This document shows, in pieces, positions 1-64,000 of a DNA stretch of 64,000 nucleotides; positions within the stretch are counted from its first letter, which is position 1, and the number at the start of each line of letters is the position of its first letter. The stretch comes from Mesorhizobium sp. Pch-S. Its GTDB lineage: Bacteria > Pseudomonadota > Alphaproteobacteria > Rhizobiales > Rhizobiaceae. The translations under genes were made by a program, and so were the position numbers. A model generated the notes under the pieces. The model saw nothing but the letters and a program-made list of their open reading frames with translations, had not been told where the DNA came from and did not search any database. Location: positions 2,795,501 to 2,859,500 of the forward strand of contig NZ_CP029562.1 of the NCBI RefSeq assembly GCF_004136315.1. Reading direction: 5' to 3'.

Positions 1-686
1 CCGGCCACGCCGGCGAGCATGCCGCTCAGCCCATAGAGGATGAGACGCGTGCGATCGACCGGGATGCCGACCAGGCGCGCGGAGCGTTCGTTGAAGCCCA
101 TCGCATAGATCCAGCGGCCCCAGGCGGTGAACACGAGCACGATGCCGGCGAGCACGAAGGCCGGCAACGCCGCCGAGACGAAGGGCAGCGGAATGCCGCC
201 CACCGTGCCGCGCCCCCACGGCAGCAGCCATTGCGGCACGCCCGGCTGCGGTGCGCCACCGGTAAGCGCCAGCGCCAGGCCGGAATAGGCAAAGAAGGTT
301 CCCAGGGTGGCAATCAACGGAAGGATGGCAAGACGCGTGACCAGAAGGCCATTGAAAAGTCCGAGCAGCAGCCCCGCGACGATACAGGCGACCGGCAGGA
401 GCAGAGGCGGCATTCCTGCCTTGAGGGCAAGCATGGCGAGGATCGCCGAAAGGGAGACGGTGCCGCCGACGGAAAGATCGATGCCGGCGCCACCGGCGAG
501 GATGACCAGCGCCTGGCCAAGCGCGGCGAGCGCCAGGATCGTCGAGAACTGGAGGACCGTGGTCACCGTGGCGGCACTCAGCGCTGTCGGCTTGAGCACG
601 AACAGGCCGCCAAGAACCACCACCCACAGGGCCGCGAGGATGGCCAGCACCAGCGCCGGCCCGTGAAGACTGCGCAAGCGGCTCAT
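1..686 (-). CDS. ABC sugar transporter permease (RbsC-like), partial
   Basis: Inner-membrane permease of a carbohydrate importer of the ribose/xylose/AI-2 class (BPD_transp_2 family). The reading frame runs from ATG at 686 leftward without a stop to the window edge, giving about 228 codons of an expected 320 or so. The visible part is a run of hydrophobic helices with the family's glycine-rich segments, such as a GGAGIDLSVGG stretch near residue 65 and a late ATLGTFFAYSGLALALTGG stretch. Its start overlaps the stop of the upstream permease by four bases (ATGA), so the two are translationally coupled and probably form a heteromeric pore. The C-terminus lies outside the window. Confidence 0.9.
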   Translation of the reverse strand, partial: MSRLRSLHGPALVLAILAALWVVVLGGLFVLKPTALSAATVTTVLQFSTILALAALGQALVILAGGAGIDLSVGGTVSLSAILAMLALKAGMPPLLLPVACIVAGLLLGLFNGLLVTRLAILPLIATLGTFFAYSGLALALTGGAPQPGVPQWLLPWGRGTVGGIPLPFVSAALPAFVLAGIVLVFTAWGRWIYAMGFNERSARLVGIPVDRTRLILYGLSGMLAGVA

Positions 687-1660
687 CTGCTGGCCCATCC
701 CATTTTCGAGAAAGACAGGCGGCCGGCAAGGACCTCGAGGCTGAGCACGGCAATCAGCAGGCCGCCGGTGACGACCGTCTGCGAGAGCGACGGCACCCCG
801 ACCAGCAGCAGACCGTTCTGCAGGATGCGCAGCAAAAGCACCCCGAGCACGGTTCCGATCAGGGAGCAGCGCCCGCCGAGAATGCTCGTGCCGCCCAGCA
901 CCACCGCGGCGATCGCATCGAGAGCCAGCGTGCTGCCGGTGCTCATTTCGACGTTTCTATAGGTCGCGACGTAGAAGGTTGCCGCAAGTCCGGCCAGCAT
1001 GCCGCTGATGACAAAGGCTGCAAAGCGCACCTTGACCACGGAGATGCCGGCAAGCCTCGCCTTCTCCTCGGAGTTGCCGATGGCAAGCAGATGCAGGCCG
1101 AAGGGCGTGCGCCGCAAGGCCAGCCATACGGCAAGATAAGCCAGCGCGATCATCCAGAAGGACAGCGGAACGCCGCCAAGCCCGGCACCGAGCATCTCAG
1201 TGAGGCCTGTCGGCAGGCCGGAGAGCCATTGCCCGCCCAGCACCACGAATATCGCCGTGCGATAGATGCCGAGCAGGCCGAGTGTGCCGACAATTGCCGG
1301 AATGCGGCCGAGCACCACCACGGCTGCCGTCACAAGGCCGAGCAGCGCGCCGGTCAGAGGCCCGATCACTGCAGCCAGCGCCGGATCGAAGTTGGCGCCG
1401 AGGGCACGGCCGACGGCGATGGCCGACAGCCCCATGACGACGCCGATCGAAACGTCGATGCCACCCATGGCAAGCAGCAGCGTCATGCCAAGACCGATCA
1501 GGAGCAGCTCGACGCTGTTGCGCATGATGGTCGCGGCATTCTCCGGCGTTGCGAACACGGGTGACGCGGACGCAAACGCGATGGTCAGGACCACGCATGC
1601 CGCGAGCAGAATAAGCTCGCGGCCTGTCAGCATGGACATGGCCTGGTTCAGGCGGCGCAT
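683..1660 (-). CDS. ABC sugar transporter permease (RbsC-like)
   Basis: Second inner-membrane permease of the same importer, 325 aa, the usual size for the BPD_transp_2 family. I chose the ATG at 1660 because it follows GGGAGAACCC; an in-frame extension to 1771 would overlap the binding-protein gene. The protein is mostly transmembrane helices and carries the family signature around GGIDVSIGVVMGLSAI (roughly residue 70). It starts 13 bp after the binding-protein gene and overlaps the next permease by four bases, so the operon order is GATase-like, ATPase, binding protein, permease, permease. Substrate is not evident from sequence; a pentose, rhamnose or AI-2-like sugar is possible. Confidence 0.92.
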   Translation of the reverse strand: MRRLNQAMSMLTGRELILLAACVVLTIAFASASPVFATPENAATIMRNSVELLLIGLGMTLLLAMGGIDVSIGVVMGLSAIAVGRALGANFDPALAAVIGPLTGALLGLVTAAVVVLGRIPAIVGTLGLLGIYRTAIFVVLGGQWLSGLPTGLTEMLGAGLGGVPLSFWMIALAYLAVWLALRRTPFGLHLLAIGNSEEKARLAGISVVKVRFAAFVISGMLAGLAATFYVATYRNVEMSTGSTLALDAIAAVVLGGTSILGGRCSLIGTVLGVLLLRILQNGLLLVGVPSLSQTVVTGGLLIAVLSLEVLAGRLSFSKMGWASR

Positions 1661-1673
1661 GGGTTCTCCCGCG

Positions 1674-2657
1674 TCAGAAGTCGAACTTGTCGACATTCTC
1701 GGCGGTGAAGATCGCCGGCGGCCCGAGCAGCAGGATGCCCTTTTCGGCGTCGTAGGTGACGGGTTCGGCAAAACCCGGCACTGTGTTCGATGCCTCGAAT
1801 TTCTTTCCGTCGATCAGCTGCTTGCCTGCCCATACGGTGAGATAGCCGAGCTGCGAGGGATCCCACAGGACACTGAAGCCGAAGGCGCCGCTCTTGATGT
1901 AGGAGCGTGCGGTGTTGGGGCTGCAGTAGCCGGTGCCAACCACCTTGCCGACCTTGCCGGCGGTCTCGATCGCCTGCGCCACGCCGGGGCAGGTGCTGGA
2001 GGCCACCGCGATCAGGGCCTTGAGGTCGGGGTTGGCGGCGATCAGATCGCTCGATATCTGCGCGGCGCGCTGCGCCGTACCGCCGGCGAACTGCGGCTCG
2101 AGCAGAACGAGCTTGGGGTATTTCTCCGCGGCCCGCTTCTTCATGAAGCCGATCCAGGCGTTCAGGTTGGTGGCGGTCGCCTCGCCGGAAACGATGCCGA
2201 CCTTGGCGTCTTCGCCGACTTTTTTGACCAGTTCGTCGATGATGGCATAGCCGAGCCCTTCATCGGTCGCCTGCGCCACATAGACGGCGCGGCCGCTGTC
2301 GGGGGCATCGCTGTCGCTGGTGAACAGTTTGATGCCCTTTGTCTCGGCAGCCTGCACGACCGGCGCGATGCTCGACGCGTCGAGCACGCTGACCGAGATG
2401 GCGTTGACACCCTGGTCGATCAGGTTCTGCACGATCTGTAGCTGGTCGATCGGATTTGCATCGACCGGACCGGTGTAGACGAAGTCGACGCCGAGATCGG
2501 CGCCAGCCTTCTTGCCGCCGGCTTCCATCGCGTTGAAATAGGGGATGCCAATGAGCTGCGGGACGAAGGCCACCTTGGGCTTGTCCTGCGCCATCGCTGA
2601 GGTGGCAATCGCAAGTATCGCCGAAGCTGCCAGGGCCCGTGCGAGATGTTTCAGCAT
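1674..2657 (-). CDS. Periplasmic sugar-binding protein of ABC importer
   Basis: Periplasmic substrate-binding protein, 327 aa, of the ribose/RhaS/LsrB-like type 1 fold. The ATG at 2657 has an AGAGAGGAAC ribosome site and opens a clear Sec signal peptide ending at SAMAQ near residue 22. Recognisable family features are the first strand KVAFVPQLIGIPYFNAM, the DANPIDQLQIVQNLIDQG segment that lines the sugar site, and a late GTGYCSPNTARSYIKSG loop. It sits between the ATPase (29 bp) and the permease (13 bp). The closest relatives I recognise are rhamnose- and autoinducer-2-type proteins, but the ligand cannot be assigned. Confidence 0.9.
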   Translation of the reverse strand: MLKHLARALAASAILAIATSAMAQDKPKVAFVPQLIGIPYFNAMEAGGKKAGADLGVDFVYTGPVDANPIDQLQIVQNLIDQGVNAISVSVLDASSIAPVVQAAETKGIKLFTSDSDAPDSGRAVYVAQATDEGLGYAIIDELVKKVGEDAKVGIVSGEATATNLNAWIGFMKKRAAEKYPKLVLLEPQFAGGTAQRAAQISSDLIAANPDLKALIAVASSTCPGVAQAIETAGKVGKVVGTGYCSPNTARSYIKSGAFGFSVLWDPSQLGYLTVWAGKQLIDGKKFEASNTVPGFAEPVTYDAEKGILLLGPPAIFTAENVDKFDF

Positions 2658-2686
2658 GTTTGTTCCTCTCTGGGTTGGACGTGCTG

Positions 2687-3457
2687 TCATTGTGTTTTTT
2701 CAAGCGCCCGCACGTCGGGGTGAGCGCCTGTTATGAGAGCAACGATTTCCTCCGGTTCGGTCTCGGCACGCAGCCGTTCCGCAACCTTGCGTCCGCGCCG
2801 GAACACGACCATGCGGTCGGCGACCTCGAATACATCGGAAATGTTGTGGCTGATCAGCACGACCGCGCAGCCGCGTTCGGCGAGCTTGCGGATCAAGGTG
2901 AGCACCTTGCGGGTTTCTGCGACGGCGAGCGCGGCCGTCGGCTCGTCCATGATGACCAGCTTCGCGTTCAGATTGAGAGCGCGGCAAATTGCAACCGACT
3001 GACGCTGGCCGCCGGAAAGACTGCCCACGGGCGCTTCCGGGTCAGAGATATGGGCGTCGAGCTCCTTCAGCAGCTCGGCGACCCGCTGCTTCATTTCCTT
3101 GCGCCGCAGGAAAGGAATGCCGAGCACCGAATGCCTCAGCTCACGGCCGAGATAGACGTTTTCCGAGATTGACAGGTTTTCCGAGAGCGCCAGCTCCTGG
3201 AAAATCGTGGCGATGCCGGAGGCAGCCGCGTCCTTCGGGGAGGCGAAGGACACCGGCTGCCCCGCGACGAGGATCTGGCCATCGCTTGGAGGGTGCGCTC
3301 CGGCCAGAACCTTGATGAAAGTGGATTTGCCGGCCCCGTTGTCGCCCAGCAGGGCGAGAACCTCTCCGGCGCGGATTTCGAGATCGACATTCGAAAGCGC
3401 CGTCAGGCCGCCGAAACGTTTGGCGATGCCTTTGGCAACCAGGAATGCTTCGGACAT
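2687..3457 (-). CDS. ABC sugar transporter ATP-binding protein (single domain)
   Basis: Cytoplasmic ATPase of the importer, 256 aa. It has one nucleotide-binding domain, as in FrcA, rather than the doubled RbsA form. Walker A is GDNGAGKS near residue 37, the signature is LSGGQRQ near 138, and Walker B is LVIMDEPTAAL near 160, followed by an H-loop SHN. The ATG at 3457 is preceded by GGAGGAGAAAG, so the further upstream in-frame start at 3478 is less likely. It is the second gene of the leftward operon, 37 bp after the GATase-like gene. Function follows directly from the domain and the operon. Confidence 0.93.
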   Translation of the reverse strand: MSEAFLVAKGIAKRFGGLTALSNVDLEIRAGEVLALLGDNGAGKSTFIKVLAGAHPPSDGQILVAGQPVSFASPKDAAASGIATIFQELALSENLSISENVYLGRELRHSVLGIPFLRRKEMKQRVAELLKELDAHISDPEAPVGSLSGGQRQSVAICRALNLNAKLVIMDEPTAALAVAETRKVLTLIRKLAERGCAVVLISHNISDVFEVADRMVVFRRGRKVAERLRAETEPEEIVALITGAHPDVRALEKTQ

Positions 3458-3494
3458 GTCTTTCTCCTCCCTGGCCACGTCGCGATTGATCCCG

Positions 3495-4274
3495 TCAGAG
3501 GCGGGTCAACCAGCCAAGCGCATTGCGCCACAAGGTGGTGTAACCCGGCCAGTTCGAAAAGGATGCCGGAAGCCAGTGCGGGCTGACATCGGACATCCAG
3601 GCCAGCGTGCGGCCGTTTTCGAACGTCCCGGTAACCAGCAGCGGATGGCCACCCTGGTCTTCGGGCAGGCTGGCCAGGACTTCGATGCCGGCCTCCGGCT
3701 TCAGGCGCACCTCGTTAGCGCCGAGCAGCAGCGGCCACTCACCCTCCAGCCCATTCAGGATCGGGTGGTTGCTGTTGGCGTCGACGACCGCGCTGAAACC
3801 TTCGGGGATCTCAAGGCGGTCATCGTAAGGCAGGCATTCCACCGGCAGTACATCCTCGACCGGCGTACGGCGCCAGCGTGCGCGGCCATCGATGCCCTGG
3901 AAGGAGAAATAGCCGCCGATCATCGCCAGGCCACCGCCTTGCGCCGTCCATTCCTTCAGCAGCCTGAGCCTGTTGGGCACCGTCTTGCCATGCAGCCAGA
4001 CATCGGGATGCAGCAGCAGCGACGAAGCGCCGATGTCGGAAAGCAGGATCGCGTCATAGGCATTCAGGCCGTCGAGGTCGAAAGGCAGCTTCTCGACAGC
4101 CTCGTGCGCCGGCATGTGGGTGAGGTCGAAGGCGCTGCCCTCAAGCGCCTTGATCAGGGGCTCGGCGCCGGAATGAAAGGTGACGCTGCCGAACTGGTCG
4201 AAGCCCTTGAAGTGGGTGGCCGAACTCAACCAGGTCTCACCGACGAGCAGCACTTTCTTCTTCGTGTTGGACAA
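3495..4274 (-). CDS. GATase1-like protein heading the sugar operon
   Basis: Protein of 259 aa that resembles the putative glutamine amidotransferase family PF07090 (class I GATase-like flavodoxin-type fold). Seen in the sequence: an N-terminal strand KKVLLVGETW, a segment AYDAILLSDIGASS near residue 78, a GGGLAMIGGYFSFQG strand-loop near 115-130, and a late TGTFENGRTLAWMSDVSPHW. No complete Cys-His-Glu amidotransferase triad is obvious, so catalysis is unproven. It probably starts at a TTG (4274) behind GGGAGATCG. It is the first gene of the sugar ABC operon and faces the LacI gene, so it is probably involved in handling the imported sugar. Its reaction is unknown. Confidence 0.75.
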   Translation of the reverse strand: MSNTKKKVLLVGETWLSSATHFKGFDQFGSVTFHSGAEPLIKALEGSAFDLTHMPAHEAVEKLPFDLDGLNAYDAILLSDIGASSLLLHPDVWLHGKTVPNRLRLLKEWTAQGGGLAMIGGYFSFQGIDGRARWRRTPVEDVLPVECLPYDDRLEIPEGFSAVVDANSNHPILNGLEGEWPLLLGANEVRLKPEAGIEVLASLPEDQGGHPLLVTGTFENGRTLAWMSDVSPHWLPASFSNWPGYTTLWRNALGWLTRL

Positions 4275-4350
4275 GGCTTCGATCTCCCATCAATTCCATT
4301 CGCTCCTTTCGGCAGCGAGATTTGGACAGGTCGACATACGAGTGTCTTCC

Positions 4351-4362
4351 TGAACCGTTTCA
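4351..4362. promoter_or_regulatory. LacI-type operator 1 (imperfect palindrome)
   Basis: TGAACCGTTTCA, one mismatch from the perfect palindrome TGAACCGGTTCA found 89 bp away. It lies 77 bp upstream of the GATase-like start, where it could repress the leftward sugar operon. LacI-family operators usually have this central-CG palindrome form. Confidence 0.65.
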
Positions 4363-4424
4363 GGTTTGAAGACTGCCGCAACAATCTCTGCTTTGCAATG
4401 GCTGTGTTTCAAATTTTTCTCAGA

Positions 4425-4454
4425 TTGACAAATTCAATATGAACCGGTTCAAAT
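4425..4454 (+). promoter_or_regulatory. Candidate lacI promoter with overlapping operator
   Basis: A consensus -35 hexamer TTGACA (4425-4430) is followed after 18 bp by TCAAAT, a 4/6 match to -10. The perfect operator palindrome lies in the spacer and -10, so bound regulator should block its own transcription. Confidence 0.45.
4440..4451. promoter_or_regulatory. LacI-type operator 2 (perfect palindrome)
   Basis: TGAACCGGTTCA is a perfect 12-bp palindrome with the central CG step typical of LacI/PurR-family operators. It sits 149 bp upstream of the LacI start and overlaps the candidate promoter. Together with the imperfect copy at 4351 it could allow looping by a LacI-family dimer pair across the divergent control region (4275-4599). 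Confidence 0.7.
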
Positions 4455-4599
4455 CCGAAGGTCATATGGAGAGCGGAACGCCCATGATCAACAATGCAGC
4501 CGCAGATCCACTCGGCCTTGGAAATCTCCTTCAAAAACGCGTAGTTGACGTAACCGGCGTGTTCTTGCGCCGCGACATGGTTTGAGGCCCGCCGCGGAC

Positions 4600-5640
4600 A
4601 TGAGTGGATCGAGATCTTCGGGCAACGGCCGGCCAACCATTCGCGACGTGGCGCGGGAGGCGGGCGTTTCGATCGGTACTGTCAGTGCCGTCATCAACGA
4701 ACGCGGGCAGGTCGCCGAGGAAACCAGGCGCCATGTGCAGCGCTTCATCGCAGAACTCGGCTTCGAGCCGAACAACACCGCCCGGAGCCTGAAGAGCCGG
4801 CGCATCTCTTCGATTGGTTTTGTCGTGCCTGATCTCGACAACCCTTTCTTCGCCGCGGTGGCGGAGGGCGTGCAGCGCGGCATCGGCGACAACGATATCC
4901 TCCTGATGCTGTGCATCACCTGGTCACAGACCGAGCGCGAGGAGTATTTCGCACGCATCCTGCGCACGCAGCGGCTGGACGGCGTCATCTACCTCACCGG
5001 CACGGGCCTTCCGAGTTCATCGCTTCTCGAACTGGCCCGCGCCGGATCGGTCGTGTTCGTCGATGAAGTGTTGCCCGGCATCGACGTGCCTTTCGTGTCG
5101 AGCAACAATCTGGCTGGCGCCCGCGCTGTCGCCAGGCATGTCATCGATCAGGGACATAGGCGCATCGCGATCGTTGGTGGACCGCCGCGGCTCTGGACCA
5201 GCGAGCAGCGGCTGGCGGGCTTTCGCGAGTCGCTGGCGGCAGCCGCCATCGATACCGACGCGGCGCCCTATGTCGCCGGCGACTACAGCGAGCGCTCCGG
5301 CTATCTGGCCGCGGAGCGTTTCCTGGCTGGTCCGCGCAAGCACTGGCCCACCGCCATCCTGTGCGCCAACGACCTGATGGCCATCGGCGTGATGCGGTAT
5401 TGCCGCGAGCACGATGTCACCATTCCGGACGAACTGAGCATCACGGGTTTCGACGACATCGCTGCCGCCGAATTGCTGCAGCCTGCGCTGACCACCGTGG
5501 CGCAGCCAGGGCTGGAGATGGGGCGCGCTGCGGCCGAGCTGTTGTTGCACCGCACCGGTGTCAGGCCGGAGCCGCCGGCAACCACGCATTTCCAGACATC
5601 GGTCCGCATCCGCAATTCAGTGACCGGAGCCGCGTCCTGA
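4600..5640 (+). CDS. LacI-family transcriptional regulator
   Basis: DNA-binding repressor of 346 aa. The N-terminus has the LacI helix-turn-helix (TIRDVAREAGVSIGTVSAVIN, residues about 10-30) and a hinge ending FEPNNTARSLKS. A periplasmic-binding-protein-like effector domain follows (IGFVVPDLDNPFFAAVAEG onward, then AILCANDLMAIGVM and ISITGFDDIAAAELL). The ATG at 4600 is used here; an in-frame TTG at 4582 would add six residues. It faces the sugar importer operon across two LacI-type palindromes, so it most likely represses that operon and itself, released by the imported sugar or a derivative. Confidence 0.93.
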   Translation: MSGSRSSGNGRPTIRDVAREAGVSIGTVSAVINERGQVAEETRRHVQRFIAELGFEPNNTARSLKSRRISSIGFVVPDLDNPFFAAVAEGVQRGIGDNDILLMLCITWSQTEREEYFARILRTQRLDGVIYLTGTGLPSSSLLELARAGSVVFVDEVLPGIDVPFVSSNNLAGARAVARHVIDQGHRRIAIVGGPPRLWTSEQRLAGFRESLAAAAIDTDAAPYVAGDYSERSGYLAAERFLAGPRKHWPTAILCANDLMAIGVMRYCREHDVTIPDELSITGFDDIAAAELLQPALTTVAQPGLEMGRAAAELLLHRTGVRPEPPATTHFQTSVRIRNSVTGAAS

Positions 5641-5659
5641 CCGTTTCGGTCGGAGGCAG

Positions 5660-6268
5660 TCAGCCAAAGGCCGAGGGATTCAATTTCCCGGCGAGCAGCA
5701 GGTGCTGCAGCGCGTAGGCGACCGACAGGGCATCATCGAGCGCATCGTGACCCTGCAGCGGTGGGTGATCGACGCCGTAATATTCCGCCAGCTTGTTGCT
5801 CGGGGTCCTGGCCAGATCTTCGATCGGCATGCCGGCCGCCAGCAGCAGCTTTACCGCGTTGTCGAATCGCTGGGCCGGGATTGTCGGCGCGATACCCTCG
5901 ACATAGCAACTGATGGCGACCATGTTCAGTTCGTCCTTGCCCCAGGACCAGAGCGTCGCTCCATCCGAAAACGCGTCGACGTCCCGTAGAGCCTGGCCGA
6001 GCGGAACGCCTCGCGCGGCGATTTCTTCCGGCGTTATTCCTGTCAGCCGGGAAAAGAACGGGTCGATGTCGTATGGCCGGCCGAAGCGGTCCATTGGACG
6101 AATGTAGGATCTGTGCGTGTCCAGGATCGGATACGAGCCCTCCAGGCCGAGTTTTACCGCTCCGATCTGTGCGATGACCGGATCGGGGTCGTGGGCGCCA
6201 CACCAGAACCGGCGCTGCGAGCCCTCCGCGCACAGGAATTCGCAGTCGAAGACGATCGCGGTTTTCAT
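5660..6268 (-). CDS. DEDDh-family 3'-5' exonuclease-like protein
   Basis: Predicted exonuclease of 202 aa, RNase T/DnaQ superfamily. Exo I motif is IVFDCEF with D8 and E10, and the Exo III histidine-aspartate pair is in GHDALDD (H174 and D178/D179). D112 in WSWGKDELN is a candidate for the Exo II acid. The full protein is one exonuclease domain with no polymerase-binding tail, so it is not obviously the DNA polymerase III epsilon subunit. It lies convergent to lacI with 19 bp between stops and diverges from the LysR gene at 6388. Substrate (RNA or DNA) is not known. Confidence 0.8.
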   Translation of the reverse strand: MKTAIVFDCEFLCAEGSQRRFWCGAHDPDPVIAQIGAVKLGLEGSYPILDTHRSYIRPMDRFGRPYDIDPFFSRLTGITPEEIAARGVPLGQALRDVDAFSDGATLWSWGKDELNMVAISCYVEGIAPTIPAQRFDNAVKLLLAAGMPIEDLARTPSNKLAEYYGVDHPPLQGHDALDDALSVAYALQHLLLAGKLNPSAFG

Positions 6269-6387
6269 GCCGGCTTCCCTGAATTTGCGGGGCTCTGTCG
6301 GGTTTGATGCCCCATCGTCAGTGTCAATGTCGAGATCGGGAGGGCAAGTCTTGCAGGATACGCTCCATCCAGGCCAAATGTCCCATC

Positions 6388-7284
6388 ATGGTTCGCCGCT
6401 ACTACAACCTTCCGTCGCTGATCGCGCTCGCAGCTTTCGAGGCAGCGGCGCGTCATCTCAGTCTCACCAAGGCGGCCGAGGAACTCAACGTGACGGTCGG
6501 CGCGGTATCCAAGCAGATACGCATGCTGGAGGAGGAGGTTGGCAACCCGCTGTTCCTGCGCCGTCACCGCGCACTCGAGCTGACGCGCGAAGGTGAGACG
6601 ATGGCGGCAGCTCTCAAGGAAGGGTTCGAGCGGATCTCATCCACCTTTCGGCAGGTCAAGACGTCGGGCGGGCAGTCCAGCGTCACCATCGGATGCACCA
6701 TGGCGATGGCTCATCTGTGGCTGATGCCGCGCATGAGCGCTTTCTGGGGCAGCCATCAGGACATCGCCGTCGATCATGTGATCTCCGACCATCCGCGCGG
6801 CCTCGATCGCCCCGACATCGATCTCAGGCTTCGTTACGGCAATGGTGAGTGGCCGGACGAACTGTCGGCCAGGCTTTATGACGATCGTATCTTCGCTGTC
6901 GCCAGTCCGGCGTTTGCGCGCGAGCATGCCGTCGAGACGCTCGACGACCTGGCTCAGTTGCAACTGCTTTCCGTCGAAGGCATGGACTGGAGCTGGACCA
7001 CCTGGGCGGATTTCTTTCGCGAACTCGGCTGTCCCAACCGGCGTCTCAACGTCAGGCGCTTCAACAGCCACGTCATCGCGCTGCAGGCGGCGCGCAGCGG
7101 GCAGGGAGCCGTGCTTGGCTGGGCGAGTCTGGTGCGGCCGCTGATCGAAAGCGGCGACCTGGTGCAGCTCAGCTCCGCTGAAATCGCTGCACCGCATTCC
7201 TACTTCGTCACCTGGAGTGCGCGCCGCCCGCTCAGTCGTCAGGCCGGCCTGTTGCGCGACTGGCTGCTCTCGCTCGACGATTGA
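6388..7284 (+). CDS. LysR-family regulator (GcvA-like)
   Basis: LysR-type regulator, 298 aa, with the N-terminal winged helix-turn-helix (LIALAAFEAAARHLSLTKAAEELNVTVGAVSKQIRMLE, residues 9-46). The substrate-binding domain is of the GcvA subgroup, shown by the aspartate-rich DIDLRLRYGNGEW segment and the ASPAF motif. The ATG at 6388 begins the conserved MVRRYYNLPSL; the longer in-frame form has an unlike N-terminus. It reads toward a second GcvA-like gene (7351-8214, opposite strand), and both precede the quaternary-amine genes, which makes one of them a likely regulator of that cluster. Confidence 0.9.
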   Translation: MVRRYYNLPSLIALAAFEAAARHLSLTKAAEELNVTVGAVSKQIRMLEEEVGNPLFLRRHRALELTREGETMAAALKEGFERISSTFRQVKTSGGQSSVTIGCTMAMAHLWLMPRMSAFWGSHQDIAVDHVISDHPRGLDRPDIDLRLRYGNGEWPDELSARLYDDRIFAVASPAFAREHAVETLDDLAQLQLLSVEGMDWSWTTWADFFRELGCPNRRLNVRRFNSHVIALQAARSGQGAVLGWASLVRPLIESGDLVQLSSAEIAAPHSYFVTWSARRPLSRQAGLLRDWLLSLDD

Positions 7285-7350
7285 GCATCGGCATAGCGGC
7301 GGGCGCATCAAACGCCCAGCGCTGAATCTGTTTGGACGCTCCGACTGGCG

Positions 7351-8214
7351 TCAGGCGTTGGCAAGACAATCGACCAGGCCCCTTTGCTCCGCAAAGGCTG
7401 GATGGCTGCGCGCCCAGCTTATCCAGTAGCCGGCCTCCATGCGCAGCGTGCGCTCCGTCAGGCGCTGCAACCTGCCGGCGGCAATCGCGTTCGCGCACAG
7501 TGCGAGCGAGCCCAGCAAGACGCCGGCACCCGCTTCCGCCGCCCTCAGGGATTGCACGAAGGTGTCGAAGCGCAGCAAGGGCGTTGGTCCGGGTGGCTCA
7601 CCCATCGCATTCGACCAGTCCCGCCAACCAACCCGCGGTCCTGAGGTGGCGATGCGTGGTCGGTCTTGCCAATTCGGATCACCTCCGAGCAAGGAGGGCG
7701 ACGCCAATGGCGTCAGCTCCTCGGCGAAAAGCTGGAGTGCCTCGCGGCCAGCCCAATTGCCGGTGCCGAAGCGGATCTCGAAATCGACCTCCAGGCGTTC
7801 GTAGTCCGGCAGGTTCTGTATCGTCTCGAACGAGAGCTGCACATGCGGCAGGCGGCGCGTGATGCTGCCGAGACGGGGAACGATCCAGAGTTCGATCACC
7901 GAACTCGAAGCCGCGATGCTGATCTTGCGCCGTGGCTGCTCGAAGAGGTTCGCCGCGCTGTGCAGCAGCTCCGCCAACGCTGCCTGGACGTGAGGAAGCC
8001 AGGCCTCGCCCTGGGTCGACAGGATGACACCCCGCGCCTGCCGGCTGAACAGCTGTGCGCCGAGATGGAGTTCCAGGTTCTTGATGCGCTGGCTGACCGC
8101 CGCCTGGGTCAGGCCCAGTTCATTGGCGGCCGCAGTGAAACTGCCAAGCCGTGCCGACGCCTCGAAGACGCGGATCCATTCCAGCGGCGGCAGGTTCTGC
8201 GTATTCTGAGGCAT
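7351..8214 (-). CDS. LysR-family regulator (GcvA-like), divergent from tmpA-like gene
   Basis: LysR-type regulator, 287 aa. The helix-turn-helix is residues 11-48 (WIRVFEASARLGSFTAAANELGLTQAAVSQRI). The effector domain includes the GcvA-type DFEIRFGTGNW segment. It is transcribed away from the TmpA-like hydroxylase gene with 103 bp between the two starts. Regulators of this class usually control the divergent neighbour, so it is the best candidate for controlling 8318-10059. An ATAACT/AGTTAT inverted repeat lies in the shared gap and overlaps its own start codon. Confidence 0.9.
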   Translation of the reverse strand: MPQNTQNLPPLEWIRVFEASARLGSFTAAANELGLTQAAVSQRIKNLELHLGAQLFSRQARGVILSTQGEAWLPHVQAALAELLHSAANLFEQPRRKISIAASSSVIELWIVPRLGSITRRLPHVQLSFETIQNLPDYERLEVDFEIRFGTGNWAGREALQLFAEELTPLASPSLLGGDPNWQDRPRIATSGPRVGWRDWSNAMGEPPGPTPLLRFDTFVQSLRAAEAGAGVLLGSLALCANAIAAGRLQRLTERTLRMEAGYWISWARSHPAFAEQRGLVDCLANA

Positions 8215-8243
8215 AACTAATTTTGGGCCTTGCTGCCAGTTAT
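8213..8243. promoter_or_regulatory. Candidate LysR binding site
   Basis: ATAACT (8213-8218) and AGTTAT (8238-8243) form a 6-bp inverted repeat 19 bp apart, located between a LysR gene and the divergent hydroxylase gene. Position fits LysR autoregulation plus target activation. The match is short, so this is suggestive only. Confidence 0.3.
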
Positions 8244-8281
8244 TGTTGTTTGTGCTTATGCAAGGCGCGGTGTCAAGTTGA

Positions 8282-10059
<1,778 letters not shown>

Positions 10060-10110
10060 TCGGAGCGCGGCCTCAGCTCAAACCATCAGCGCGCACGGCT
10101 CACCGCTCTC

Positions 10111-10145
10111 GCTGGTCGCTTGAATTCAACTCAAGCGACCAGCGT
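10111..10145. terminator. Hairpin between tmpB-like and mttB-like genes
   Basis: CGCTGGTCGCTTGA (10111-10124) pairs perfectly with TCAAGCGACCAGCG (10132-10145) across a 7-nt loop. It is followed by TTCCTTATT rather than a clean T-tract. It may be a weak terminator or an mRNA-stabilising hairpin that uncouples the two oxygenase genes from the methyltransferase gene. Confidence 0.5.
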
Positions 10146-10208
10146 TCCTTATTCGCTTGAACAAGCAGCTTGCAGTGCGTTCTCTTTCCGCAAGGGAGAA
10201 CGCCAGAG

Positions 10209-11768
10209 ATGAGTATCGCAGATCTAAGCCAGGTCACGGAAACGCCGGCCCAGCATCGCCGTGGCGGCGGGCGCATCGGGCGCAAGGCGCTGAGAAGCGC
10301 GGCCGTGCCGGCCTTCCCCACTCTGGTTCGCCAGATCCCGGCCTACGAAATCGTCCCCGACGAAGCGGTCGAGCTGATCCACCAGGAATCGCTGTCGATC
10401 CTCGAAGAAGTCGGCTGCGAATTCCGTGACGAGGAAGCGATCGCCTTGTGGCGGCAGGCTGGAGCCGATGTCTCCGGCACGCGGGTTCGTTTCGACCGTG
10501 CTCTCCTGATGGAGCTGGTGTCGAAGGTCCCGGCCGAATTCACGCTCAACGCACGCAACCCCGAGCGCTCGGTACGCGTCGGCGGCAAGAATTCGATCTT
10601 CGTGCCGATGTATGGCGCACCTTATGTGCGCGACCTCGACAACAACAGGCGCTACGGCACGCTGGAGGACCTGCAGAACTTCCACAAGCTGGCCTACATG
10701 GCGCCGGCGCTGCATTCGTCGAGTTCGATCATCTGCGAGCCGATGGAAATCCCGGTGCCGAAGCGGCATCTGCACATCATCCATTCGGCGCTGAAGCACT
10801 CCGACAAGCCGTTCATGGGCATCGTCACGTCGAGGGATCGTGCCGAGGACACGATGGCCATGGCCGGCATCGTGTTCGGCGAGGACTATGTCCGCGACAA
10901 TCCGGTGCTGGTGTCGATCACCAACTGCAATTCGCCGCTGGTGTGGGATGCCACCATGCTCGACGCCATGAAGGTCTATGCGCGCAGCAACCAGCCGCTG
11001 ATCCTCGCCCCCTTCGCGCTTTGCGGCGCCTCGACGCCGGCTTCTTCGGTGGGCGCGGTGGCACAGGTCAACGCCGAAGCGCTGGCGGGCGTTGCCTTCA
11101 CGCAGCTGCTGCGTCCAGGCTCGCCGCAGATCTACGGACAGTTCATGGTCGCCGTCGACATGAAGACCGGCGCGCCCATGGGGGGTACGCCGGAGGCGGC
11201 TCAGATGATGTACCTCATGGGTGCGCTCGCCCGGAAATACCGGCTGCCCTGGCGCACATCCGGCTTCCATGTCGGCTCCAAGCTGAACGACGCCCAGGCG
11301 GGTTACGAGGCGAACATGCTGATGCATGCGGCGATCCTGTCCGGCGCGAACTACATCTGGCACTCCGCCGGCTGGCTCGAGGCCGGACTGAGCTGCGGTT
11401 ATTCGAAATTCGCCACCGACTGCGAACAGCTTGTCGGCTGGTACAAATATGCCGGCGGGGTTCCGTTCGAGGATTTCAAGGACGCGATGGCGGCCGTGCG
11501 CGAGGTCGGGCCAGCCGGCCACTATCTCGGCACGCAGCACACGCTCGATCATTTCGAGAACGCCTTCTTCAGCCCCAGCATCATGGATTTCAATTCCTTC
11601 GAGCAGTGGAAGGCGGAAGGAGCGAAGGATCACGACACACGCGGCCGCGAGAAGGCGCGCAACATGCTGGCCGATTACGAGGAACCGAAGCTCGACGAGG
11701 GCATTGCCGAGGCGCTGGAGGATTTCATCGCGCGGCGCGAGGAAAGGCTGCCGGATACCGTCAATTGA
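10209..11768 (+). CDS. MttB-superfamily methyltransferase (non-pyrrolysine)
   Basis: Protein of 519 aa from the trimethylamine methyltransferase (MttB) superfamily, TIM-barrel fold. Visible family stretches are ELIHQESLSILEEVGCEF near residue 57, VTSRDRAEDTMAMAGIVFG near 210 and a long ending LVGWYKYAGGVPF. No in-frame amber codon occurs, so it is a non-pyrrolysine member like the glycine betaine methyltransferase MtgB. MtgB passes a methyl group to a corrinoid protein, but no corrinoid protein or activase gene is present in this window. Placed after genes expected to make glycine betaine, it may demethylate betaine or a related quaternary amine. ATG at 10209 follows AAGGGAGAAC. Confidence 0.78.
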   Translation: MSIADLSQVTETPAQHRRGGGRIGRKALRSAAVPAFPTLVRQIPAYEIVPDEAVELIHQESLSILEEVGCEFRDEEAIALWRQAGADVSGTRVRFDRALLMELVSKVPAEFTLNARNPERSVRVGGKNSIFVPMYGAPYVRDLDNNRRYGTLEDLQNFHKLAYMAPALHSSSSIICEPMEIPVPKRHLHIIHSALKHSDKPFMGIVTSRDRAEDTMAMAGIVFGEDYVRDNPVLVSITNCNSPLVWDATMLDAMKVYARSNQPLILAPFALCGASTPASSVGAVAQVNAEALAGVAFTQLLRPGSPQIYGQFMVAVDMKTGAPMGGTPEAAQMMYLMGALARKYRLPWRTSGFHVGSKLNDAQAGYEANMLMHAAILSGANYIWHSAGWLEAGLSCGYSKFATDCEQLVGWYKYAGGVPFEDFKDAMAAVREVGPAGHYLGTQHTLDHFENAFFSPSIMDFNSFEQWKAEGAKDHDTRGREKARNMLADYEEPKLDEGIAEALEDFIARREERLPDTVN

Positions 11769-11780
11769 AACGGATGATTT

Positions 11781-11874
11781 CAGAGCGTTTCCGTTTTTCA
11801 CGGAAAGGCTCCAACTCTTTGTTTCTACGCAATTCCGGACGGAAAACCGTTGTGCACTTTTCCTGAAATTGCTC
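11781..11874 (+). repeat. Rhizobial intergenic repeat, copy A
   Basis: About 94 bp starting CAGAGCGTTTCCG and ending TTTTCCTGAAATTGCTC. A second copy lies at 30417-30519 in the opposite orientation and shares CAATTCCGGACGGAAAACCG exactly, plus the flanking GCACTTTTCCTG. The left part forms a hairpin (CGTTTCCG / CGGAAA). It fills the gap between the MttB-like and the flavoprotein genes. Confidence 0.75.
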
Positions 11875-11929
11875 GGGCGCCACAAATCGGCATGATCGGG
11901 CTTCCATTCAAGTTCAGGCAGGCAGCTCG

Positions 11930-13981
11930 ATGACGTCGCACCCCAAAGATCCGCTTCTCCAACCATACCAGCTGAAGCACCTTGTGCTGAAGAACCGGGT
12001 GATGTCGACGAGCCATGAGCCGGCCTATTCGGAAGACGGTATGCCGAAGCAGCGCTACCGGCTCTATCATGCCGAGAAAGCCAAGGGCGGCATGGCGCTG
12101 ACGATGACGGCGGGCTCGGCCATCGTCTCACGCGACAGCCCGGCCGCCTTCGGCAACCTGCATCTCTACGACGATGCCATCGTGCCCTGGCTGGCCGAGC
12201 TCACCGATGCTTGCCATGAGCATGACTGTAAGGTGATGATCCAGATCACCCATCTCGGCCGCCGCACCGGCTGGAACAAGGCCGACTGGCTGCCGGTGCT
12301 ATCGGCTTCGCCGGTGCGCGAGCCGGCCCATCGCGCCTTTCCGAAGACGGCCGAAGAATGGGACATCGAACGCATCGTCAGGGACTACGCTTCTGCCGCC
12401 CAGCGCTGCCAGGCGGCAGGCCTCGACGGTATCGAGTTCGAGGCCTATGGCCACCTCATCGACGGCTTCTGGTCGCCGGCCACCAACCACCGCGACGACG
12501 ATTTCGGCGGTTCGCTGGAGAACCGGCTGCGCTTCACCGAGATGGTGCTCGATGCGGTGCGGGCAGCGGTGGGCAAGGATTTCGTCGTCGGCATCCGCAT
12601 GGTGGCGGACGAGGATTTCGCCGCCGGCCTTTCGAAGGAGGAAGGCATCGAGATCGCGCGTCGGCTGGCGAACTCCGGCAAGGTCGATTTCCTCAACATC
12701 ATCCGCGGCTCGATCGAAAGCGACGCCGCACTCTCCAAGGTCATCCCGGTGACCGGCATGCGTTCCTCACCGCATCTCGACTTCGCCGGCGAGGTGAGGG
12801 CAGCGACGAAGTTCCCGACCTTCCATGCCGCGCGCATCCAGGATGTGGCGACGGCGCGCCACGCCATAACCAGCGGCAAGCTCGACATGGTCGGCATGAC
12901 CCGCGCCCACATTGCCGACCCGCACATCATGCGAAAGGTTATGGAGGGCCGCGAGCACGAGATCCGCCCCTGCGTCGGTGCCACTTACTGCCTGGACCGC
13001 ATTTATGAGGGCGGCGAGGCGCTGTGCATCCACAATGCTGCGACGGGCCGGGAAGCAACGATCCCGCATGTCATCAGCAGGACAGACGGAGCGCGGAAGC
13101 ATGTCGTCGTGGTCGGGGCAGGCCCTGCGGGGCTGGAGGCTGCACGGGTCGCGGGCGAACGCGGCCACAAGGTGACGGTGCTGGAGGCCGCTTCGCAGGC
13201 CGGCGGGCAGATCCGGCTTGCCGCGCAGAACCCGCGCCGCAAGGAACTGATCGGCATCGTCGACTGGCGCCTTGCCGAACTGGAACGGCTCGGCGTCGAC
13301 ATCCGCTACGACACATGGGCCGAAAGCCAGGATGTGCTGGAGTTCAACCCGGACGTTGTCGTCGTCGCCACCGGTGGCATTCCGCAGAACCCCGCGCTGG
13401 AGGCTGGCGACGACCTGGTCACCTCGAGTTGGGACATCCTCTCTGGCGCGGTCAAGGCGGCCGAGAACGTGCTGCTCTATGACGACAATGGCGGCCACCA
13501 GGGCATGGGGGCTGCCGAGCTCATCGCCAATCAGGGGAGCAGGCTTGAACTGGTTTCACCCGAGCGGTTCTTCGCGCCGGAAATGGGCGGGCTGAACCAT
13601 GTGCCCTATATGGCCGCCTTCCACACGAAGGGCGTGACCATCACCATCAATACCCGCCTGCGCTCGGTGAAGCGAGATGGCAACCAGCTGGTCGCGACAC
13701 TCGGCTCGGACTTCGCCGGAGGATGGCAGGCGACAAGGCTGGTCGACCAGGTCGTGGTCGAGCATGGCACGGCACCGCTCGACGAGCTCTACCTGACGCT
13801 GAAACCGCTCTCCGCCAACACCGGCGCTATCGACTATGAAAGGCTCATCGCAGGCGGTGACATCTTTCCGCATCGCAATCCTGCCGGGTCCTTCATCCTC
13901 TATCGCATCGGCGATGCCGTCGCCTCCAGGAACATCCATGCCGCCGTCTATGACGGCATGCGTTTCGCACTGAGAGCGTGA
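11930..13981 (+). CDS. DgcA / N-methylproline demethylase-like flavoprotein
   Basis: Old-yellow-enzyme-type oxidoreductase of 683 aa, trimethylamine dehydrogenase family. An FMN TIM-barrel domain (residues about 8-375, with ITHLGRR and EAYGHLIDGFWSPATNHRDDDFGGSLENRL) is followed by an FeS segment (RPCVGATYCLDRIYEGGEALC) and an FAD/NAD-type domain beginning HVVVVGAGPAGLEAARVAG near 387. Relatives oxidatively remove N-methyl groups from dimethylglycine (DgcA) or N-methylproline in betaine and stachydrine catabolism. The classical CxxCxxxC cluster has alanine at the second position here, which appears usual for the demethylase subgroup. With betaine-forming genes upstream, dimethylglycine is a plausible substrate. 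Confidence 0.82.
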   Translation: MTSHPKDPLLQPYQLKHLVLKNRVMSTSHEPAYSEDGMPKQRYRLYHAEKAKGGMALTMTAGSAIVSRDSPAAFGNLHLYDDAIVPWLAELTDACHEHDCKVMIQITHLGRRTGWNKADWLPVLSASPVREPAHRAFPKTAEEWDIERIVRDYASAAQRCQAAGLDGIEFEAYGHLIDGFWSPATNHRDDDFGGSLENRLRFTEMVLDAVRAAVGKDFVVGIRMVADEDFAAGLSKEEGIEIARRLANSGKVDFLNIIRGSIESDAALSKVIPVTGMRSSPHLDFAGEVRAATKFPTFHAARIQDVATARHAITSGKLDMVGMTRAHIADPHIMRKVMEGREHEIRPCVGATYCLDRIYEGGEALCIHNAATGREATIPHVISRTDGARKHVVVVGAGPAGLEAARVAGERGHKVTVLEAASQAGGQIRLAAQNPRRKELIGIVDWRLAELERLGVDIRYDTWAESQDVLEFNPDVVVVATGGIPQNPALEAGDDLVTSSWDILSGAVKAAENVLLYDDNGGHQGMGAAELIANQGSRLELVSPERFFAPEMGGLNHVPYMAAFHTKGVTITINTRLRSVKRDGNQLVATLGSDFAGGWQATRLVDQVVVEHGTAPLDELYLTLKPLSANTGAIDYERLIAGGDIFPHRNPAGSFILYRIGDAVASRNIHAAVYDGMRFALRA

Positions 13982-14050
13982 GCCGGCCCAAAGACAGAAA
14001 GCTCAAAGATCCAAGGGAACACAAACCGAGCACACAAAAGGGAGGAGAAA

Positions 14051-15703
14051 ATGGGGTTCTTCAGAAACAATGGCGACCGCGTTCCGGCAGCCGTCGAGAC
14101 GATGGCCAAGGAGGTGCTGGCAGGCCGCGTCGATCGGCGCGAATTCCTGGCACTGGCGAGCGCGCTCGGTGCTTCTACGGCTCTTGCCTATGGCATGGTC
14201 GGCCTGGCCGCTCCTGCTCCTGCCTTCGCCCAGGAGGCCAAAAAAGGCGGTACGCTGCGCGTCTCGATGCCGGTCAAGGCGCAGAAGGACCCGCGCACCT
14301 ATGACTGGGTCGAGCTTGCCAATGTCTCGCGCAGCTGGCTCGAGCCGCTGGTGCGCTACACCCGCGAATTCACCTTCGAGCCGGTGCTGCTCGAAAGCTG
14401 GGACGTCAATGACGACGCCACCGAATATGTCCTGCATGTGCGCAAGGGCGTGACCTGGAACAATGGCGACGCCTTCACCGCTGACGACGTCGCCTACAAC
14501 CTGACCCGCTGGTGCGAAAAGGCAGCCGCCGGCAACTCCATGGCTGGGCGCATGGGTGCGCTGATCGACGCCAAGACCGGCAAGGCCCGTGATGGGGCTA
14601 TCACCAAGGTCGACGACCACACGGTGAAACTGAAGCTCGGCGAGCCGGATATCGCCCTGGTTCCGAACTTCACCGACTATCCGGCACTGATCGTGCACCG
14701 CAACTTCGACGCCGAAGGCGCCGATCCGGTCAAGAAGCCGATCGGCACCGGGCCGTTCGAACTGGTGTCCTATGCGGTCGGCCAGAAGGCCGTGGTCAAG
14801 CGGCGCGAGAATGGCAAGTGGTGGGGTGGCGAAGCATCGCTCGACGGCGTTGAATTCGTCGACTACGGCACTGATTTCAATGCGTCGGTGAATGCGTTCG
14901 AATCAGGCGAGATCGACCTCAACCTGGAAACCCCGGCCGACTTCATCGACATCCTGGACAAGATGGACCTGGTGAAGTCGGAAGTCGCCACGGCGACGAC
15001 GCTGGTTGCGCGCACCAATGTCACGCACAAGCCTTATGACGACCAGCGCGTGCGCAACGCACTGCAGATGGCGGTCGACAACAATGTCGTGCTGCAACTC
15101 GGCTACAGCGGGCGTGGAACGGTCGGCGAAAACCACCATGTCAGCCCGATCCAACCCGAATATTATGCGCTGCCCAAGAAGCAGCGCGACGCTGCCGGCG
15201 CCAAGAAGCTGATGACCGAGGCCGGCCAGGCCGATTTCGAGCATGAGCTGATCACGATCGAGGACGACTGGCAGAAAAACACCGGCGACGCCATAGCAGC
15301 GCAGCTGCGCGAGGCGGGCATCAAGGTCAAGCGCACGGTATTGCCGGGCTCGACCTTCTGGAACGACTGGACCAAGTACCCCTATTCGATGACGATCTGG
15401 TACATGCGCCCGCTCGCCGTCCAGGTGCTGGCGCTCGGTTACCGCACCGGCGAGGCCTGGAACGAATCCGGCTATTCCAATCCCGATTTCGACGCCAAGC
15501 TGAAACAGGCGCTTTCCATCAACGATGTCGAGAAGCGGCGCGAGGTGATGAAGGATCTCGAGACGATCTTGCAGGACTCGGGCGTCATCATCCAGCCCTA
15601 CTGGCAGAAGCTTTTTTGCCACATGAGCAAGAAGGTGAAGAATTACGGTATCCACCAGACTTTTGAGATGGATCTGCAGAACGTCTGGCTGGAACAGGCC
15701 TGA
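14051..15703 (+). CDS. Tat-exported solute-binding protein, family 5 (DppA/OppA-like)
   Basis: Periplasmic binding protein of 550 aa, SBP_bac_5 family, which binds peptides, opines or other cationic solutes. The leader has a Tat-type motif ([10 protein letters not shown], residues about 29-38), a hydrophobic core and a cleavage site near APAFAQ. The mature protein shows [10 protein letters not shown], the [19 protein letters not shown] loop and [13 protein letters not shown] at 14051 has GGAGGAG seven bases upstream. No dpp-type permease or ATPase genes follow, so it is an orphan binding protein that must use a distant transporter or act as a sensor. Position suggests a quaternary amine-related ligand. 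Confidence 0.87.
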
Positions 15704-15720
15704 TCCCTTTGGATGCAAAA

Positions 15721-15746
15721 ACAGCCGGCACAGTCGTGCCGGCTGT
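15721..15746. terminator. Hairpin terminator after the binding-protein gene
   Basis: Perfect 11-bp stem ACAGCCGGCAC / GTGCCGGCTGT with a 4-nt loop, 18 bp after the stop at 15703. The five A residues before the stem would be a U-tract if read from the other strand, so it could work in both directions; rightward the tail is TTCGCAT, which is weak. Confidence 0.65.
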
Positions 15747-16226
15747 TCGCATAGTGGGTGATGACAGGGTGACCGTAGACAAGGGGCTGGCCCCATACAT
15801 CAACGCGATCACCGGTCGATAAAAGCCGGCACTGCGCGCAAAAAAATGAAACCCCGCCAAATAGGCCGCCGCCGTTTCCGTAAAAAAACGGAGACCCATT
15901 GCAACTTTTTCTGGCGCCGCCAATCCAACGAGGAATGCTCGCGAAAGCCCCGGCAAAGGTGCGCTTTTGCAGTTCTCAAGAATTTGGCCACGGTTGCCGG
16001 ATGGGCTTCAATGAGCGGATAAATTCCCTTATAGGTTGCACGCGCTGACATCTGCGGGTGGACAGGCGCTCTCACGGGGGCTATATGGCGGCTTCGGATT
16101 TTAAGATTTATTTCCGTATCATCGCGCATCTCCGGCAATTATTTTGCTTCTACAGGAAATGCCATAATCTTCTTTCCCAGAAGAGGAGAGTTTATCTGCC
16201 AGTATGGTGGATTTGCGAATTATTGT
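15747..16226. other. AT-rich gene-free stretch upstream of the ChoV-like gene
   Basis: About 480 bp with no convincing gene. From about 16080 the base composition drops well below the surrounding coding DNA, and this continues into the first 150 bases of the ATPase gene. Short open frames here look non-coding. The stretch must hold the promoter of the choVWX-like operon, but I see no clear -35/-10 or operator. Confidence 0.5.
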
Positions 16227-17480
16227 ATGGCACCAAGTTATCCCGAAACTTCATCTGGTATTGAAAAAGAAAACGCCAAAATATCAGATAGCGTTAAAAT
16301 AAGACTCAAAAATATATACAAGATATTTGGTGAAAATACCGATCGTGCTTTGGAGATGGTGCGCTCGGGTAGGAGTAAATCTGAAATCCATGCGTCCACC
16401 GGTTGTATGATCGGTGTCGACGATGCGAGTTTCGAGATCATGGCCGGCGAGACCTTTGTCATCATGGGTCTGTCTGGTTCGGGCAAGTCGACGCTGCTTC
16501 GTCTTCTCAACCGCCTGATCGAGCCAACCGCCGGTGCCGTCGAGATCGACGGGCGCGACATCACGAAAATGTCCAGGCGCGAGCTGATCGAATTGCGGCG
16601 GCGTGACATGAGCATGGTGTTCCAGTCATTCGCGCTGCTCCCCAATCGCACCGTGCTCGGCAACGCTGCCTTCGGGCTGGAGATTGCCGGTGTAAGCGAG
16701 GCTGAGCGTGCCGAGAGAGCACTCGCCGCGCTGGATGCCGTTGGCCTGAAGCCATACGCGAACAGCAGGCCGGACGAGCTTTCAGGTGGCATGAAGCAGC
16801 GTGTCGGCCTGGCGCGCGCACTGGCCACCGAGCCGACCATCCTGCTCATGGATGAGGCTTTTTCCGCACTCGATCCTTTGATCCGCACCGAGATGCAGGA
16901 TGAGCTGATGCGGCTTCAGGCGGAACAGAACCGAACGGTGATCTTCGTCAGCCATGACCTCGACGAGGCCATGCGCATCGGCGACCGCATCTGCATCATG
17001 CAGCATGGCAAGGTCGTGCAGGTCGGTACGCCGGACGAGATCGTCTCGAAGCCGGCCAACGACTATGTGCGCTCTTTCTTCCGCAACGTCGATGTCTCGC
17101 AGGTGTTCAAGGCCGGCGACATCGCCCGCAAGACGCAGCTCACCATCATCGACCGGCAGGGCGTCTCCGTGGCGGCCGCGCTGGAGCAGATGGAGCAGTC
17201 CGGGCGCGACGTGGCGATCGTTGTTGGTCGCGACAGGAAGTTTCATGGCATGGTCAGCCAGGATGCGCTGATCGAAAAGGTCAGGACCAAAACCAGCGAG
17301 CCTTATCGCAACGCCTTCCTGGAGGGCGTGGAGCCGATCGCTGCCGGTGAACCCTTGTCCAATGTGCTCGGCCGTGTCGCCGAAAGCCGCTGGCCCGTTC
17401 CCGTGGTCGATGATCATGGCCGTTATGTCGGCTCGATCAGCAAGTCGGCGCTTCTGGAAACGCTCGACCGGGCCGGTTAG
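16227..17480 (+). CDS. Glycine betaine/choline ABC transporter ATPase (ProV/ChoV-like)
   Basis: ATPase of 417 aa for a quaternary-amine importer. It has the ProV-specific N-terminal region (KNIYKIFGENTDRALEMVRSG), Walker A GLSGSGKST near residue 85, the family motif MVFQSFALLPNRTVL, signature LSGGMKQRVGLARAL and Walker B ILLMDEAFSALDP. Two CBS domains (about 295-415) end the protein; in ProV/OpuA proteins these sense ionic strength or ligands. The first 50 codons are much richer in A/T than the rest. ATG at 16227 has no good ribosome site, so the exact start is uncertain. First gene of a three-gene operon. Confidence 0.92.
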   Translation: MAPSYPETSSGIEKENAKISDSVKIRLKNIYKIFGENTDRALEMVRSGRSKSEIHASTGCMIGVDDASFEIMAGETFVIMGLSGSGKSTLLRLLNRLIEPTAGAVEIDGRDITKMSRRELIELRRRDMSMVFQSFALLPNRTVLGNAAFGLEIAGVSEAERAERALAALDAVGLKPYANSRPDELSGGMKQRVGLARALATEPTILLMDEAFSALDPLIRTEMQDELMRLQAEQNRTVIFVSHDLDEAMRIGDRICIMQHGKVVQVGTPDEIVSKPANDYVRSFFRNVDVSQVFKAGDIARKTQLTIIDRQGVSVAAALEQMEQSGRDVAIVVGRDRKFHGMVSQDALIEKVRTKTSEPYRNAFLEGVEPIAAGEPLSNVLGRVAESRWPVPVVDDHGRYVGSISKSALLETLDRAG

Positions 17481-17530
17481 AGGCCGCGCGTCCATTCGGA
17501 CGCGCAAAGGTCGCTCTAACACTTTTATTT

Positions 17531-17580
17531 GGCGCATGATCCTTTCCGAAAATCGATTTCGATTGTCGGGGTCATGCGCC
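17531..17580. repeat. Palindromic intergenic element (GCGCATGATCC type)
   Basis: GGCGCATGATCC (17531-17542) pairs with GGGTCATGCGCC (17569-17580) with one G-T type mismatch. An inner stem CCGAAAATCG / CGATTGTCGG continues the palindrome. Elements with this outer sequence are frequent between genes of Mesorhizobium and relatives. It lies between the ATPase and permease genes of one operon, so it is transcribed and would fold in the mRNA. Confidence 0.7.
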
Positions 17581-17597
17581 GAGCGAAGGGAAAGATC

Positions 17598-18524
17598 ATG
17601 GATCTCAATTTCAGCGTCGGCCACGGCGCCGACGTCGTCGTCAACTATATCCTCGATAACTTCACCCCTGCGCTGGACGTGATCGCCGCGGCCATCGGCT
17701 TTGTCAGCGACGGCATCCAGGGCATGCTTGTGAGCATTCCGCCGATGGCGGGCATCGCTATCCTGGTGATGCTGTCGCTGTGGCGGGTAGGGTGGAAGTT
17801 CGCCGTCTTCGCCTTATTGGCACTCGCCCTGGTCGATCACATGGGCCTCTGGCAGGGCACCATGGAGACGCTGTCGCTGGTGCTTTCGGCTACCATCATC
17901 GCCGTCGTCATCGGCATCCCGGCTGGCATCGCCATGGCGCGCTCCGACAGGGTGGCCGGCCTGCTGCGCCCCGTGCTCGACCTGATGCAGACGATGCCGG
18001 CCTTCGTCTATCTGATCCCCGCCGCGATGTTCTTCGGCCTGGGAGCGGTGCCTGGAACCATCGCCACTGTGATCTTCGCCATGCCGCCCGTGGTGCGCCT
18101 GACCAATCTCGGCATCCGGCAGGTGCATGCCGAGTTCATCGAGGCGGGACTGGCCTTCGGCTGCACGCCCTCGCAGCTCCTGTTCAAGGTACAGTTGCCC
18201 AACGCCATGCCTTCGATCATGGCCGGCATGAACCAGACGATCATGCTGTCGCTTTCGATGGTCGTCATCGCGTCGATGATCGGCGCGGGCGGGCTCGGCA
18301 ATCATGTGCTGACAGGCATCCAGCGTCTCGACGTGGGCGCTGGCTTCGAAGGCGGGCTGGCCGTCGTCATCCTGGCCGTTGTGCTTGATCGGATCACCCA
18401 GAGTTTTGGCAAGGGCAGCTCCGGCTTTCTGAGCTTTCTTGCTTCCCGCAGGGCCACGGGCGGACCGCAAACTTCGCCGGATCACGTACCGGCCGATGGC
18501 AAGCAGCGTTCCGCTGCGGCTTGA
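17598..18524 (+). CDS. Glycine betaine/choline ABC transporter permease (ProW/ChoW-like)
   Basis: Inner-membrane permease of 308 aa with a BPD_transp_1 domain. Several membrane segments start near residue 45. The coupling motif is in the EFIEAGLAFGCTPSQLLFKVQLPNAMPSIM region (about 183-212). A family-specific motif FVYLIPAAMFFGLGAVPGTIATVIFAMPPVVRLTNLGIRQV is present. ATG at 17598 follows GAAGGGAAAG; an in-frame ATG at 17574 is a less likely start within the palindrome. It lies between the ATPase and binding-protein genes, as in choXWV/proVWX systems. Confidence 0.92.
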   Translation: MDLNFSVGHGADVVVNYILDNFTPALDVIAAAIGFVSDGIQGMLVSIPPMAGIAILVMLSLWRVGWKFAVFALLALALVDHMGLWQGTMETLSLVLSATIIAVVIGIPAGIAMARSDRVAGLLRPVLDLMQTMPAFVYLIPAAMFFGLGAVPGTIATVIFAMPPVVRLTNLGIRQVHAEFIEAGLAFGCTPSQLLFKVQLPNAMPSIMAGMNQTIMLSLSMVVIASMIGAGGLGNHVLTGIQRLDVGAGFEGGLAVVILAVVLDRITQSFGKGSSGFLSFLASRRATGGPQTSPDHVPADGKQRSAAA

Positions 18525-18549
18525 ATTTCCAGAATACGAAGGAGAAGAG

Positions 18550-19413
18550 ATGTTCAGAACACTGACACGTATCGGGCTTGCCGCGCTTGTTGCCGGCAGC
18601 ATGGCAACGGCGGCCTTCGCACAGGAGGGCAAGCCCGTGAAGCTTGGCTGGGCTGCATGGTCGGATGCGGAATTCGTCACCAAGCTCGCCGCCAGGCTCA
18701 TCCAGGACAAGCTGGGCCAGAAGGTCGAACTCGTGCAGACGGACGTCGCGCCGCTCTACCAGGGTGTCAGCCGCGGCGACATCGATGCCATGATGATGGC
18801 CTGGCTGCCGCAGACCCATGCCGACTATTTCAAGCGCGTGGAATCCAAGGTCGAGACGCTCGGCACCGTCTATGACGGCGCAAAACTGGGCTGGGTCGTT
18901 CCGGCATACATTCCGGAAAGCGAAATCAGCTCGATCGAAGACCTGAAAAAGGACGAGGTGAAGCAGAAGCTTGGCGGCGAGGTGCAAGGTATTGACCCCG
19001 GTGCCGGCCTGACGCGGCTTTCGGAGAAAGCGGTCACGGACTACGGCCTGGATTACAAGCTGAAGATTTCCAGCGAGGCCGGCATGCTGACCACCGTCGA
19101 TCGCGCCATGCGTTCCGAGAAGTGGTTCGTCGCCACGGCCTGGAGCCCGCACTGGATGTTCGGCAAGTACAAGCTGCGCTACATCGAGGATCCCAAGGGT
19201 TCGCTCGGCAAGGCCGAGCATATCGACATCCTCGCCCGCAAGGGGTTCAAGGAAGAGAACCCCAAGGTCGCGGAGCTGCTTTCGCGCATGAACCTGCCGA
19301 TCCCCGAGCTCGAGGCGGCGATGTTCGACGCCCAGGAAACCTCTTACGAAAAGGCGGTCGACAAATACATCGCCGATCACCCTGACCAGGTGAAGAAATG
19401 GGTCGAGGGATAA
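18550..19413 (+). CDS. Glycine betaine/choline-type periplasmic binding protein (ProX/ChoX-like)
   Basis: Periplasmic binding protein of 287 aa, OpuAC family. The signal peptide ends at TAAFAQ (about residue 22). The mature protein has GWAAWSDAEFVTKLAARL and the aromatic residues expected for a cation-pi box, such as the W of MMMAWLPQTHADYF and the WSPHWMF motif near residue 200. ATG at 18550 follows AGGAGAAGAG, 25 bp after the permease gene. The ligand is a quaternary amine: glycine betaine, choline, or in this setting possibly trimethylammonioethylphosphonate. Confidence 0.92.
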   Translation: MFRTLTRIGLAALVAGSMATAAFAQEGKPVKLGWAAWSDAEFVTKLAARLIQDKLGQKVELVQTDVAPLYQGVSRGDIDAMMMAWLPQTHADYFKRVESKVETLGTVYDGAKLGWVVPAYIPESEISSIEDLKKDEVKQKLGGEVQGIDPGAGLTRLSEKAVTDYGLDYKLKISSEAGMLTTVDRAMRSEKWFVATAWSPHWMFGKYKLRYIEDPKGSLGKAEHIDILARKGFKEENPKVAELLSRMNLPIPELEAAMFDAQETSYEKAVDKYIADHPDQVKKWVEG

Positions 19414-19519
19414 GCTCGAAGTGACTGCCTCGCGGGCGGCGGCGATTGCCGCCGTCCCCTGCGTCGGAGCGACGACAGCAGCCAGCCGCTGCTCTCATTT
19501 TCTCAAAGGAGACCGAAAC

Positions 19520-19906
19520 GTGTCCCATCATCATGCCGACTTTTCCGCCGACACCCTGGGCGGACGGATATCGCTTGCTCGCGAATTCGCAGGGCTCTCG
19601 GTCACGCAAGCCGCGCAAGCGCTGGGTGTCCTGACCTCGAGCTGGGCCGCCTGGGAATGCGATCGTGCCGAGCTGAGGGCCAATCGCTTGACCACCATGG
19701 CCGGTATCCTGGGCGTCAGCCCGATCTGGCTCCTCACCGGTTTTGGAAATGAGCCGAGGGAACACAACAGTCGCGACTCCGCGCAGCTGCTGCGCGAACT
19801 GCACAACACTTCCGAGAGCATCGCCACACTGAACAGGCGCGTGCAGCAACTCATCGTCGGCTTCGAAGGTCTCCGGACGATGGAGGGTGGATCGGCAGCC
19901 GCATGA
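19520..19906 (+). CDS. XRE-family helix-turn-helix regulator
   Basis: Small DNA-binding protein of 128 aa. The helix-turn-helix spans about residues 12-65 (GGRISLAREFAGLSVTQAAQALGVLTSSWAAWECDRAELRANRLTTMAGILGVSPIWLL), and the C-terminal half contains a helical QLLRELHNTSESIATLNRRVQQL, possibly for dimerisation. I chose the GTG at 19520 because AAAGGAG lies eight bases upstream. Similar small XRE proteins follow betaine/choline transporters in rhizobia, so control of the 16227-19413 operon is plausible but unproven. Confidence 0.8.
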   Translation: MSHHHADFSADTLGGRISLAREFAGLSVTQAAQALGVLTSSWAAWECDRAELRANRLTTMAGILGVSPIWLLTGFGNEPREHNSRDSAQLLRELHNTSESIATLNRRVQQLIVGFEGLRTMEGGSAAA

Positions 19907-20011
19907 GGAGGCTGCCGCTAACTTACCCGCGTCTGCTTTCGAAGGGCTGCGATCAGCCTCAAGCGAATTGCATAGGTCGTTCAAGCGCGCCGAAAACTTG
20001 ACCGGTTGATT

Positions 20012-20054
20012 TGCTCCACATCCGATTGCACGGTGCAATCGGATGTGGAGCAAC
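20012..20054. promoter_or_regulatory. 43-bp perfect palindrome upstream of DHFR-like gene
   Basis: Two perfectly complementary 21-base arms (20012-20032 and 20034-20054) around a single central G. The core reads GATTGCACGGTGCAATC. It ends 21 bp before the ATG at 20076 and follows a CTTGACC -35-like element at 19998. It could be an operator for a dimeric regulator, or a cruciform or RNA hairpin covering the 5' leader. Confidence 0.7.
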
Positions 20055-20075
20055 ATTGCGTGGGAAGGAAGTGGC

Positions 20076-20606
20076 ATGGCCAAGCTCGTGTTCGGAATGA
20101 ACCTGTCCCTGGACGGTTATGTCGACCATGAGAAATTTGCCCCGGATCCCGTACTTTTTCGCCACTGGATAGAGCATGTGCGCGGCCTGACCGGCAGCGT
20201 CTATGGCCGCCGCATGTATCAGATCATGCGCTATTGGGACGAAGACCATTCCGAGTGGACCCCAGAGCTTCGCGAATTCGCGGTGGCATGGCGGAGCCTG
20301 CCGAAATGGGTCGTATCAGGCACGCTGGAGTCGATTGGCCCCAATGCCACGCTCGTCGGGGGTGACCTAGAGACGGAGATGCGCGACCTCAAGGGTCGGC
20401 TCGCCGGGGAGATCACCGTTTCCGGACCAGATTTGGCACGAAGCCTGACTGACCTCGGACTTATCGATGAGTATCGGCTCTACTTCCATCCCGTCGTGCT
20501 TGGCCAAGGCACGCCATTCTTCGCCGGACCCAGGCCGCGGCTCCGTCTGGTGGCGAACGATCGGATTGGCGAGGATGTGATCCGGTTGACCTATGTTCCT
20601 ACCTGA
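20076..20606 (+). CDS. Dihydrofolate reductase-like protein (RibD C-terminal family)
   Basis: Protein of 176 aa in the RibD_C / dihydrofolate reductase-like superfamily. The N-terminus LVFGMNLSLDGYVD is the family hallmark (usually M-S-x-D-G). Other conserved parts are VYGRRMYQIMRYWDE near residue 45, the strand PKWVVSGTL, EITVSGPDLARSLTDLGLIDEYRLYFHPVVLGQGTPFF, and a C-terminal strand. Such proteins use NADPH, but substrates are mostly unknown. ATG at 20076 follows GGAAGGAAG, directly after the long palindrome, so it is probably controlled there as a single gene. Confidence 0.85.
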   Translation: MAKLVFGMNLSLDGYVDHEKFAPDPVLFRHWIEHVRGLTGSVYGRRMYQIMRYWDEDHSEWTPELREFAVAWRSLPKWVVSGTLESIGPNATLVGGDLETEMRDLKGRLAGEITVSGPDLARSLTDLGLIDEYRLYFHPVVLGQGTPFFAGPRPRLRLVANDRIGEDVIRLTYVPT

Positions 20607-20643
20607 TCTCGCTGCCAGCCGGATAGAGATCAGAGTGTAGCAG

Positions 20644-21513
20644 CTATCCCGCAATGGCGAGACGTCGTGTCATTGCATCGAGGGACGGCCACGGCGGTCC
20701 CTTGCGCAGGGTGCGGATGAGCTGTTCAGCCCAGTGCCGGCCGTCTGGATATTGGTCGCTCGCGTCCCACCGCCACGCCGCGACCATGACAAGGACAAGG
20801 GCGCGGCATGCGCTCAGCAGCGCCGGATCGACGTCCGGATAATGTTCGATGACCGCATCGGGCACATGCGCCAGGTCGAACTCCACCGGCCCACGGCAAC
20901 ATGTCTCAAGGTCGATGAACAGCGGTCCGAACCGGGTGCTCAGCACGTTGCCCGGATGTGGTTCGCCGTGCAGCAACTGCTCCGCGGCCTCGCTCTCGAC
21001 AATCGTTCGTGTCAGGCTCTCCAGCAGGTTGGCGAGAAATTCCCGATCCTCATCGGCCAGGTCAGGCGTCAGCTCACGGTTGGCCAGAAGTCGCTCTGCT
21101 TCCGCGGCCCGGTCGGTGAAGCGCGGCGCGGCGATGGCGATTCTTTCCATGCCGACGTGCAGGCGCCGCAGTGAACGCGCGTAGTCGGCCGGCGTGACGT
21201 CCGGCGTCACGGACGCATGGTAGGTCCAGAATGTAATCGCGAAACCATCGCGCTCGTAGACGCGTGGCGGAATGCGGGGATCAAGCGCAGCCGCAGGGCT
21301 CCCAGTCTCGGCGAGCAGCCCGGCAAGCTCGACCTCGAAATGCATCACCTGATCCGCTGAGGGCGCGACCCGAGCAAGGGAGTCACAAGGCAGAAGGCGC
21401 AAGGTGAGCTTGTTCGAATTCTGGAGGACAACCGCATCATCGACCGTCAGGCCCAACGCCGAGGCTGTCGATTTGGCCGCAGCTACAGCATATGGAACGT
21501 CAGTGGCTAGCAA
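20644..21513 (-). CDS. Phosphotransferase family protein (APH fold)
   Basis: Protein of 289 aa with the aminoglycoside-phosphotransferase/choline-kinase fold. The catalytic loop reads LLHGEPHPGNVL near residue 182, where the family norm is HGDxxxxN, so the catalytic aspartate is replaced by glutamate. The metal-binding aspartate is in FIDLETCCRGPVEFDLAH. The start appears to be a TTG at 21513 with no clear ribosome site, just 15 bp after the DUF3592 remnant. It is convergent with the DHFR-like gene. Because of the altered motif, kinase activity is uncertain; a resistance role should not be assumed. Confidence 0.78.
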   Translation of the reverse strand: MLATDVPYAVAAAKSTASALGLTVDDAVVLQNSNKLTLRLLPCDSLARVAPSADQVMHFEVELAGLLAETGSPAAALDPRIPPRVYERDGFAITFWTYHASVTPDVTPADYARSLRRLHVGMERIAIAAPRFTDRAAEAERLLANRELTPDLADEDREFLANLLESLTRTIVESEAAEQLLHGEPHPGNVLSTRFGPLFIDLETCCRGPVEFDLAHVPDAVIEHYPDVDPALLSACRALVLVMVAAWRWDASDQYPDGRHWAEQLIRTLRKGPPWPSLDAMTRRLAIAG

Positions 21514-21528
21514 GAGACGGTTCTGTTT

Positions 21529-21986
21529 TCATCTGCTTAAAGGCGCGCTTAATTTGGATAGCTCCGTATCGAGGCTATACAATGAGAGGCCAGTAAAGAT
21601 CAGGCCAAAGATCATAAATAGAACACCAAACGTTCTGCCTGCCCGGCTCGATTTAAGGCTCTCGATCCGGCCGGTTTCTGGATTGAAAAAGCCACTGGAG
21701 CGCTCACCTAAGGAGTGAATTGGTGTGCTCGATCCATAGGAAGACTTCCGTGTTCTTCCTACAAAATCCCCTTCTTTATACGAAACACAGGGCTGAACGT
21801 ATTGCCGTCTGCATCTCTGTTTTCAACCAGTCCGGTAATCTCAATGCTGACGGGAACCGCTGTCCTGACGAAGCGACGTTCGCTCCATTGTATCCAAACG
21901 CCCGCAGCAAAGAAGAGAATACCTGCCCCTATAAGAAACGTACAAACAAAAACGCCCATCTCTCTTCCAGTAAGGTATGGCGGCAT
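21529..21986 (-). pseudogene. DUF3592-like membrane protein, frameshifted
   Basis: The N-terminal part (21986 to about 21778) codes for one membrane segment and the DUF3592-like strand SIEITGLVENRDADGNTFSPVFRI. That frame stops at 21759. Shifting the frame near the T-run at 21775-21777 gives FVGRTRKSSYGSSTPIHSLG, then FNPETGRIES and a second membrane helix GVLFMIFGLIFTGLSLY, ending at a stop at 21529. Both halves fit one DUF3592-type protein of roughly 150 aa, so a one-base deletion in the A-run on the coding strand is likely. A later start at 21959, behind GGAAGAG, is also possible. Confidence 0.7.
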
Positions 21987-22181
21987 CTGTATGAAGGAGT
22001 ATATCTAGGATTGCGAATGGGCGAACCTGCTCGAGAGCCCTGGCGGTTGATTTGAGGGCCGAGTACATAAATTTCCCATTTGGGGACGCTGTTCCAGCCA
22101 TCAAAACTCCCCGGAGGCACCTCCTCAGGAAGTACTTATCGGCGAAGAGCTAGTAAGTGAAAAGGATGGGAGCAAAAAGGA

Positions 22182-22273
<92 letters not shown>

Positions 22274-22387
22274 GCAGCGTGGTCGGCCTTGCCGGCGCGG
22301 CGCACTAGATAACGGGTGCTTGGCCGGGACACAAGGGCCTAATTGGGCTGATTTCGGCCCTTTTTGGCGAAGCCGGCTGGCCTTTGC

Positions 22388-22417
22388 CTTGACTCACCGC
22401 GAAGCTGCGGTTATGGA
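22388..22417 (+). promoter_or_regulatory. Candidate promoter of rplU-rpmA
   Basis: CTTGACT (22388-22394), the favoured alphaproteobacterial -35, is followed after 17 bp by TATGGA (22412-22417). It lies about 135 bp upstream of the rplU start, leaving a leader long enough for ribosomal-protein feedback control; no specific leader structure was recognised. The 22274-22550 gap holds no other feature. Confidence 0.4.
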
Positions 22418-22550
22418 CGGCCCGCATTCGGCGTGGGGGATTCTCCGCGCCGCTTGTTTTTTGAACCCGCAGACTGACAAAAAGACGGCCGAACCGCCCC
22501 GAAAAGGACAAGCGGTTCAAAAAGGCCGACCGAACAGCGAAAGGCAAAAA

Positions 22551-23000
22551 ATGTTCGCAGTCATCAAAACGGGCGGCAAGCAGTATCGTGTTGCCGCCAA
22601 CGATGTGCTCAAGATCGAGAAGCTCGAGGCCAATGTCGGCGACGTCGTCGAAATCGGCCAGGTTCTGGCGCATGGCGAAGGCGAGAATGTCGTGATCGGC
22701 GCTCCGTTCGTCGACGGCGCGGTGGTTACCGCCGAAGTCGTCGAGCAGGGCAAGAACCGCACCGTCATCGCTTTCAAGAAGCGCCGCCGGCAGAATTCCC
22801 GCCGCAAGATCGGCCACCGCCAGCTGCAGACCACCGTGCGCATCTCCGAAATTCTGGTCGCTGGTGCCAAGCCTTCCAAGAAAGCGGCTGCCAAGGCCGA
22901 GGTGAAGGGGGAAACCGCTGCAGAGGCCAAGGCTGAAGCCGCTCCGAAGAAGGAGAAGGCTGCGCCGAAGAAGGCCAAGGCTGAGGACGCCGCTGAGTAA
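22551..23000 (+). CDS. rplU: 50S ribosomal protein L21 with extended Ala/Lys tail
   Basis: Large-subunit ribosomal protein L21, 149 aa. The core (1-103) has [14 protein letters not shown], the [15 protein letters not shown] strand and [23 protein letters not shown]. The usual bacterial length is about 103; residues 104-149 form an extra tail rich in Ala, Lys and Glu. Such tails are known in rhizobial L21 proteins. Start at 22551 is fixed by homology; the frame is open further upstream, but that part overlaps the tRNA. It is followed by rpmA, the standard order. Confidence 0.97.
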
Positions 23001-23102
23001 GACTGCTGCGGCGGCAGGAGCCGCCTGAAGCAGGCTTGAAACGGAACGCGAACGCGTTCATAAGGGTTTTGAGGCGCCCCCGCGGCGCAAAGGAGCAATG
23101 AA

Positions 23103-23372
<270 letters not shown>

Positions 23373-23441
23373 CCGGTTCCGCACCACGACACCGGCACCC
23401 CATCTCGGGAACCGGTGTCTGGCCAAGCCAGGAAAAGGATC

Positions 23442-23472
23442 AGGGGAGATGGGTGACCATCTCCCCTTTTTC
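23442..23472 (+). terminator. Rho-independent terminator after rpmA
   Basis: Stem AGGGGAGATGG / CCATCTCCCCT with loop GTGA, immediately followed by TTTTTCTC. It ends the rplU-rpmA transcript 70 bp after the rpmA stop. Confidence 0.9.
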
Positions 23473-23494
23473 TCGTGCCTGGAGGACTTTCAAC

Positions 23495-24082
23495 ATGGTT
23501 GCCGAAGCGGACTATACGGACGACGGAGGCTTCACGATCGATAACCCGGTGCTGCGCACCGAACGCTTGGTGATGCGGGCGCCGTGCGAGGCGGATATCG
23601 ATCAACTGGTGGCGCTTGCCGACAACCGTCATGTCGCCGAAATGCTTGCCCGCATGCCGCATCCCTACGGCATTGAGGAAGCCCGCAGCTTCCTTGCCAT
23701 GGCGCGTGCGCCGCGCGGCGGCATCGTCTATGCACTGACCCTTGCCGAGAACGGCGCCTTCATCGGCTGCGCCGGGCTGAACAGCACGGACCGTGGCCTG
23801 GAACTGGGCTACTGGATCGGTGAGCCGCACTGGAAGCGCGGTTACGCCACCGAGGCAGCGCACGCTCTGGTCGATCTCGCCTTCACCCGCACGACGATCC
23901 AGGTGCTGCAGGCTTCTACCCGGGTGATCAATCCGGCCTCGCGCCGGGTCATCCACAAGTGCGGCTTCCAGTATGCCGGGCAGGGCATGCTAAATTCGAT
24001 GGTCGCCGGCCAGGTGCCGGTCGAGCGCTACCGGCTCGACCGCAAGACCTGGGCGAGCCTGAGAAGCTGGGTGCGATTGTAA
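23495..24082 (+). CDS. GNAT N-acetyltransferase (RimJ/RimL-like)
   Basis: Acetyltransferase of 195 aa, Acetyltransf_3 type. After a short lead comes LRTERLVMRAPCEADIDQLVALADNRHVAEMLARMPHPY, the usual RimJ-type start. Then ELGYWIGEPHWKRGYATEAAHALVDLAF gives the acetyl-CoA pyrophosphate loop (KRGYATEA), and STRVINPASRRVIHKCGF is the family's C-terminal motif. ATG at 23495 has GGAGGA. The gene lies between rpmA and obgE, its conserved place in rhizobial genomes. The acetylated target is unknown. Confidence 0.9.
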   Translation: MVAEADYTDDGGFTIDNPVLRTERLVMRAPCEADIDQLVALADNRHVAEMLARMPHPYGIEEARSFLAMARAPRGGIVYALTLAENGAFIGCAGLNSTDRGLELGYWIGEPHWKRGYATEAAHALVDLAFTRTTIQVLQASTRVINPASRRVIHKCGFQYAGQGMLNSMVAGQVPVERYRLDRKTWASLRSWVRL

Positions 24083-24142
24083 TTCGGCCGATTGGCGGCG
24101 TTCAAACATGCCGCCAATGCCGGACCGGCAAAGAGCAAGACG

Positions 24143-24679
24143 ATGAACGACGCAACACAACCCGCCATCGTGGCGATGGCCGAGACCCACATCGAGAGCT
24201 TTCATCGTGCGCTCGATACCGTGGCGCGCGAGCGCAAATATCTCGCCTTCCTGGAAGCGCCGCCGCTGCCAGCCACACGCGATTTTGTGCGTGGCATGAT
24301 CGAAAAGCGTAACCCGCAGTTCGTGGCGGTGATGGAGGATGAGGTCGTCGGCTGGTGCGATATCTCACGCTACGAAAGGCCGATCCACGCACATCGTGGA
24401 GCGCTCGGCATGGGGATCATCCCGACCTATCGCGGTCGCGGGCTTGGCCGTCTGCTGATCGAAACGACGCTTGCAGAAGCGCGCCGGCAAGGCTTCGTGC
24501 GCGTCGAACTGTCCGCGCATGCCGACAATGCGCGAGCCATCGCCCTCTACCGGAAGGTCGGGTTCGTGCAAGAAGGCGTGGAACGCGATGCGATCTGTAT
24601 CGACGGACGCTACTGCGACACGATCACCATGGCGATCATCGACAAGGCGAACCGCGATGCCTGGCGAACAACGATGTAG
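24143..24679 (+). CDS. GNAT N-acetyltransferase
   Basis: Acetyltransferase of 178 aa, Acetyltransf_1 family. The core reads LGMGIIPTYRGRGLGRLLIETTLAEARRQGFVRVELSAHADNARAIALYRKVGFVQEGVER, which contains the RGRGLG acetyl-CoA loop (near residue 96) and the terminal ALYRKVGF motif. I chose ATG at 24143; an in-frame upstream start at 24092 adds an unlike N-terminus. It is the second of two adjacent GNAT genes and is convergent, with one base between stops, with the endonuclease/phosphatase gene. Substrate unknown. Confidence 0.88.
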   Translation: MNDATQPAIVAMAETHIESFHRALDTVARERKYLAFLEAPPLPATRDFVRGMIEKRNPQFVAVMEDEVVGWCDISRYERPIHAHRGALGMGIIPTYRGRGLGRLLIETTLAEARRQGFVRVELSAHADNARAIALYRKVGFVQEGVERDAICIDGRYCDTITMAIIDKANRDAWRTTM

Positions 24680-24680
24680 T

Positions 24681-25550
24681 TCAGCCCATTTCGAGCCAGA
24701 CAGGCAGATGGTCGGAGCCATCCGCCTTGCGGTCGACCCAGAGGCGTTTCAGCGAACCGGCCAGCGAGGCGCTGGTGAAGATGTAGTCGATGCGCTTGTG
24801 GCGGCTTTCGTCCTGCGGTCGGTCAGGGTCGACCCATGTGACGAGGTCCGCCTCTCCGGCATCGAGCCGCACGGCGGCATCGACAGCGAGGTCGGCGCTG
24901 AGATGCAGACCGAATTCGTGATCGGGCAGGCCGGCGAAATCGACATATTCGGGCGAGCCGGCCAGCATGTTGAAGTCGCCCATCACCACGAAAGCCTCGG
25001 GACATGGCGGTTCCGGCAGGCCGATCTCCTCGAGGCCGCTGAGGCCGCCGCCTTCGAGCGCATAGTTGAGCACACGGTCGCGCAGGAAGCGGATCTGCCT
25101 GGCGCGTTCGACGGGATTGCGATGGTCGAGATGGGCGGAATAGAAGCGCACGAAGCCGAGCGGTGTCTCGATCAGGGCTTCAATGGCGCCGCGCTGGAAG
25201 TTCATGGTGCCGACGGACCGGCTTCGCGGCAGAAGCAGGTTGCGCGACAGATGGATCGGCGTCTTCGACAGCACCATGTTGCCGAGCTGAAACGTCACCG
25301 TGCGGGCGCGGCCGCCAACGATCGAAGAGCCGATATTCGCCTCGAAATTGGAACCATAGACGGCAAAATAATCCGGCAGCGCCTCGCCGATCGCGGCAAC
25401 CATGTCGTGTCCGCCATTGCGCGGGTTGTTGCGCGAGATCTCCTGCAGGGCGATGACGTCGGCGCCGCGCACGGCGTCTGCGATGCGGCCGAGGTCGTAA
25501 CGACCGTCGAGGCCGATGCCGTACTGGACGTTGTAAGTGACAATCCTCAT
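24681..25550 (-). CDS. Endonuclease/exonuclease/phosphatase family protein
   Basis: Metal-dependent hydrolase of 289 aa with the EEP fold shared by DNase I, inositol phosphatases and sphingomyelinases. Visible motifs are MRIVTYNVQYG (metal site), VIALQEIS (catalytic Glu), FYSAHLDHRN, VVMGDFNM (Asp and Asn), RIDYIFTS and a terminal GSDHLPVW (catalytic His). The ATG at 25550 begins right at the first conserved strand; a longer form would encroach on obgE upstream sequence. It diverges from obgE. The substrate (phosphoester, lipid or nucleic acid) cannot be read from the sequence. Confidence 0.87.
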   Translation of the reverse strand: MRIVTYNVQYGIGLDGRYDLGRIADAVRGADVIALQEISRNNPRNGGHDMVAAIGEALPDYFAVYGSNFEANIGSSIVGGRARTVTFQLGNMVLSKTPIHLSRNLLLPRSRSVGTMNFQRGAIEALIETPLGFVRFYSAHLDHRNPVERARQIRFLRDRVLNYALEGGGLSGLEEIGLPEPPCPEAFVVMGDFNMLAGSPEYVDFAGLPDHEFGLHLSADLAVDAAVRLDAGEADLVTWVDPDRPQDESRHKRIDYIFTSASLAGSLKRLWVDRKADGSDHLPVWLEMG

Positions 25551-25648
25551 AACGCACTCTCCCGCCTCCGGTCGCAAAATCGGCCGGGCCCGCTCTCGCT
25601 CTAGGCCTTTCCATGGTTTAGAGCAGACAGGTTCATGAAACTCCATAG

Positions 25649-26701
<1,053 letters not shown>

Positions 26702-26704
26702 GGC

Positions 26705-27844
26705 ATGTCCGTGCAGTCTCTGAAGAAATACCGCCGCGTCACGGTCAAGATCGGTTCGGCGCTGCTCGTCGACCGCACCACCGGACTGAAGCGCGAATGG
26801 CTGGCCTCGCTGGCGCAGGATATCGGCACGCTGGCCGCCGGCGGCGCGGAAGTGCTTGTCGTGTCCTCGGGCGCCATCGCGCTTGGCCGCACGATCCTGG
26901 GGCTTGGCAAACGGGCGTTGAAGCTTGAGGAAAGCCAGGCCGCTGCCGCTGTCGGGCAGATCGCCCTGGCCGGCGCATGGTCGGATGCCCTTGGTGGTCA
27001 TGGGCTGAAATCGGGCCAGATCCTGCTCACCCTGGGTGATACCGAGGAGCGCCGGCGTTATCTCAATGCGCGCGCCACCATCTCGACCTTGCTCAAGATG
27101 AAAGCCATACCCGTCATCAACGAGAACGATACGGTAGCGACGTCCGAGATCCGCTACGGTGACAACGACCGCCTGGCGGCGCGGGTGGCGACGATGATGG
27201 GCGCAGACCTTCTGGTGCTGCTTTCCGACATCGACGGGCTTTATACGGCGCCGCCGGCGCGCGATCCGAACGCCGCGTTCATTCCGGTGGTCGAGCGCAT
27301 CACGCCGGATATCGAGGCGATGGCGGGTGCTGCTGCTTCCGAACTGTCGCGCGGCGGCATGCGCACAAAGCTCGATGCCGGCAAGATCGCCAATGCGGCG
27401 GGTACCGCCATGGTGATCACTTCGGGCACGCGGCTGTCGCCGCTGATGGCGATCGAACGCGGCGAACGCGCCACCTTCTTCAAGCCGAGCCCGACGCCCG
27501 TGAAGGGCTACAAGACCTGGATTGCCGGCCAGCTGGAACCGGCCGGCCGGCTGACCGTGGATGACGGCGCTGTCGGCGCGCTGATGTCGGGCAAGTCGTT
27601 GCTGCCGGCGGGCGTGAAGCTGGTGAGCGGCAATTTCGCGCGCGGCGATACGGTTGCGATCCTGTCGCCCGATGGCCGCGAGATCGCGCGTGGTCTGGTT
27701 GCCTATGATGCCGCCGATGCCGTAAGAATCGCCGGTCTCAAGACAGCCGAGATCGAAACGGTGCTCGGCTATGAGGCGCGTTCGGCAATGATCCACCGCG
27801 ACGATCTGGTGGTCAGCCATGCCGGCGGGCAAGGTGGAGAATGA
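26705..27844 (+). CDS. proB: Glutamate 5-kinase
   Basis: First enzyme of proline synthesis, phosphorylating glutamate at the gamma-carboxylate; 379 aa. An amino-acid kinase domain (1-255: [66 protein letters not shown]) is followed by a C-terminal PUA domain (about 277-375). The length and domain order match E. coli ProB. It overlaps proA by four bases, so kinase and reductase are translated together, fitting the known channelling of the unstable intermediate. Confidence 0.98.
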
Positions 27845-29133
27845 GCATGCTCAAGCTGCATGAAGGGTCGGCGGCCGACACGGCCCAGCTGATGGCCGCA
27901 ATCGGCCGCAAGGCACGGGCTGCCATGCGACCGCTGGCGATCGCTTCGACCGCTGCCAAGAATGCCGCTCTCTCCGCCATGGCGGATGCTCTCCTGCGCA
28001 ATGAAGGGGCGATTCTGGAAGCCAATGCCATCGATGTGGCGAACGGCGAGGAAGCAGGGCTGTCGCCGTCCTTCATGGACCGGCTGAAGCTCGATCCGGC
28101 ACGCATCCGCGCGATGAGTGACGGTATTCGCGAGATCGCGTCGCTGAAGGACCCGGTCGGCGACGTGATCACCGAATGGGACCGGCCCAACGGTCTGCAT
28201 ATCGAGCGCGTGCGTACGCCACTTGGCGTCATCGGCGTCATTTATGAGAGCCGCCCCAACGTGACGGCGGACGCCGGGGCTTTGTGCCTGAAGGCCGGCA
28301 ATGCCGTGGTCCTGCGCGGCGGGTCCGATTCGATCAATTCGTCCGCCGCCATCCATGCCTGCCTGGTCGAAGGGCTGAAGGCGGCCGGATTGCCGCAGGA
28401 CGCGATCCAGCTGGTGCCGACCACAGATCGCGCCGCGGTCGGCGAGATGCTGAAGGGCCTGTCCGGCAACCTGGACGTGATCATTCCGCGTGGCGGGCGC
28501 AGCCTTGTCGAGCGCGTGCAGAACGAGGCACGTGTCCCCGTGTTCGCGCATCTGGAAGGCATCTGCCATCTCTATATCGACAAGTCGGCCGATCTCGACA
28601 TGGCGGTGAAGATCGCGGTCAACGCCAAGATGCGGCGCACCGGCATCTGCGGTGCAGCGGAAACGCTGCTGGTCGACCGCGCCGTCGCTTCCACGCATCT
28701 CGTTCCAGTGCTCGAAGCTTTGCGCGCCGCCGGCTGTGAAATCCACGCCGATGCCGATGTGCTGAAGGCATTCTCGGATGCGACACCGGCAACGGATGCC
28801 GACTGGGTGACGGAATATCTCGACGCCATCATCGCGGTGAAGCTGGTAGACGGTATCGGCAGCGCCATCGACCATATCGAAACGTTCTCCTCGCATCACA
28901 CCGAGGCGATCGTCGCCGAGGATGCCGCGGTCGTGGAACGCTTCTTCAACGAGATCGATTCCGCCATCCTGCTGCACAACGCCTCGACGCAATTCGCCGA
29001 TGGTGGCGAGTTCGGCATGGGCGCCGAGATCGGCATCGCCACCGGCAAGATGCATGCGCGCGGGCCGGTCGGCGTGGAGCAGCTCACCTCGTTCAAATAT
29101 CGCGTGCGCGGCAACGGGCAGGTGCGGGCCTAG
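27841..29133 (+). CDS. proA: Gamma-glutamyl phosphate reductase
   Basis: Second enzyme of proline synthesis; reduces glutamyl-5-phosphate with NADPH to glutamate semialdehyde. 430 aa, aldehyde-dehydrogenase superfamily. Diagnostic segments are [50 protein letters not shown], and the catalytic-cysteine stretch [16 protein letters not shown] (near residue 280), then SSHHTEAIV and [24 protein letters not shown] at 27841 overlaps the proB stop (ATGA). An alternative ATG lies six bases on. Confidence 0.98.
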
Positions 29134-29260
29134 GGCCACGCCTGCGTCCTGGAAAGCGGTTGGGGACCAGAATTTGAAATCGGACGGACCTCCGACCGGC
29201 ATCGGCCAAGGGACTGAACCCTTGCGCAGGAACGACGGCGTCCCCGTGCAATATCTGCGC

Positions 29261-29848
29261 ATGCCCTATGTCGAAAAGGGCATGCAGGTCGGGCTGTTCG
29301 GCGGCTCGTTCAACCCACCGCATGCCGGCCACTCGCTGGTGGCCGAGATCGCGCTGAGGAAGCTTGCCCTCGACCAGCTCTGGTGGATCGTCACGCCAGG
29401 AAATCCTCTGAAGAGCACGCGCGAACTCGCGCCGCTTGCCGAGCGCATCCGCCTTTCGGAAAAGATCACCAGGAATCCGCGCATCAAGGTGACGGCGTTC
29501 GAGGCCAGCCATCACATACGCTATACCGCCGACACGCTGGCGCTGGTGCGCGCCAAGAACCCGGGCGTCGATTTCGTCTGGATCATGGGGGCGGATTCGC
29601 TGCGCGACTTCCACCACTGGCAGCGCTGGCGCCAGATCGCCATGACCTTCCCGATCGCCGTCATCGATCGGCCCGGAGCGACCCTGTCCTTTCTGTCGTC
29701 TGTCGTCGCCAAGACCTTCGACTACGCCCGGGTCGACGAGGGCGATGCGCCCATCCTGGCGCATATGCGGGCGCCGGCCTGGACTTTCATCCACGGCCCG
29801 CGCTCGCTGCTGTCGTCCACCGCGATCCGGAAAGCGGCGAAGAAATAG
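29261..29848 (+). CDS. nadD: Nicotinate-nucleotide adenylyltransferase
   Basis: Joins nicotinate mononucleotide and ATP to form deamido-NAD; 195 aa from the chosen ATG. The nucleotidyltransferase motif VGLFGGSFNPPHAGH (residues 9-23) and the C-terminal SSTAIRK (ISSTxIR motif) are both present, and VWIMGADSLRDFHHWQRW is typical of bacterial NadD. An in-frame alternative start near 29175 would add about 29 residues; the first conserved residues favour 29261. Follows proA by 127 bp and precedes rsfS, the standard rhizobial order. Confidence 0.95.
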   Translation: MPYVEKGMQVGLFGGSFNPPHAGHSLVAEIALRKLALDQLWWIVTPGNPLKSTRELAPLAERIRLSEKITRNPRIKVTAFEASHHIRYTADTLALVRAKNPGVDFVWIMGADSLRDFHHWQRWRQIAMTFPIAVIDRPGATLSFLSSVVAKTFDYARVDEGDAPILAHMRAPAWTFIHGPRSLLSSTAIRKAAKK

Positions 29849-30022
29849 CGCTTTTCCAAGAAAGATCAGCGCTTTGATGGACAAGTGTGGCCCGGCTTGT
29901 CTTGAAACTGCAATGCGACTCTGCCTATCTATTTAGCGTCACCTGATTTTGTTGGTGACTTCGTTGTTCTTGTCGCGAAAGGAAAGACACTGAGAACAGC
30001 ACTGCGGAAGAAGGCCGACATC

Positions 30023-30400
30023 GTGCCTTCGGCGGCCGGGATAGGCGGCATCGACGCCTCGGCCCGCGCCATCAAGACAGTCCTTGCCAGTCTGGAAGAC
30101 TCCAAGGCCGAAAACATCGTCTCCATCGACATCCAGGGAAAATCGAGCCTCGGCGACTACATGGTCATCGCGTCAGGCCGGTCGAACCGTCATGTCACGG
30201 CGGTGGCCGATCATCTCCTCAAAGCGCTCAAGGACGCCGGCTACGGCGATGCGCGCGTCGAGGGGCTGGCCAGCGCCGACTGGGTGCTGATCGATTCAGG
30301 CGATATCATCGTCCACGTCTTCCGACCCGAGGTGCGTGACTTCTACAATCTTGAAAAGATGTGGCAGGCACCCGACCTTGAAGAAGAGACCCTCCACTGA
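30023..30400 (+). CDS. rsfS: Ribosome silencing factor RsfS
   Basis: Binds L14 on the 50S subunit and blocks subunit joining in starvation; 125 aa. The core is AIKTVLASLEDSKAENIVSIDIQGKSSLGDYMVIASGRSNRHVTAVADHLL and VEGLASADWVLIDSGDIIVHVFRPEVRDFYNLEKMW, unmistakable for the family. The GTG at 30023 with AAGG eight bases upstream is taken as start. The frame continues upstream to a CTG at 29990 placed well behind AGGAAAG, so a non-standard longer start is possible. Confidence 0.95.
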   Translation: MPSAAGIGGIDASARAIKTVLASLEDSKAENIVSIDIQGKSSLGDYMVIASGRSNRHVTAVADHLLKALKDAGYGDARVEGLASADWVLIDSGDIIVHVFRPEVRDFYNLEKMWQAPDLEEETLH

Positions 30401-30416
30401 GCCGTGAGGCTCCTTG

Positions 30417-30519
30417 GAGCAATTCCAGGAAAAGTGCGCAGCGGTTTTCCGTCCGGAATTGTGTGAAAACCAAGGGTCAGAGCGTTTCCGCGTTTCCGTT
30501 AAAAACGGAACCGCTCTAG
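30417..30519 (-). repeat. Rhizobial intergenic repeat, copy B
   Basis: Inverted copy of the element at 11781-11874. Read on the minus strand it starts CTAGAGCGGTTCCG and ends CTTTTCCTGGAATTGCTC; the 20 bases CAATTCCGGACGGAAAACCG are identical in both. A hairpin CGGTTCCGTTTTT / AAACGGAA-type lies at the end near rlmH. It fills the whole gap between rsfS and rlmH and would be transcribed. Confidence 0.75.
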
Positions 30520-30527
30520 AGGCAGGG

Positions 30528-31010
30528 ATGAAGATCATCATACATGCCGTGGGCCGGATGAAAGCCGGCCCCGAAAGAGATTTGGCAGCTCGTTACTTCG
30601 ACCGCTTCGCCAAAAGCGGTCCGGCGCTCGGGCTCGAATTCTCCGGTGTCACCGAAATCCCGGAGAGCCGCGGCCAGACCGCCAGCGAACGCCGGCGCGA
30701 GGAAGGCCAGAAGCTGCAGACCCAGCTGCAGCCCGGCGGTGCCCTGATCCTGCTCGACGAGCGGGGACGGTCTTTTTCCTCCGAAGAATTCGCCGGTCGC
30801 ATCGGGCTGTTCCGCGACGGCGGCCGCAAGGCAGTGGTCCTTGCCATTGGCGGCGCTGACGGTCACGATCAATCGCTGCGCGATCAGGCCGATCTGGTGG
30901 TGTCGCTCGGTGCCATGACCTGGCCGCATCAGCTGGTGCGTGTCATGCTGGGCGAACAGCTCTACCGGGCGGGAACGATTCTTGCCGGGCATCCCTATCA
31001 TCGATCATAG
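30528..31010 (+). CDS. rlmH: 23S rRNA (pseudouridine1915-N3)-methyltransferase
   Basis: SPOUT-fold methyltransferase that modifies position 1915 of 23S rRNA on the assembled 70S ribosome; 160 aa, the normal size. Features: MKIIIHAVGRMKAGPERDL, LILLDERGRSFSSEEFA, VLAIGGADGHD (knot loop) and the end MLGEQLYRAGTILAGHPYHRS. The ATG at 30528 follows GGCAGGG; the in-frame upstream extension lies inside the intergenic repeat and is not coding. Clustering with rsfS ties two ribosome-linked factors. Confidence 0.97.
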   Translation: MKIIIHAVGRMKAGPERDLAARYFDRFAKSGPALGLEFSGVTEIPESRGQTASERRREEGQKLQTQLQPGGALILLDERGRSFSSEEFAGRIGLFRDGGRKAVVLAIGGADGHDQSLRDQADLVVSLGAMTWPHQLVRVMLGEQLYRAGTILAGHPYHRS

Positions 31011-31095
31011 ACGCCATTGCTTGCCGCCGACCGATTTTCGCCCCAATGCGGTTCAAGAAGCCGTGCAGGGTAGAGAGAGCGAACATTTATGGTTG

Positions 31096-31108
31096 ATGGT
31101 TCGTTAAC
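31096..31108 (+). promoter_or_regulatory. ATGGTTCGTTAAC motif upstream of EnvC-like gene
   Basis: A 13-base motif that recurs exactly at 60796-60808 in front of the SleB-like hydrolase gene. It contains GTTAAC, which resembles a CtrA half-site. It sits 26 bp upstream of the ATG at 31135. Confidence 0.35.
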
Positions 31109-31134
31109 GAAGCCGGAAATACAGTCGGGCTTCC

Positions 31135-32448
31135 ATGTTTGAGCGTGCGAAATCGAAACCCTGCTTCATGCGCGGCTGCCTGGTTGCTGCCGCGCTTGTC
31201 GTGTCGTTTTCGGCGCGGGCGGAAAACACGCTGGATACCACGACCGGTGCGGAAGAAAGCCGCGTCGAATATGAGCGGGTTTCCAAGGAGATCACACTTT
31301 CCGCCGAACGCCTGAGCAAACTGGCGGCCGATATCGCGACGGTGAAGAAGGATTCGGCCTCGATCACGGCGGCGCTGATCCAGTCGGCCAAGACCGAGCA
31401 GAAGCTCGGCCAGGATATCGAAGACATCAGCGGCAAACTCGGCGGCCTGAAGGAGCAGGAAAAGAAGCTGCGCGAATCGCTCGCCGCCCGTCGTGACGTG
31501 CTGGCGGAGGTGCTTGGCGCGCTGCAGCGCATGGGGCTCAACCCGCCTCCGGCCATTCTGGTCAAGCCGGAAGATGCGCTGTCTTCGGTACGCAGTGCCA
31601 TTCTTCTCGGCGCGGTGGTGCCCGAACTGCGGCACCGTGCCGACATCGTCATGACCGAGTTGAAGGAGTTGTCGCGGGTGACGGTCTCGATCGAAGCGGA
31701 GCGCACGCGGCTGGCTGGAGCGGTAACCGACCAACTGGCCGAGAAACAGAGGCTCAATCTGCTGCTTCAGGCCAAGGGAAGGTTGCAGACCGAAACCGAG
31801 ACTGCTCTGGCCGACGAGCAGAAAAAGGCTCACGATCTCGCGGCAAAGGCCTCAAGCCTGAAAGATCTGATCGCTTCCCTGGACGCGGAAGCGGAAAAGA
31901 CGCGCAAGGCGGACGAAAAAGCCAGGCAGAATGCGGCCTCCCAGGCCGACGCGGATGCCAGGGATGCGGCCGCCGCTGTCCCGGAAGCCAATCGCCTCGC
32001 ATCGTCCGTGCCGTTCTCGGCCATGCAGGGGCAGGTCTCGTTGCCCGTGACCGGCAAGGTGCGCCGTCGTTTCGGCGGCGAGGACGGCAGCGGCGGCACC
32101 ATGCAGGGTGACATGGTTGCGACACAATCGGGCGCCATCGTCACGGCGCCGGCGGATGGAAGTGTCCTCTATGCAGGACCGTTTCGTTCCTATGGACAAC
32201 TCTTGATCCTGAATGCTGGCGACGGTTATCATGTCGTTCTGGCGGGAATGAGCAAATTGAACGTAGCGGCTGGCCAGGCCGTGCTCGCGGGCGAGCCGAT
32301 CGGAACCATGGGCGAGGCCCGCGTAGCGAGCACATCGGCAACGCAGAATGGAAATACGACGCTGGAGCTCTACATCGAGTTCCGCAAGGATGGAAAACCC
32401 GTCGATCCTAACCCATGGTGGGCGGAGCGATTTTCTGGAAGGACGTAA
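31135..32448 (+). CDS. EnvC-like murein hydrolase activator (degenerate M23)
   Basis: Periplasmic protein of 437 aa. A signal peptide (FMRGCLVAAALVVSFSARA) is followed by a long coiled coil (about 40-270, rich in E, K, A and R) and a C-terminal LytM/M23 domain (about 305-430: LPVTGKVRRRFGGEDG, GQLLILNAGDGYHVVLAGM, ELYIEFRKDGKPVDPNPWW). The metalloprotease ligands look lost: the usual HxH reads HVVLAGM and the first His is missing in QGDMVATQ. So, like EnvC, it probably activates amidases at division rather than cutting peptidoglycan itself. One base separates it from the ctpA start. Confidence 0.87.
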   Translation: MFERAKSKPCFMRGCLVAAALVVSFSARAENTLDTTTGAEESRVEYERVSKEITLSAERLSKLAADIATVKKDSASITAALIQSAKTEQKLGQDIEDISGKLGGLKEQEKKLRESLAARRDVLAEVLGALQRMGLNPPPAILVKPEDALSSVRSAILLGAVVPELRHRADIVMTELKELSRVTVSIEAERTRLAGAVTDQLAEKQRLNLLLQAKGRLQTETETALADEQKKAHDLAAKASSLKDLIASLDAEAEKTRKADEKARQNAASQADADARDAAAAVPEANRLASSVPFSAMQGQVSLPVTGKVRRRFGGEDGSGGTMQGDMVATQSGAIVTAPADGSVLYAGPFRSYGQLLILNAGDGYHVVLAGMSKLNVAAGQAVLAGEPIGTMGEARVASTSATQNGNTTLELYIEFRKDGKPVDPNPWWAERFSGRT

Positions 32449-32449
32449 G

Positions 32450-33781
32450 ATGATGCGGAAACTGTCGCTCTTGGTTGCCGGCGCGCTGATGGGCGCGTCT
32501 GCCATGAGCCTGGTTTATGGGGTTCCAAGCTCGGCGGCGAACGCGGCAGGCTCCGACACCTATAAGCAACTCGCCATTTTCGGCGATATCTTCGAGCGCG
32601 TGCGCGCGCAGTATGTGACGCCGCCGGACGACAAGTCGCTGGTGGAAAATGCCATCAATGGCATGCTGTCGTCGCTCGACCCGCATTCGTCCTACATGAA
32701 CTCCGAGCAGGCGCAGGACATGCGCGTGCAGACCAAGGGCGAGTTCGGCGGCCTCGGCATCGAGGTCACGATGGAGAACGATCTCGTCAAGGTCATCACC
32801 CCGATCGACGATACGCCGGCAGCCAAGGCCGGTGTCCTGGCCGGCGACTACATCGCCAAGATCGATGGCGACGAAGTGCGCGGCTTGACGCTGAATGACG
32901 CCGTCGACAAGATGCGCGGCGCCGTCAACACGCCCATCAAGCTGACCATCCTGCGCCAGGGTGCCGACAAGCCGATCGAGCTGACGGTGGTTCGCGACAT
33001 CATCAAGGTCAAGGCGGTGAAATTCCGGGTCGAGAACGACATCGGCTACATGAAGATCACGTCTTTCACCGAGAAGACCTATGACGATATGCAGAACGCT
33101 ATCGCCGAGATCAAGAAACAGATCCCGAAGGACAAGCTGAAGGGTTATGTGCTTGACCTGCGGCTCAATCCAGGTGGTCTGCTTGACCAGGCAGTGTCGG
33201 TTTCCGACGCCTTCCTGAAGCGCGGCGAGATCGTTTCGACACGTGGCCGTGATCCGAAGGACGTGACCCGTTTCGACGCCAAGTCCAAGACGACCGACGA
33301 GATCGACGGCAAGCCGCTGGTGGTGCTCGTCAACGGCGGCTCCGCAAGCGCCTCGGAAATCGTTGCCGGCGCGCTGCAGGACCTGAAGCGTGCGACGGTC
33401 GTGGGCACCCAGTCCTTCGGCAAGGGGTCGGTGCAGACCATCATCCCGCTCGGCGAGAACGGCGCGCTCCGCCTGACCACGGCGCTGTACTACACGCCGT
33501 CCGGCAAATCGATCCAGGGCAAGGGCATCACGCCCGACATCAAGGTCGATCAGCCGGTACCAGCGGAACTGCAGGGTCGCGACCTGACCCGTGGCGAGTC
33601 CGATCTCAAGGGTCACATCAAGGGCGTCGAGGAAAGCTCGCAGGGCTCCGGCTCCGCTGCCTATGTGCCGCCGGATCCGAAGAACGACCTGCAGCTGATC
33701 TTCGCCGAACAGCTGCTGCGTGGCGAAAAGACCGATGCGGCCTTCCCGCCGAACCCCGACAAGGCGGTGATGAACCAGTAA
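32450..33781 (+). CDS. ctpA: Carboxyl-terminal processing protease (S41)
   Basis: Periplasmic serine protease of 443 aa. Signal segment (residues 1-28), then an N-terminal helical part, a PDZ domain (about 85-170: FGGLGIEVTMENDLVKVITPIDDTPAAKAGVLAGDYIAKIDG), and the S41 core. The catalytic Ser is in VNGGSASASEIVAGAL and the Lys in GTQSFGKGSVQT, the Ser-Lys dyad of C-terminal processing proteases. ATG at 32450 follows GGAAGGACG and is one base after the EnvC-like stop. CtpA enzymes trim lipoproteins and murein hydrolases, which suits its coupling with an amidase activator. Confidence 0.95.
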   Translation: MMRKLSLLVAGALMGASAMSLVYGVPSSAANAAGSDTYKQLAIFGDIFERVRAQYVTPPDDKSLVENAINGMLSSLDPHSSYMNSEQAQDMRVQTKGEFGGLGIEVTMENDLVKVITPIDDTPAAKAGVLAGDYIAKIDGDEVRGLTLNDAVDKMRGAVNTPIKLTILRQGADKPIELTVVRDIIKVKAVKFRVENDIGYMKITSFTEKTYDDMQNAIAEIKKQIPKDKLKGYVLDLRLNPGGLLDQAVSVSDAFLKRGEIVSTRGRDPKDVTRFDAKSKTTDEIDGKPLVVLVNGGSASASEIVAGALQDLKRATVVGTQSFGKGSVQTIIPLGENGALRLTTALYYTPSGKSIQGKGITPDIKVDQPVPAELQGRDLTRGESDLKGHIKGVEESSQGSGSAAYVPPDPKNDLQLIFAEQLLRGEKTDAAFPPNPDKAVMNQ

Positions 33782-33906
33782 GACTGGCGCTTCGCGGCGG
33801 TTCTTTCAAAGGATACTGGCCGCTCGAACCAAGCAATGCGATGCTGCCGGGACCGCAAGGTTCCGGCAGTTTGATTCGGGGACTTGCCTACGCAGGGGTT
33901 GGCGGC

Positions 33907-35079
33907 TTGGCTGATTTCACCAAGGAGATCGAACGCCCGCTCGGACAATCTGTCCGGGCGCCGACGCCGCGTCCTGCGCGACGGTTGGGTCGCGGACAGG
34001 TGCTGGCTACCCTGGGCGTTCTGGTGGCGGTCGGCGCTTCCGCCGTGATTGCCTTTGGAGAAAAACCGTTCCGCAAGCCGGTGGTCGTCGCAACGCCGGC
34101 GCCGCAGGAAACGAAGCCAGCCGAGACAGTGGCTCAGGCGCCGGCGGCCCCACCGAAAACCGCAACGCAGCCGAAGAAGAACGACGGGCCACAGATCATC
34201 CGCGTCCAGCCTACCGATACCGGTGGGCAGGCCGGTATCGTCATCCAGGACGCTTCCGCTGTGGGCCAGAACCTGTCTGTCGCGCACCTGCCTGACAAGG
34301 CGCTGATCGAAGATGGCGAAGGCGGCCCCCTGCCGATCCGCTCGGCGGACGGGCAGCGGCCGTTCGATGTCTACGCCCGGCCCTGGTCCGGTGCTCGCGG
34401 CGCCCGCGTTGCCATCGTCATCGGCGGGCTCGCCGTGTCACAGACCGGGACCCAGTCGGCGATTGCCAAGCTGCCGGGCGAGGTGACACTCGCCTTTGCC
34501 TCGCAAGGCAACAGCATCGGCCGCTGGATGCAGGAGGCTCGCCGGCGTGGCCATGAGATCGTCATGCAATTGCCACTGGAACCATTCGATTATCCCAATG
34601 TGAATCCTGGGCGCAGCACACTGACCGTCGATGCCAGTGAAGAAGAAAACCTGAAGAACCTGCGCTGGGTGTTGTCGCGCACCACGAACTATACAGCGGT
34701 GATGAACTATATGGGCGCACGTTTCTCGGGGGACGCCGAGGCCTTCGCGCCGGTCATGGCGGAACTCGCCAGGCGAGGCATCGGATATCTGGACGACGGT
34801 TCCTCGGCCCGCAGCGTCGCGCCGGACCTTGCCAGGAAGGACGGTGTACCGCTGGCGATTGCCGACACCGCGATCGACGGCGTGCAGGAGCGTGGCGCCA
34901 TCCTGAAGAAGCTCGATGAGCTGGAAGCGACGGCGCGCGCCAAGGGTTATGCCGTCGGTACCGGTTCGGCCTTCAACGTCACCGTAGATGCCGTCGTGTC
35001 ATGGGTGAACGAGGCCAAGAAACGCGGCATCGAGATCGTGCCGATCTCGGCGGTGGCGATCGATCCGGAACGGAAGTGA
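33907..35079 (+). CDS. Divergent polysaccharide deacetylase (YibQ family)
   Basis: Membrane-anchored or exported protein of about 390 aa. One N-terminal membrane segment ([20 protein letters not shown], about 30-50 from the TTG start) and a Pro/Ala linker precede the DUF610/YibQ domain (about 170-385: [73 protein letters not shown]). I favour TTG at 33907 because [13 protein letters not shown] looks like the conserved start and AGGGG lies eight bases upstream. An ATG at 33841 gives a longer product with unlike sequence. Follows ctpA in the envelope operon. Function: probably peptidoglycan or polysaccharide related. Confidence 0.85.
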
Positions 35080-35081
35080 GC

Positions 35082-35603
35082 ATGACAAAGAACAAGCTGG
35101 TCGACCCTGAAACCTTGCCCTATCGCCCCTGCGTCGGCGTCATGGTGCTGAACAGCGAAGGGCTGGTATGGGTGGGGCATCGCATCGCAGAACCGGATAG
35201 CGAGTTTTCCGGCACGACGCAGCTCTGGCAGATGCCGCAGGGTGGCATCGACAAGGGCGAAGAGCCGCTGGTCGCGGCCCGGCGAGAGATCTACGAGGAG
35301 ACCGGGATGAAAAGTCTCGATCTTCTGGCCGAGGCTCCCGACTGGATCAACTATGACCTGCCGCGCGATCTGGTCGGCATCGCCTTCAAGGGACGCTATC
35401 GTGGCCAGACGCAGAAATGGTTCGCATTCCGCTTCCACGGCGACGAAAGCGAAATCAAAATCAACCCGCCTCCCGGCGGCCATGACGCGGAGTTCGACGA
35501 CTGGGGATGGAAGCCGATGAGTGACCTGCCCGATCTCATCGTGCCGTTCAAGCGCAAGGTCTACGAAGAGGTCGTTGCTGCCTTCCGACATCTGGTGGCA
35601 TAA
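35082..35603 (+). CDS. rppH: RNA pyrophosphohydrolase
   Basis: Nudix hydrolase of 173 aa that removes pyrophosphate from 5'-triphosphate mRNA ends and starts their decay. It has [11 protein letters not shown], the interface [12 protein letters not shown], and the Nudix box [23 protein letters not shown] (GX5EX7REUXEEXGU pattern, about 52-74). The late [28 protein letters not shown] is typical of RppH. ATG at 35082 begins two bases after the YibQ stop. Confidence 0.96.
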
Positions 35604-35643
35604 CCGTTGCAGAAGCCAATCGTATTGCCGCACGGGGTCGAAG

Positions 35644-36813
35644 ATGGTCGATGCCGTCAGGATTTCCGGAGCTAGACGACCCGAATTGACTGAAAAGACG
35701 ATCCATACGCCCGCGCAGCCCGATGAGGCTGCGGCCGGTGCCATCCTCACCATCGATCTTGGTGCCATTCGCGAAAATTACCGACGGCTGAAGGCGCGCC
35801 TCGCTGGCGTCGCCTGTGCCGGCGTCGTCAAGGCCGACGGTTACGGGCTTGGGGCCGTGCAGGTGGCGAATGCCTTGCGCAAGGAGGGATGCGACACCTT
35901 CTTCGTTGCCCATCTGTGGGAAGGCGTTGTGCTGCGCGATGCCCTGGGGACTGTACCGACCATTTTCGTTCTGCACGGGTTTCTGCCGGGATCGGAAGCG
36001 CAGGGAGAGGCGGCAGGGCTGATTCCGGTCGTCAACAGCACCGGGCAGCTTGCAGCATGGAGCGATCTTGGCCGCCGGCTTGGCAGGAGGTTGCCGGCGG
36101 CGATCCAGGTCGACAGCGGCATGTCGCGCATTGGCCTGGCTCCGGTCGAAGTCGAAGTGCTGGCAGCCGACCCGTCAGCTTTCGACGGCATCGAACTCAG
36201 GCTGGTGATGAGCCATCTGGCCTGCGCTGATGAACCGGATCACGGCGCCAACGAATCCGAACGGCTGGAGTTCGAACGGTTGCGACGGATGTTGCCGCAG
36301 GCGCCGCTTTCCTTCGCCAATTCCTCCGGCATCTTTCTCGGCAAGCCCTACCATCACGACCTGGCCCGACCGGGTGCGGCACTTTACGGCATCAACCCGA
36401 CACCGGGTCACAAGAACCCGATGCAGCCGGTGATCAAGCTGGAAGCCAAGGTGCTCCAGACCCGGCAGATCGATGCAGGGGCAGGGGTTGGCTACGGCCA
36501 CACCTTTCATGCCACGGGGCCACTCCGGACAGCAACGATCACCCTGGGTTATGCCGACGGCTGGCATCGCCGTACCTCGGCGGCCGCCTTTTTCGAAGGC
36601 GCCGAATTGCCGTTCATCGGTCGGGTGTCGATGGATTCGATCATTCTCGACATTTCCGCGCTGCCCGAAGGACGGCTGAAGGAAGGCGATTTGGTCGAGC
36701 TTATTGGCCCGTCGCACCCGCTCGACACCGTGGCCGATGTCGCGGGCACGATCGGCTATGAGGTGCTGACCAGCCTTGGCCATCGCTTCCACCGGCGCTA
36801 CGTCGGCGGCTGA
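35644..36813 (+). CDS. alr: Alanine racemase
   Basis: PLP enzyme interconverting L- and D-alanine; 389 aa. An N-terminal extension of about 33 residues precedes the barrel. The PLP lysine is K63 in VVKADGYGLG, IQVDSGMSRIG is the next marker, the second catalytic residue is the tyrosine in GAGVGYGHTF, and MDSIILDIS is in the C-terminal domain. With DadA (38247) in the same direction, this copy may be the catabolic DadX type that feeds D-alanine to DadA, although it could equally supply cell-wall D-alanine. Confidence 0.94.
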   Translation: MVDAVRISGARRPELTEKTIHTPAQPDEAAAGAILTIDLGAIRENYRRLKARLAGVACAGVVKADGYGLGAVQVANALRKEGCDTFFVAHLWEGVVLRDALGTVPTIFVLHGFLPGSEAQGEAAGLIPVVNSTGQLAAWSDLGRRLGRRLPAAIQVDSGMSRIGLAPVEVEVLAADPSAFDGIELRLVMSHLACADEPDHGANESERLEFERLRRMLPQAPLSFANSSGIFLGKPYHHDLARPGAALYGINPTPGHKNPMQPVIKLEAKVLQTRQIDAGAGVGYGHTFHATGPLRTATITLGYADGWHRRTSAAAFFEGAELPFIGRVSMDSIILDISALPEGRLKEGDLVELIGPSHPLDTVADVAGTIGYEVLTSLGHRFHRRYVGG

Positions 36814-36863
36814 ACGATCCCGTCATGCTTGACAAGCCGTGCCGGGTCGGCAAGGCTCGTGAC

Positions 36864-36923
36864 ATGAGCAATCTTGCCCATATCCAGACCTGCTTCAGGA
36901 TCTGCCCCATCGCGGGAGCGTAG
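36864..36923 (+). other. Candidate 19-codon leader peptide
   Basis: An ATG at 36864 opens MSNLAHIQTCFRICPIAGA, ending at a TAG that lies at the first base of the terminator stem. A TTGACA -35-like hexamer is at 36829-36834. The arrangement resembles an attenuator or a short sRNA upstream of the Rnk-like genes. No strong ribosome site is visible, so coding is unproven. Confidence 0.25.
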
Positions 36924-36970
36924 CCCCGGCGCGGACGCCTTCGTGCGTCCGTCCGTACCGGGGCTTTTTT
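36921..36970 (+). terminator. Rho-independent terminator between alr and the Rnk-like pair
   Basis: AGCCCCGG (from 36922) pairs with CCGGGGCT near 36958-36965, with an inner CGGACGC / GCGTCCG stem and a CTTCGT-type loop, followed by six T residues. It stands 108 bp after alr and 126 bp before the first Rnk-like gene. Confidence 0.85.
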
Positions 36971-37095
36971 CAAAAAACAGAACTGAATTTCGAGCCGAAG
37001 GCGGCGTGAACGCGCGTCGGTTCGATTGAAGGGCCGCCACGCGTGTGGCCGGCCACGCATCGTTCCGATGCATCATCAACCCGAAGGATTCCACC

Positions 37096-37524
37096 ATGCA
37101 AAGATCAATCAAGGTTCGTCCGCCCGACACCATCCTGGTGACCGCCAATGACCATGGCCGCTTGACCGGCCTGGCGCGGGCATCACTCGACCGGCTGCCC
37201 GATACCGCCGAAGAACTGCTTTCCGAGATGGATCGCGCCACCGTGGCCGCTCCCGGAACCCTGCCGGACACCGTCGTGCGGATGGGATCCACGATCGTTG
37301 CCCGCAATGGCGGTGGCGCCGAGCAGCGGATGACGCTGGTGTATCCAGCCGAAGCCGACATTGCCACCCAACGCATTTCCATACTTACGCCGCTGGGAAC
37401 CGCCCTGATCGGCGCCGCGGTTGGCGACCGCGTTCGCTGGATCACGCGCGACGGTCGCGAAATGACACTCGACATTATTGCCGTCGAGCCGCCGCATGCG
37501 GATCGCGTCGAGGCTCGGGCATGA
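37096..37524 (+). CDS. Rnk/GreA-C-terminal-like protein, first of a pair
   Basis: Protein of 142 aa with a GreA/GreB C-terminal-type domain (about 55-137: VRMGSTIVARNGGGAEQRMTLVYPAEADIATQRISILTPLGTALIGAAVGDRVRW) behind a short helical N-terminus, as in Rnk (regulator of nucleoside diphosphate kinase). Rnk-type proteins bind RNA polymerase in the secondary channel. The usual PxGxALxGxxxGD motif is complete. ATG at 37096 lacks a strong ribosome site. It overlaps the next gene by four bases, so the two are made together. Confidence 0.83.
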   Translation: MQRSIKVRPPDTILVTANDHGRLTGLARASLDRLPDTAEELLSEMDRATVAAPGTLPDTVVRMGSTIVARNGGGAEQRMTLVYPAEADIATQRISILTPLGTALIGAAVGDRVRWITRDGREMTLDIIAVEPPHADRVEARA

Positions 37525-38051
37525 ACAGGACCTGCCGCCTCACCACCAAGGATTTCGCCATTCTCGAAACGATGCTGGAGCGTCGGCGCGCCTTGGATGA
37601 TCCGCTTGCACAGCTGCTCGAAAAGAAGCTCGCCAATGCCAGCGTGGTTTTGCTCGATTCCATCGACGCCGATGTCGTGACCATGAACAGTCGCGTCACA
37701 TTTCGTATCGGTGCCAATCCGGCGGAGACACGCACCGTGATCCAGAACGAGGTGCGCGGCGTCGTTGGTGCCAGCCTGCCGGTGACGACCCCATGGGGGC
37801 TTTCGCTGCTGGGTATGGGCGAGGGCGAAGCCGGTTTCGTCGAACGGTCGGGTGGCGAGATCGAGCCGATCCGGGTGGTCAAGGTGTTGTTCCAGCCGGA
37901 AGCGGCACGCCGCGCGACTATCGCCCGACAGGCACGGCCGGCGCTCCGACTGGTCTACAGTGCCAATAGCATTGTGCCACCACTTGGCGCGGTGGAGAAA
38001 ATCCGGCAGACAGGGGCCGATGACGACCCGGGTGGCCCAACGGCCGCGTGA
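37521..38051 (+). CDS. Rnk/GreA-C-terminal-like protein, second of a pair
   Basis: Protein of 176 aa. A helical N-terminus (FAILETMLERRRALDDPLAQLLEKKLANASVV) resembles the Rnk coiled coil, followed by a GreA-C-like domain (about 50-125: VTMNSRVTFRIG, ASLPVTTPWGLSLLGMGEGEAGFVER). The PxGxxLLGxxxGE motif is present, slightly altered from the first copy. About 50 residues at the C-terminus are not part of the family domain. Translationally coupled (ATGA) to the first copy. Two adjacent, diverged Rnk-like genes suggest a heteromeric pair. Confidence 0.78.
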   Translation: MNRTCRLTTKDFAILETMLERRRALDDPLAQLLEKKLANASVVLLDSIDADVVTMNSRVTFRIGANPAETRTVIQNEVRGVVGASLPVTTPWGLSLLGMGEGEAGFVERSGGEIEPIRVVKVLFQPEAARRATIARQARPALRLVYSANSIVPPLGAVEKIRQTGADDDPGGPTAA

Positions 38052-38246
38052 CCAGGGTGGAGCGCCATTCGTCCGTCCGGATGCCAGGGCGTTTCGAGTT
38101 TGAGGTTGCGTATCGCGCCTGCCGAAGATCATTCTGATTTCGGGCGCCGATGCGCTGGAGCCGGATGCCGCCAAGGCATTCCGCTCCATTTGGTTGTTTT
38201 GTCGTGATCCGGCAACTTGCGGGATCATGTTCTAGGAGCGGGGCGT

Positions 38247-39500
38247 ATGAGAATTCTGGTGCTTGGAAGCGGCGTGATCGGGGTAACCGCCGCCTACTAT
38301 CTGGCGGAGGCCGGCCATGAGGTGACGGTGGTGGACCGCCAGGGTGGTCCGGCCCTGGAAACCAGTTTCGGCAATGCCGGCGAGGTTTCGCCCGGTTACT
38401 CCTCGCCTTGGGCTGGCCCCGGCGTTCCGGTCAAGGCGATCAAGTGGCTGCTGATGCATTTCGGGCCGCTGGTGATCCGTCCCAAGGTCGATCCCGCCAT
38501 GGTGTCGTGGGTGCTGAAGATGCTGCGCAACTGCACCGAGGCGCGTTATGCCGTGAACAAGGCGCGCATGGTACCGATCGCCGAATACAGCCGCGATTGC
38601 CTGAAGGCGCTGCGTGGCGAAATCGGCATCGCGTATGACGATCGCGCCAGGGGTACCCTGCAACTGTTCCGCAACCAGAAGCAGCTTGACGGCACTGCCG
38701 GCGACATCGAGGTGCTGAAGCAGTTCGGTGTGCCCTACGAGGTGCTTGATCCAGCCGGCTGCATCGGCGCGGAACCGGCTTTGGCCAATGTGAAAGGCAA
38801 GTTCGTTGGTGGCCTGCGCCTGCCGGGCGACGAAACAGGCGACTGCAAGATTTTCACGGAACGGCTTGCCGAACATGCGGCAAAGCGCGGCGTGAGCTTC
38901 CGCTTCAACACAGTGATCAAGGGCATTGCCACCGAAGGCGGCCGCATCGCCGGTGTGGACACCAGTGAAGGGCTGCTGACGGCGGACGCCTATGTCTGCG
39001 CGCTCGGCAGCTATTCCCCGATCATGTTGAAGCCGCTCGGCCTTTCGATTCCGGTCTACCCGATCAAGGGATATTCGATCACGGTGCCGATCTCCGATGC
39101 CGCCGGCGCGCCGGAATCGACCGTCATGGACGAGACCTACAAGGTGGCGATCACGCGACTGGGCGATCGTATCCGCGTCGGTGGTACGGCCGAGATTTCG
39201 GGCTACGATCTTGCCCTGCGTCCCGCACGGCGCGCGACGCTCGAACATTCGGTCACCGATCTGTTTCCGCGCGGTGGCGATGTGTCGAAGGCCAGTTTCT
39301 GGTGCGGGCTCAGGCCGATGACGCCGGACGGCCCGCCGATCATCGGCAAGACGCGCTATGACAACCTCTTCCTCTCCACCGGCCATGGCACGCTGGGCTG
39401 GACCATGGCCTGCGGATCGGGGCGGGTGCTGGCCGACATCGTGTCGGGCAGGAAGCCGGACATCGACGTCAGCGAACTCGGCATGTCCCGCTACGCCTGA
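38247..39500 (+). CDS. dadA: D-amino acid dehydrogenase small subunit (DadA)
   Basis: FAD-dependent oxidoreductase of 417 aa that deaminates D-alanine and other D-amino acids to keto acids. The Rossmann fold is at the very start ([30 protein letters not shown], GxGxxG). Typical DadA features are [32 protein letters not shown] and the FAD-closing [14 protein letters not shown] ... [22 protein letters not shown] at 38247 follows TAGGAGCGGGG. Together with alr it forms a D/L-alanine catabolic locus; the 195-bp gap upstream holds nothing else I can identify. Confidence 0.95.
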
Positions 39501-39512
39501 TCCTGTTTTTCC

Positions 39513-39546
39513 AACACGCCGAAATCCTGAAGTTTCGGCGTGTTGA
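39513..39546. terminator. Bidirectional hairpin between dadA and the VOC gene
   Basis: Perfect 13-bp stem CAACACGCCGAAA / TTTCGGCGTGTTG with an 8-nt loop, 12 bp after the dadA stop and 23 bp from the stop of the convergent VOC gene. No long T-tract follows on either strand, but position between convergent genes supports a terminator role. Confidence 0.7.
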
Positions 39547-39569
39547 ATGCCTGCGTCGTCTGTCGGAGG

Positions 39570-39962
39570 CTAAGTCCTCAGCGAACGCGGCTGCTCCTCC
39601 GACTGATACATCGAGATCTGATGGCCGTCTGGGTCGGCGATCTCGGCCGACCACCCCCCGGGGGCATGGCTGACCGGCGTGACGATGGTAGCGCCTTTTT
39701 CGGCGAGCCCTGCCACCACGTCGTCGATGCCACCCTCGGCGATCTCGAAGACGATGATGGGCGAATTGCCCGGTCGCGATTCCTGCTGGAAGAAAATCAG
39801 TTCGATGTTGTTGGCGGTCTTCGCCATCAGCCAGTCATGGCCATCGCCGGCATCGCCCATGTTCTCGATTTCGAGACCGAGAACGTCGCGATAGAAGGTT
39901 TCGGTGCGGCCGATGTCGGTGACGAAATAGCAGATGGTGCCAAGCTTTCTGTTGCGGAACAC
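39570..39962 (-). CDS. VOC-family (glyoxalase-like) protein
   Basis: Protein of 130 aa with the vicinal-oxygen-chelate fold. It opens with KLGTICYFVTDIGRTETFYRDVLGLEIENMGD, the normal glyoxalase/bleomycin-resistance start, and ends with GWSAEIADPDGHQISMYQ, the metal-site strand. H (GDGHDW) and the C-terminal E/H positions could bind a metal. It follows the sigma-factor gene by five bases and must be cotranslated with it. The substrate is unknown; the sigma-factor link suggests a role in the response that the sigma factor controls. Confidence 0.85.
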   Translation of the reverse strand: MFRNRKLGTICYFVTDIGRTETFYRDVLGLEIENMGDAGDGHDWLMAKTANNIELIFFQQESRPGNSPIIVFEIAEGGIDDVVAGLAEKGATIVTPVSHAPGGWSAEIADPDGHQISMYQSEEQPRSLRT

Positions 39963-39967
39963 GGTGT

Positions 39968-40600
39968 CTACTCCTGGTTCGAGGGTTTGCGTTGGCTCTG
40001 TTGCCGCGCCATGCCGATTTGTGAGGGGATGCTCACCAAAAAAAGATGACCGTCGGGATCATGGCTGGCGAGCAGTACGCCGTCGCGTCGCGACGGCCCA
40101 AGCAAGGCGCGCCGGATGCTGCCAAAATGCAGCAGGCCGTCGAGGCCGGGAATTTCCTCGAGCCGGTCTCCACCGATGTCGCGCCATCGTCGCCTGATTT
40201 CGGCGATGCGTTGCCGCAAGGCCGGATCTGACAGGCGCAGCAGCCAGGCTATCTCTCGGCGCGTGTGGCCGGTCAGCGCCAACAGCGCTGTGGTCCTGAG
40301 TGCCGCAGGCAGCGTGGCCACAAAAGTATTGGGCATATCCCCGCGCGTGGCAGACGCCTCCGGCTCAGCTTGCCAGCGGGTCTCGCGCTGGCGTCGCCGG
40401 ATGGCGGAGCGGGCCTCGAATGCGGCCCGCTTGCGGATGGCGCCCTGCAACCATCGGCGGTTGTCCGGGCAGGAAAGGTCGGAGCGGCCGGCCTCGATGG
40501 CCGAAAGCAGAACCGCCTGCAAAAGGTCTTCCGCTTCGTCGGCACGTCTCGACACGCGTTGAGCTTGGCGTAGCAGTTCGACATAGGGTCGCGACAGCAA
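39968..40600 (-). CDS. ECF-type RNA polymerase sigma factor-like protein
   Basis: Protein of 210 aa related to extracytoplasmic-function sigma factors. Region 2 is suggested by RRADEAEDLLQAVLLSAIEAG ... RRWLQGAIRKRAAFEARSAIRRRQRE, and region 4 by LPAALRTTALLALTGHTRREIAWLLRLSDPALRQRIAEIRRRW. A C-terminal part of about 60 residues (LHFGSIRRALLGPSRRDGVLLASHDPDGHLFLVS) has no counterpart in minimal ECF factors and may sense a ligand. It begins at a TTG (40600) with an excellent GGGAGGAAACC ribosome site. No anti-sigma gene lies beside it; the partner is the VOC gene. Confidence 0.78.
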   Translation of the reverse strand: MLSRPYVELLRQAQRVSRRADEAEDLLQAVLLSAIEAGRSDLSCPDNRRWLQGAIRKRAAFEARSAIRRRQRETRWQAEPEASATRGDMPNTFVATLPAALRTTALLALTGHTRREIAWLLRLSDPALRQRIAEIRRRWRDIGGDRLEEIPGLDGLLHFGSIRRALLGPSRRDGVLLASHDPDGHLFLVSIPSQIGMARQQSQRKPSNQE

Positions 40601-40627
40601 GGTTTCCTCCCGAGCAGCTCGGTCGGT

Positions 40628-41509
40628 TCAAAGAAACAGGGCGCGATCCTTTTCGACAAGCCCGGCTATGAAGGATGCCACCACCTGGATGCGCCTGAGC
40701 TGGCGCACGCTCTCATGGTAGACCAGCCAATAGGCACGGCGGATCGGCGGAGCTGCTTCCACCGGCACCAGTTCCGGCATCGAGCGGGCGACAAAGGTGT
40801 GCAGGATGCCGACCCCTGCGCCGGAGCGCACGGCCTCGGCCTGGCCCATGGCCGAGGATATGGCGAATGTGGAATGCCAGTCGTGGCTGAATTCGGCGGC
40901 ATAGTCGAGCGACTGGCTGACGATCAGGTCGGGCACGTAGCCGATCAGCGTATGGTCCTTCAACTCCTCTCGACTTCGGGGCAAACCATGCTTGTCGGCA
41001 TAGGCGCGCGAGGCATAGAGGCCAAGCGTGTAGTCGACGAGCTTGCCGGCGACGAGCCTGCCTTCCGTCGGTCGTTCGACGGTGATGGCGATATCCGCCT
41101 CGCGTCGCGACAATGAGAAAGAACGGGGCACCGGCACCAGCTGCACGGTGAGTTCCCGGTGCATGGCAGTCAGCGCGCCGAGCCGTGGTGCGAGATAGGC
41201 AACGCCGAAGCCGTCAGGCGCGCCGATGCGCACGGTGCCCGAGATGTCGTCGCCTTCGCCGGCGACCGTCGAGCGGGCGGCGATCATTTCGGCTTCCATG
41301 CGCTCGGCAATATCGAGGAACCGTTCGCCGGCCGGCGTCAGTTCGGAGCCTGTGGTCAGCCGCCGGAACAGTTTGGTGCGCAGCGCCTCTTCCAGGGTGG
41401 CAATGCGCCGGGAGACCGTGGCGTGGTTTAGTTCCAGGCGCCTGGCCGCACCCAGTATCTGGCCGGTGCGGGCGACGGCAAGGAAGATGCGCACGTCATC
41501 CCAGTTCAT
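40628..41509 (-). CDS. LysR-family regulator divergent from mmsA
   Basis: LysR-type regulator of 293 aa. The helix-turn-helix is MNWDDVRIFLAVARTGQILGAARRLELNHATVSRRIATLEE (residues 1-41). The effector domain is of the CrgA-like type (ISGTVRIGAPDGFGVAYLAPRLGAL). It diverges from mmsA with 187 bp between starts; two GATATC palindromes 20 bp apart begin at its start codon. Regulation of mmsA and of itself is therefore likely. Confidence 0.9.
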   Translation of the reverse strand: MNWDDVRIFLAVARTGQILGAARRLELNHATVSRRIATLEEALRTKLFRRLTTGSELTPAGERFLDIAERMEAEMIAARSTVAGEGDDISGTVRIGAPDGFGVAYLAPRLGALTAMHRELTVQLVPVPRSFSLSRREADIAITVERPTEGRLVAGKLVDYTLGLYASRAYADKHGLPRSREELKDHTLIGYVPDLIVSQSLDYAAEFSHDWHSTFAISSAMGQAEAVRSGAGVGILHTFVARSMPELVPVEAAPPIRRAYWLVYHESVRQLRRIQVVASFIAGLVEKDRALFL

Positions 41510-41535
41510 GATATCTCCATGGTGGTCGCGATATC
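41510..41535. promoter_or_regulatory. Paired GATATC sites in the lysR-mmsA gap
   Basis: GATATC at 41510-41515 and at 41530-41535, exactly 20 bp apart (two helical turns), directly next to the lysR start codon. Candidate LysR autoregulatory site. Confidence 0.35.
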
Positions 41536-41696
41536 CCGATGGCGAGGAAGGGAAAAGTCGATCGCATCTTTGCGTCGTTTGATGCTTGTGTCCAGATCGA
41601 TATACGATTTTTGCACAACGGCTGCGATTTCCCTCGCGTTGCGTTCCGGTCTTTAAAGACCGACAATGGTTTCAATCAAAATCCAGGGAGAGAACC

Positions 41697-43193
41697 ATGA
41701 TCGACTACGGTCATTTCATCGGTGGCAAGCGTGTCGCCGGCACCAGCGGGCGCAAGCAGGATGTGATGCAGCCGATGGACGGCTCGGTGCGTGGCACCGT
41801 GGCGCTGGCTTCGAAGTCGGAACTGCGCGCCGCCGTCGAGAACGCCAAGGAAGCTCAGGTGAAATGGGCCGCGGTCAACCCGCAACGCCGCGTGCGCGTG
41901 CTGATGAAGTTCCTGGAACTTGCCAATCGCGAGTATGACTCGCTCGCCGATATCCTTGCCCGTGAGCACGGCAAGACCATCGCCGACGCCAAGGGCGATA
42001 TCCAGCGTGGCCTGGAAGTGGTCGAGGTCTGCATCGGTGCGCCGCACATGATGAAGGGCGAATTCACCGACGGTGCTGGCCCGGGCATCGACGTCTATTC
42101 GATGCGCCAGCCGCTCGGTGTCGTTGCCGGCATCACCCCGTTCAACTTCCCTGCCATGATCCCGCTGTGGAAGATCGCCCCGGCGATTGCCTGCGGCAAC
42201 GCCTTCATCCTGAAGCCGTCCGAGCGCGATCCCGGCGTGCCGCTGCGGATTGCCGAGCTTTTCATCGAAGCTGGCTTGCCGGAAGGCGTCCTCAATGTCG
42301 TCAACGGCGACAAGGAAGTGGTCGATGCCATCCTCGACGATCCGGACATCAAGGCCATCGGCTTTGTCGGCTCGACGCCGATCGCGCAATACATCTATTC
42401 GCGCGGTTGTGCGGCCGGCAAGCGCGTGCAGTGCTTCGGCGGCGCCAAGAATCACATGATCATCATGCCCGACGCCGATATGGACCAGACTGTCGACGCC
42501 CTGATCGGTGCCGGTTACGGCTCGGCCGGCGAGCGCTGCATGGCGATCTCCGTCGCGGTTCCGGTCGGCAACGATACCGCCAACCGGCTGATGGAAAAGC
42601 TGATCCCGCGTGTCGAGAGCCTGAAGGTCGGCCCCTCGACCGATTCCGCCGCCGATTTCGGCCCGGTCGTGACTAGGCAAGCGCTGGAGCGCATCAAGGG
42701 TTACGTCGATCTCGGCGTGAAGGAAGGCGCGAAGCTGGTTGTCGATGGCCGCGGTTTCAAGATGCAGGGCTATGAGAATGGCTACTACATGGGCGGTTGC
42801 CTGTTCGATGACGTGACGCCCGACATGACGATCTACAAGGAAGAGATCTTCGGCCCAGTGCTGTCGGTGGTGCGTGCGCCGCGCTACGAGGACGCGATCA
42901 AGCTCGCCAACGACCACGAGATGGGCAATGGCGTTGCTATCTTCACCCGCGACGGCGATGCGGCGCGCGATTTCGCCAGCCGTGTGCAGGTCGGCATGGT
43001 CGGCGTGAACGTGCCGATCCCGGTTCCGATCGCCTACTACACGTTCGGTGGCTGGAAGGCGTCGTCCTTCGGCGATCTCAACCAGCACGGTCCGGACGCG
43101 TTCCGCTTCTACACCAAGACCAAGACGGTCACCTCGCGCTGGCCGTCGGGCGTCAAGGATGGTGCAGAATTCGTCATCCCGACGATGAACTAG
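41697..43193 (+). CDS. mmsA: CoA-acylating methylmalonate-semialdehyde dehydrogenase
   Basis: Aldehyde dehydrogenase of 498 aa that converts methylmalonate or malonate semialdehyde to propionyl- or acetyl-CoA in valine and inositol catabolism. Diagnostic are GVVAGITPFNFPAMIPLWKIAPAIACGNAFILKPSERDPG, GSTPIAQYIY, and the catalytic cysteine in GSAGERCMAISVAV (near residue 280). Its glutamate base is absent (FGGAKNHMI), as is normal for the CoA-dependent MmsA subgroup. ATG at 41697 follows GGGAGAG. Single gene with its own terminator. Confidence 0.96.
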   Translation: MIDYGHFIGGKRVAGTSGRKQDVMQPMDGSVRGTVALASKSELRAAVENAKEAQVKWAAVNPQRRVRVLMKFLELANREYDSLADILAREHGKTIADAKGDIQRGLEVVEVCIGAPHMMKGEFTDGAGPGIDVYSMRQPLGVVAGITPFNFPAMIPLWKIAPAIACGNAFILKPSERDPGVPLRIAELFIEAGLPEGVLNVVNGDKEVVDAILDDPDIKAIGFVGSTPIAQYIYSRGCAAGKRVQCFGGAKNHMIIMPDADMDQTVDALIGAGYGSAGERCMAISVAVPVGNDTANRLMEKLIPRVESLKVGPSTDSAADFGPVVTRQALERIKGYVDLGVKEGAKLVVDGRGFKMQGYENGYYMGGCLFDDVTPDMTIYKEEIFGPVLSVVRAPRYEDAIKLANDHEMGNGVAIFTRDGDAARDFASRVQVGMVGVNVPIPVPIAYYTFGGWKASSFGDLNQHGPDAFRFYTKTKTVTSRWPSGVKDGAEFVIPTMN

Positions 43194-43220
43194 GCTAGTC
43201 TTTGATCTGTTTTGAAGTTG

Positions 43221-43250
43221 AAACGGGCGCCCTGGCGCCCGTTTTCTTTT
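43221..43250 (+). terminator. Rho-independent terminator after mmsA
   Basis: AAACGGGCGCC / GGCGCCCGTTT with a two-base apparent loop, followed by TCTTTT. It begins 27 bp after the mmsA stop and touches the stop codon of the convergent XRE gene. Confidence 0.85.
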
Positions 43251-43476
43251 ATCCCTCGTCTTCTTCCTCGGCTCCCGGCTGGTATTCGAGCAGGTCTCCT
43301 GGCTGGCAGTCGAGCTCGGCGCATATTCGCGACAATGTCGAGAAGCGCACGCCTTTCACCTTGCCGGATTTGAGCAGCGAAAGGTTCTGCTCGGTGATGC
43401 CGACCTTGCCGGCAAGCTCCTTGGACCGCACCTTACGGCGCGCCAGCATGACATCGAGATTGACGATGATCGGCAT
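43249..43476 (-). CDS. XRE-family regulator paired with DUF2975 protein
   Basis: Compact helix-turn-helix protein of 75 aa, similar to the YozG type: MPIIVNLDVMLARRKVRSKELAGKVGITEQNLSLLKSGKVKGVRFSTLSRICAELDCQPGDLLEY, followed by an acidic tail. It overlaps the upstream DUF2975 gene by four bases (ATGA). This membrane protein plus small XRE regulator pair is common in bacteria; the membrane partner is thought to modulate the regulator. Target genes probably include its own operon, which has a perfect palindrome at 44064. Confidence 0.9.
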   Translation of the reverse strand: MPIIVNLDVMLARRKVRSKELAGKVGITEQNLSLLKSGKVKGVRFSTLSRICAELDCQPGDLLEYQPGAEEEDEG

Positions 43477-44021
43477 CAGATGAACCGCTTGTTTTCGTCT
43501 TCGATCCGGGCGGCGACGGTCATCAGATGACCGAACATCACCAGCACGCCGGAGACCAGCAACGTAAGTAATTCAGGCGTGCCGAAACCGATCGAGAGGA
43601 AGCGTTGGCCGGACGGCATGTCGATGGACAGGATCAACGAGACGAGAGGCCGTGAAAGCAGCATGACCAGCGCGTTGACAAAGAAGGCGATGCCAGAGCG
43701 GCGCAGCCAGCGTGCGGCACCAGCCCCGATCGTCTCATGTCGCGCAATCTCGCGAAAAGCCATGCGCAGGCTCAACAGCCCGGCAATCATGGGCGCGGTC
43801 TGGGCCAGGAACACCACCACAAGCAGGAATGCCGCGATGGTGGAGCTCTGACCAGGAGTGGGGAAGCCGTACTGTTGTGCGGCGAAGGACCCGGCCGTGT
43901 CCGGTTGGGCAAGCGCCCAGGCCAGCCCGATTCCAACCACCATGAGGATCACCACGACAATCGCGGTGATCAGCAATTCCAACCGTCGGCTCAGCCGGCG
44001 GGCACGCTCACGTTCTGCCAT
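43476..44021 (-). CDS. DUF2975 membrane protein
   Basis: Integral membrane protein of 181 aa with four predicted helices (LLITAIVVVILMVVGIGLAWALA; IAAFLLVVVFLAQTAPMIAGLLSL; SGIAFFVNALVMLLSRPLVSLIL; LLTLLVSGVLVMFGHLMTVA). The last stretch MTVAARIEDENKRFI matches the conserved DUF2975 ending that precedes a coupled XRE gene. The ATG at 44021 begins MAERERARRLSRRLE and has AAGGA ten bases upstream. Molecular function is not known. Confidence 0.85.
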   Translation of the reverse strand: MAERERARRLSRRLELLITAIVVVILMVVGIGLAWALAQPDTAGSFAAQQYGFPTPGQSSTIAAFLLVVVFLAQTAPMIAGLLSLRMAFREIARHETIGAGAARWLRRSGIAFFVNALVMLLSRPLVSLILSIDMPSGQRFLSIGFGTPELLTLLVSGVLVMFGHLMTVAARIEDENKRFI

Positions 44022-44063
44022 GACGCGATCCTTAATTTCTTGGTTGCATTTATTATCGTAAAA

Positions 44064-44075
44064 CAATAATTATTG
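44064..44075. promoter_or_regulatory. Perfect palindrome upstream of the DUF2975-XRE operon
   Basis: CAATAATTATTG, a perfect 12-bp palindrome in the 77-bp gap between the DUF2975 gene and the divergent lipoprotein gene. It is a good candidate for the XRE operator and could control both directions. Confidence 0.5.
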
Positions 44076-44098
44076 GTTGTCAAATTTGGATCGATCTC

Positions 44099-44689
44099 AT
44101 GTTCAAGCAAATCTCGCATGGCTGCATATTGGTTGCGGCCCTGGCCGTTGCCGGCTGTGCCTCCGTAGCGCCTTCGGCACTTTTCAAACTTGCCGCCCTT
44201 GATCCATTGTCAGCTGATCCGGAGGTTCTCGCCATCGCGGCGGTAATGCCTGCAGCGCTTAAGCTGCGTACCGGTGATGTCGTGCTGGATTTTTCGCTGC
44301 AGGTGTCCGCGCCCGCTGGATCCGTTCACGAAGTGGTGCCGCTCGAAATCGTCGATGGCGGCAAAACACCAGGCGTCGTGGCCAGTCCGAGTTTCGAACA
44401 CATCCAGCAGGCCAGGGTGGCAGCGAAGGACGTGGATCGGCTGGCCGCCGGACTGGCAAAAGCCCGTGCCTATCGGGAGACAGGCCGGCGCGACGGAAAA
44501 GGCAGCATTTCCGTAACCATAAAAGGTGGTTGCCGTGCCGGAGCCACCCGTGACGGGTCATTGACCGCGGCGATTTACATGCGCGTCAAGCCGGGCGAAA
44601 AGTTCTTTCCGCTCACAACGGCGATCAATTTGCGCGAACTTCTCGGCAACGATGCCATCGCAAGGCTTCCGGCGTGTCAGAACTCGTGA
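44099..44689 (+). CDS. Putative lipoprotein of unknown function
   Basis: Protein of 196 aa with a lipoprotein signal: hydrophobic HGCILVAALAVAGC with the lipobox VAGC (Cys 20). The rest is soluble, with predicted strands (GDVVLDFSLQVSAPAGSVHEVVPLEIV, SISVTIKGGCRAGATRDGSLTAAIYMRVKPGEKFFPLTTAINLREL). I do not recognise the family. It diverges from the DUF2975-XRE pair. The sequence between it and the next gene (44690-44877) holds nothing I can name. Confidence 0.75.
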   Translation: MFKQISHGCILVAALAVAGCASVAPSALFKLAALDPLSADPEVLAIAAVMPAALKLRTGDVVLDFSLQVSAPAGSVHEVVPLEIVDGGKTPGVVASPSFEHIQQARVAAKDVDRLAAGLAKARAYRETGRRDGKGSISVTIKGGCRAGATRDGSLTAAIYMRVKPGEKFFPLTTAINLRELLGNDAIARLPACQNS

Positions 44690-44877
44690 GGTCGACGCTT
44701 GTTTTGCTCAGGGCAGCCACCACATCTTCTTCAGGGCCCCGCAATAAGCCGGGGCTGAACGCGAAACCGGAAGGAGCGACGCGATGAGGTCGCCGCATCC
44801 AGCCCTGAGCGTGCCGGTATACTGAGGCTGCCCATGTGCCTCCCTTTGCCGACGCGTATGGGCGAAGGAGGTGCCAG

Positions 44878-45195
44878 ATGGCACGCTATCCTGCTTTTCG
44901 ACGGGTGACGCTGGCGGCGGTTGCCGTGGTGATGGCGTTTCTGCCGCGGCAAGCGGAGGCGCAAATCGGTTGCGGCATGCGCGATGTCATCGTTGCCAGA
45001 CTTGATCAGCTCTTCCATGAGCATCGGATCGGCTACGGCCTCGTTGGCCAGGTCGCCGTTGTCGAGCTCTATGTTTCCACGGCCGGTACCTGGACGGTGC
45101 TGATGACCGATGTGAGCGGTCGGACCTGTATCGTGGGCGCAGGTGAGGGGTGGGAAAATACACCGATGGCCGATGTGAGGGAGCGCGACAGTTGA
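44878..45195 (+). CDS. Small secreted protein of unknown function
   Basis: Protein of 105 aa with a clear signal peptide (FRRVTLAAVAVVMAFLPRQAEA, cleavage after about residue 27). The mature part contains two cysteines (IGCGMRD and GRTCIVG) that could form a disulfide, and a strand-rich VVELYVSTAGTWTVLMTDVSG. ATG at 44878 follows AAGGAGGTGCC, one of the best ribosome sites in the window, so it is likely translated. No function is recognised. It converges with the GntR gene. Confidence 0.7.
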   Translation: MARYPAFRRVTLAAVAVVMAFLPRQAEAQIGCGMRDVIVARLDQLFHEHRIGYGLVGQVAVVELYVSTAGTWTVLMTDVSGRTCIVGAGEGWENTPMADVRERDS

Positions 45196-45207
45196 GGGCG
45201 TTTCGTG

Positions 45208-45879
45208 TCACCGCATCGCGGCGGCCTGGGCATGCAGGCACAGCAGCGCCATCAACCTGTCGGCTTCTGCCGCGGCCGAATCCTGATCTCGTTCCAGGAT
45301 GGCGCGGATCAGTGTGACGTGATTGCCGGCCACTTCGGCGAGGCCGGTGCCGCTTTGGAAACGGAACCAGAAACGGCGGCTGTGTATCTGCAGGGGCACA
45401 ATGAGCCGGGCGGCGAATTGATTGTCTGCGGCGAGCGCTATCGAGTCATCGAGTGATTTTTCCGCTTCGAGGTATCCGACGACATCGCTGCTGACGACCG
45501 CGCTGTGAATGGCGAGCGCAGTTGCTTGCAGGCGGGCTACGATTTCCGGTGTGGCGAAACGGGCGGCCGAGCGTGCGAGAATGATTTCGGTGCCTCGGCG
45601 TGCATCGAGCACCTTCAGCCAGTCGCCTGCATGGAGTGGGGCGATTTCGAGACCGGCGCGGGAACGGATCGCAACAAGCCCCTCCCAGGCGAGGCGCTGG
45701 ATCGCCTCTCGGACAGGGGTGCGACCGAGCGACGTTTTTTCGATCAGGGCTCTTTCAGTGGTCACACTGCCGGGAGCGAGTTCGAGCGTGACGATCATTT
45801 TTTCGAGCACACGATAGGCTTTGGCGCTCGCCGATTCAGCGGTTTCGCCGCGTTCCGTTACAGGCACGTTTGTGTTCAA
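45208..45879 (-). CDS. GntR-family regulator (FCD type)
   Basis: Regulator of about 223 aa. The winged helix-turn-helix is AYRVLEKMIVTLELAPGSVTTERALIEKTSLGRTPVREAIQRLAWEGLVAIRSRAGLEIAPL, followed by an all-helical FCD domain (DARRGTEIILARSAARFATPEIVARL ... EAEKSLDDSIALAADNQFAARLIVPL). An upstream in-frame GTG at 45939 exists, but it would place a perfect operator-like palindrome (45906-45919) inside the coding region, so I favour the TTG at 45879. FCD regulators usually respond to organic acids or amino acids; no divergent target is obvious. Confidence 0.85.
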   Translation of the reverse strand: MNTNVPVTERGETAESASAKAYRVLEKMIVTLELAPGSVTTERALIEKTSLGRTPVREAIQRLAWEGLVAIRSRAGLEIAPLHAGDWLKVLDARRGTEIILARSAARFATPEIVARLQATALAIHSAVVSSDVVGYLEAEKSLDDSIALAADNQFAARLIVPLQIHSRRFWFRFQSGTGLAEVAGNHVTLIRAILERDQDSAAAEADRLMALLCLHAQAAAMR

Positions 45880-45905
45880 GATGCGTCGTCCGAATAAGAT
45901 ATACT

Positions 45906-45973
45906 CTTGATATATCAAGCCGGCAAAGCCAGCTGACACAAGGCATTCATAAGAGATATATCAGTGATATATC
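45906..45973. promoter_or_regulatory. Cluster of GATATATC operators upstream of gntR
   Basis: Three GATATATC sites: within CTTGATATATCAAG (a perfect 14-bp palindrome, 45906-45919), at 45955-45962, and within TGATATATCA (45965-45974). Such repeats upstream of an FCD-GntR gene fit autoregulation. Confidence 0.6.
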
Positions 45974-45984
45974 AAGACAAAGTG

Positions 45985-46764
45985 CCTGCGCGACAGGCTC
46001 GGATTTCGGACTGTCCTCAGCAAAATTCATGGCGGACAAGGTGCGTGATCCTGTTTGACCGTAGAGCGCCCGAGGGCACTCTGGTGCTTGGCTTGCTTTC
46101 TCACCTGGCGCGCAAATCGAACCGGCGAAGACTGTCGATAAAAGCCGTTCCTGCCCGCAGAGGAAGGCGGGTGTCCGCCTTAGCCGGGACGGCGGGGCGC
46201 GGGCACAGGCAACTCGGTGCCATGGTGTGGTTCGCCCAAGGGTGTGCTGAAGACCGACGATGGTTTCGTCCGCGAATCAAGCGCCGGAGCATTGCTCAGG
46301 GGCGCAGATGGCGAAGGCGGTATTGGCCGGCGGGTCCGCTTCCAGTGGAAGTCGGGCGCTCATCAGGGGGTCGAATATGACTTTCGTCGATGACCGCGAT
46401 GCGCTCGCGTGCCGCTTCATCGCCAACTAAGGTTTCCCAAATGGATTTGTCGGCGAACAAGGAGGAAAAGTGAGGGCTCTAAAACACGCAAGGATTCGTC
46501 TTCTCAACCGATTTTGAAGACCGAAACTTCGAAAATCGGTGCAAACTAATTCGGAATCGGCAAAGACATTGCTTTGTGCCAATGATACGGTCCGCCGTAG
46601 TCCACGAACCGGGCAACGATAATAAGGCAGTCGCGAGGCGCGCTGGAACACGCGCCAGACGATAGAAAAATGCCGTTGCAATCTGGGTTTGAGACCTTAC
46701 GACTAGGGGAAATTACGAGAGAGGCGCGCCAGGGCAGGCGACGTCTCAGGGGAGCCTCGGGAAT
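45985..46764. other. Long intergenic region upstream of livH
   Basis: About 780 bp without a convincing gene. One frame from about 46245 to 46380 (GVLKTDDGFVRESSAG ... HQGVEYDFRR) has protein-like composition but no start, ribosome site or recognised family, so it could be a gene relic. A hairpin lies at 46507-46540. The liv promoter should lie in the right half, but I could not identify it. Confidence 0.4.
46507..46540. other. Inverted repeat upstream of the liv operon
   Basis: ACCGATTTT (46507-46515) and AAAATCGGT (46532-46540), extended inward by GAAG/CTTC with one bulged base. No T-tract follows, so it is more likely a regulatory site or small repeat than a terminator. Confidence 0.4.
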
Positions 46765-47667
<903 letters not shown>

Positions 47668-47671
47668 CCCC

Positions 47672-49066
47672 ATGGCCGTTACCGTTTCCAACAACACGGG
47701 CGATACAGTCGCCAATCCGATGGCTCGTGCTTTCCGCGAGGCAATCTATGCCGGCCTCGTCGCATTTGGGCTTTTCGTTCTGCTCATTGGCCTGAGGACC
47801 GACCAGAACATCCGCAACGAACTGGTGCTCATCCAGCGCTGGGGGCTGCTTGCTATCGTGGTGGGCATTACCGCGCTCGGCCGGTTCCTCTACGTGGCCT
47901 TCGCCATACCGGCGATGGAGCGCGCCAAGGCGGAGAAAGCGGCTGCGCCCGCCGCTGCCGCCGAGCCAGGGTTCGTTCGCCGCAATTTCAACTCACTCGG
48001 CATTGCCGCTCTGGTGCTCTATCCCATCCTGGTGGTGTCGCTGGTCGGGTTCCAGAGCTCCCTGAAATGGGTCGACAATTTCGGCATCCAGATCCTGATC
48101 TACGTGATGCTGGCATGGGGCCTGAACATCGTCGTCGGCCTCGCCGGCCTGCTCGACCTCGGTTATGTCGCCTTTTATGCGGTTGGCGCCTATGCCTACG
48201 CGCTGCTCGGCACGCATTACGGGCTGTCGTTCTGGATCCTGCTGCCCGCCGCCGGCATCATGGCTGCCTTCTGGGGCATCCTGCTTGGCTTCCCGGTCCT
48301 GCGTCTGCGCGGTGACTATCTTGCCATCGTTACGCTGGCCTTCGGCGAAATCATCCGCCTCGTGCTGATCAATTGGCGCGAGGTCACGAATGGTGCTGCC
48401 GGTATTTCCGGCATCCCCAAGGTTTCGTTCTTCGGCCTGATGTCGTTCAACGTGTCGGACCCGAACTACATCGCCAAGGTGCTGGGCATTGCCCAGTCGG
48501 GCGCCTACTACAAGATCTTCCTGTACTATCTCATCCTGGCCATGGCGCTGGTCACGGCCTTCGTCACCATCCGGCTGCGCCGCATGCCGGTGGGGCGTGC
48601 GTGGGAAGCCTTGCGCGAGGATGAGATCGCCTGCCGCTCGCTCGGCATCAACACCACCACCACCAAGCTCACGGCTTTTGCCACCGGCGCAATGTTCGGC
48701 GGGTTCGCTGGCTCCTTCTTCGCCGCCCGGCAAGGCTTCGTATCGCCGGAATCCTTCGTCTTCATCGAATCGGCTATCATCCTGGCGATCGTGGTGCTGG
48801 GTGGCATGGGTTCGCTCGGCGGCATCGCGGTCGCTGCGGTCGTGATGATCGGCGGCACCGAGATCCTGCGTGAACTGGATTTCCTCAAAGTGGTGTTCGG
48901 GCCGGACTTCACACCTGAACTCTACCGCATGCTCCTGTTCGGCATGGCCATGGTCATCGTCATGTTGTGGAAGCCACGCGGCTTCGTCGGCAGTCGCGAA
49001 CCGACCGCGTTCCTCAAGGAACGAAAAGCGGTTTCAAGTTCCTTCACCAAGGAAGGACACGGCTGA
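47672..49066 (+). CDS. livM: Branched-chain amino acid ABC permease LivM
   Basis: Second inner-membrane permease, 464 aa, longer than minimal LivM (about 320) because of an N-terminal extension of about 130 residues with extra helices (AIYAGLVAFGLFVLLIGL, LLAIVVGITALGRFLYVAFAI). The core reads GLNIVVGLAGLLDLGYVAFYAVGAYAYALL, PVLRLRGDYLAIVTLAFGEIIRLVLINWREVTNGAAGI, and WEALREDEIACRSLGINTTTTKLTAFATGAMFGGFAGSFFA. The extension is common in E. coli-like and rhizobial LivM. Its stop overlaps the livG start by one base. Confidence 0.95.
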   Translation: MAVTVSNNTGDTVANPMARAFREAIYAGLVAFGLFVLLIGLRTDQNIRNELVLIQRWGLLAIVVGITALGRFLYVAFAIPAMERAKAEKAAAPAAAAEPGFVRRNFNSLGIAALVLYPILVVSLVGFQSSLKWVDNFGIQILIYVMLAWGLNIVVGLAGLLDLGYVAFYAVGAYAYALLGTHYGLSFWILLPAAGIMAAFWGILLGFPVLRLRGDYLAIVTLAFGEIIRLVLINWREVTNGAAGISGIPKVSFFGLMSFNVSDPNYIAKVLGIAQSGAYYKIFLYYLILAMALVTAFVTIRLRRMPVGRAWEALREDEIACRSLGINTTTTKLTAFATGAMFGGFAGSFFAARQGFVSPESFVFIESAIILAIVVLGGMGSLGGIAVAAVVMIGGTEILRELDFLKVVFGPDFTPELYRMLLFGMAMVIVMLWKPRGFVGSREPTAFLKERKAVSSSFTKEGHG

Positions 49067-50682
49067 TGGATGCGAGCTCCGCCATGAACAAGACGCTTCT
49101 TCAGGTCGAGCACCTGTCGATGAAATTCGGCGGCCTGGTCGCCATCGGCGATCTGTCCTTCGAGGCCCGGCGCGGCGAGATCACCGCGCTGATCGGTCCG
49201 AACGGCGCCGGCAAGACGACGGTGTTCAATTGCATCACCGGTTTCTACAAGCCGACCGAGGGCATGATACGCTTCACCGGTCACGGTGGTTCGGAATTCC
49301 TGCTCGAACGCATGCCGGACTTCCAGATCACCGCCAAGGCAAAGGTCGCCCGCACCTTCCAGAACATCCGCCTGTTTTCGGGCATGACGGTTCTGGAAAA
49401 CCTGCTGGTCGCCCAGCACAACAAGCTGATGAAGGCGTCGGGCTATACGATCGTCGGCCTGCTCGGCCTCGGCAATTACCGCCGCGTGTCGGGTGAATCG
49501 GTCGAACTGGCCAAGCACTGGCTTGAAAAGGCCGACCTCATGGATCGCGCCGACGATCCCGCCGGCGACCTGCCCTATGGCGCACAGCGCCGCCTCGAGA
49601 TCGCCCGTGCCATGTGCACCGGTCCGGAACTGCTCTGCCTCGACGAACCCGCAGCCGGTCTCAATCCGAAGGAATCGCTGGCGCTCAACGATCTGCTTCT
49701 GGACATCAAGAACAGCACCGGCACGTCGATCCTGCTCATCGAGCACGACATGTCGGTGGTGATGCAGATTTCCGATCACATCGTGGTGCTGGAGTATGGC
49801 CGCAAGATCTCCGATGGCGATCCGGCTTTTGTGCGCTCCGATCCCAAGGTCATCGCCGCCTATCTCGGCGTCGACGACGAAGAGGTCGAGACCGTGCTCA
49901 CCGACGTCGGCGATGAGAACATCATCGAACAGCTCGAGGCGCACCCCGATACCGCGCATGGGCCAGGCACATCCGCTTCGATGATGGCCGGTCCGATCAG
50001 CGAGACGATCGACCATGTCGAAGGCGAGCGGGTGACCGTTTCCAAGGGGGCATCGAAGGCCGCGCTGGTGGAGGCACGGGCCAATGTCGCCTCGGAAGCT
50101 GCTGCGGCGAGTGCCAAGGCATCCAGAGGCAAGCCGGCGAAAAGTGCCGGTTCAGCGAAATCCGCAGGCAAGGTCGGCGGGAAGACCGCTGCCAGGCCAG
50201 AGGCCGCGAAGTCGATGGCTGTCGCAGCCACACCTGCAGCCAAGACCACGAAACCTGCAGCGTCGGCAAAAGCGACTGCAGCAGCACCTGCAGCCAAGTC
50301 AGCAAAAGCGCCGGCGGCCAAGCCGGCTGCTGCGGCGAAACCGGCAGCCGGTATATCCAACCGTCTCTCGGCACCGCGCGGCGGCAAGGCCGACAACCTG
50401 ACCCGCATCAAGGGCGTCGGCTCGGTCAACGAAAAGAAGCTGAACGACCACGGCATATATCATTTCGACCAGATCGCTGCCTGGAAGAAGGCCGACGTCG
50501 TCGCGGCGGAAGCCTATCTCGCCTTTGACGGGCGCATTGCCCGCGAAGACTGGATCGGCCAGGCAAAACTGCTCGCCAAGGGCAGCGAAACGGAGTTCTC
50601 GCGTCGCGTCGATGCGGGCGATGTGCCAACCAGCCATGCGTCGGCAAAGTCCGCAGCGGCCAAGCGCGGAGGACGTAAGTGA
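49066..50682 (+). CDS. livG: LivG ATPase fused to Ala/Lys linker and H3TH-like domain
   Basis: ATPase of the Liv importer, 538 aa instead of the usual 255-295. Residues 8-272 are a normal LivG: Walker [10 protein letters not shown] (44-52), TFQNIRLF, signature LPYGAQRR (169-176), Walker [14 protein letters not shown] and EHD (H227). Residues 330-435 are a low-complexity linker of Ala, Lys, Ser and Pro. Residues 440-518 ([35 protein letters not shown] ... [20 protein letters not shown]) match the helix-hairpin-helix-like, COG3743-type domain that also ends rhizobial NuoE proteins. ATG 49066 overlaps the livM stop; livF overlaps the end. Confidence 0.9.
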
Positions 50683-51410
50683 TGGCCGGTGCACCGCTGC
50701 TCGATATCAAGGGCGTCCACACCTACTACGGCAACATCCGCGCGCTGAACGGCGTCAATGTCAGCGTCAACGAGGGCGAGATCGTCGCTTTGATCGGTGC
50801 CAACGGTGCCGGCAAGTCGACGCTGATGATGACCGTCTTCGGCGCACCGCGGGCGCGGACCGGAACGATCACCTTCGCCGGCACCGACATCACGCAGATG
50901 CCGACGCATGAGATCGCCAGGCTGCGCATCGCGCAGTCGCCGGAAGGCCGACGCATCTTCCCGCGCATGACGGTGATGGAAAACCTGCAGATGGGCGCCA
51001 GCCTCGACAACCTCAAATATTACAGCGAGGACGTCGAGAAGGTCTTCACCCTGTTCCCCCGCCTCAAGGAGCGTATCAGCCAGCGCGGCGGCACCCTGTC
51101 GGGTGGCGAGCAGCAGATGCTGTCGATCGGGCGCGCGTTGATGGCGCGGCCGAAACTGCTTTTGCTGGATGAACCATCGCTCGGTCTTGCGCCGCTGATC
51201 GTCAAGCAGATCTTCGACGCTATTCGCGAGCTCAACCGCACGCAGGGATTGACGGTATTCCTGGTCGAGCAGAACGCCTTCGGCGCGCTGAAGCTCGCCA
51301 CGCGTGGCTATGTCATGGTGAACGGCAATGTCACCATGAGCGGCAGCGGCAAGGACCTGCTCGCCAATCCGGAAGTCCGCGCCGCCTATCTCGAAGGCGG
51401 ACATCACTAA
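50682..51410 (+). CDS. livF: Branched-chain amino acid ABC ATPase LivF
   Basis: Second ATPase of the Liv importer, 242 aa, single domain of standard size. IKGVHTYYGNIRALNGVNVSVNEGEIVALIGANGAGKST gives Walker A, then QSPEGRRIFPRMTVMENL, the signature LSGGEQQMLSIGRALM and Walker B LLLLDEPSLGLAP, and EQN at the H-loop position. ATG at 50682 overlaps the livG stop by one base (TGATG) with AGGA upstream. It has none of the extension found on LivG. Confidence 0.96.
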   Translation: MAGAPLLDIKGVHTYYGNIRALNGVNVSVNEGEIVALIGANGAGKSTLMMTVFGAPRARTGTITFAGTDITQMPTHEIARLRIAQSPEGRRIFPRMTVMENLQMGASLDNLKYYSEDVEKVFTLFPRLKERISQRGGTLSGGEQQMLSIGRALMARPKLLLLDEPSLGLAPLIVKQIFDAIRELNRTQGLTVFLVEQNAFGALKLATRGYVMVNGNVTMSGSGKDLLANPEVRAAYLEGGHH

Positions 51411-51424
51411 GGGGGGTCTTCATC

Positions 51425-51772
51425 ATGCAAGGCATCATCTATGAAGAAGCCTCCGTCTGGCAGTTCTTCTTCGTCACCTGCCTGTTGGGCGGATGGGCAG
51501 CCTGGATGACAGGCAGGGCCTGTGCGCAGACATGGCGGACGCGGCCGATGCTGTTCGTCTACATTCTGGGCCTGGGGCTTGGCGTGCGGTTCATCCATCA
51601 CGCTCTTTTCGAGGGCACGATGTTCACGCTGCAGTTCTATGTCGTCGACACGATCGTGCTGATGGTGCTGGCTTTTCTCGGCTACCAGTATACCCGCACC
51701 AACCAAATGGTGTCGCAGTATAGCTGGCTATACGAAAAGGTTTCGCCGCTCAGCTGGAAGGCGAAAGGCTGA
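51425..51772 (+). CDS. DUF6867-type membrane protein of the liv cluster
   Basis: Small membrane protein of 115 aa with three predicted helices (WQFFFVTCLLGGWAAWMTG; MLFVYILGLGLGVRFIHHALF; QFYVVDTIVLMVLAFLGYQY). It starts 14 bp after livF, and a gene of this kind between livF and the binding protein is usual in rhizobial liv clusters. The role is unknown; it may be an accessory subunit of the importer. Confidence 0.82.
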   Translation: MQGIIYEEASVWQFFFVTCLLGGWAAWMTGRACAQTWRTRPMLFVYILGLGLGVRFIHHALFEGTMFTLQFYVVDTIVLMVLAFLGYQYTRTNQMVSQYSWLYEKVSPLSWKAKG

Positions 51773-51908
51773 TGTTTTTGACTCACGCGCTTCGAACAAG
51801 AATCGGCGTGACAAGGCCTTAAAATGAGGCAAAGTACGTTTTCTGCGATTGGGGTGGGCATCGCGTGAAAACTCTATCCTCGCCCGCCCGGTAAATGGGA
51901 GCGTTTCA

Positions 51909-53030
51909 ATGAAAAAATCACTTTTGTCCGCCGTGGCCCTGACCGCGCTGCTCGCGTTCAGCGGCAGCGCGTGGGCTGACCTTCAGATTGCCGTTGGTGC
52001 CCCGATCACTGGCCCCAATGCTGCCTTCGGTGCGCAGCTGCAGAAGGGTGCAGAAATGGCCATCGCCGAGATCAATGCGGCCGGTGGTATCAATGGCGAG
52101 CAGGTCAAGCTTTCGGTCGGCGACGACGTCTCCGATCCGAAGCAGGGTATTTCGGTTGCCAACAAGTTCGTCGCCGACGGTGTCAAGTTCGTGGTCGGCC
52201 ACTTCAACTCGGGCGTGTCGATCCCGGCCTCGGAAGTGTATGCCGAGAACGGTATCGTCGAAGTGACGCCTGCTGCCACCAACCCGGTCTTCACCGAACG
52301 CGGCCTGTGGAACGTGTTCCGCACCTGCGGCCGTGACGACCAGCAGGGCGGCATCGCCGGCGCCTACATCGCCAAGAACTTCAAGGATGGCAAGATCGCG
52401 GTCATCCACGACAAGACCCCTTATGGCCAGGGCCTCGCTGACGAAACCAAGAAGGCGATGAATGCCGCGGGCGTCAAGGAAGTCATGTATGAAGGCGTCA
52501 ACGTCGGCGACAAGGACTTCTCCGCTCTGATCGCCAAGATGAAGGAAGCCGGCGTCACCCTGATCTACTGGGGCGGCCTGCACACCGAGGCCGGCCTGAT
52601 CATCCGCCAGTCGACCGACCAGGGCCTGAAGGCACCTCTGATGTCGGGTGACGGCATCGTCTCGAACGAGCTGGCTTCGATCGCGGGCGATGCAGTGGCA
52701 GGCACGCTGAACACCTTCGGCGCCGATCCTCGCCTCAACCCGGCCAACAACGACCTGGTTGCGAAGTTCCGCGCCCAGGGCTTCGAGCCGGAAGCCTACA
52801 CGCTGTACTCCTATGCCTCAGTGCAGGTGATCGCTCAGGCAGCAGCTGCTGCCAAGTCGAACGATCCCAAGGAAGTCGCCAAGGCTCTGCATGAGAAGGG
52901 TCCGTTCAAGACCGTTCTCGGCGAACTCTCCTATGACGAAAAGGGCGACCCCAAGCTTCCGGGCTACGTGATGTACATCTGGAAGAAGGGCGACGACGGC
53001 AAGTACACCTACGTGCCGAAGGTCGACTGA
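51909..53030 (+). CDS. livK: Branched-chain amino acid binding protein (LivK/LivJ)
   Basis: Periplasmic binding protein of 373 aa. The signal peptide [23 protein letters not shown] is followed by [99 protein letters not shown]. This is close to the canonical LIV-binding proteins. ATG at 51909 is placed by the signal peptide. A 136-bp gap before it may hold its own promoter, so it could be made in excess over the membrane parts. A strong terminator follows. Confidence 0.96.
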
Positions 53031-53051
53031 TCTCCGGTTCAGTTGCTCATG

Positions 53052-53087
53052 AAAATGCCCGGCGCCAGGCGCCGGGCATTTTCTTTT
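53052..53087 (+). terminator. Rho-independent terminator after livK
   Basis: AAAATGCCCGGCGCC pairs with GGCGCCGGGCATTTT around one central base (working loop about five bases), followed by CTTTT. It begins 21 bp after the stop. The rest of the gap to 53330 shows no other feature except a TAGAGCGTTTCCG fragment near 53301 resembling the edge of the long intergenic repeat. Confidence 0.9.
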
Positions 53088-53330
53088 CCGGTTTTGACTT
53101 GTTCAGAAAACCACCCGGTCCGGGTCCTTTTGCGGGTACGATTATCTCGCGTTCCTTGACCTGGATGACGTAGCGGAATTTTCGACCGCTTTCCTGTTTT
53201 TCAGCACCTCTGCTGCCTGATCCGTATTCATTTTGGAAGAGTGCTTATTTTAGTTGCACTGCAGCATTTTCCCGCTAATCATGCGCCCGCCTTTCTTCCC
53301 TAGAGCGTTTCCGATTTTGGAGCATCCCAC

Positions 53331-56300
53331 TTGGCAATCACGAAGATTCTTGTCGCCAACCGTTCCGAGATCGCCATCCGCGTGTTTCGCGCGGCGAACG
53401 AGCTGGGGCTCAAAACGGTGGCGATCTGGGCGGAAGAAGACAAATACTCGCTGCATCGCTTCAAGGCCGATGAAAGCTACCAGGTCGGTCGCGGCCCCTG
53501 GCTCGCCAAGGACATGGGTCCGATCGAAAGTTACCTTTCGATCGATGAGGTGATCCGGGTCGCCAAGCTCTCCGGGGCCGATGCCATCCACCCCGGCTAC
53601 GGCCTTTTGTCCGAAAGTCCGGAATTCGCCGAAGCCTGCGTGGAAAACGGCATCACCTTCATCGGCCCGAAGCCGGAAACGATGCGTCGTCTCGGCAACA
53701 AGGTGGCGGCGCGCAACCTCGCCATCGAGGTCGGCGTGCCCGTTGTACCGGCTACCGATCCGCTGCCGGAGGATGCCGAGGAAATCAAGAAGCAGGCCAA
53801 GGCGATCGGCTATCCGGTGATGCTGAAAGCCTCCTGGGGAGGCGGCGGGCGCGGCATGCGCGCAATCCGCAGCGAAGCCGACCTCATCCGTGAGGTGACG
53901 GAGGGCAAGCGCGAAGCCAAGGCAGCTTTCGGCAAGGATGAAGTCTATCTCGAAAAGCTGATCGAGCGGGCTCGCCATGTCGAGGTGCAGATCCTCGGCG
54001 ACACGCATCGCAACGCTGTCCATCTGTTCGAGCGCGACTGCTCGATCCAACGGCGCAACCAGAAGGTCGTGGAGCGCGCGCCGGCACCCTATCTCAGCAA
54101 TGAGCTGCGGCAGGAGCTTTGCGGTTATGCGCTGAAGATCGCCAACGAGACCAGCTACATCGGTGCCGGCACGGTCGAATTCCTGCAGGATGCCGATAGC
54201 GGCAAGTTCTACTTCATCGAGGTCAATCCGCGTATCCAGGTGGAGCATACCGTCACCGAACAGGTGACCGGCATCGATATCGTCAAGGCGCAGATCCACA
54301 TCCTCGACGGCTTCGCCATCGGCACGCCGGAATCGGGCGTGCCGGCGCAGAAGGATATCCGGCTGAACGGCCATGCCCTGCAGTGCCGCATCACGACCGA
54401 GGACCCAGAGCAGAACTTCATTCCCGACTATGGCCGCATCACCGCCTATCGCGGCGCCACCGGCTTCGGCATCCGGCTCGACGGCGGCACGGCCTATTCC
54501 GGCGCGGTCATCACCCGCTACTACGATCCGCTGTCGAGAAGGTCACGGCCTGGGCGCCGACCTCGGATGAGGCGATCTCGCGCATGAACCGCGCCTTGCG
54601 CGAGTTCCGCATTCGCGGTGTGGCGACCAATCTGACGTTTCTCGAAGCGATCATCAATCACCCGAGCTTCGCCGACAACTCCTACACGACGAAGTTCATC
54701 GATTCGACGCCGGAACTGTTCGCGCAGGTCAAGCGCCAGGACCGCGCCACCAAGCTGCTCAACTACCTGGCCGACGTGACCGTCAACGGCCATCCCGAGA
54801 CGCGTGGCCGACCGAAGCCCAACCCGGATGCGGCTGCGCCGGTGATCCCGTGGTTCACCGCTCCGATCCCCGACGGCAGCAAGCAGAAGCTCGACCAGCT
54901 TGGCCCCGAAGGCTTCGCCAGATGGATGCGGGCGCAAAGCCAGGTTCTGGTCACCGATACGACCATGCGCGACGGCCATCAGTCATTGCTGGCGACACGC
55001 ATGCGCACGCACGACATTGCCCGCATCGCGGGAACCTATGCGCGTGCCCTGCCGCAGCTCCTGTCGCTCGAATGCTGGGGCGGCGCCACCTTCGACGTGG
55101 CCATGCGCTTCCTGACCGAGGATCCGTGGGAGCGCTTGTCGCTGGTGCGCGAGAGGGCGCCGAACATCCTGCTGCAGATGCTGCTGCGCGGTGCCAACGG
55201 CGTCGGCTACACCAACTACCCCGACAATGTGGTGCAGCATTTCGTCAAGCAGGCCGCGGAAGGTGGCATTGACCTGTTCCGTGTCTTCGACTGCCTGAAC
55301 TGGGTCGAGAACATGCGCGTCGCCATGGACGCGGTCGGTGCCGAGGGCAAGCTGATCGAAGCGGCGATGTGCTATACCGGCGACATCCTCGATCCGAACA
55401 GGGCCAAATACAGCCTGAACTACTATGTCGGCCTGGCCAAGGACCTGGAAGCGGCGGGCGCTCATATCATTGCCGTCAAGGACATGGCCGGCCTGCTGAA
55501 GCCGGCGGCCGCCCGTGTGTTGTTCAAGGCGCTGCGCGAAGCGACCGATCTGCCGATCCATTTCCATACGCACGACACCTCCGGCCTGTCGGCCGCAACC
55601 GTGCTGGCGGCAGTGGAGAGCGGCGTCGACGCCATCGACGCCGCCATGGACGCCTTCTCCGGCAACACCTCGCAGCCTTGCCTGGGTTCCGTCGTCGAGG
55701 CACTGAAGGGTACCGACCGCGACCCAGGTCTCGACCCGAAGTGGATTCGCAAGATCTCGTTCTATTGGGAAGCGGTGCGCAACCAGTATGCCGCCTTCGA
55801 GAGCGACCTCAAGGGACCGGCCTCGGAGGTCTATCTGCACGAGATGCCCGGCGGGCAATTCACCAACCTCAAGGAACAGGCGCGCTCGCTTGGGCTGGAA
55901 ACGCGCTGGCACGAGGTGGCGCAGGCCTATCATGACGTCAACCTGATGTTCGGCGATATCGTCAAGGTGACACCGTCTTCGAAGGTCGTCGGCGACATGG
56001 CGCTGATGATGGTCAGCCAGGACCTCACGGTGGCCGATGTCGAGAACCCGGCCAAGGATATCGCTTTCCCGGATTCCGTCGTTTCGATGCTGCGCGGCGA
56101 TCTCGGCCAGTCGCCTGGGGGCTGGCCCGAGGCCCTGCAGAAGAAGGCGCTGAAAGGCGACAAGCCGATCACCGTGCGCCCTGGCTCACTGCTCAAGCCG
56201 GCCGACCTGAAGAAGAGCCGCAAGGAGATCGAGGAAAAGCTCGGTCGCAAGCTGCCCGAGAACGAGTTCGCTTCCTGGCTGATGTATCCGAAGGTGTTCT

Positions 56301-56788
56301 CCGATTTCGCTGCCGCCCAGGAAACCTATGGTCCGGTCAGCGTGTTGCCGACGCCAACCTACTTCTACGGCATGAAGCCGGAGGACGAGGTTTTCGTCGA
56401 CATCGAGAAGGGCAAGACGCTGGTCATCCGCTGCCTCGCGGTCGGCGACACCGACGAAAAAGGCATGGTCACCGTCTTCTTCGAGCTCAACGGGCAGCCG
56501 CGCCGCGTCAAGGTGCCGGACCGGGCGCATGGCGCTTCGAACGGCAAGGCGAGGCCGAAGGCCGAAGCCGGCAACGATTCGCATCTCGGCGCGCCGATGC
56601 CCGGCGTCGTATCGGGCGTGTCGATTTCTGCCGGCCAGAGCGTCAAGGCGGGCGACGTGCTGCTCTCCATCGAAGCGATGAAAATGGAAACGGCACTGCA
56701 TGCAGAGCGTGATGGCGTCGTTGCCGAGGTGCTGGTGAAAGCAGGCGACCAGATCGACGCCAAGGATCTTCTGGTGGTGTTCGGCTGA
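53331..56788 (+). pseudogene. pyc: Pyruvate carboxylase, one-base frameshift
   Basis: Biotin enzyme that carboxylates pyruvate to oxaloacetate. The first frame (TTG at 53331, behind GGAG) covers the biotin-carboxylase domain (ITKILVANRSEIAIRVFRAANELGLKTVAIWAEEDKY; KASWGGGGRGMR; FIEVNPRIQVEHTVTEQVTG). It goes wrong after YYDPL at 54533 and stops at 54587. The second frame resumes at VEKVTAWAPTSDEAISRMNRALREFRIRGVATNLTFLE and holds the carboxyltransferase domain (TTMRDGHQSLLATRMRT) and biotinyl domain (EAMKMETALHAE, end 56788). CTGTCGAG stands where CTGCTCGAG is expected. With one base restored the protein would be 1152 aa, the normal length. Confidence 0.9.
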
Positions 56789-56800
56789 CGCGTCAGCCCG

Positions 56801-56849
56801 ATGCATGACGCCCAAAAATGCGGAGCGGTTTTGGGCGAACGGCATGCAT
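56801..56849. repeat. Palindromic intergenic element (GCCCAAAA type)
   Basis: ATGCATGACGCCCAAAA (56801-56817) pairs with TTTTGGGCG ... CATGCAT (56829-56849), enclosing ATGCGGAGCGG. Similar hairpins occur in many Mesorhizobium intergenic regions. It lies 12 bp after pyc and could also end its transcript. Confidence 0.6.
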
Positions 56850-57012
56850 GACAACAAAAGAGATAAAGCGCGTCGCCTGATCCGCCTCGACGCGCTTTGC
56901 CATTGCTGACAATCAGGCCTTGACCTGTCAGGCCCGGTCGGGCATCGAACCGGCCGGAAAACCGGCTGCCGCTTGCCCGAGTCGTGGCCGCTGAAGAAGA
57001 ATGGAGACCATT

Positions 57013-57273
57013 ATGGCCGACGAAATCACCGAGACCAGCCAGACTGTAGCCGCCGGCCAGTTGCGGGCTCTCATCGAGCGCATCGAGCGTCTCGAGGAAG
57101 AAAAGAAGACGATCGCCGACGACATCAAGGATGTCTATGCGGAAGCCAAGGGCACCGGCTTCGACACCAAGGCAATCCGCGCGATCGTGCGCCTGCGCAA
57201 GCAGGACCAGGCCGAACGGCAGGAAGAGGAATCGATCCTCGACCTCTACAAGGCCGCGCTCGGCATGGTCTGA
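57013..57273 (+). CDS. gapR: GapR nucleoid-associated protein (DUF2312)
   Basis: Small DNA-binding protein of 86 aa that clamps overtwisted DNA and aids replication and transcription in alphaproteobacteria. The sequence [73 protein letters not shown] is almost the family consensus: a long coiled coil (about 8-50) and a terminal helix pair. The ATG at 57013 follows GGAG; an ATG at 57001 in the same frame adds four residues. Single gene between pyc and a convergent SDR gene. Confidence 0.95.
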
Positions 57274-57296
57274 TCCGTCCATCGCATCTATTTTGA

Positions 57297-57333
57297 CAAT
57301 CAGAAGAGCCGCAACAAGCGGCTCTTCTGATTG
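57297..57333. terminator. Hairpin between gapR and the SDR gene
   Basis: Perfect 16-bp stem CAATCAGAAGAGCCGC / GCGGCTCTTCTGATTG with loop AACAA, 23 bp after gapR. It lies between convergent genes and likely serves both, although no T-tract follows. Confidence 0.75.
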
Positions 57334-57397
57334 AAGCCGACGGGCAGCCAGCGGACAAGAATTGCCAGGCCGTATCGGTGGCCGCCTACGATGGCTG

Positions 57398-58129
57398 TCA
57401 CCAGGGCGTGCTTCCATCCGGCTCGACGAAGCGGCCGGAAACGGCCTCGTCACCAAGCAGCGCATACTCGACTGGAAGCTTTGCCCCTTCCTCCGGTGTC
57501 ATGAAGCCCGTATGTCCGGTCAGGTCGGTCTTCACATATCCGGGAGCCACCGAGTTCACGACAATCGCCGTATCCTTGAGTTCTGCCGCCAACTGCACCG
57601 TCAGCATGTTGAGCGCCGCCTTCGAGGCGTTGTAGCCAATCAGCCGCGCCGAGTAGTACGGCGACGATGCATCGCTGTTTATCGCAAGCGATCCAAGCGC
57701 CGAAGCCAGGTTGACGATCCGTCCCGCACGTGACCTGCGCAGTAAGGGTAGCATTGCCTGGGTGACGGCCAGAGTGCCGATAAAGTTCGTTTCGACCAGT
57801 CGGCGTGCGGATGTAGTCGAAGCTGTGCTCGGTGGGCCGTCCGCGGCATCGACGATACCGGCGTTGTTCACCAGAATATCCAGTCGGCCGTACTTCTCAT
57901 TGATATGGTCGGCGGCAGCCGTGATGGTCGTCTCGTCGGTCAGATCGAGCTCAATACTTTCGACGGAATGCCCCGTTGAAGACAAATCGGCGGCGGTTCT
58001 TTTACCACGCTCCAGATCGCGGGCTCCGATCAATACGAAAACGCCGGCTTCGATCAACTGACGGGCAATTTCCCGCCCGATACCTTTGTTCGCACCGGTA
58101 ACCAGCGCTATCCGTTGATTGTTCACCAT
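57398..58129 (-). CDS. SDR-family oxidoreductase (carbonyl reductase-like)
   Basis: NAD(P)-dependent short-chain dehydrogenase of 243 aa. The cofactor motif is ALVTGANKGIGREIARQL (TGxxxGIG, residues 10-16), followed by LDILVNNAGI (NNAG) and a catalytic Ser (NLASALGSLA). The YxxxK pair is in YYSARLIGYNASKAALNML (Y-N-A-S-K). The sequence resembles plant and fungal-type carbonyl reductases active on xenobiotic carbonyls. It diverges from a TetR gene with a perfect palindrome between them, so it is probably a TetR-repressed, ligand-induced enzyme. ATG at 58129 follows GGAAGACC. Confidence 0.92.
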   Translation of the reverse strand: MVNNQRIALVTGANKGIGREIARQLIEAGVFVLIGARDLERGKRTAADLSSTGHSVESIELDLTDETTITAAADHINEKYGRLDILVNNAGIVDAADGPPSTASTTSARRLVETNFIGTLAVTQAMLPLLRRSRAGRIVNLASALGSLAINSDASSPYYSARLIGYNASKAALNMLTVQLAAELKDTAIVVNSVAPGYVKTDLTGHTGFMTPEEGAKLPVEYALLGDEAVSGRFVEPDGSTPW

Positions 58130-58173
58130 AAGGTCTTCCTTGTTGACCTGATCAAGATTGATGCCAAATATAT

Positions 58174-58187
58174 GAAGGATCCTTCAC
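58174..58187. promoter_or_regulatory. TetR-type operator between SDR and tetR genes
   Basis: TGAAGGATCCTTCA, a perfect 14-bp palindrome, 45 bp from the SDR start and 16 bp from the TetR start. The position lets one bound dimer repress both divergent genes. Confidence 0.7.
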
Positions 58188-58202
58188 GTTGAGGATTCGC
58201 TT

Positions 58203-58859
58203 TTGGCTACAACCCCACCTCGTCACCTAAGCCCGCGGAAAAGGCCACGCCAGACGCGTGCAGCCGTCACTCTGGACGCAATTTTCGAGGCGACCATTCA
58301 GGTTTTGCTGAGGGAGGGACTACATCGGCTGACAACGACCCGGGTAGCCGAGCGAGCGGGGGTTTCCGTTGGCACGATGTATCAATATTTTCCTCACAAG
58401 CAGGCACTGCTCTATGGGTTGAATGAGCGTTATCTGGATATCGTGGCTGCGGCGGTGGAAAAGACCTGCCAAGAGAAGCACGGTACCGCCACAACCCATA
58501 TGGTCGAAGCGCTCATCACGACCTATTGGCGGGCAAAAACCAAGCGATCCGACGTCACACGTGCCCTGTATCGATCGGCGGTTGAGCTCGACAACGAAGC
58601 TCTGATCGAGGCATTTGCGCTTCGTGTGGAGACTGCGACCAGCACGATGCTCGGCAGCGCTCCCGATGCTGTCTATGCCGACATTGCCCTGGTTAACACG
58701 ACCCTTCTGTCGGTGATTTTCGGGACCGTCAGAAATGTTTTCGAGCGGAACTTATCCGCAAACCAACAGACGGATATTCGCCAGGAACTCCTCTCGATGT
58801 GCCTTGCCTATCTGGCGATGGCAGCGCATCGCGCAACGGGAAATCCGCGGTCGGTTTAG
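58203..58859 (+). CDS. TetR-family transcriptional regulator
   Basis: Repressor of 218 aa. The TetR helix-turn-helix is AVTLDAIFEATIQVLLREGLHRLTTTRVAERAGVSVGTMYQYFPHKQALLYGL (residues about 20-72). The C-terminal helical domain should bind the inducer; it contains ITTYWRAKTKRSDVTRALYRSAVELDNEALIEAF. The start is a TTG at 58203. Divergent from the SDR gene with which it shares the palindrome at 58174. The inducer is probably an aldehyde, ketone or quinone handled by the SDR, but this is inferred. Confidence 0.9.
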   Translation: MATTPPRHLSPRKRPRQTRAAVTLDAIFEATIQVLLREGLHRLTTTRVAERAGVSVGTMYQYFPHKQALLYGLNERYLDIVAAAVEKTCQEKHGTATTHMVEALITTYWRAKTKRSDVTRALYRSAVELDNEALIEAFALRVETATSTMLGSAPDAVYADIALVNTTLLSVIFGTVRNVFERNLSANQQTDIRQELLSMCLAYLAMAAHRATGNPRSV

Positions 58860-59165
58860 GCGCATAGGTTGGCTCGCCTTTTCGAGCCAGGCAAACCCAC
58901 CGACCGTCGGGTGTCCGCGATCCGGTCCTCTTGACGGCTTTTAATGCTCTTTCGACTCGTACCTCTTCACCTGAAGACCAAGACGATCGTCGCAGAGCCG
59001 GCCATCGCACATCGCAGGATACCGAAGCAGGCAACCACCACGTCACGTTCGGAGAGGGACAATTTGACCTGCCGCCGACGACCACGTTTTGTGCATTCAG
59101 AGCGTAGAACGCGCACACTGCTTGGACATGTCGCGCGACTGGACCGAGTGCACGGCCCTCGACGG
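58860..59165. other. Intergenic stretch between tetR and dtd
   Basis: About 306 bp between the end of the TetR gene and the end of dtd. A small hairpin GGCTCG / CGAGCC lies near 58870. No gene, promoter or RNA was recognised. Confidence 0.4.
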
Positions 59166-59609
59166 CTAGCGCGTTTGCGTGTCGAGCCAGATCGTGACCG
59201 GTCCATCGTTTACCAGCGCAACTTTCATATCGGCACCGAAGACACCGTTCTGAACGGCAACGCCGAGCGACCGGATTCGGTTCGAGAAGTCCTCGTACAG
59301 ATGCTGCGCTTCTTCCGGTGGCGCTGCGGTACTAAAGCCGGGGCGATTTCCCTTCGTCTCGGCTGCCAGCGTGAACTGGCTGACGACAAGGGCAGCTCCG
59401 CCGACTTCGATCAGCGATCGGTTCATCCGGCCCGCGTCGTCTCTGAAAATACGCAGGTTGGCGATCTTGCGTGCGAGCCAGTCGCTTTCCTTTTCGGTGT
59501 CGTCTCGCATTGCGCAGACCAAGATGAGGAGGCCGTTGTCGATCTGGCCGGCGACACCTGTTTGGGTCGTGACGGATGCCGATGAGACACGTTGGATGAG
59601 CGCTCGCAT
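59166..59609 (-). CDS. dtd: D-aminoacyl-tRNA deacylase
   Basis: Removes D-amino acids wrongly attached to tRNA; 147 aa, normal size. [32 protein letters not shown] is the standard start. The substrate cross-subunit motifs are present: [29 protein letters not shown] (SQFTL) and [21 protein letters not shown] (here NDGPVT where many have NxGPVT). ATG at 59609 is chosen from the family start; an upstream in-frame start adds five residues. It may cooperate physiologically with the D-alanine genes at 35644-39500, although they are not linked. Confidence 0.95.
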
Positions 59610-59804
59610 GAAAGACCCTTGCAACGACGGACGAGACCGCCCGGGAAAAATAGCCCACGTTGCCCGCAGTTTTTTCTCGTTCGGTCGAATTCAATCAATG
59701 GAGTGCGCCAAACATCGAATGCGGTCAACCGCAACGGTTGCAGCCTATGGTGACTGGCTGAAGCGATACCAAAATTGTACGGACTGGGTCTGGTGGTGTC
59801 GATC

Positions 59805-60767
59805 TCAGCTCCAGCCGCCACCGAAAGTCCTATAAAAGATATGGGAACCGATCTGGGTCATGCGCTCCATCGAGCGTGACCAGGAAGGGGAAACATAGGT
59901 CGCGTTGTAGTGGGTCGACGACGCTACGTCCGACAGGAAAATCTTGCCGGCGGTTACCGCCATCGCGATCTGTTCTGCCAATTGAAACGCGCGACGATCG
60001 GTCACCACGTCAGCGATGCCGTCGCAGGCAAACGAAAACTGACACCGGTTGGGCAAGTCTTGATTCTGATAGACAACATCGCAGACCGTATCGGGATACG
60101 CGGGGTTCCTGACGCGATTGAGGATTACCTGGGCGACTGCTGCCTGACCTTTGAGTTCTTCTCCACGGGCTTCAAAATAGATGGCTATCGCGAGGCACTT
60201 CTGTTCGGGCGCCGAGAAGACCTCCGCTGGGAGAGCTGTTTTTATCCATGGGTGATCGCCTCCCGCGGCTGGGGGGACGAAGCGCCCGGAGGTATCGCCT
60301 GACTCCAGCAGGCGGTCGAAAGGATTGCGCGCATCGTGAAATGCGTCATTGGGGGTATAAGCACTGGCAAGGATGTCCGCGCCATCGTTGTTCACGAGGT
60401 CGGCGAGAGTGGCTGGAACCCCAACAAGCCTGTCGTATTGCGATCTATGACGCTCGGCGCGCTTGCTGGATGCCGTGACGCGGCCACGCTTTTCCTGAGC
60501 CTTCGGCACCGACGGCAATCTCGCCTTTTTCGGTTCGACCGCCGAGCGCGAGAATTGATCCAGGGGCCCGATTGAACCCAGCCGCAATCCCCAGAGGTGT
60601 GAGCACTTGTCTTGCGTACCCGATATCGGATTCTCAGCGGCAAGAATATGTGGCGAACTGGCCGGCACAGCAAATCCAAGCGTTGCAAAACATGCAAGGC
60701 CAACCGTCGGTATACGCAGGCTTCGAGCGAAGAAGCGGCGCAAGCGCGGGCCGGGCGATCGCGACAA
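59805..60767 (-). CDS. Cell wall hydrolase (SleB-like, Hydrolase_2)
   Basis: Exported peptidoglycan hydrolase of 320 aa. An N-terminal signal or anchor (VGLACFATLGFAVPASSPHILA, about 22-43) is followed by a linker and the SleB domain (about 190-318: EQKCLAIAIYFEARGEELKGQAAVAQVILNRVRNPAYPDTVCDVVYQNQDLPNRCQFSFACDG). The catalytic Glu is in YFEARGE, and conserved cysteines flank it. It starts from a TTG (60767) with GGAG eight bases upstream. The motif ATGGTTCGTTAAC lies 29 bp upstream of the start and is shared with the EnvC-like gene. Confidence 0.9.
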   Translation of the reverse strand: MSRSPGPRLRRFFARSLRIPTVGLACFATLGFAVPASSPHILAAENPISGTQDKCSHLWGLRLGSIGPLDQFSRSAVEPKKARLPSVPKAQEKRGRVTASSKRAERHRSQYDRLVGVPATLADLVNNDGADILASAYTPNDAFHDARNPFDRLLESGDTSGRFVPPAAGGDHPWIKTALPAEVFSAPEQKCLAIAIYFEARGEELKGQAAVAQVILNRVRNPAYPDTVCDVVYQNQDLPNRCQFSFACDGIADVVTDRRAFQLAEQIAMAVTAGKIFLSDVASSTHYNATYVSPSWSRSMERMTQIGSHIFYRTFGGGWS

Positions 60768-60795
60768 ACCAAAGTCTCCAAGATTGTCAGGGAGA

Positions 60796-60808
60796 ATGGT
60801 TCGTTAAC
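60796..60808 (-). promoter_or_regulatory. ATGGTTCGTTAAC motif upstream of SleB-like gene
   Basis: Exact second copy of the 13-base motif found at 31096-31108. It includes GTTAAC and is followed on the plus strand by CCTAATG, giving TTAACC, a CtrA-like half-site. It lies in the promoter region of the leftward hydrolase gene. Confidence 0.35.
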
Positions 60809-60831
60809 CCTAATGCCGTCCTAACGACAAT

Positions 60832-61023
60832 TCACTTGAGCGTGATGGGCGAGTTGGAGACGGGGCTTGCGGCTGCCGACAATTCGGTTCGAAGGTGCAT
60901 GAAGCTGCCGATGAACACTGCGCCGACAAAAACGAGCAGCGCCGCGAGGAAAAGTCTGTTCCGCGTGGATCGGCTCCTTGCGATGTCCAGGCTTTCCGTC
61001 CGGCTGACGTGATCGAGCGACAC
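60832..61023 (-). CDS. Small single-pass membrane protein (candidate)
   Basis: Open frame of 63 codons from a GTG at 61023, with GGAG nine bases upstream. The product has a charged N-terminus (SRTESLDIARSRSTRNR) and one strong membrane helix (LFLAALLVFVGAVFIGSFMHL), then a short outer tail. This charge pattern suits an inner-membrane bitopic protein. No family is recognised. It precedes the SleB-like gene on the same strand. The remaining gap to 61212 holds no other visible feature. Confidence 0.45.
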   Translation of the reverse strand: MSLDHVSRTESLDIARSRSTRNRLFLAALLVFVGAVFIGSFMHLRTELSAAASPVSNSPITLK

Positions 61024-61212
61024 AGGCGTTTTCTCCGTTCGAAGACTGCTTCAAAGCGAAATCTGCACCAAATGCACTGCGGTTGATTGCCACTCTTCGA
61101 TTTCGCCAAAGGGCGGCGCCATCCTGGCACGGCCATTGGCATCGCCAGGCCGTGTTCAAGCAAATTTGACCGTAACCAGGGTCGAAGTCGCTTTTTTGCG
61201 TCCCGTTCGAGC

Positions 61213-61243
61213 TTGACCCTCTAGTGGCTAGAGGTTTTAGCCA
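61213..61243 (+). promoter_or_regulatory. MerR-type promoter of the DsbA-PpiC-Ldt operon
   Basis: TTGACC (61213-61218) is followed directly by the dyad CTCTAGTGGCTAGAG (61219-61233), then a TAGCCA/TTAGCC -10-like hexamer 18-19 bp from the -35. A dyad filling an over-long spacer is the hallmark of MerR-family promoters. The same CTCTAG/CTAGAG arms occur in front of the MerR gene at 63918-63932. Confidence 0.7.
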
Positions 61244-61268
61244 TGGCAAAACGCATGTGGAGAGCACT

Positions 61269-61898
61269 TTGAACAGAAGAGATCTGATGTTGGCGACAGG
61301 GCTGGTCAGCCTTGGAATGTTGTCATGGTCTGCCGCGGTCGCACAGACACCTGCAGAACAATTGATGCAGCCTGGGCCACTTCCGGAGATGAGCTTCGGA
61401 CCGGCCGACGCGCGCGTGACAATCGTTGAATATGCTTCGATGACCTGCCCGCATTGCCGCAACTTTCACATGAACGTTTGGCCTGCGCTCAAGGCAAAAT
61501 ACGTCGATACCGGCAAGGTACGGTTCATAATGCGCGAGTTTCCCTTCGATCCGCGCGCCGCCGGAGCTTTCATGCTGGCCCGCTGTGCCGGCGGCGACAA
61601 ATGGTACGCCACAGTCGACCTGCTCTACCGATCGCAAGAGACCTGGGCTCGCAGCAAGGACCCATCCTCGGCGTTCAAGTCGATCCTGGGAATGACCGGC
61701 ATGGATGGGCCGAAGGTCGAAGCCTGCCTTTCCGATCAAGCTCTGCTCGACAAGGTCAATGCCGTTGCCGAGCGCGGGAAGCAGCTGGGGGTCGAAGCTA
61801 CCCCAACGTTCTTCGTCAATGGCGAACTCTACAAGGATGCCTATTCAATCGAAGCCCTGGGCAGCAAGATCGACAGCTTGCTGGCTGGCAAGAACTGA
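61269..61898 (+). CDS. DsbA-family thiol oxidoreductase
   Basis: Periplasmic thioredoxin-fold protein of 209 aa. The leader NRRDLMLATGLVSLGMLSWSAAVAQ has a twin-arginine-like RRDLML and a cleavage site near AVAQT. The active site is CPHC (C60, C63) in VEYASMTCPHCRNFHMNVWP, and the cis-proline is in VEATPTFFVNGELY. This is the DsbA/BdbD-like group common in alphaproteobacteria. I favour the TTG at 61269 with GGAG eight bases upstream; the only longer start lies inside the MerR dyad. First gene of a three-gene envelope operon. Confidence 0.9.
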   Translation: MNRRDLMLATGLVSLGMLSWSAAVAQTPAEQLMQPGPLPEMSFGPADARVTIVEYASMTCPHCRNFHMNVWPALKAKYVDTGKVRFIMREFPFDPRAAGAFMLARCAGGDKWYATVDLLYRSQETWARSKDPSSAFKSILGMTGMDGPKVEACLSDQALLDKVNAVAERGKQLGVEATPTFFVNGELYKDAYSIEALGSKIDSLLAGKN

Positions 61899-61907
61899 GG
61901 GACAGCC

Positions 61908-62765
61908 ATGCTTGCCAGGAAACATCGCGCTCACGCGCTCGGCGCTTTCGCATCGATCTTCGTGCTGACGGCGTCGTTGGCGGTTGCGCAACAGAACGAT
62001 GCGGTTGCGCGCGTCAATGGCGTGGATATCACCGCACGGGACTATTCCGTTGCCGAAGAGATGTACGGCCAGCAGCTTGGCAAAATGCCGGAGGACGCGA
62101 AGCGATCCACGATCGTTGATGCGTTGATCGAGTCGCGGCTGATGTCCGAAGCTGCTCGCAAGTCAGGCATACAGAACGATGAGGAATACAAGCGCCAGAT
62201 TGCCTTCTTCGAAGCGCAAACCCTTCGTTCGATCTTCATGCAACGCGAGCTTTCAAAGCGTGTCGACGAAAAGGCCGTTCGCAAAGCCTATGATGAGCAA
62301 GTAGCCAAGATGCCCGTGGTCGAGGAAACGCGCCTGCGCCATATGTTGCTGCCGACAGCCGAGGCCGCAGATGTCGTCATCGCCGATCTGAAGGCAGGCA
62401 AAGATTTCTCGGCGATCGCCAGGGAGAAATCGGCCGATCCCGCCTCCAAAGAGAAGGGCGGTGACCTGGGTTTTCTAACGCCCGGGCAAACCCTTGCAGA
62501 GATTGAAAGCGCGACGGCCGAACTGAAGCCGGGGCAGTTCAGCGAGACACCGGTGAAAAGCGCATTCGGCTTTCACGTCGTCAAAGTCGATGAGCGTCGG
62601 CCACGCGCGGCACCACGGTTCGAGTTGCTCGCGGGTGAGATCAGACAGGCGCTCGAAGCTGAAGAGGCCGCCCGCATCGTGAGCGATCTGCGATCCGGGG
62701 CCAAGGTTGAAAAGCTTGTTCCCGATGTCCAGGCGCCCGAGGGCGAAGACGGTCATCCGCACTGA
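61908..62765 (+). CDS. Periplasmic PpiC-type peptidyl-prolyl isomerase (SurA-like)
   Basis: Folding factor of 285 aa. A signal peptide (HALGAFASIFVLTASLAVAQQ) is followed by a SurA-like N-terminal chaperone region (about 30-140: VARVNGVDITARDYSVAEEMYGQQLGKMPEDAKRSTIVDALIESRLMSEAARKSG). A parvulin domain (about 140-238: RLRHMLLPTAEAADVVIADLKAGKDFSAIAREKSADPASKEKGGDLGFLTPGQT) completes it. The His-rich ending EGEDGHPH may bind metal. Starts nine bases after the DsbA-like stop and overlaps the transpeptidase gene (TGATG). Together the first two genes form a periplasmic folding pair. Confidence 0.9.
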   Translation: MLARKHRAHALGAFASIFVLTASLAVAQQNDAVARVNGVDITARDYSVAEEMYGQQLGKMPEDAKRSTIVDALIESRLMSEAARKSGIQNDEEYKRQIAFFEAQTLRSIFMQRELSKRVDEKAVRKAYDEQVAKMPVVEETRLRHMLLPTAEAADVVIADLKAGKDFSAIAREKSADPASKEKGGDLGFLTPGQTLAEIESATAELKPGQFSETPVKSAFGFHVVKVDERRPRAAPRFELLAGEIRQALEAEEAARIVSDLRSGAKVEKLVPDVQAPEGEDGHPH

Positions 62766-63346
62766 TGGTGTCCCGGATGTTCAACAGGCGACTTTTTCTT
62801 TTCGGCGTCGTGGCACTGGCCTCGACGGATGCCCTGGCCGACCCGGCTCCGGCAAAAAAGAGCAAGGCATTCAAGCTCGACAAACGATACCTGCCCCAGC
62901 TGGTGGATTTCCAGTTGGAGCAGGATATCGGCACCGTCGTTGTCGATCCCAAGAGCCGTTTCCTCTATCTCGTGGAAACTGTTGGGGTGGCTCGCCGCTA
63001 CGGCATCGGCGTCGGCAAGGCTGGGCTTGCGTTCAAGGGCCACGCGATGGTTGGCCGGAAGGCCGAGTGGCCGAGCTGGAAGCCCACAGCCAACATGATC
63101 AAGCGTGATCCGGAGAAGTATCTGCGTTATGCGGATGGGCTGCCAGGCGGGAAAAGCAATCCGCTCGGAGCGCGCGCGCTCTATCTCTATCGGGATGGCC
63201 GCGACACGCTATATCGTATCCACGGTACGACTGAACCTTGGACGATCGGGAAAGCCGTATCGAACGGCTGCATCCGGATGGTCAACGATCATGTGATCGA
63301 CCTCTACAACCGTGTCCCCGTCGGCGCATCCGTCGTCGTGGTTTGA
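62765..63346 (+). CDS. L,D-transpeptidase (YkuD family)
   Basis: Exported enzyme of 193 aa that makes 3-3 peptidoglycan links or attaches proteins to peptidoglycan. A Tat-like leader FNRRLFLFGVVALAS is followed by the YkuD domain (about 55-193): TVVVDPKSRFLYLVE, then HGTTEPWTIGKAVSNGCIRM with catalytic H153 and C169. EWPSWKPTANMIKRDP is typical of the ErfK-type group. The start overlaps the PpiC-type stop by one base, so it is cotranslated. Its active-site thiol would depend on the redox and metal state of the periplasm, which links it to the DsbA-like gene and the MerR regulator. Confidence 0.92.
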   Translation: MVSRMFNRRLFLFGVVALASTDALADPAPAKKSKAFKLDKRYLPQLVDFQLEQDIGTVVVDPKSRFLYLVETVGVARRYGIGVGKAGLAFKGHAMVGRKAEWPSWKPTANMIKRDPEKYLRYADGLPGGKSNPLGARALYLYRDGRDTLYRIHGTTEPWTIGKAVSNGCIRMVNDHVIDLYNRVPVGASVVVV

Positions 63347-63463
63347 TGGATGTGATAACGCAGCAAGGCAACCGACCATTTGGCATACAAATGGGAAGCC
63401 CGGCGCTGCATTCAGCATCGGATGCTGTCTATGCCGGATCAGAGACTGCGCAATGGCATTCAA

Positions 63464-63880
63464 TCAGTGCTGTTCGTGCTCACACATCTCGTGGTTGGCG
63501 AGCGATCGGATCACGTAGCAATCGCCGATGGTTGAGCCGCCGCAACGGGTAGCGATGCGCTCGAGTTCCGTTTCCAGTTTGCGGAGCTTGGCGATCCTGC
63601 CGCGCACGGAGACCAGTTGCTCCGAAGCAATCTTGTCGGCGCGCGCGCAAGGTATGTCCGGGTGCGCGCTAAGTTCGAGCAGTTCCTTGATGGCATCGAT
63701 GGAAATGCCCAGTTCACGCGCATGCTTGATGAAGGTGAGCCTGTCCCGCTCGTCGGTCCCGTATCGGCGCTGATTGCCTTTCGAACGTTCAACGGCCGAC
63801 ACCAAGCCCATTTGCTCGTAGTAGCGGATCGTCGGAACTTTTACCCCGGTATGCCGGGAGAGATCGCCGATCGTCAGCAT
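63464..63880 (-). CDS. MerR-family regulator, metal-sensing type
   Basis: Regulator of 138 aa. MLTIGDLSRHTGVKVPTIRYYEQMGLV is the MerR helix-turn-helix, followed by a second wing and the long dimer helix. Cysteines at IPCARADKIA (start of the dimer helix) and RCGGSTIGDCYVIRSLANHEMCEHEQH (C-terminal loop and tail) resemble the metal ligands of ZntR/CadR/PbrR-type proteins. Two ATGs are adjacent (63883, 63880); the second has better spacing from AAGGA. It is convergent with the transpeptidase gene, and a CTCTAGT/ACTAGAG dyad lies just upstream, matching the one at the DsbA-like operon. Confidence 0.9.
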   Translation of the reverse strand: MLTIGDLSRHTGVKVPTIRYYEQMGLVSAVERSKGNQRRYGTDERDRLTFIKHARELGISIDAIKELLELSAHPDIPCARADKIASEQLVSVRGRIAKLRKLETELERIATRCGGSTIGDCYVIRSLANHEMCEHEQH

Positions 63881-63917
63881 CATCAGTCCTTCATGTTTGG
63901 ACAGAAGCGGTCAATTC

Positions 63918-63932
63918 CTCTAGTCACTAGAG
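63918..63932. promoter_or_regulatory. MerR-type dyad upstream of merR
   Basis: CTCTAGTCACTAGAG, a perfect dyad of two 7-base arms around one C, with the same 15-bp span and arm sequence as the site at 61219-61233. It could serve merR itself and a divergent gene that begins near 63938. Confidence 0.7.
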
Positions 63933-63937
63933 AAATT

Positions 63938-64000
63938 ATGGCAATGGCCACGAAAACTCAAGCTGGTGTCAACAGGCCCAGAAGGCCGATCCACTTCGAG
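63938..64000 (+). CDS. Possible divergent gene start, partial
   Basis: An open frame from ATG at 63938 (second ATG at 63944) runs to the window edge without a stop: MAMATKTQAGVNRPRRPIHFE. It begins six bases after the MerR dyad, so any transcript would have almost no leader. A metal-efflux or resistance gene is often found in this position, but the visible 21 residues do not identify a family. It may not be real. Confidence 0.25.
   Translation, partial: MAMATKTQAGVNRPRRPIHFE

What the first reader, a model, noticed from the sequence alone, without database searches (positions are those of the whole stretch)
49066..50682. LivG ATPase fused to a COG3743-like helix-hairpin-helix domain
Residues 1-272 are an ordinary LivG. 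They are followed by about 105 residues of Ala/Lys/Pro-rich linker and then a compact domain (440-518) with the motif [29 protein letters not shown] and a second half [19 protein letters not shown] know this domain from the C-terminus of rhizobial NuoE and from stand-alone H3TH-like proteins. On an amino-acid transporter ATPase it is unexpected. It might bind nucleic acid, tether the importer to another complex, or regulate it. The linker resembles the Ala/Lys tail of L21 at 22860-23000.
Basis: partly seen in the sequence, partly recalled or inferred. Interest (0 to 1): 0.75.

Follow-up and report, generated by a model that had tools for sequence, protein, structure and literature searches.

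The report
Shared tail domain on amino-acid importer
The ATP-burning subunit of an amino-acid importer carries, on a long floppy tail, a small folded domain that related bacteria also attach to ribosomal proteins, respiratory complex I and other machines, so it looks like a general-purpose attachment tag whose partner is still unknown.

Summary
It is no artefact: 21 of 37 same-genus genomes carry it on LivG, and it evolves nearly as slowly as the ATPase (median dN/dS 0.16 versus 0.11). Its presence is patchy, with apparent repeated loss; some LivG carry two or three copies. The larger finding is promiscuity: among 24 genomes the domain sits on NuoE (17), membrane-anchored proteins (17), ribosomal L21 (16), S2 (14), L19 (8), PHB depolymerase (5), RND permeases (2) and LivG or Dpp-type ATPases (1 each); elsewhere also on S1, an Fe-S oxidoreductase and photosynthetic protein-O. 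It lacks a nuclease domain and is on average neutral to acidic, so nucleic-acid binding is less likely. Most likely it is a protein-docking tag on a leash; partner and function are undetermined. NCBIfam already models NuoE, L21, S2 and PhaH with this end; my paper searches found no account of it on LivG.

The parts
49066..49881 (+). LivG-type ABC ATPase core, residues 1-272
   Evidence: Pfam ABC_tran 29-196 (1.6e-29) and BCA_ABC_TP_C 246-271; NF008449 LivG E 1.7e-96 but 322 bits, below its cut-off of 362
49882..50061 (+). conserved segment between ATPase and linker, residues 273-332, seen in LivG with and without the HhH domain
   Evidence: tails of LivG orthologs; median dN/dS 0.147 for the 62 residues after the core
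50062..50382 (+). Ala/Lys/Pro-rich linker, residues 333-439; predicted disordered apart from one low-confidence helix
   Evidence: composition; pLDDT under 50 at 284-337 and 339-427 in the full-length model
50383..50613 (+). C-terminal HhH domain (NuoE-tail / COG3743 type), residues 440-516
   Evidence: NF009040 match; domain model pLDDT 96.3, pTM 0.87; 73-row alignment A1
50614..50682 (+). basic end (...AAAKRGGRK) and stop codon; 13 of 18 extended LivG without the HhH domain also end in GGRK
46765..47667 (+). livH-like permease upstream (named by eye, not scanned)
   Evidence: ORF list
47672..49066 (+). livM-like permease, overlapping the livG start by one base (named by eye, not scanned)
   Evidence: ORF list and sequence
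50679..51410 (+). livF-like ATPase downstream (named by eye, not scanned)
   Evidence: ORF list
22551..23000 (+). ribosomal protein L21 with an Ala/Lys tail but without the HhH domain
   Evidence: NF008915 matched to position 144 of 216 only; the own genome has 5 strong places with the domain (E 8e-12 or better) and none is L21

Best explanation
The LivG subunit carries a folded HhH domain at the end of a flexible leash of about 100 residues. Shown: the domain is real, conserved, predicted to fold, and shared with many other large machines in Alphaproteobacteria. Inferred: it is a protein-docking tag. It leaves the ATPase cycle alone and uses the leash to hold the importer near a partner that also recognises the same tag on complex I (NuoE), ribosomal proteins, Dpp-type ATPases and membrane-anchored proteins. 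The conserved D..LxxIxGxG and GRxxRExWxxQA residues would form the docking surface. Unknown: the partner, and whether the contact regulates transport.
For: Same domain on unrelated proteins: NuoE 17, membrane-anchored proteins 17, L21 16, S2 14, L19 8, PhaZ 5, RND 2 of 24 genomes (examples identified), plus S1 and an Fe-S oxidoreductase and protein-O of a photosynthetic complex. Polar residues stay almost fixed whatever the carrier (D14 99%, Q40 96%, R61 99%, R64 96%, D/E65, W67 and Q70 100% of the 73 rows), as one common ligand would demand. Linker charge is not kept (mean -8.7 for S2, +8.9 for LivG, +12.0 for L21), so the domain is the constrained element. Strong purifying selection on the domain, looser on the linker. 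Class means of domain charge 0.5 or lower. Full-length model: two folded ends, disordered middle. The nearest remote sequence relatives in the PDB are NusA C-terminal repeats (E 0.002), known from memory as protein-binding modules.
Confidence: 0.4

Rival explanations
1. Self-association: the domains bind each other, so that importers, complex I, ribosomes and the membrane-anchored proteins gather into clusters.
For: Membrane-anchored carriers with 1 to 3 copies are in 17 of 24 genomes, and database proteins with up to 5 copies have N-termini that look membrane-anchored by eye; LivG with 2 or 3 copies exist (25 and 1 of 80 LivG among the returned proteins); SAM domains, some of which self-associate (recalled), are among the weak fold matches.
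Against: Seven of the 24 genomes have no protein classed as membrane-anchored, although three of these (G045, G046, G059) have an unclassified carrier; 10 of 19 class-sample genomes have a single copy, four of them on what reads as L21 (completeness 93-99%).
Confidence: 0.22
2. Nucleic-acid tether: the HhH domain, or the Lys-rich leash of LivG, holds the importer to DNA or RNA.
For: The first half is a recognisable HhH, close to RadA and NusA repeats; the LivG linker is basic, +16 over 108 residues; several carriers are ribosomal proteins. PMC8686332 (one passage seen) reports a COG3743 hit on a Halomonas PHA synthase and takes it, with histone-like hits on relatives, to indicate DNA binding.
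Against: Class means of the domain's net charge run from 0.5 (LivG) to -5.7 (L19); linkers are on average acidic on S2, NuoE and membrane-anchored carriers.
Confidence: 0.15
3. Local role only: the folded end caps the disordered tail against proteases, or folds back on LivG to regulate its ATPase.
For: In most carriers the last copy of the domain is at or near the C-terminus; LivG without the domain keeps both flanks.
Against: Two carriers have the domain far from the end (L262 and L265, open frames of 657 and 671), and multi-copy proteins have inner copies. A cap needs no invariant polar residues across carriers; regulation of LivG does not explain the domain on ribosomal proteins and NuoE; the full-length model gives no firm placement (pTM 0.47).
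Confidence: 0.15
4. Hitchhiker: a domain that spreads by recombination between Ala/Lys/Pro-coding repeats and has little function on LivG.
For: Presence on LivG needs 16 changes on the LivG tree, at least 3 by well-supported branches; copies changed carriers, e.g. Dpp copies fall among NuoE copies (95/85).
Against: Median dN/dS 0.159 over 38 LivG; the 16 LivG copies tested form one clade (100/99).
Confidence: 0.08

Closest known systems
NuoE C-terminal domain (NCBIfam NF009040 / PRK12373)
   Same: Aligns to LivG 284-517, linker and domain, at E 2e-31; own-genome NuoE domain is 49% identical to LivG's
   Different: Carrier is a complex I subunit; its linker is on average acidic over 19 NuoE frames of 17 genes
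Protein-O of the Dinoroseobacter shibae RC-LH1 complex (PDB 8YY9 chain O; PMC12079452)
   Same: Residues 157-238 match the LivG domain at E 4e-23; flexible loop before it; authors note likeness to ends of NuoE, 'ATP synthase subunit E' and an endonuclease and call the function obscure
   Different: Membrane-anchored photosynthetic subunit; only residues 8-59 could be traced in the map, so the domain is unseen
Domain-bearing ribosomal proteins L21 (NF008915, NF008916) and S2 (NF008966)
   Same: Same C-terminal domain after a linker
   Different: The own genome has it on neither; S2 linkers are on average acidic
Phasin PhaH model (NF045508)
   Same: Its C-terminal part matches the domain of 15 of 16 domain-bearing proteins scanned (the list of the 16th was capped)
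   Different: PHB-granule protein; no PhaH was examined directly
COG3743 hit on a Halomonas PHA synthase PhaC2 (PMC8686332, one passage)
   Same: Same domain name on a protein of another pathway
   Different: Gammaproteobacterial; its sequence was not seen, so identity with this domain is untested; the authors suggest DNA binding
NusA acidic repeat 2
   Same: First HhH half similar, E 0.002 with the A1 profile; acidic in relatives, mean -6.6 over 28
   Different: Second half (GRxxRExWxxQA) has no counterpart in the alignment
RadA/Rad51 N-terminal HhH domain

Membership tests
LivG (branched-chain amino-acid ABC ATPase) | ABC ATPase plus BCA_ABC_TP_C end | tested here: met
   PF00005 1.6e-29, PF12399 9.4e-11
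LivG (branched-chain amino-acid ABC ATPase) | score over the curated LivG cut-off (NF008449, 362 bits) | tested here: not met
   322.4 bits, best of the 25 NCBIfam models shown but under the cut-off; called LivG-type by rank and by neighbours read as livH, livM, livF by eye; the substrate is inferred
NuoE-tail / COG3743-type appended HhH domain | sequence of the domain, both halves | tested here: met
   NF009040 E 2e-31; invariant L16, G21, L30, W67, Q70 in 73 rows
NuoE-tail / COG3743-type appended HhH domain | C-terminal position after a low-complexity linker | tested here: met
NuoE-tail / COG3743-type appended HhH domain | match to the COG3743 profile itself | not tested
   COG library not on hand; some database relatives bear JGI's name 'predicted flap endonuclease-1-like 5' DNA nuclease'; [quoted passage not shown]
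Flap endonuclease | a nuclease (PIN/XPG) catalytic domain | tested here: not met
   none among the 12 Pfam families listed for the protein at E up to 1
Pfam HHH_5 (PF14520) | match over the gathering score | tested here: not met
   not listed for this protein at E up to 1; relatives such as P0003 and P0009 carry PF14520 in the precomputed column
DNA-binding HhH proteins (RadA N-domain type) | same fold | tested here: inconclusive
DNA-binding HhH proteins (RadA N-domain type) | clearly cationic domain | tested here: not met
   net charge -1 to 2 for four LivG rows, lower class means for the other carriers; total charge only, no surface map
NusA acidic repeats | similarity over the whole domain | tested here: inconclusive
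   40 aligned columns, probability 52%

The most novel reading that the evidence does not exclude
Alphaproteobacteria use one small HhH domain as a reusable address tag: appended by flexible leashes to ribosomal proteins (S1, S2, L19, L21), complex I, a photosynthetic core complex, amino-acid and peptide importers, RND pumps and PHB enzymes, it gathers translation, energy conversion and import around a common, probably membrane-near, receptor. LivG is one client that gained the tag once in the Mesorhizobium-Phyllobacterium lineage and has been losing and multiplying it since.
Probability: 0.25. Interest if true: 0.87.

Novelty: new variant of a known kind. Interest (0 to 1): 0.62.

Why it matters
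A single domain that is added to and removed from ribosomal proteins, respiratory and photosynthetic complexes, importers and storage enzymes within one bacterial class suggests a docking system for which I found no experimental test. Natural with/without pairs of LivG inside one genus give a ready experiment, and finding the domain's partner would explain many C-terminal extensions at once, including the untraced end of protein-O. It also warns against reading the automatic name 'flap endonuclease-1-like nuclease' literally.

Tried and rejected
Artefact or read-through: rejected, because frames with the domain on LivG and no stop inside occur in 21 of 37 genus genomes. Nuclease: no catalytic domain. 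Kinship of the LivG copy with the genus's own membrane-anchored carrier (L002): suggested by the quick tree (87), not kept by the careful tree, in which LivG's sister group is a set of membrane-anchored, unassigned and NuoE copies of other families (93/91). NusA origin: only the first half aligns. A membrane-anchored receptor in every genome: no such protein was classed in 7 of 24. No PDB chain beyond 8yy9_O and 9wqv_a matched the whole domain by sequence among the best 60 of 100 shown; absence of other folds from the VIA-align list is no evidence.

Paper searches, all ten: COG3743 (one paper, PMC8686332, one passage seen), RC-LH1 structures, NuoE with helix-hairpin-helix (24), complex I supernumerary subunits (28), L21/S2/C-terminal extension (42), flap endonuclease-1-like/H3TH (43), sunset domain (45), PhaH (46), 'unknown domain fusion' and like phrases (85). 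L19, PhaZ, RND, S1 and Dpp were not searched by name, so nothing is claimed about print for those carriers. Subscription journals and preprints are mostly not held. Of PMC12079452 I read section 8 and passages, of PMC12654162 passages, of PMC8686332 one passage; all others only as listings.

Rows dropped: two weak two-HhH proteins (L268, L269; E 3e-6 and 4e-6) stand in the 'other' column and are not counted as carriers here; LivG cores shorter than 255 residues or identical were dropped before the tree (105 kept); 38 non-identical of 62 LivG rows with the domain were used for dN/dS, and pairs outside the usable range were dropped; the careful domain tree used rows at E under 1e-22 (under 1e-15 for the added genus rows), so weaker copies such as the RND ones are not in it, and its bootstrap had not settled. 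The carrier classes were assigned by hand; the 60 residues before the domain can reach into the ribosomal protein itself where the linker is short (L19 above all).

Full report
WHAT IS THERE. The frame 49066-50682 on the + strand is open and gives 538 residues. Pfam finds ABC_tran at 29-196 and BCA_ABC_TP_C at 246-271. The best NCBIfam model is LivG (NF008449, E 1.7e-96), though its 322 bits lie under the cut-off of 362. The gene lies among frames that I read by eye as livH, livM and livF, and its start overlaps the end of the livM-like frame by one base. After the ATPase come a conserved segment (273-332), an Ala/Lys/Pro tract (45 Ala and 15 Lys in the 108 residues 329-436, net +16) and a compact domain at 440-516.

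IS IT REAL AND CONSTRAINED. All 37 genus genomes searched, own included, have a LivG ortholog. In 21 of them LivG ends in this domain. Of the other 16, ten were read and lack it; all ten keep the conserved segment and eight end in GGRK. Six were not read and show no LivG-type domain match; in one of these (G013) LivG itself is a fragment. The 80 best of 583 named relatives in genome contigs were sorted: the domain is on LivG in 21 (Mesorhizobium, Neomesorhizobium, Allomesorhizobium, Aminobacter, Phyllobacterium and two unclassified), 8 are extended without it, and 51 are short, with 18-31 residues after the ATPase in Rhizobium, Agrobacterium, Ensifer and Shinella. On a tree of 105 LivG cores (38 with the domain, 18 extended without it, 49 short) presence needs 16 changes, at least 3 by well-supported branches. 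The branches are short, so the exact number is unsure, and loss, gain and exchange are not told apart. Over 38 LivG the median dN/dS is 0.113 for the ATPase, 0.147 for the segment behind it, 0.159 for the domain and 0.36 for the linker, whose alignment is unreliable. In some database proteins LivG carries two or three copies (25 and 1 of the 80 LivG among 165 returned proteins).

THE WIDER PATTERN. The own genome has five strong places with the domain (E 8e-12 or better; a sixth at 0.66 is not counted): LivG; a membrane-anchored protein with long Ala/Lys/Pro repeats (L002); NuoE (L003); a protein between frames that read as NuoF and NuoG (L004); and a copy just behind a Dpp/Opp-type ATPase but out of frame with it (L005). 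Twenty-four genomes, the own one and 23 from other families of the order, were then sorted by what precedes the domain (a 25th, of 1.4 Mb, has none). Carriers: NuoE in 17, membrane-anchored proteins (by hydropathy) in 17, L21 in 16, S2 in 14, L19 in 8, PHB depolymerase PhaZ in 5, RND permease in 2, LivG in 1, in-frame Dpp-type ATPase in 1, of 24; a few carriers stayed unassigned. Pfam or NCBIfam identified examples of each named class, and DUF2934 as one more. In the genus, four other genomes have the domain in frame on a Dpp-type double ATPase (L114-L117, of which L114 was scanned). A second database search, 47 proteins, added S1 (four proteins, domain at the very end), an Fe-S oxidoreductase (two) and a Nitratireductor dipeptide ATPase. 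A class-wide sample found the domain in 19 of 190 genomes, ten of them with one copy. A phylum-wide sample found it in 71 of 299, 67 of them in the window's own class and four outside it at E 2.6e-8 or weaker. A domain tree puts the 16 LivG copies in one clade (100/99), next to membrane-anchored, unassigned and NuoE copies (93/91), and the 8 L19 copies in one clade (100/91); the Dpp copies fall among NuoE copies (95/85); L21, S2, NuoE and PhaZ copies are scattered, so the domain changed carriers repeatedly (80 columns only, bootstrap not settled).

HOW IT MOST LIKELY WORKS. What stays constant across carriers is the domain's polar signature; what varies is the carrier, the linker length and the linker charge (mean over the 60 residues before the domain: S2 -8.7, membrane-anchored and unassigned -5.0, NuoE -3.3, PhaZ +5.4, LivG +8.9, L19 +10.1, L21 +12.0). 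The domain is neutral to acidic on average (class means 0.5 LivG, -0.7 NuoE, -1.4 L21, -3.9 S2, -5.7 L19; single rows -7 to +4). This favours a protein-docking tag over a nucleic-acid binder, and a shared ligand over carrier-specific regulation. That step is inference; the signature was not placed on the surface. Self-association is the main rival; it is weakened, not excluded, by genomes with a single copy, four of them on what reads as L21 (completeness 93-99%).

WHAT IS KNOWN. NCBIfam has carrier-level models for NuoE, L21, S2 and PhaH that include the domain. PMC12079452 (section 8 read) reports that the C-terminal domain of protein-O resembles ends of NuoE, 'ATP synthase subunit E' and an endonuclease, and that its function is obscure; a word search of its text found no 'ribosomal', 'LivG' or 'ABC transporter'. 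PMC8686332 (one passage) mentions a COG3743 hit on a Halomonas PHA synthase and takes it as a hint of DNA binding; whether that is the same domain was not tested. Two database proteins bear JGI's compound name, ATPase component / predicted flap endonuclease (P0014, P0033), so the LivG fusion is visible in automatic annotation. My paper searches (listed under Tried and rejected) found no account of the domain as a promiscuous module or on LivG.

VERDICT.

Noticed in passing
window 53331-54587 and 54383-56788 (+): Pyruvate carboxylase is split between two frames: Pfam Biotin_carb_C is matched at positions 1-50 in the first and 49-107 in the second. A frameshift or an assembly error; not mended.
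   Followed up: partly
L005 (own genome, C1 near 4684535): A Dpp/Opp-type ATPase with an Ala/Lys/Pro tail ends just before a well-conserved copy of the HhH domain that lies in another frame; four other genomes of the genus have the two in one frame (L114-L117). With the split pyruvate carboxylase this hints at indel errors in the assembly.
   Followed up: partly
L124 (own genome, C1:833251-834057): A second LivG, 88% identical over the core, that stops 26 residues after the ATPase and has no linker or domain.
   Followed up: partly
L004:976-1701 (+) and L108:398-1150 (-): A domain-bearing protein in the nuo region of two genomes (for L004, for L108) whose linker and domain match the PhaH model; the gene of protein-O of D. 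shibae lies between nuoE and nuoF.
   Followed up: partly
P0160, P0161, P0162, P0164: Proteins with Pfam S1 domains (one named small subunit ribosomal protein S1 by JGI) that have the HhH domain as their last about 70 residues.
   Followed up: partly
L256, L263, L266: RND-type permeases, frames of 1402-1438 residues, with one or two HhH domains at the C-terminal end.
   Followed up: partly
L262 and L265: Unassigned carriers in which the domain is not near the end of the frame (open frames 657 and 671); partner not identified.
   Followed up: no
window 51425-51772 (+): A 115-residue, hydrophobic frame between the livF-like frame and the binding-protein-like frame; not identified.
   Followed up: no
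NCBIfam NF051451: A 'sunset domain variant' of ribosomal protein S2 exists as a model, apparently another domain added to S2 elsewhere; the one paper found with the phrase is unrelated.
   Followed up: no
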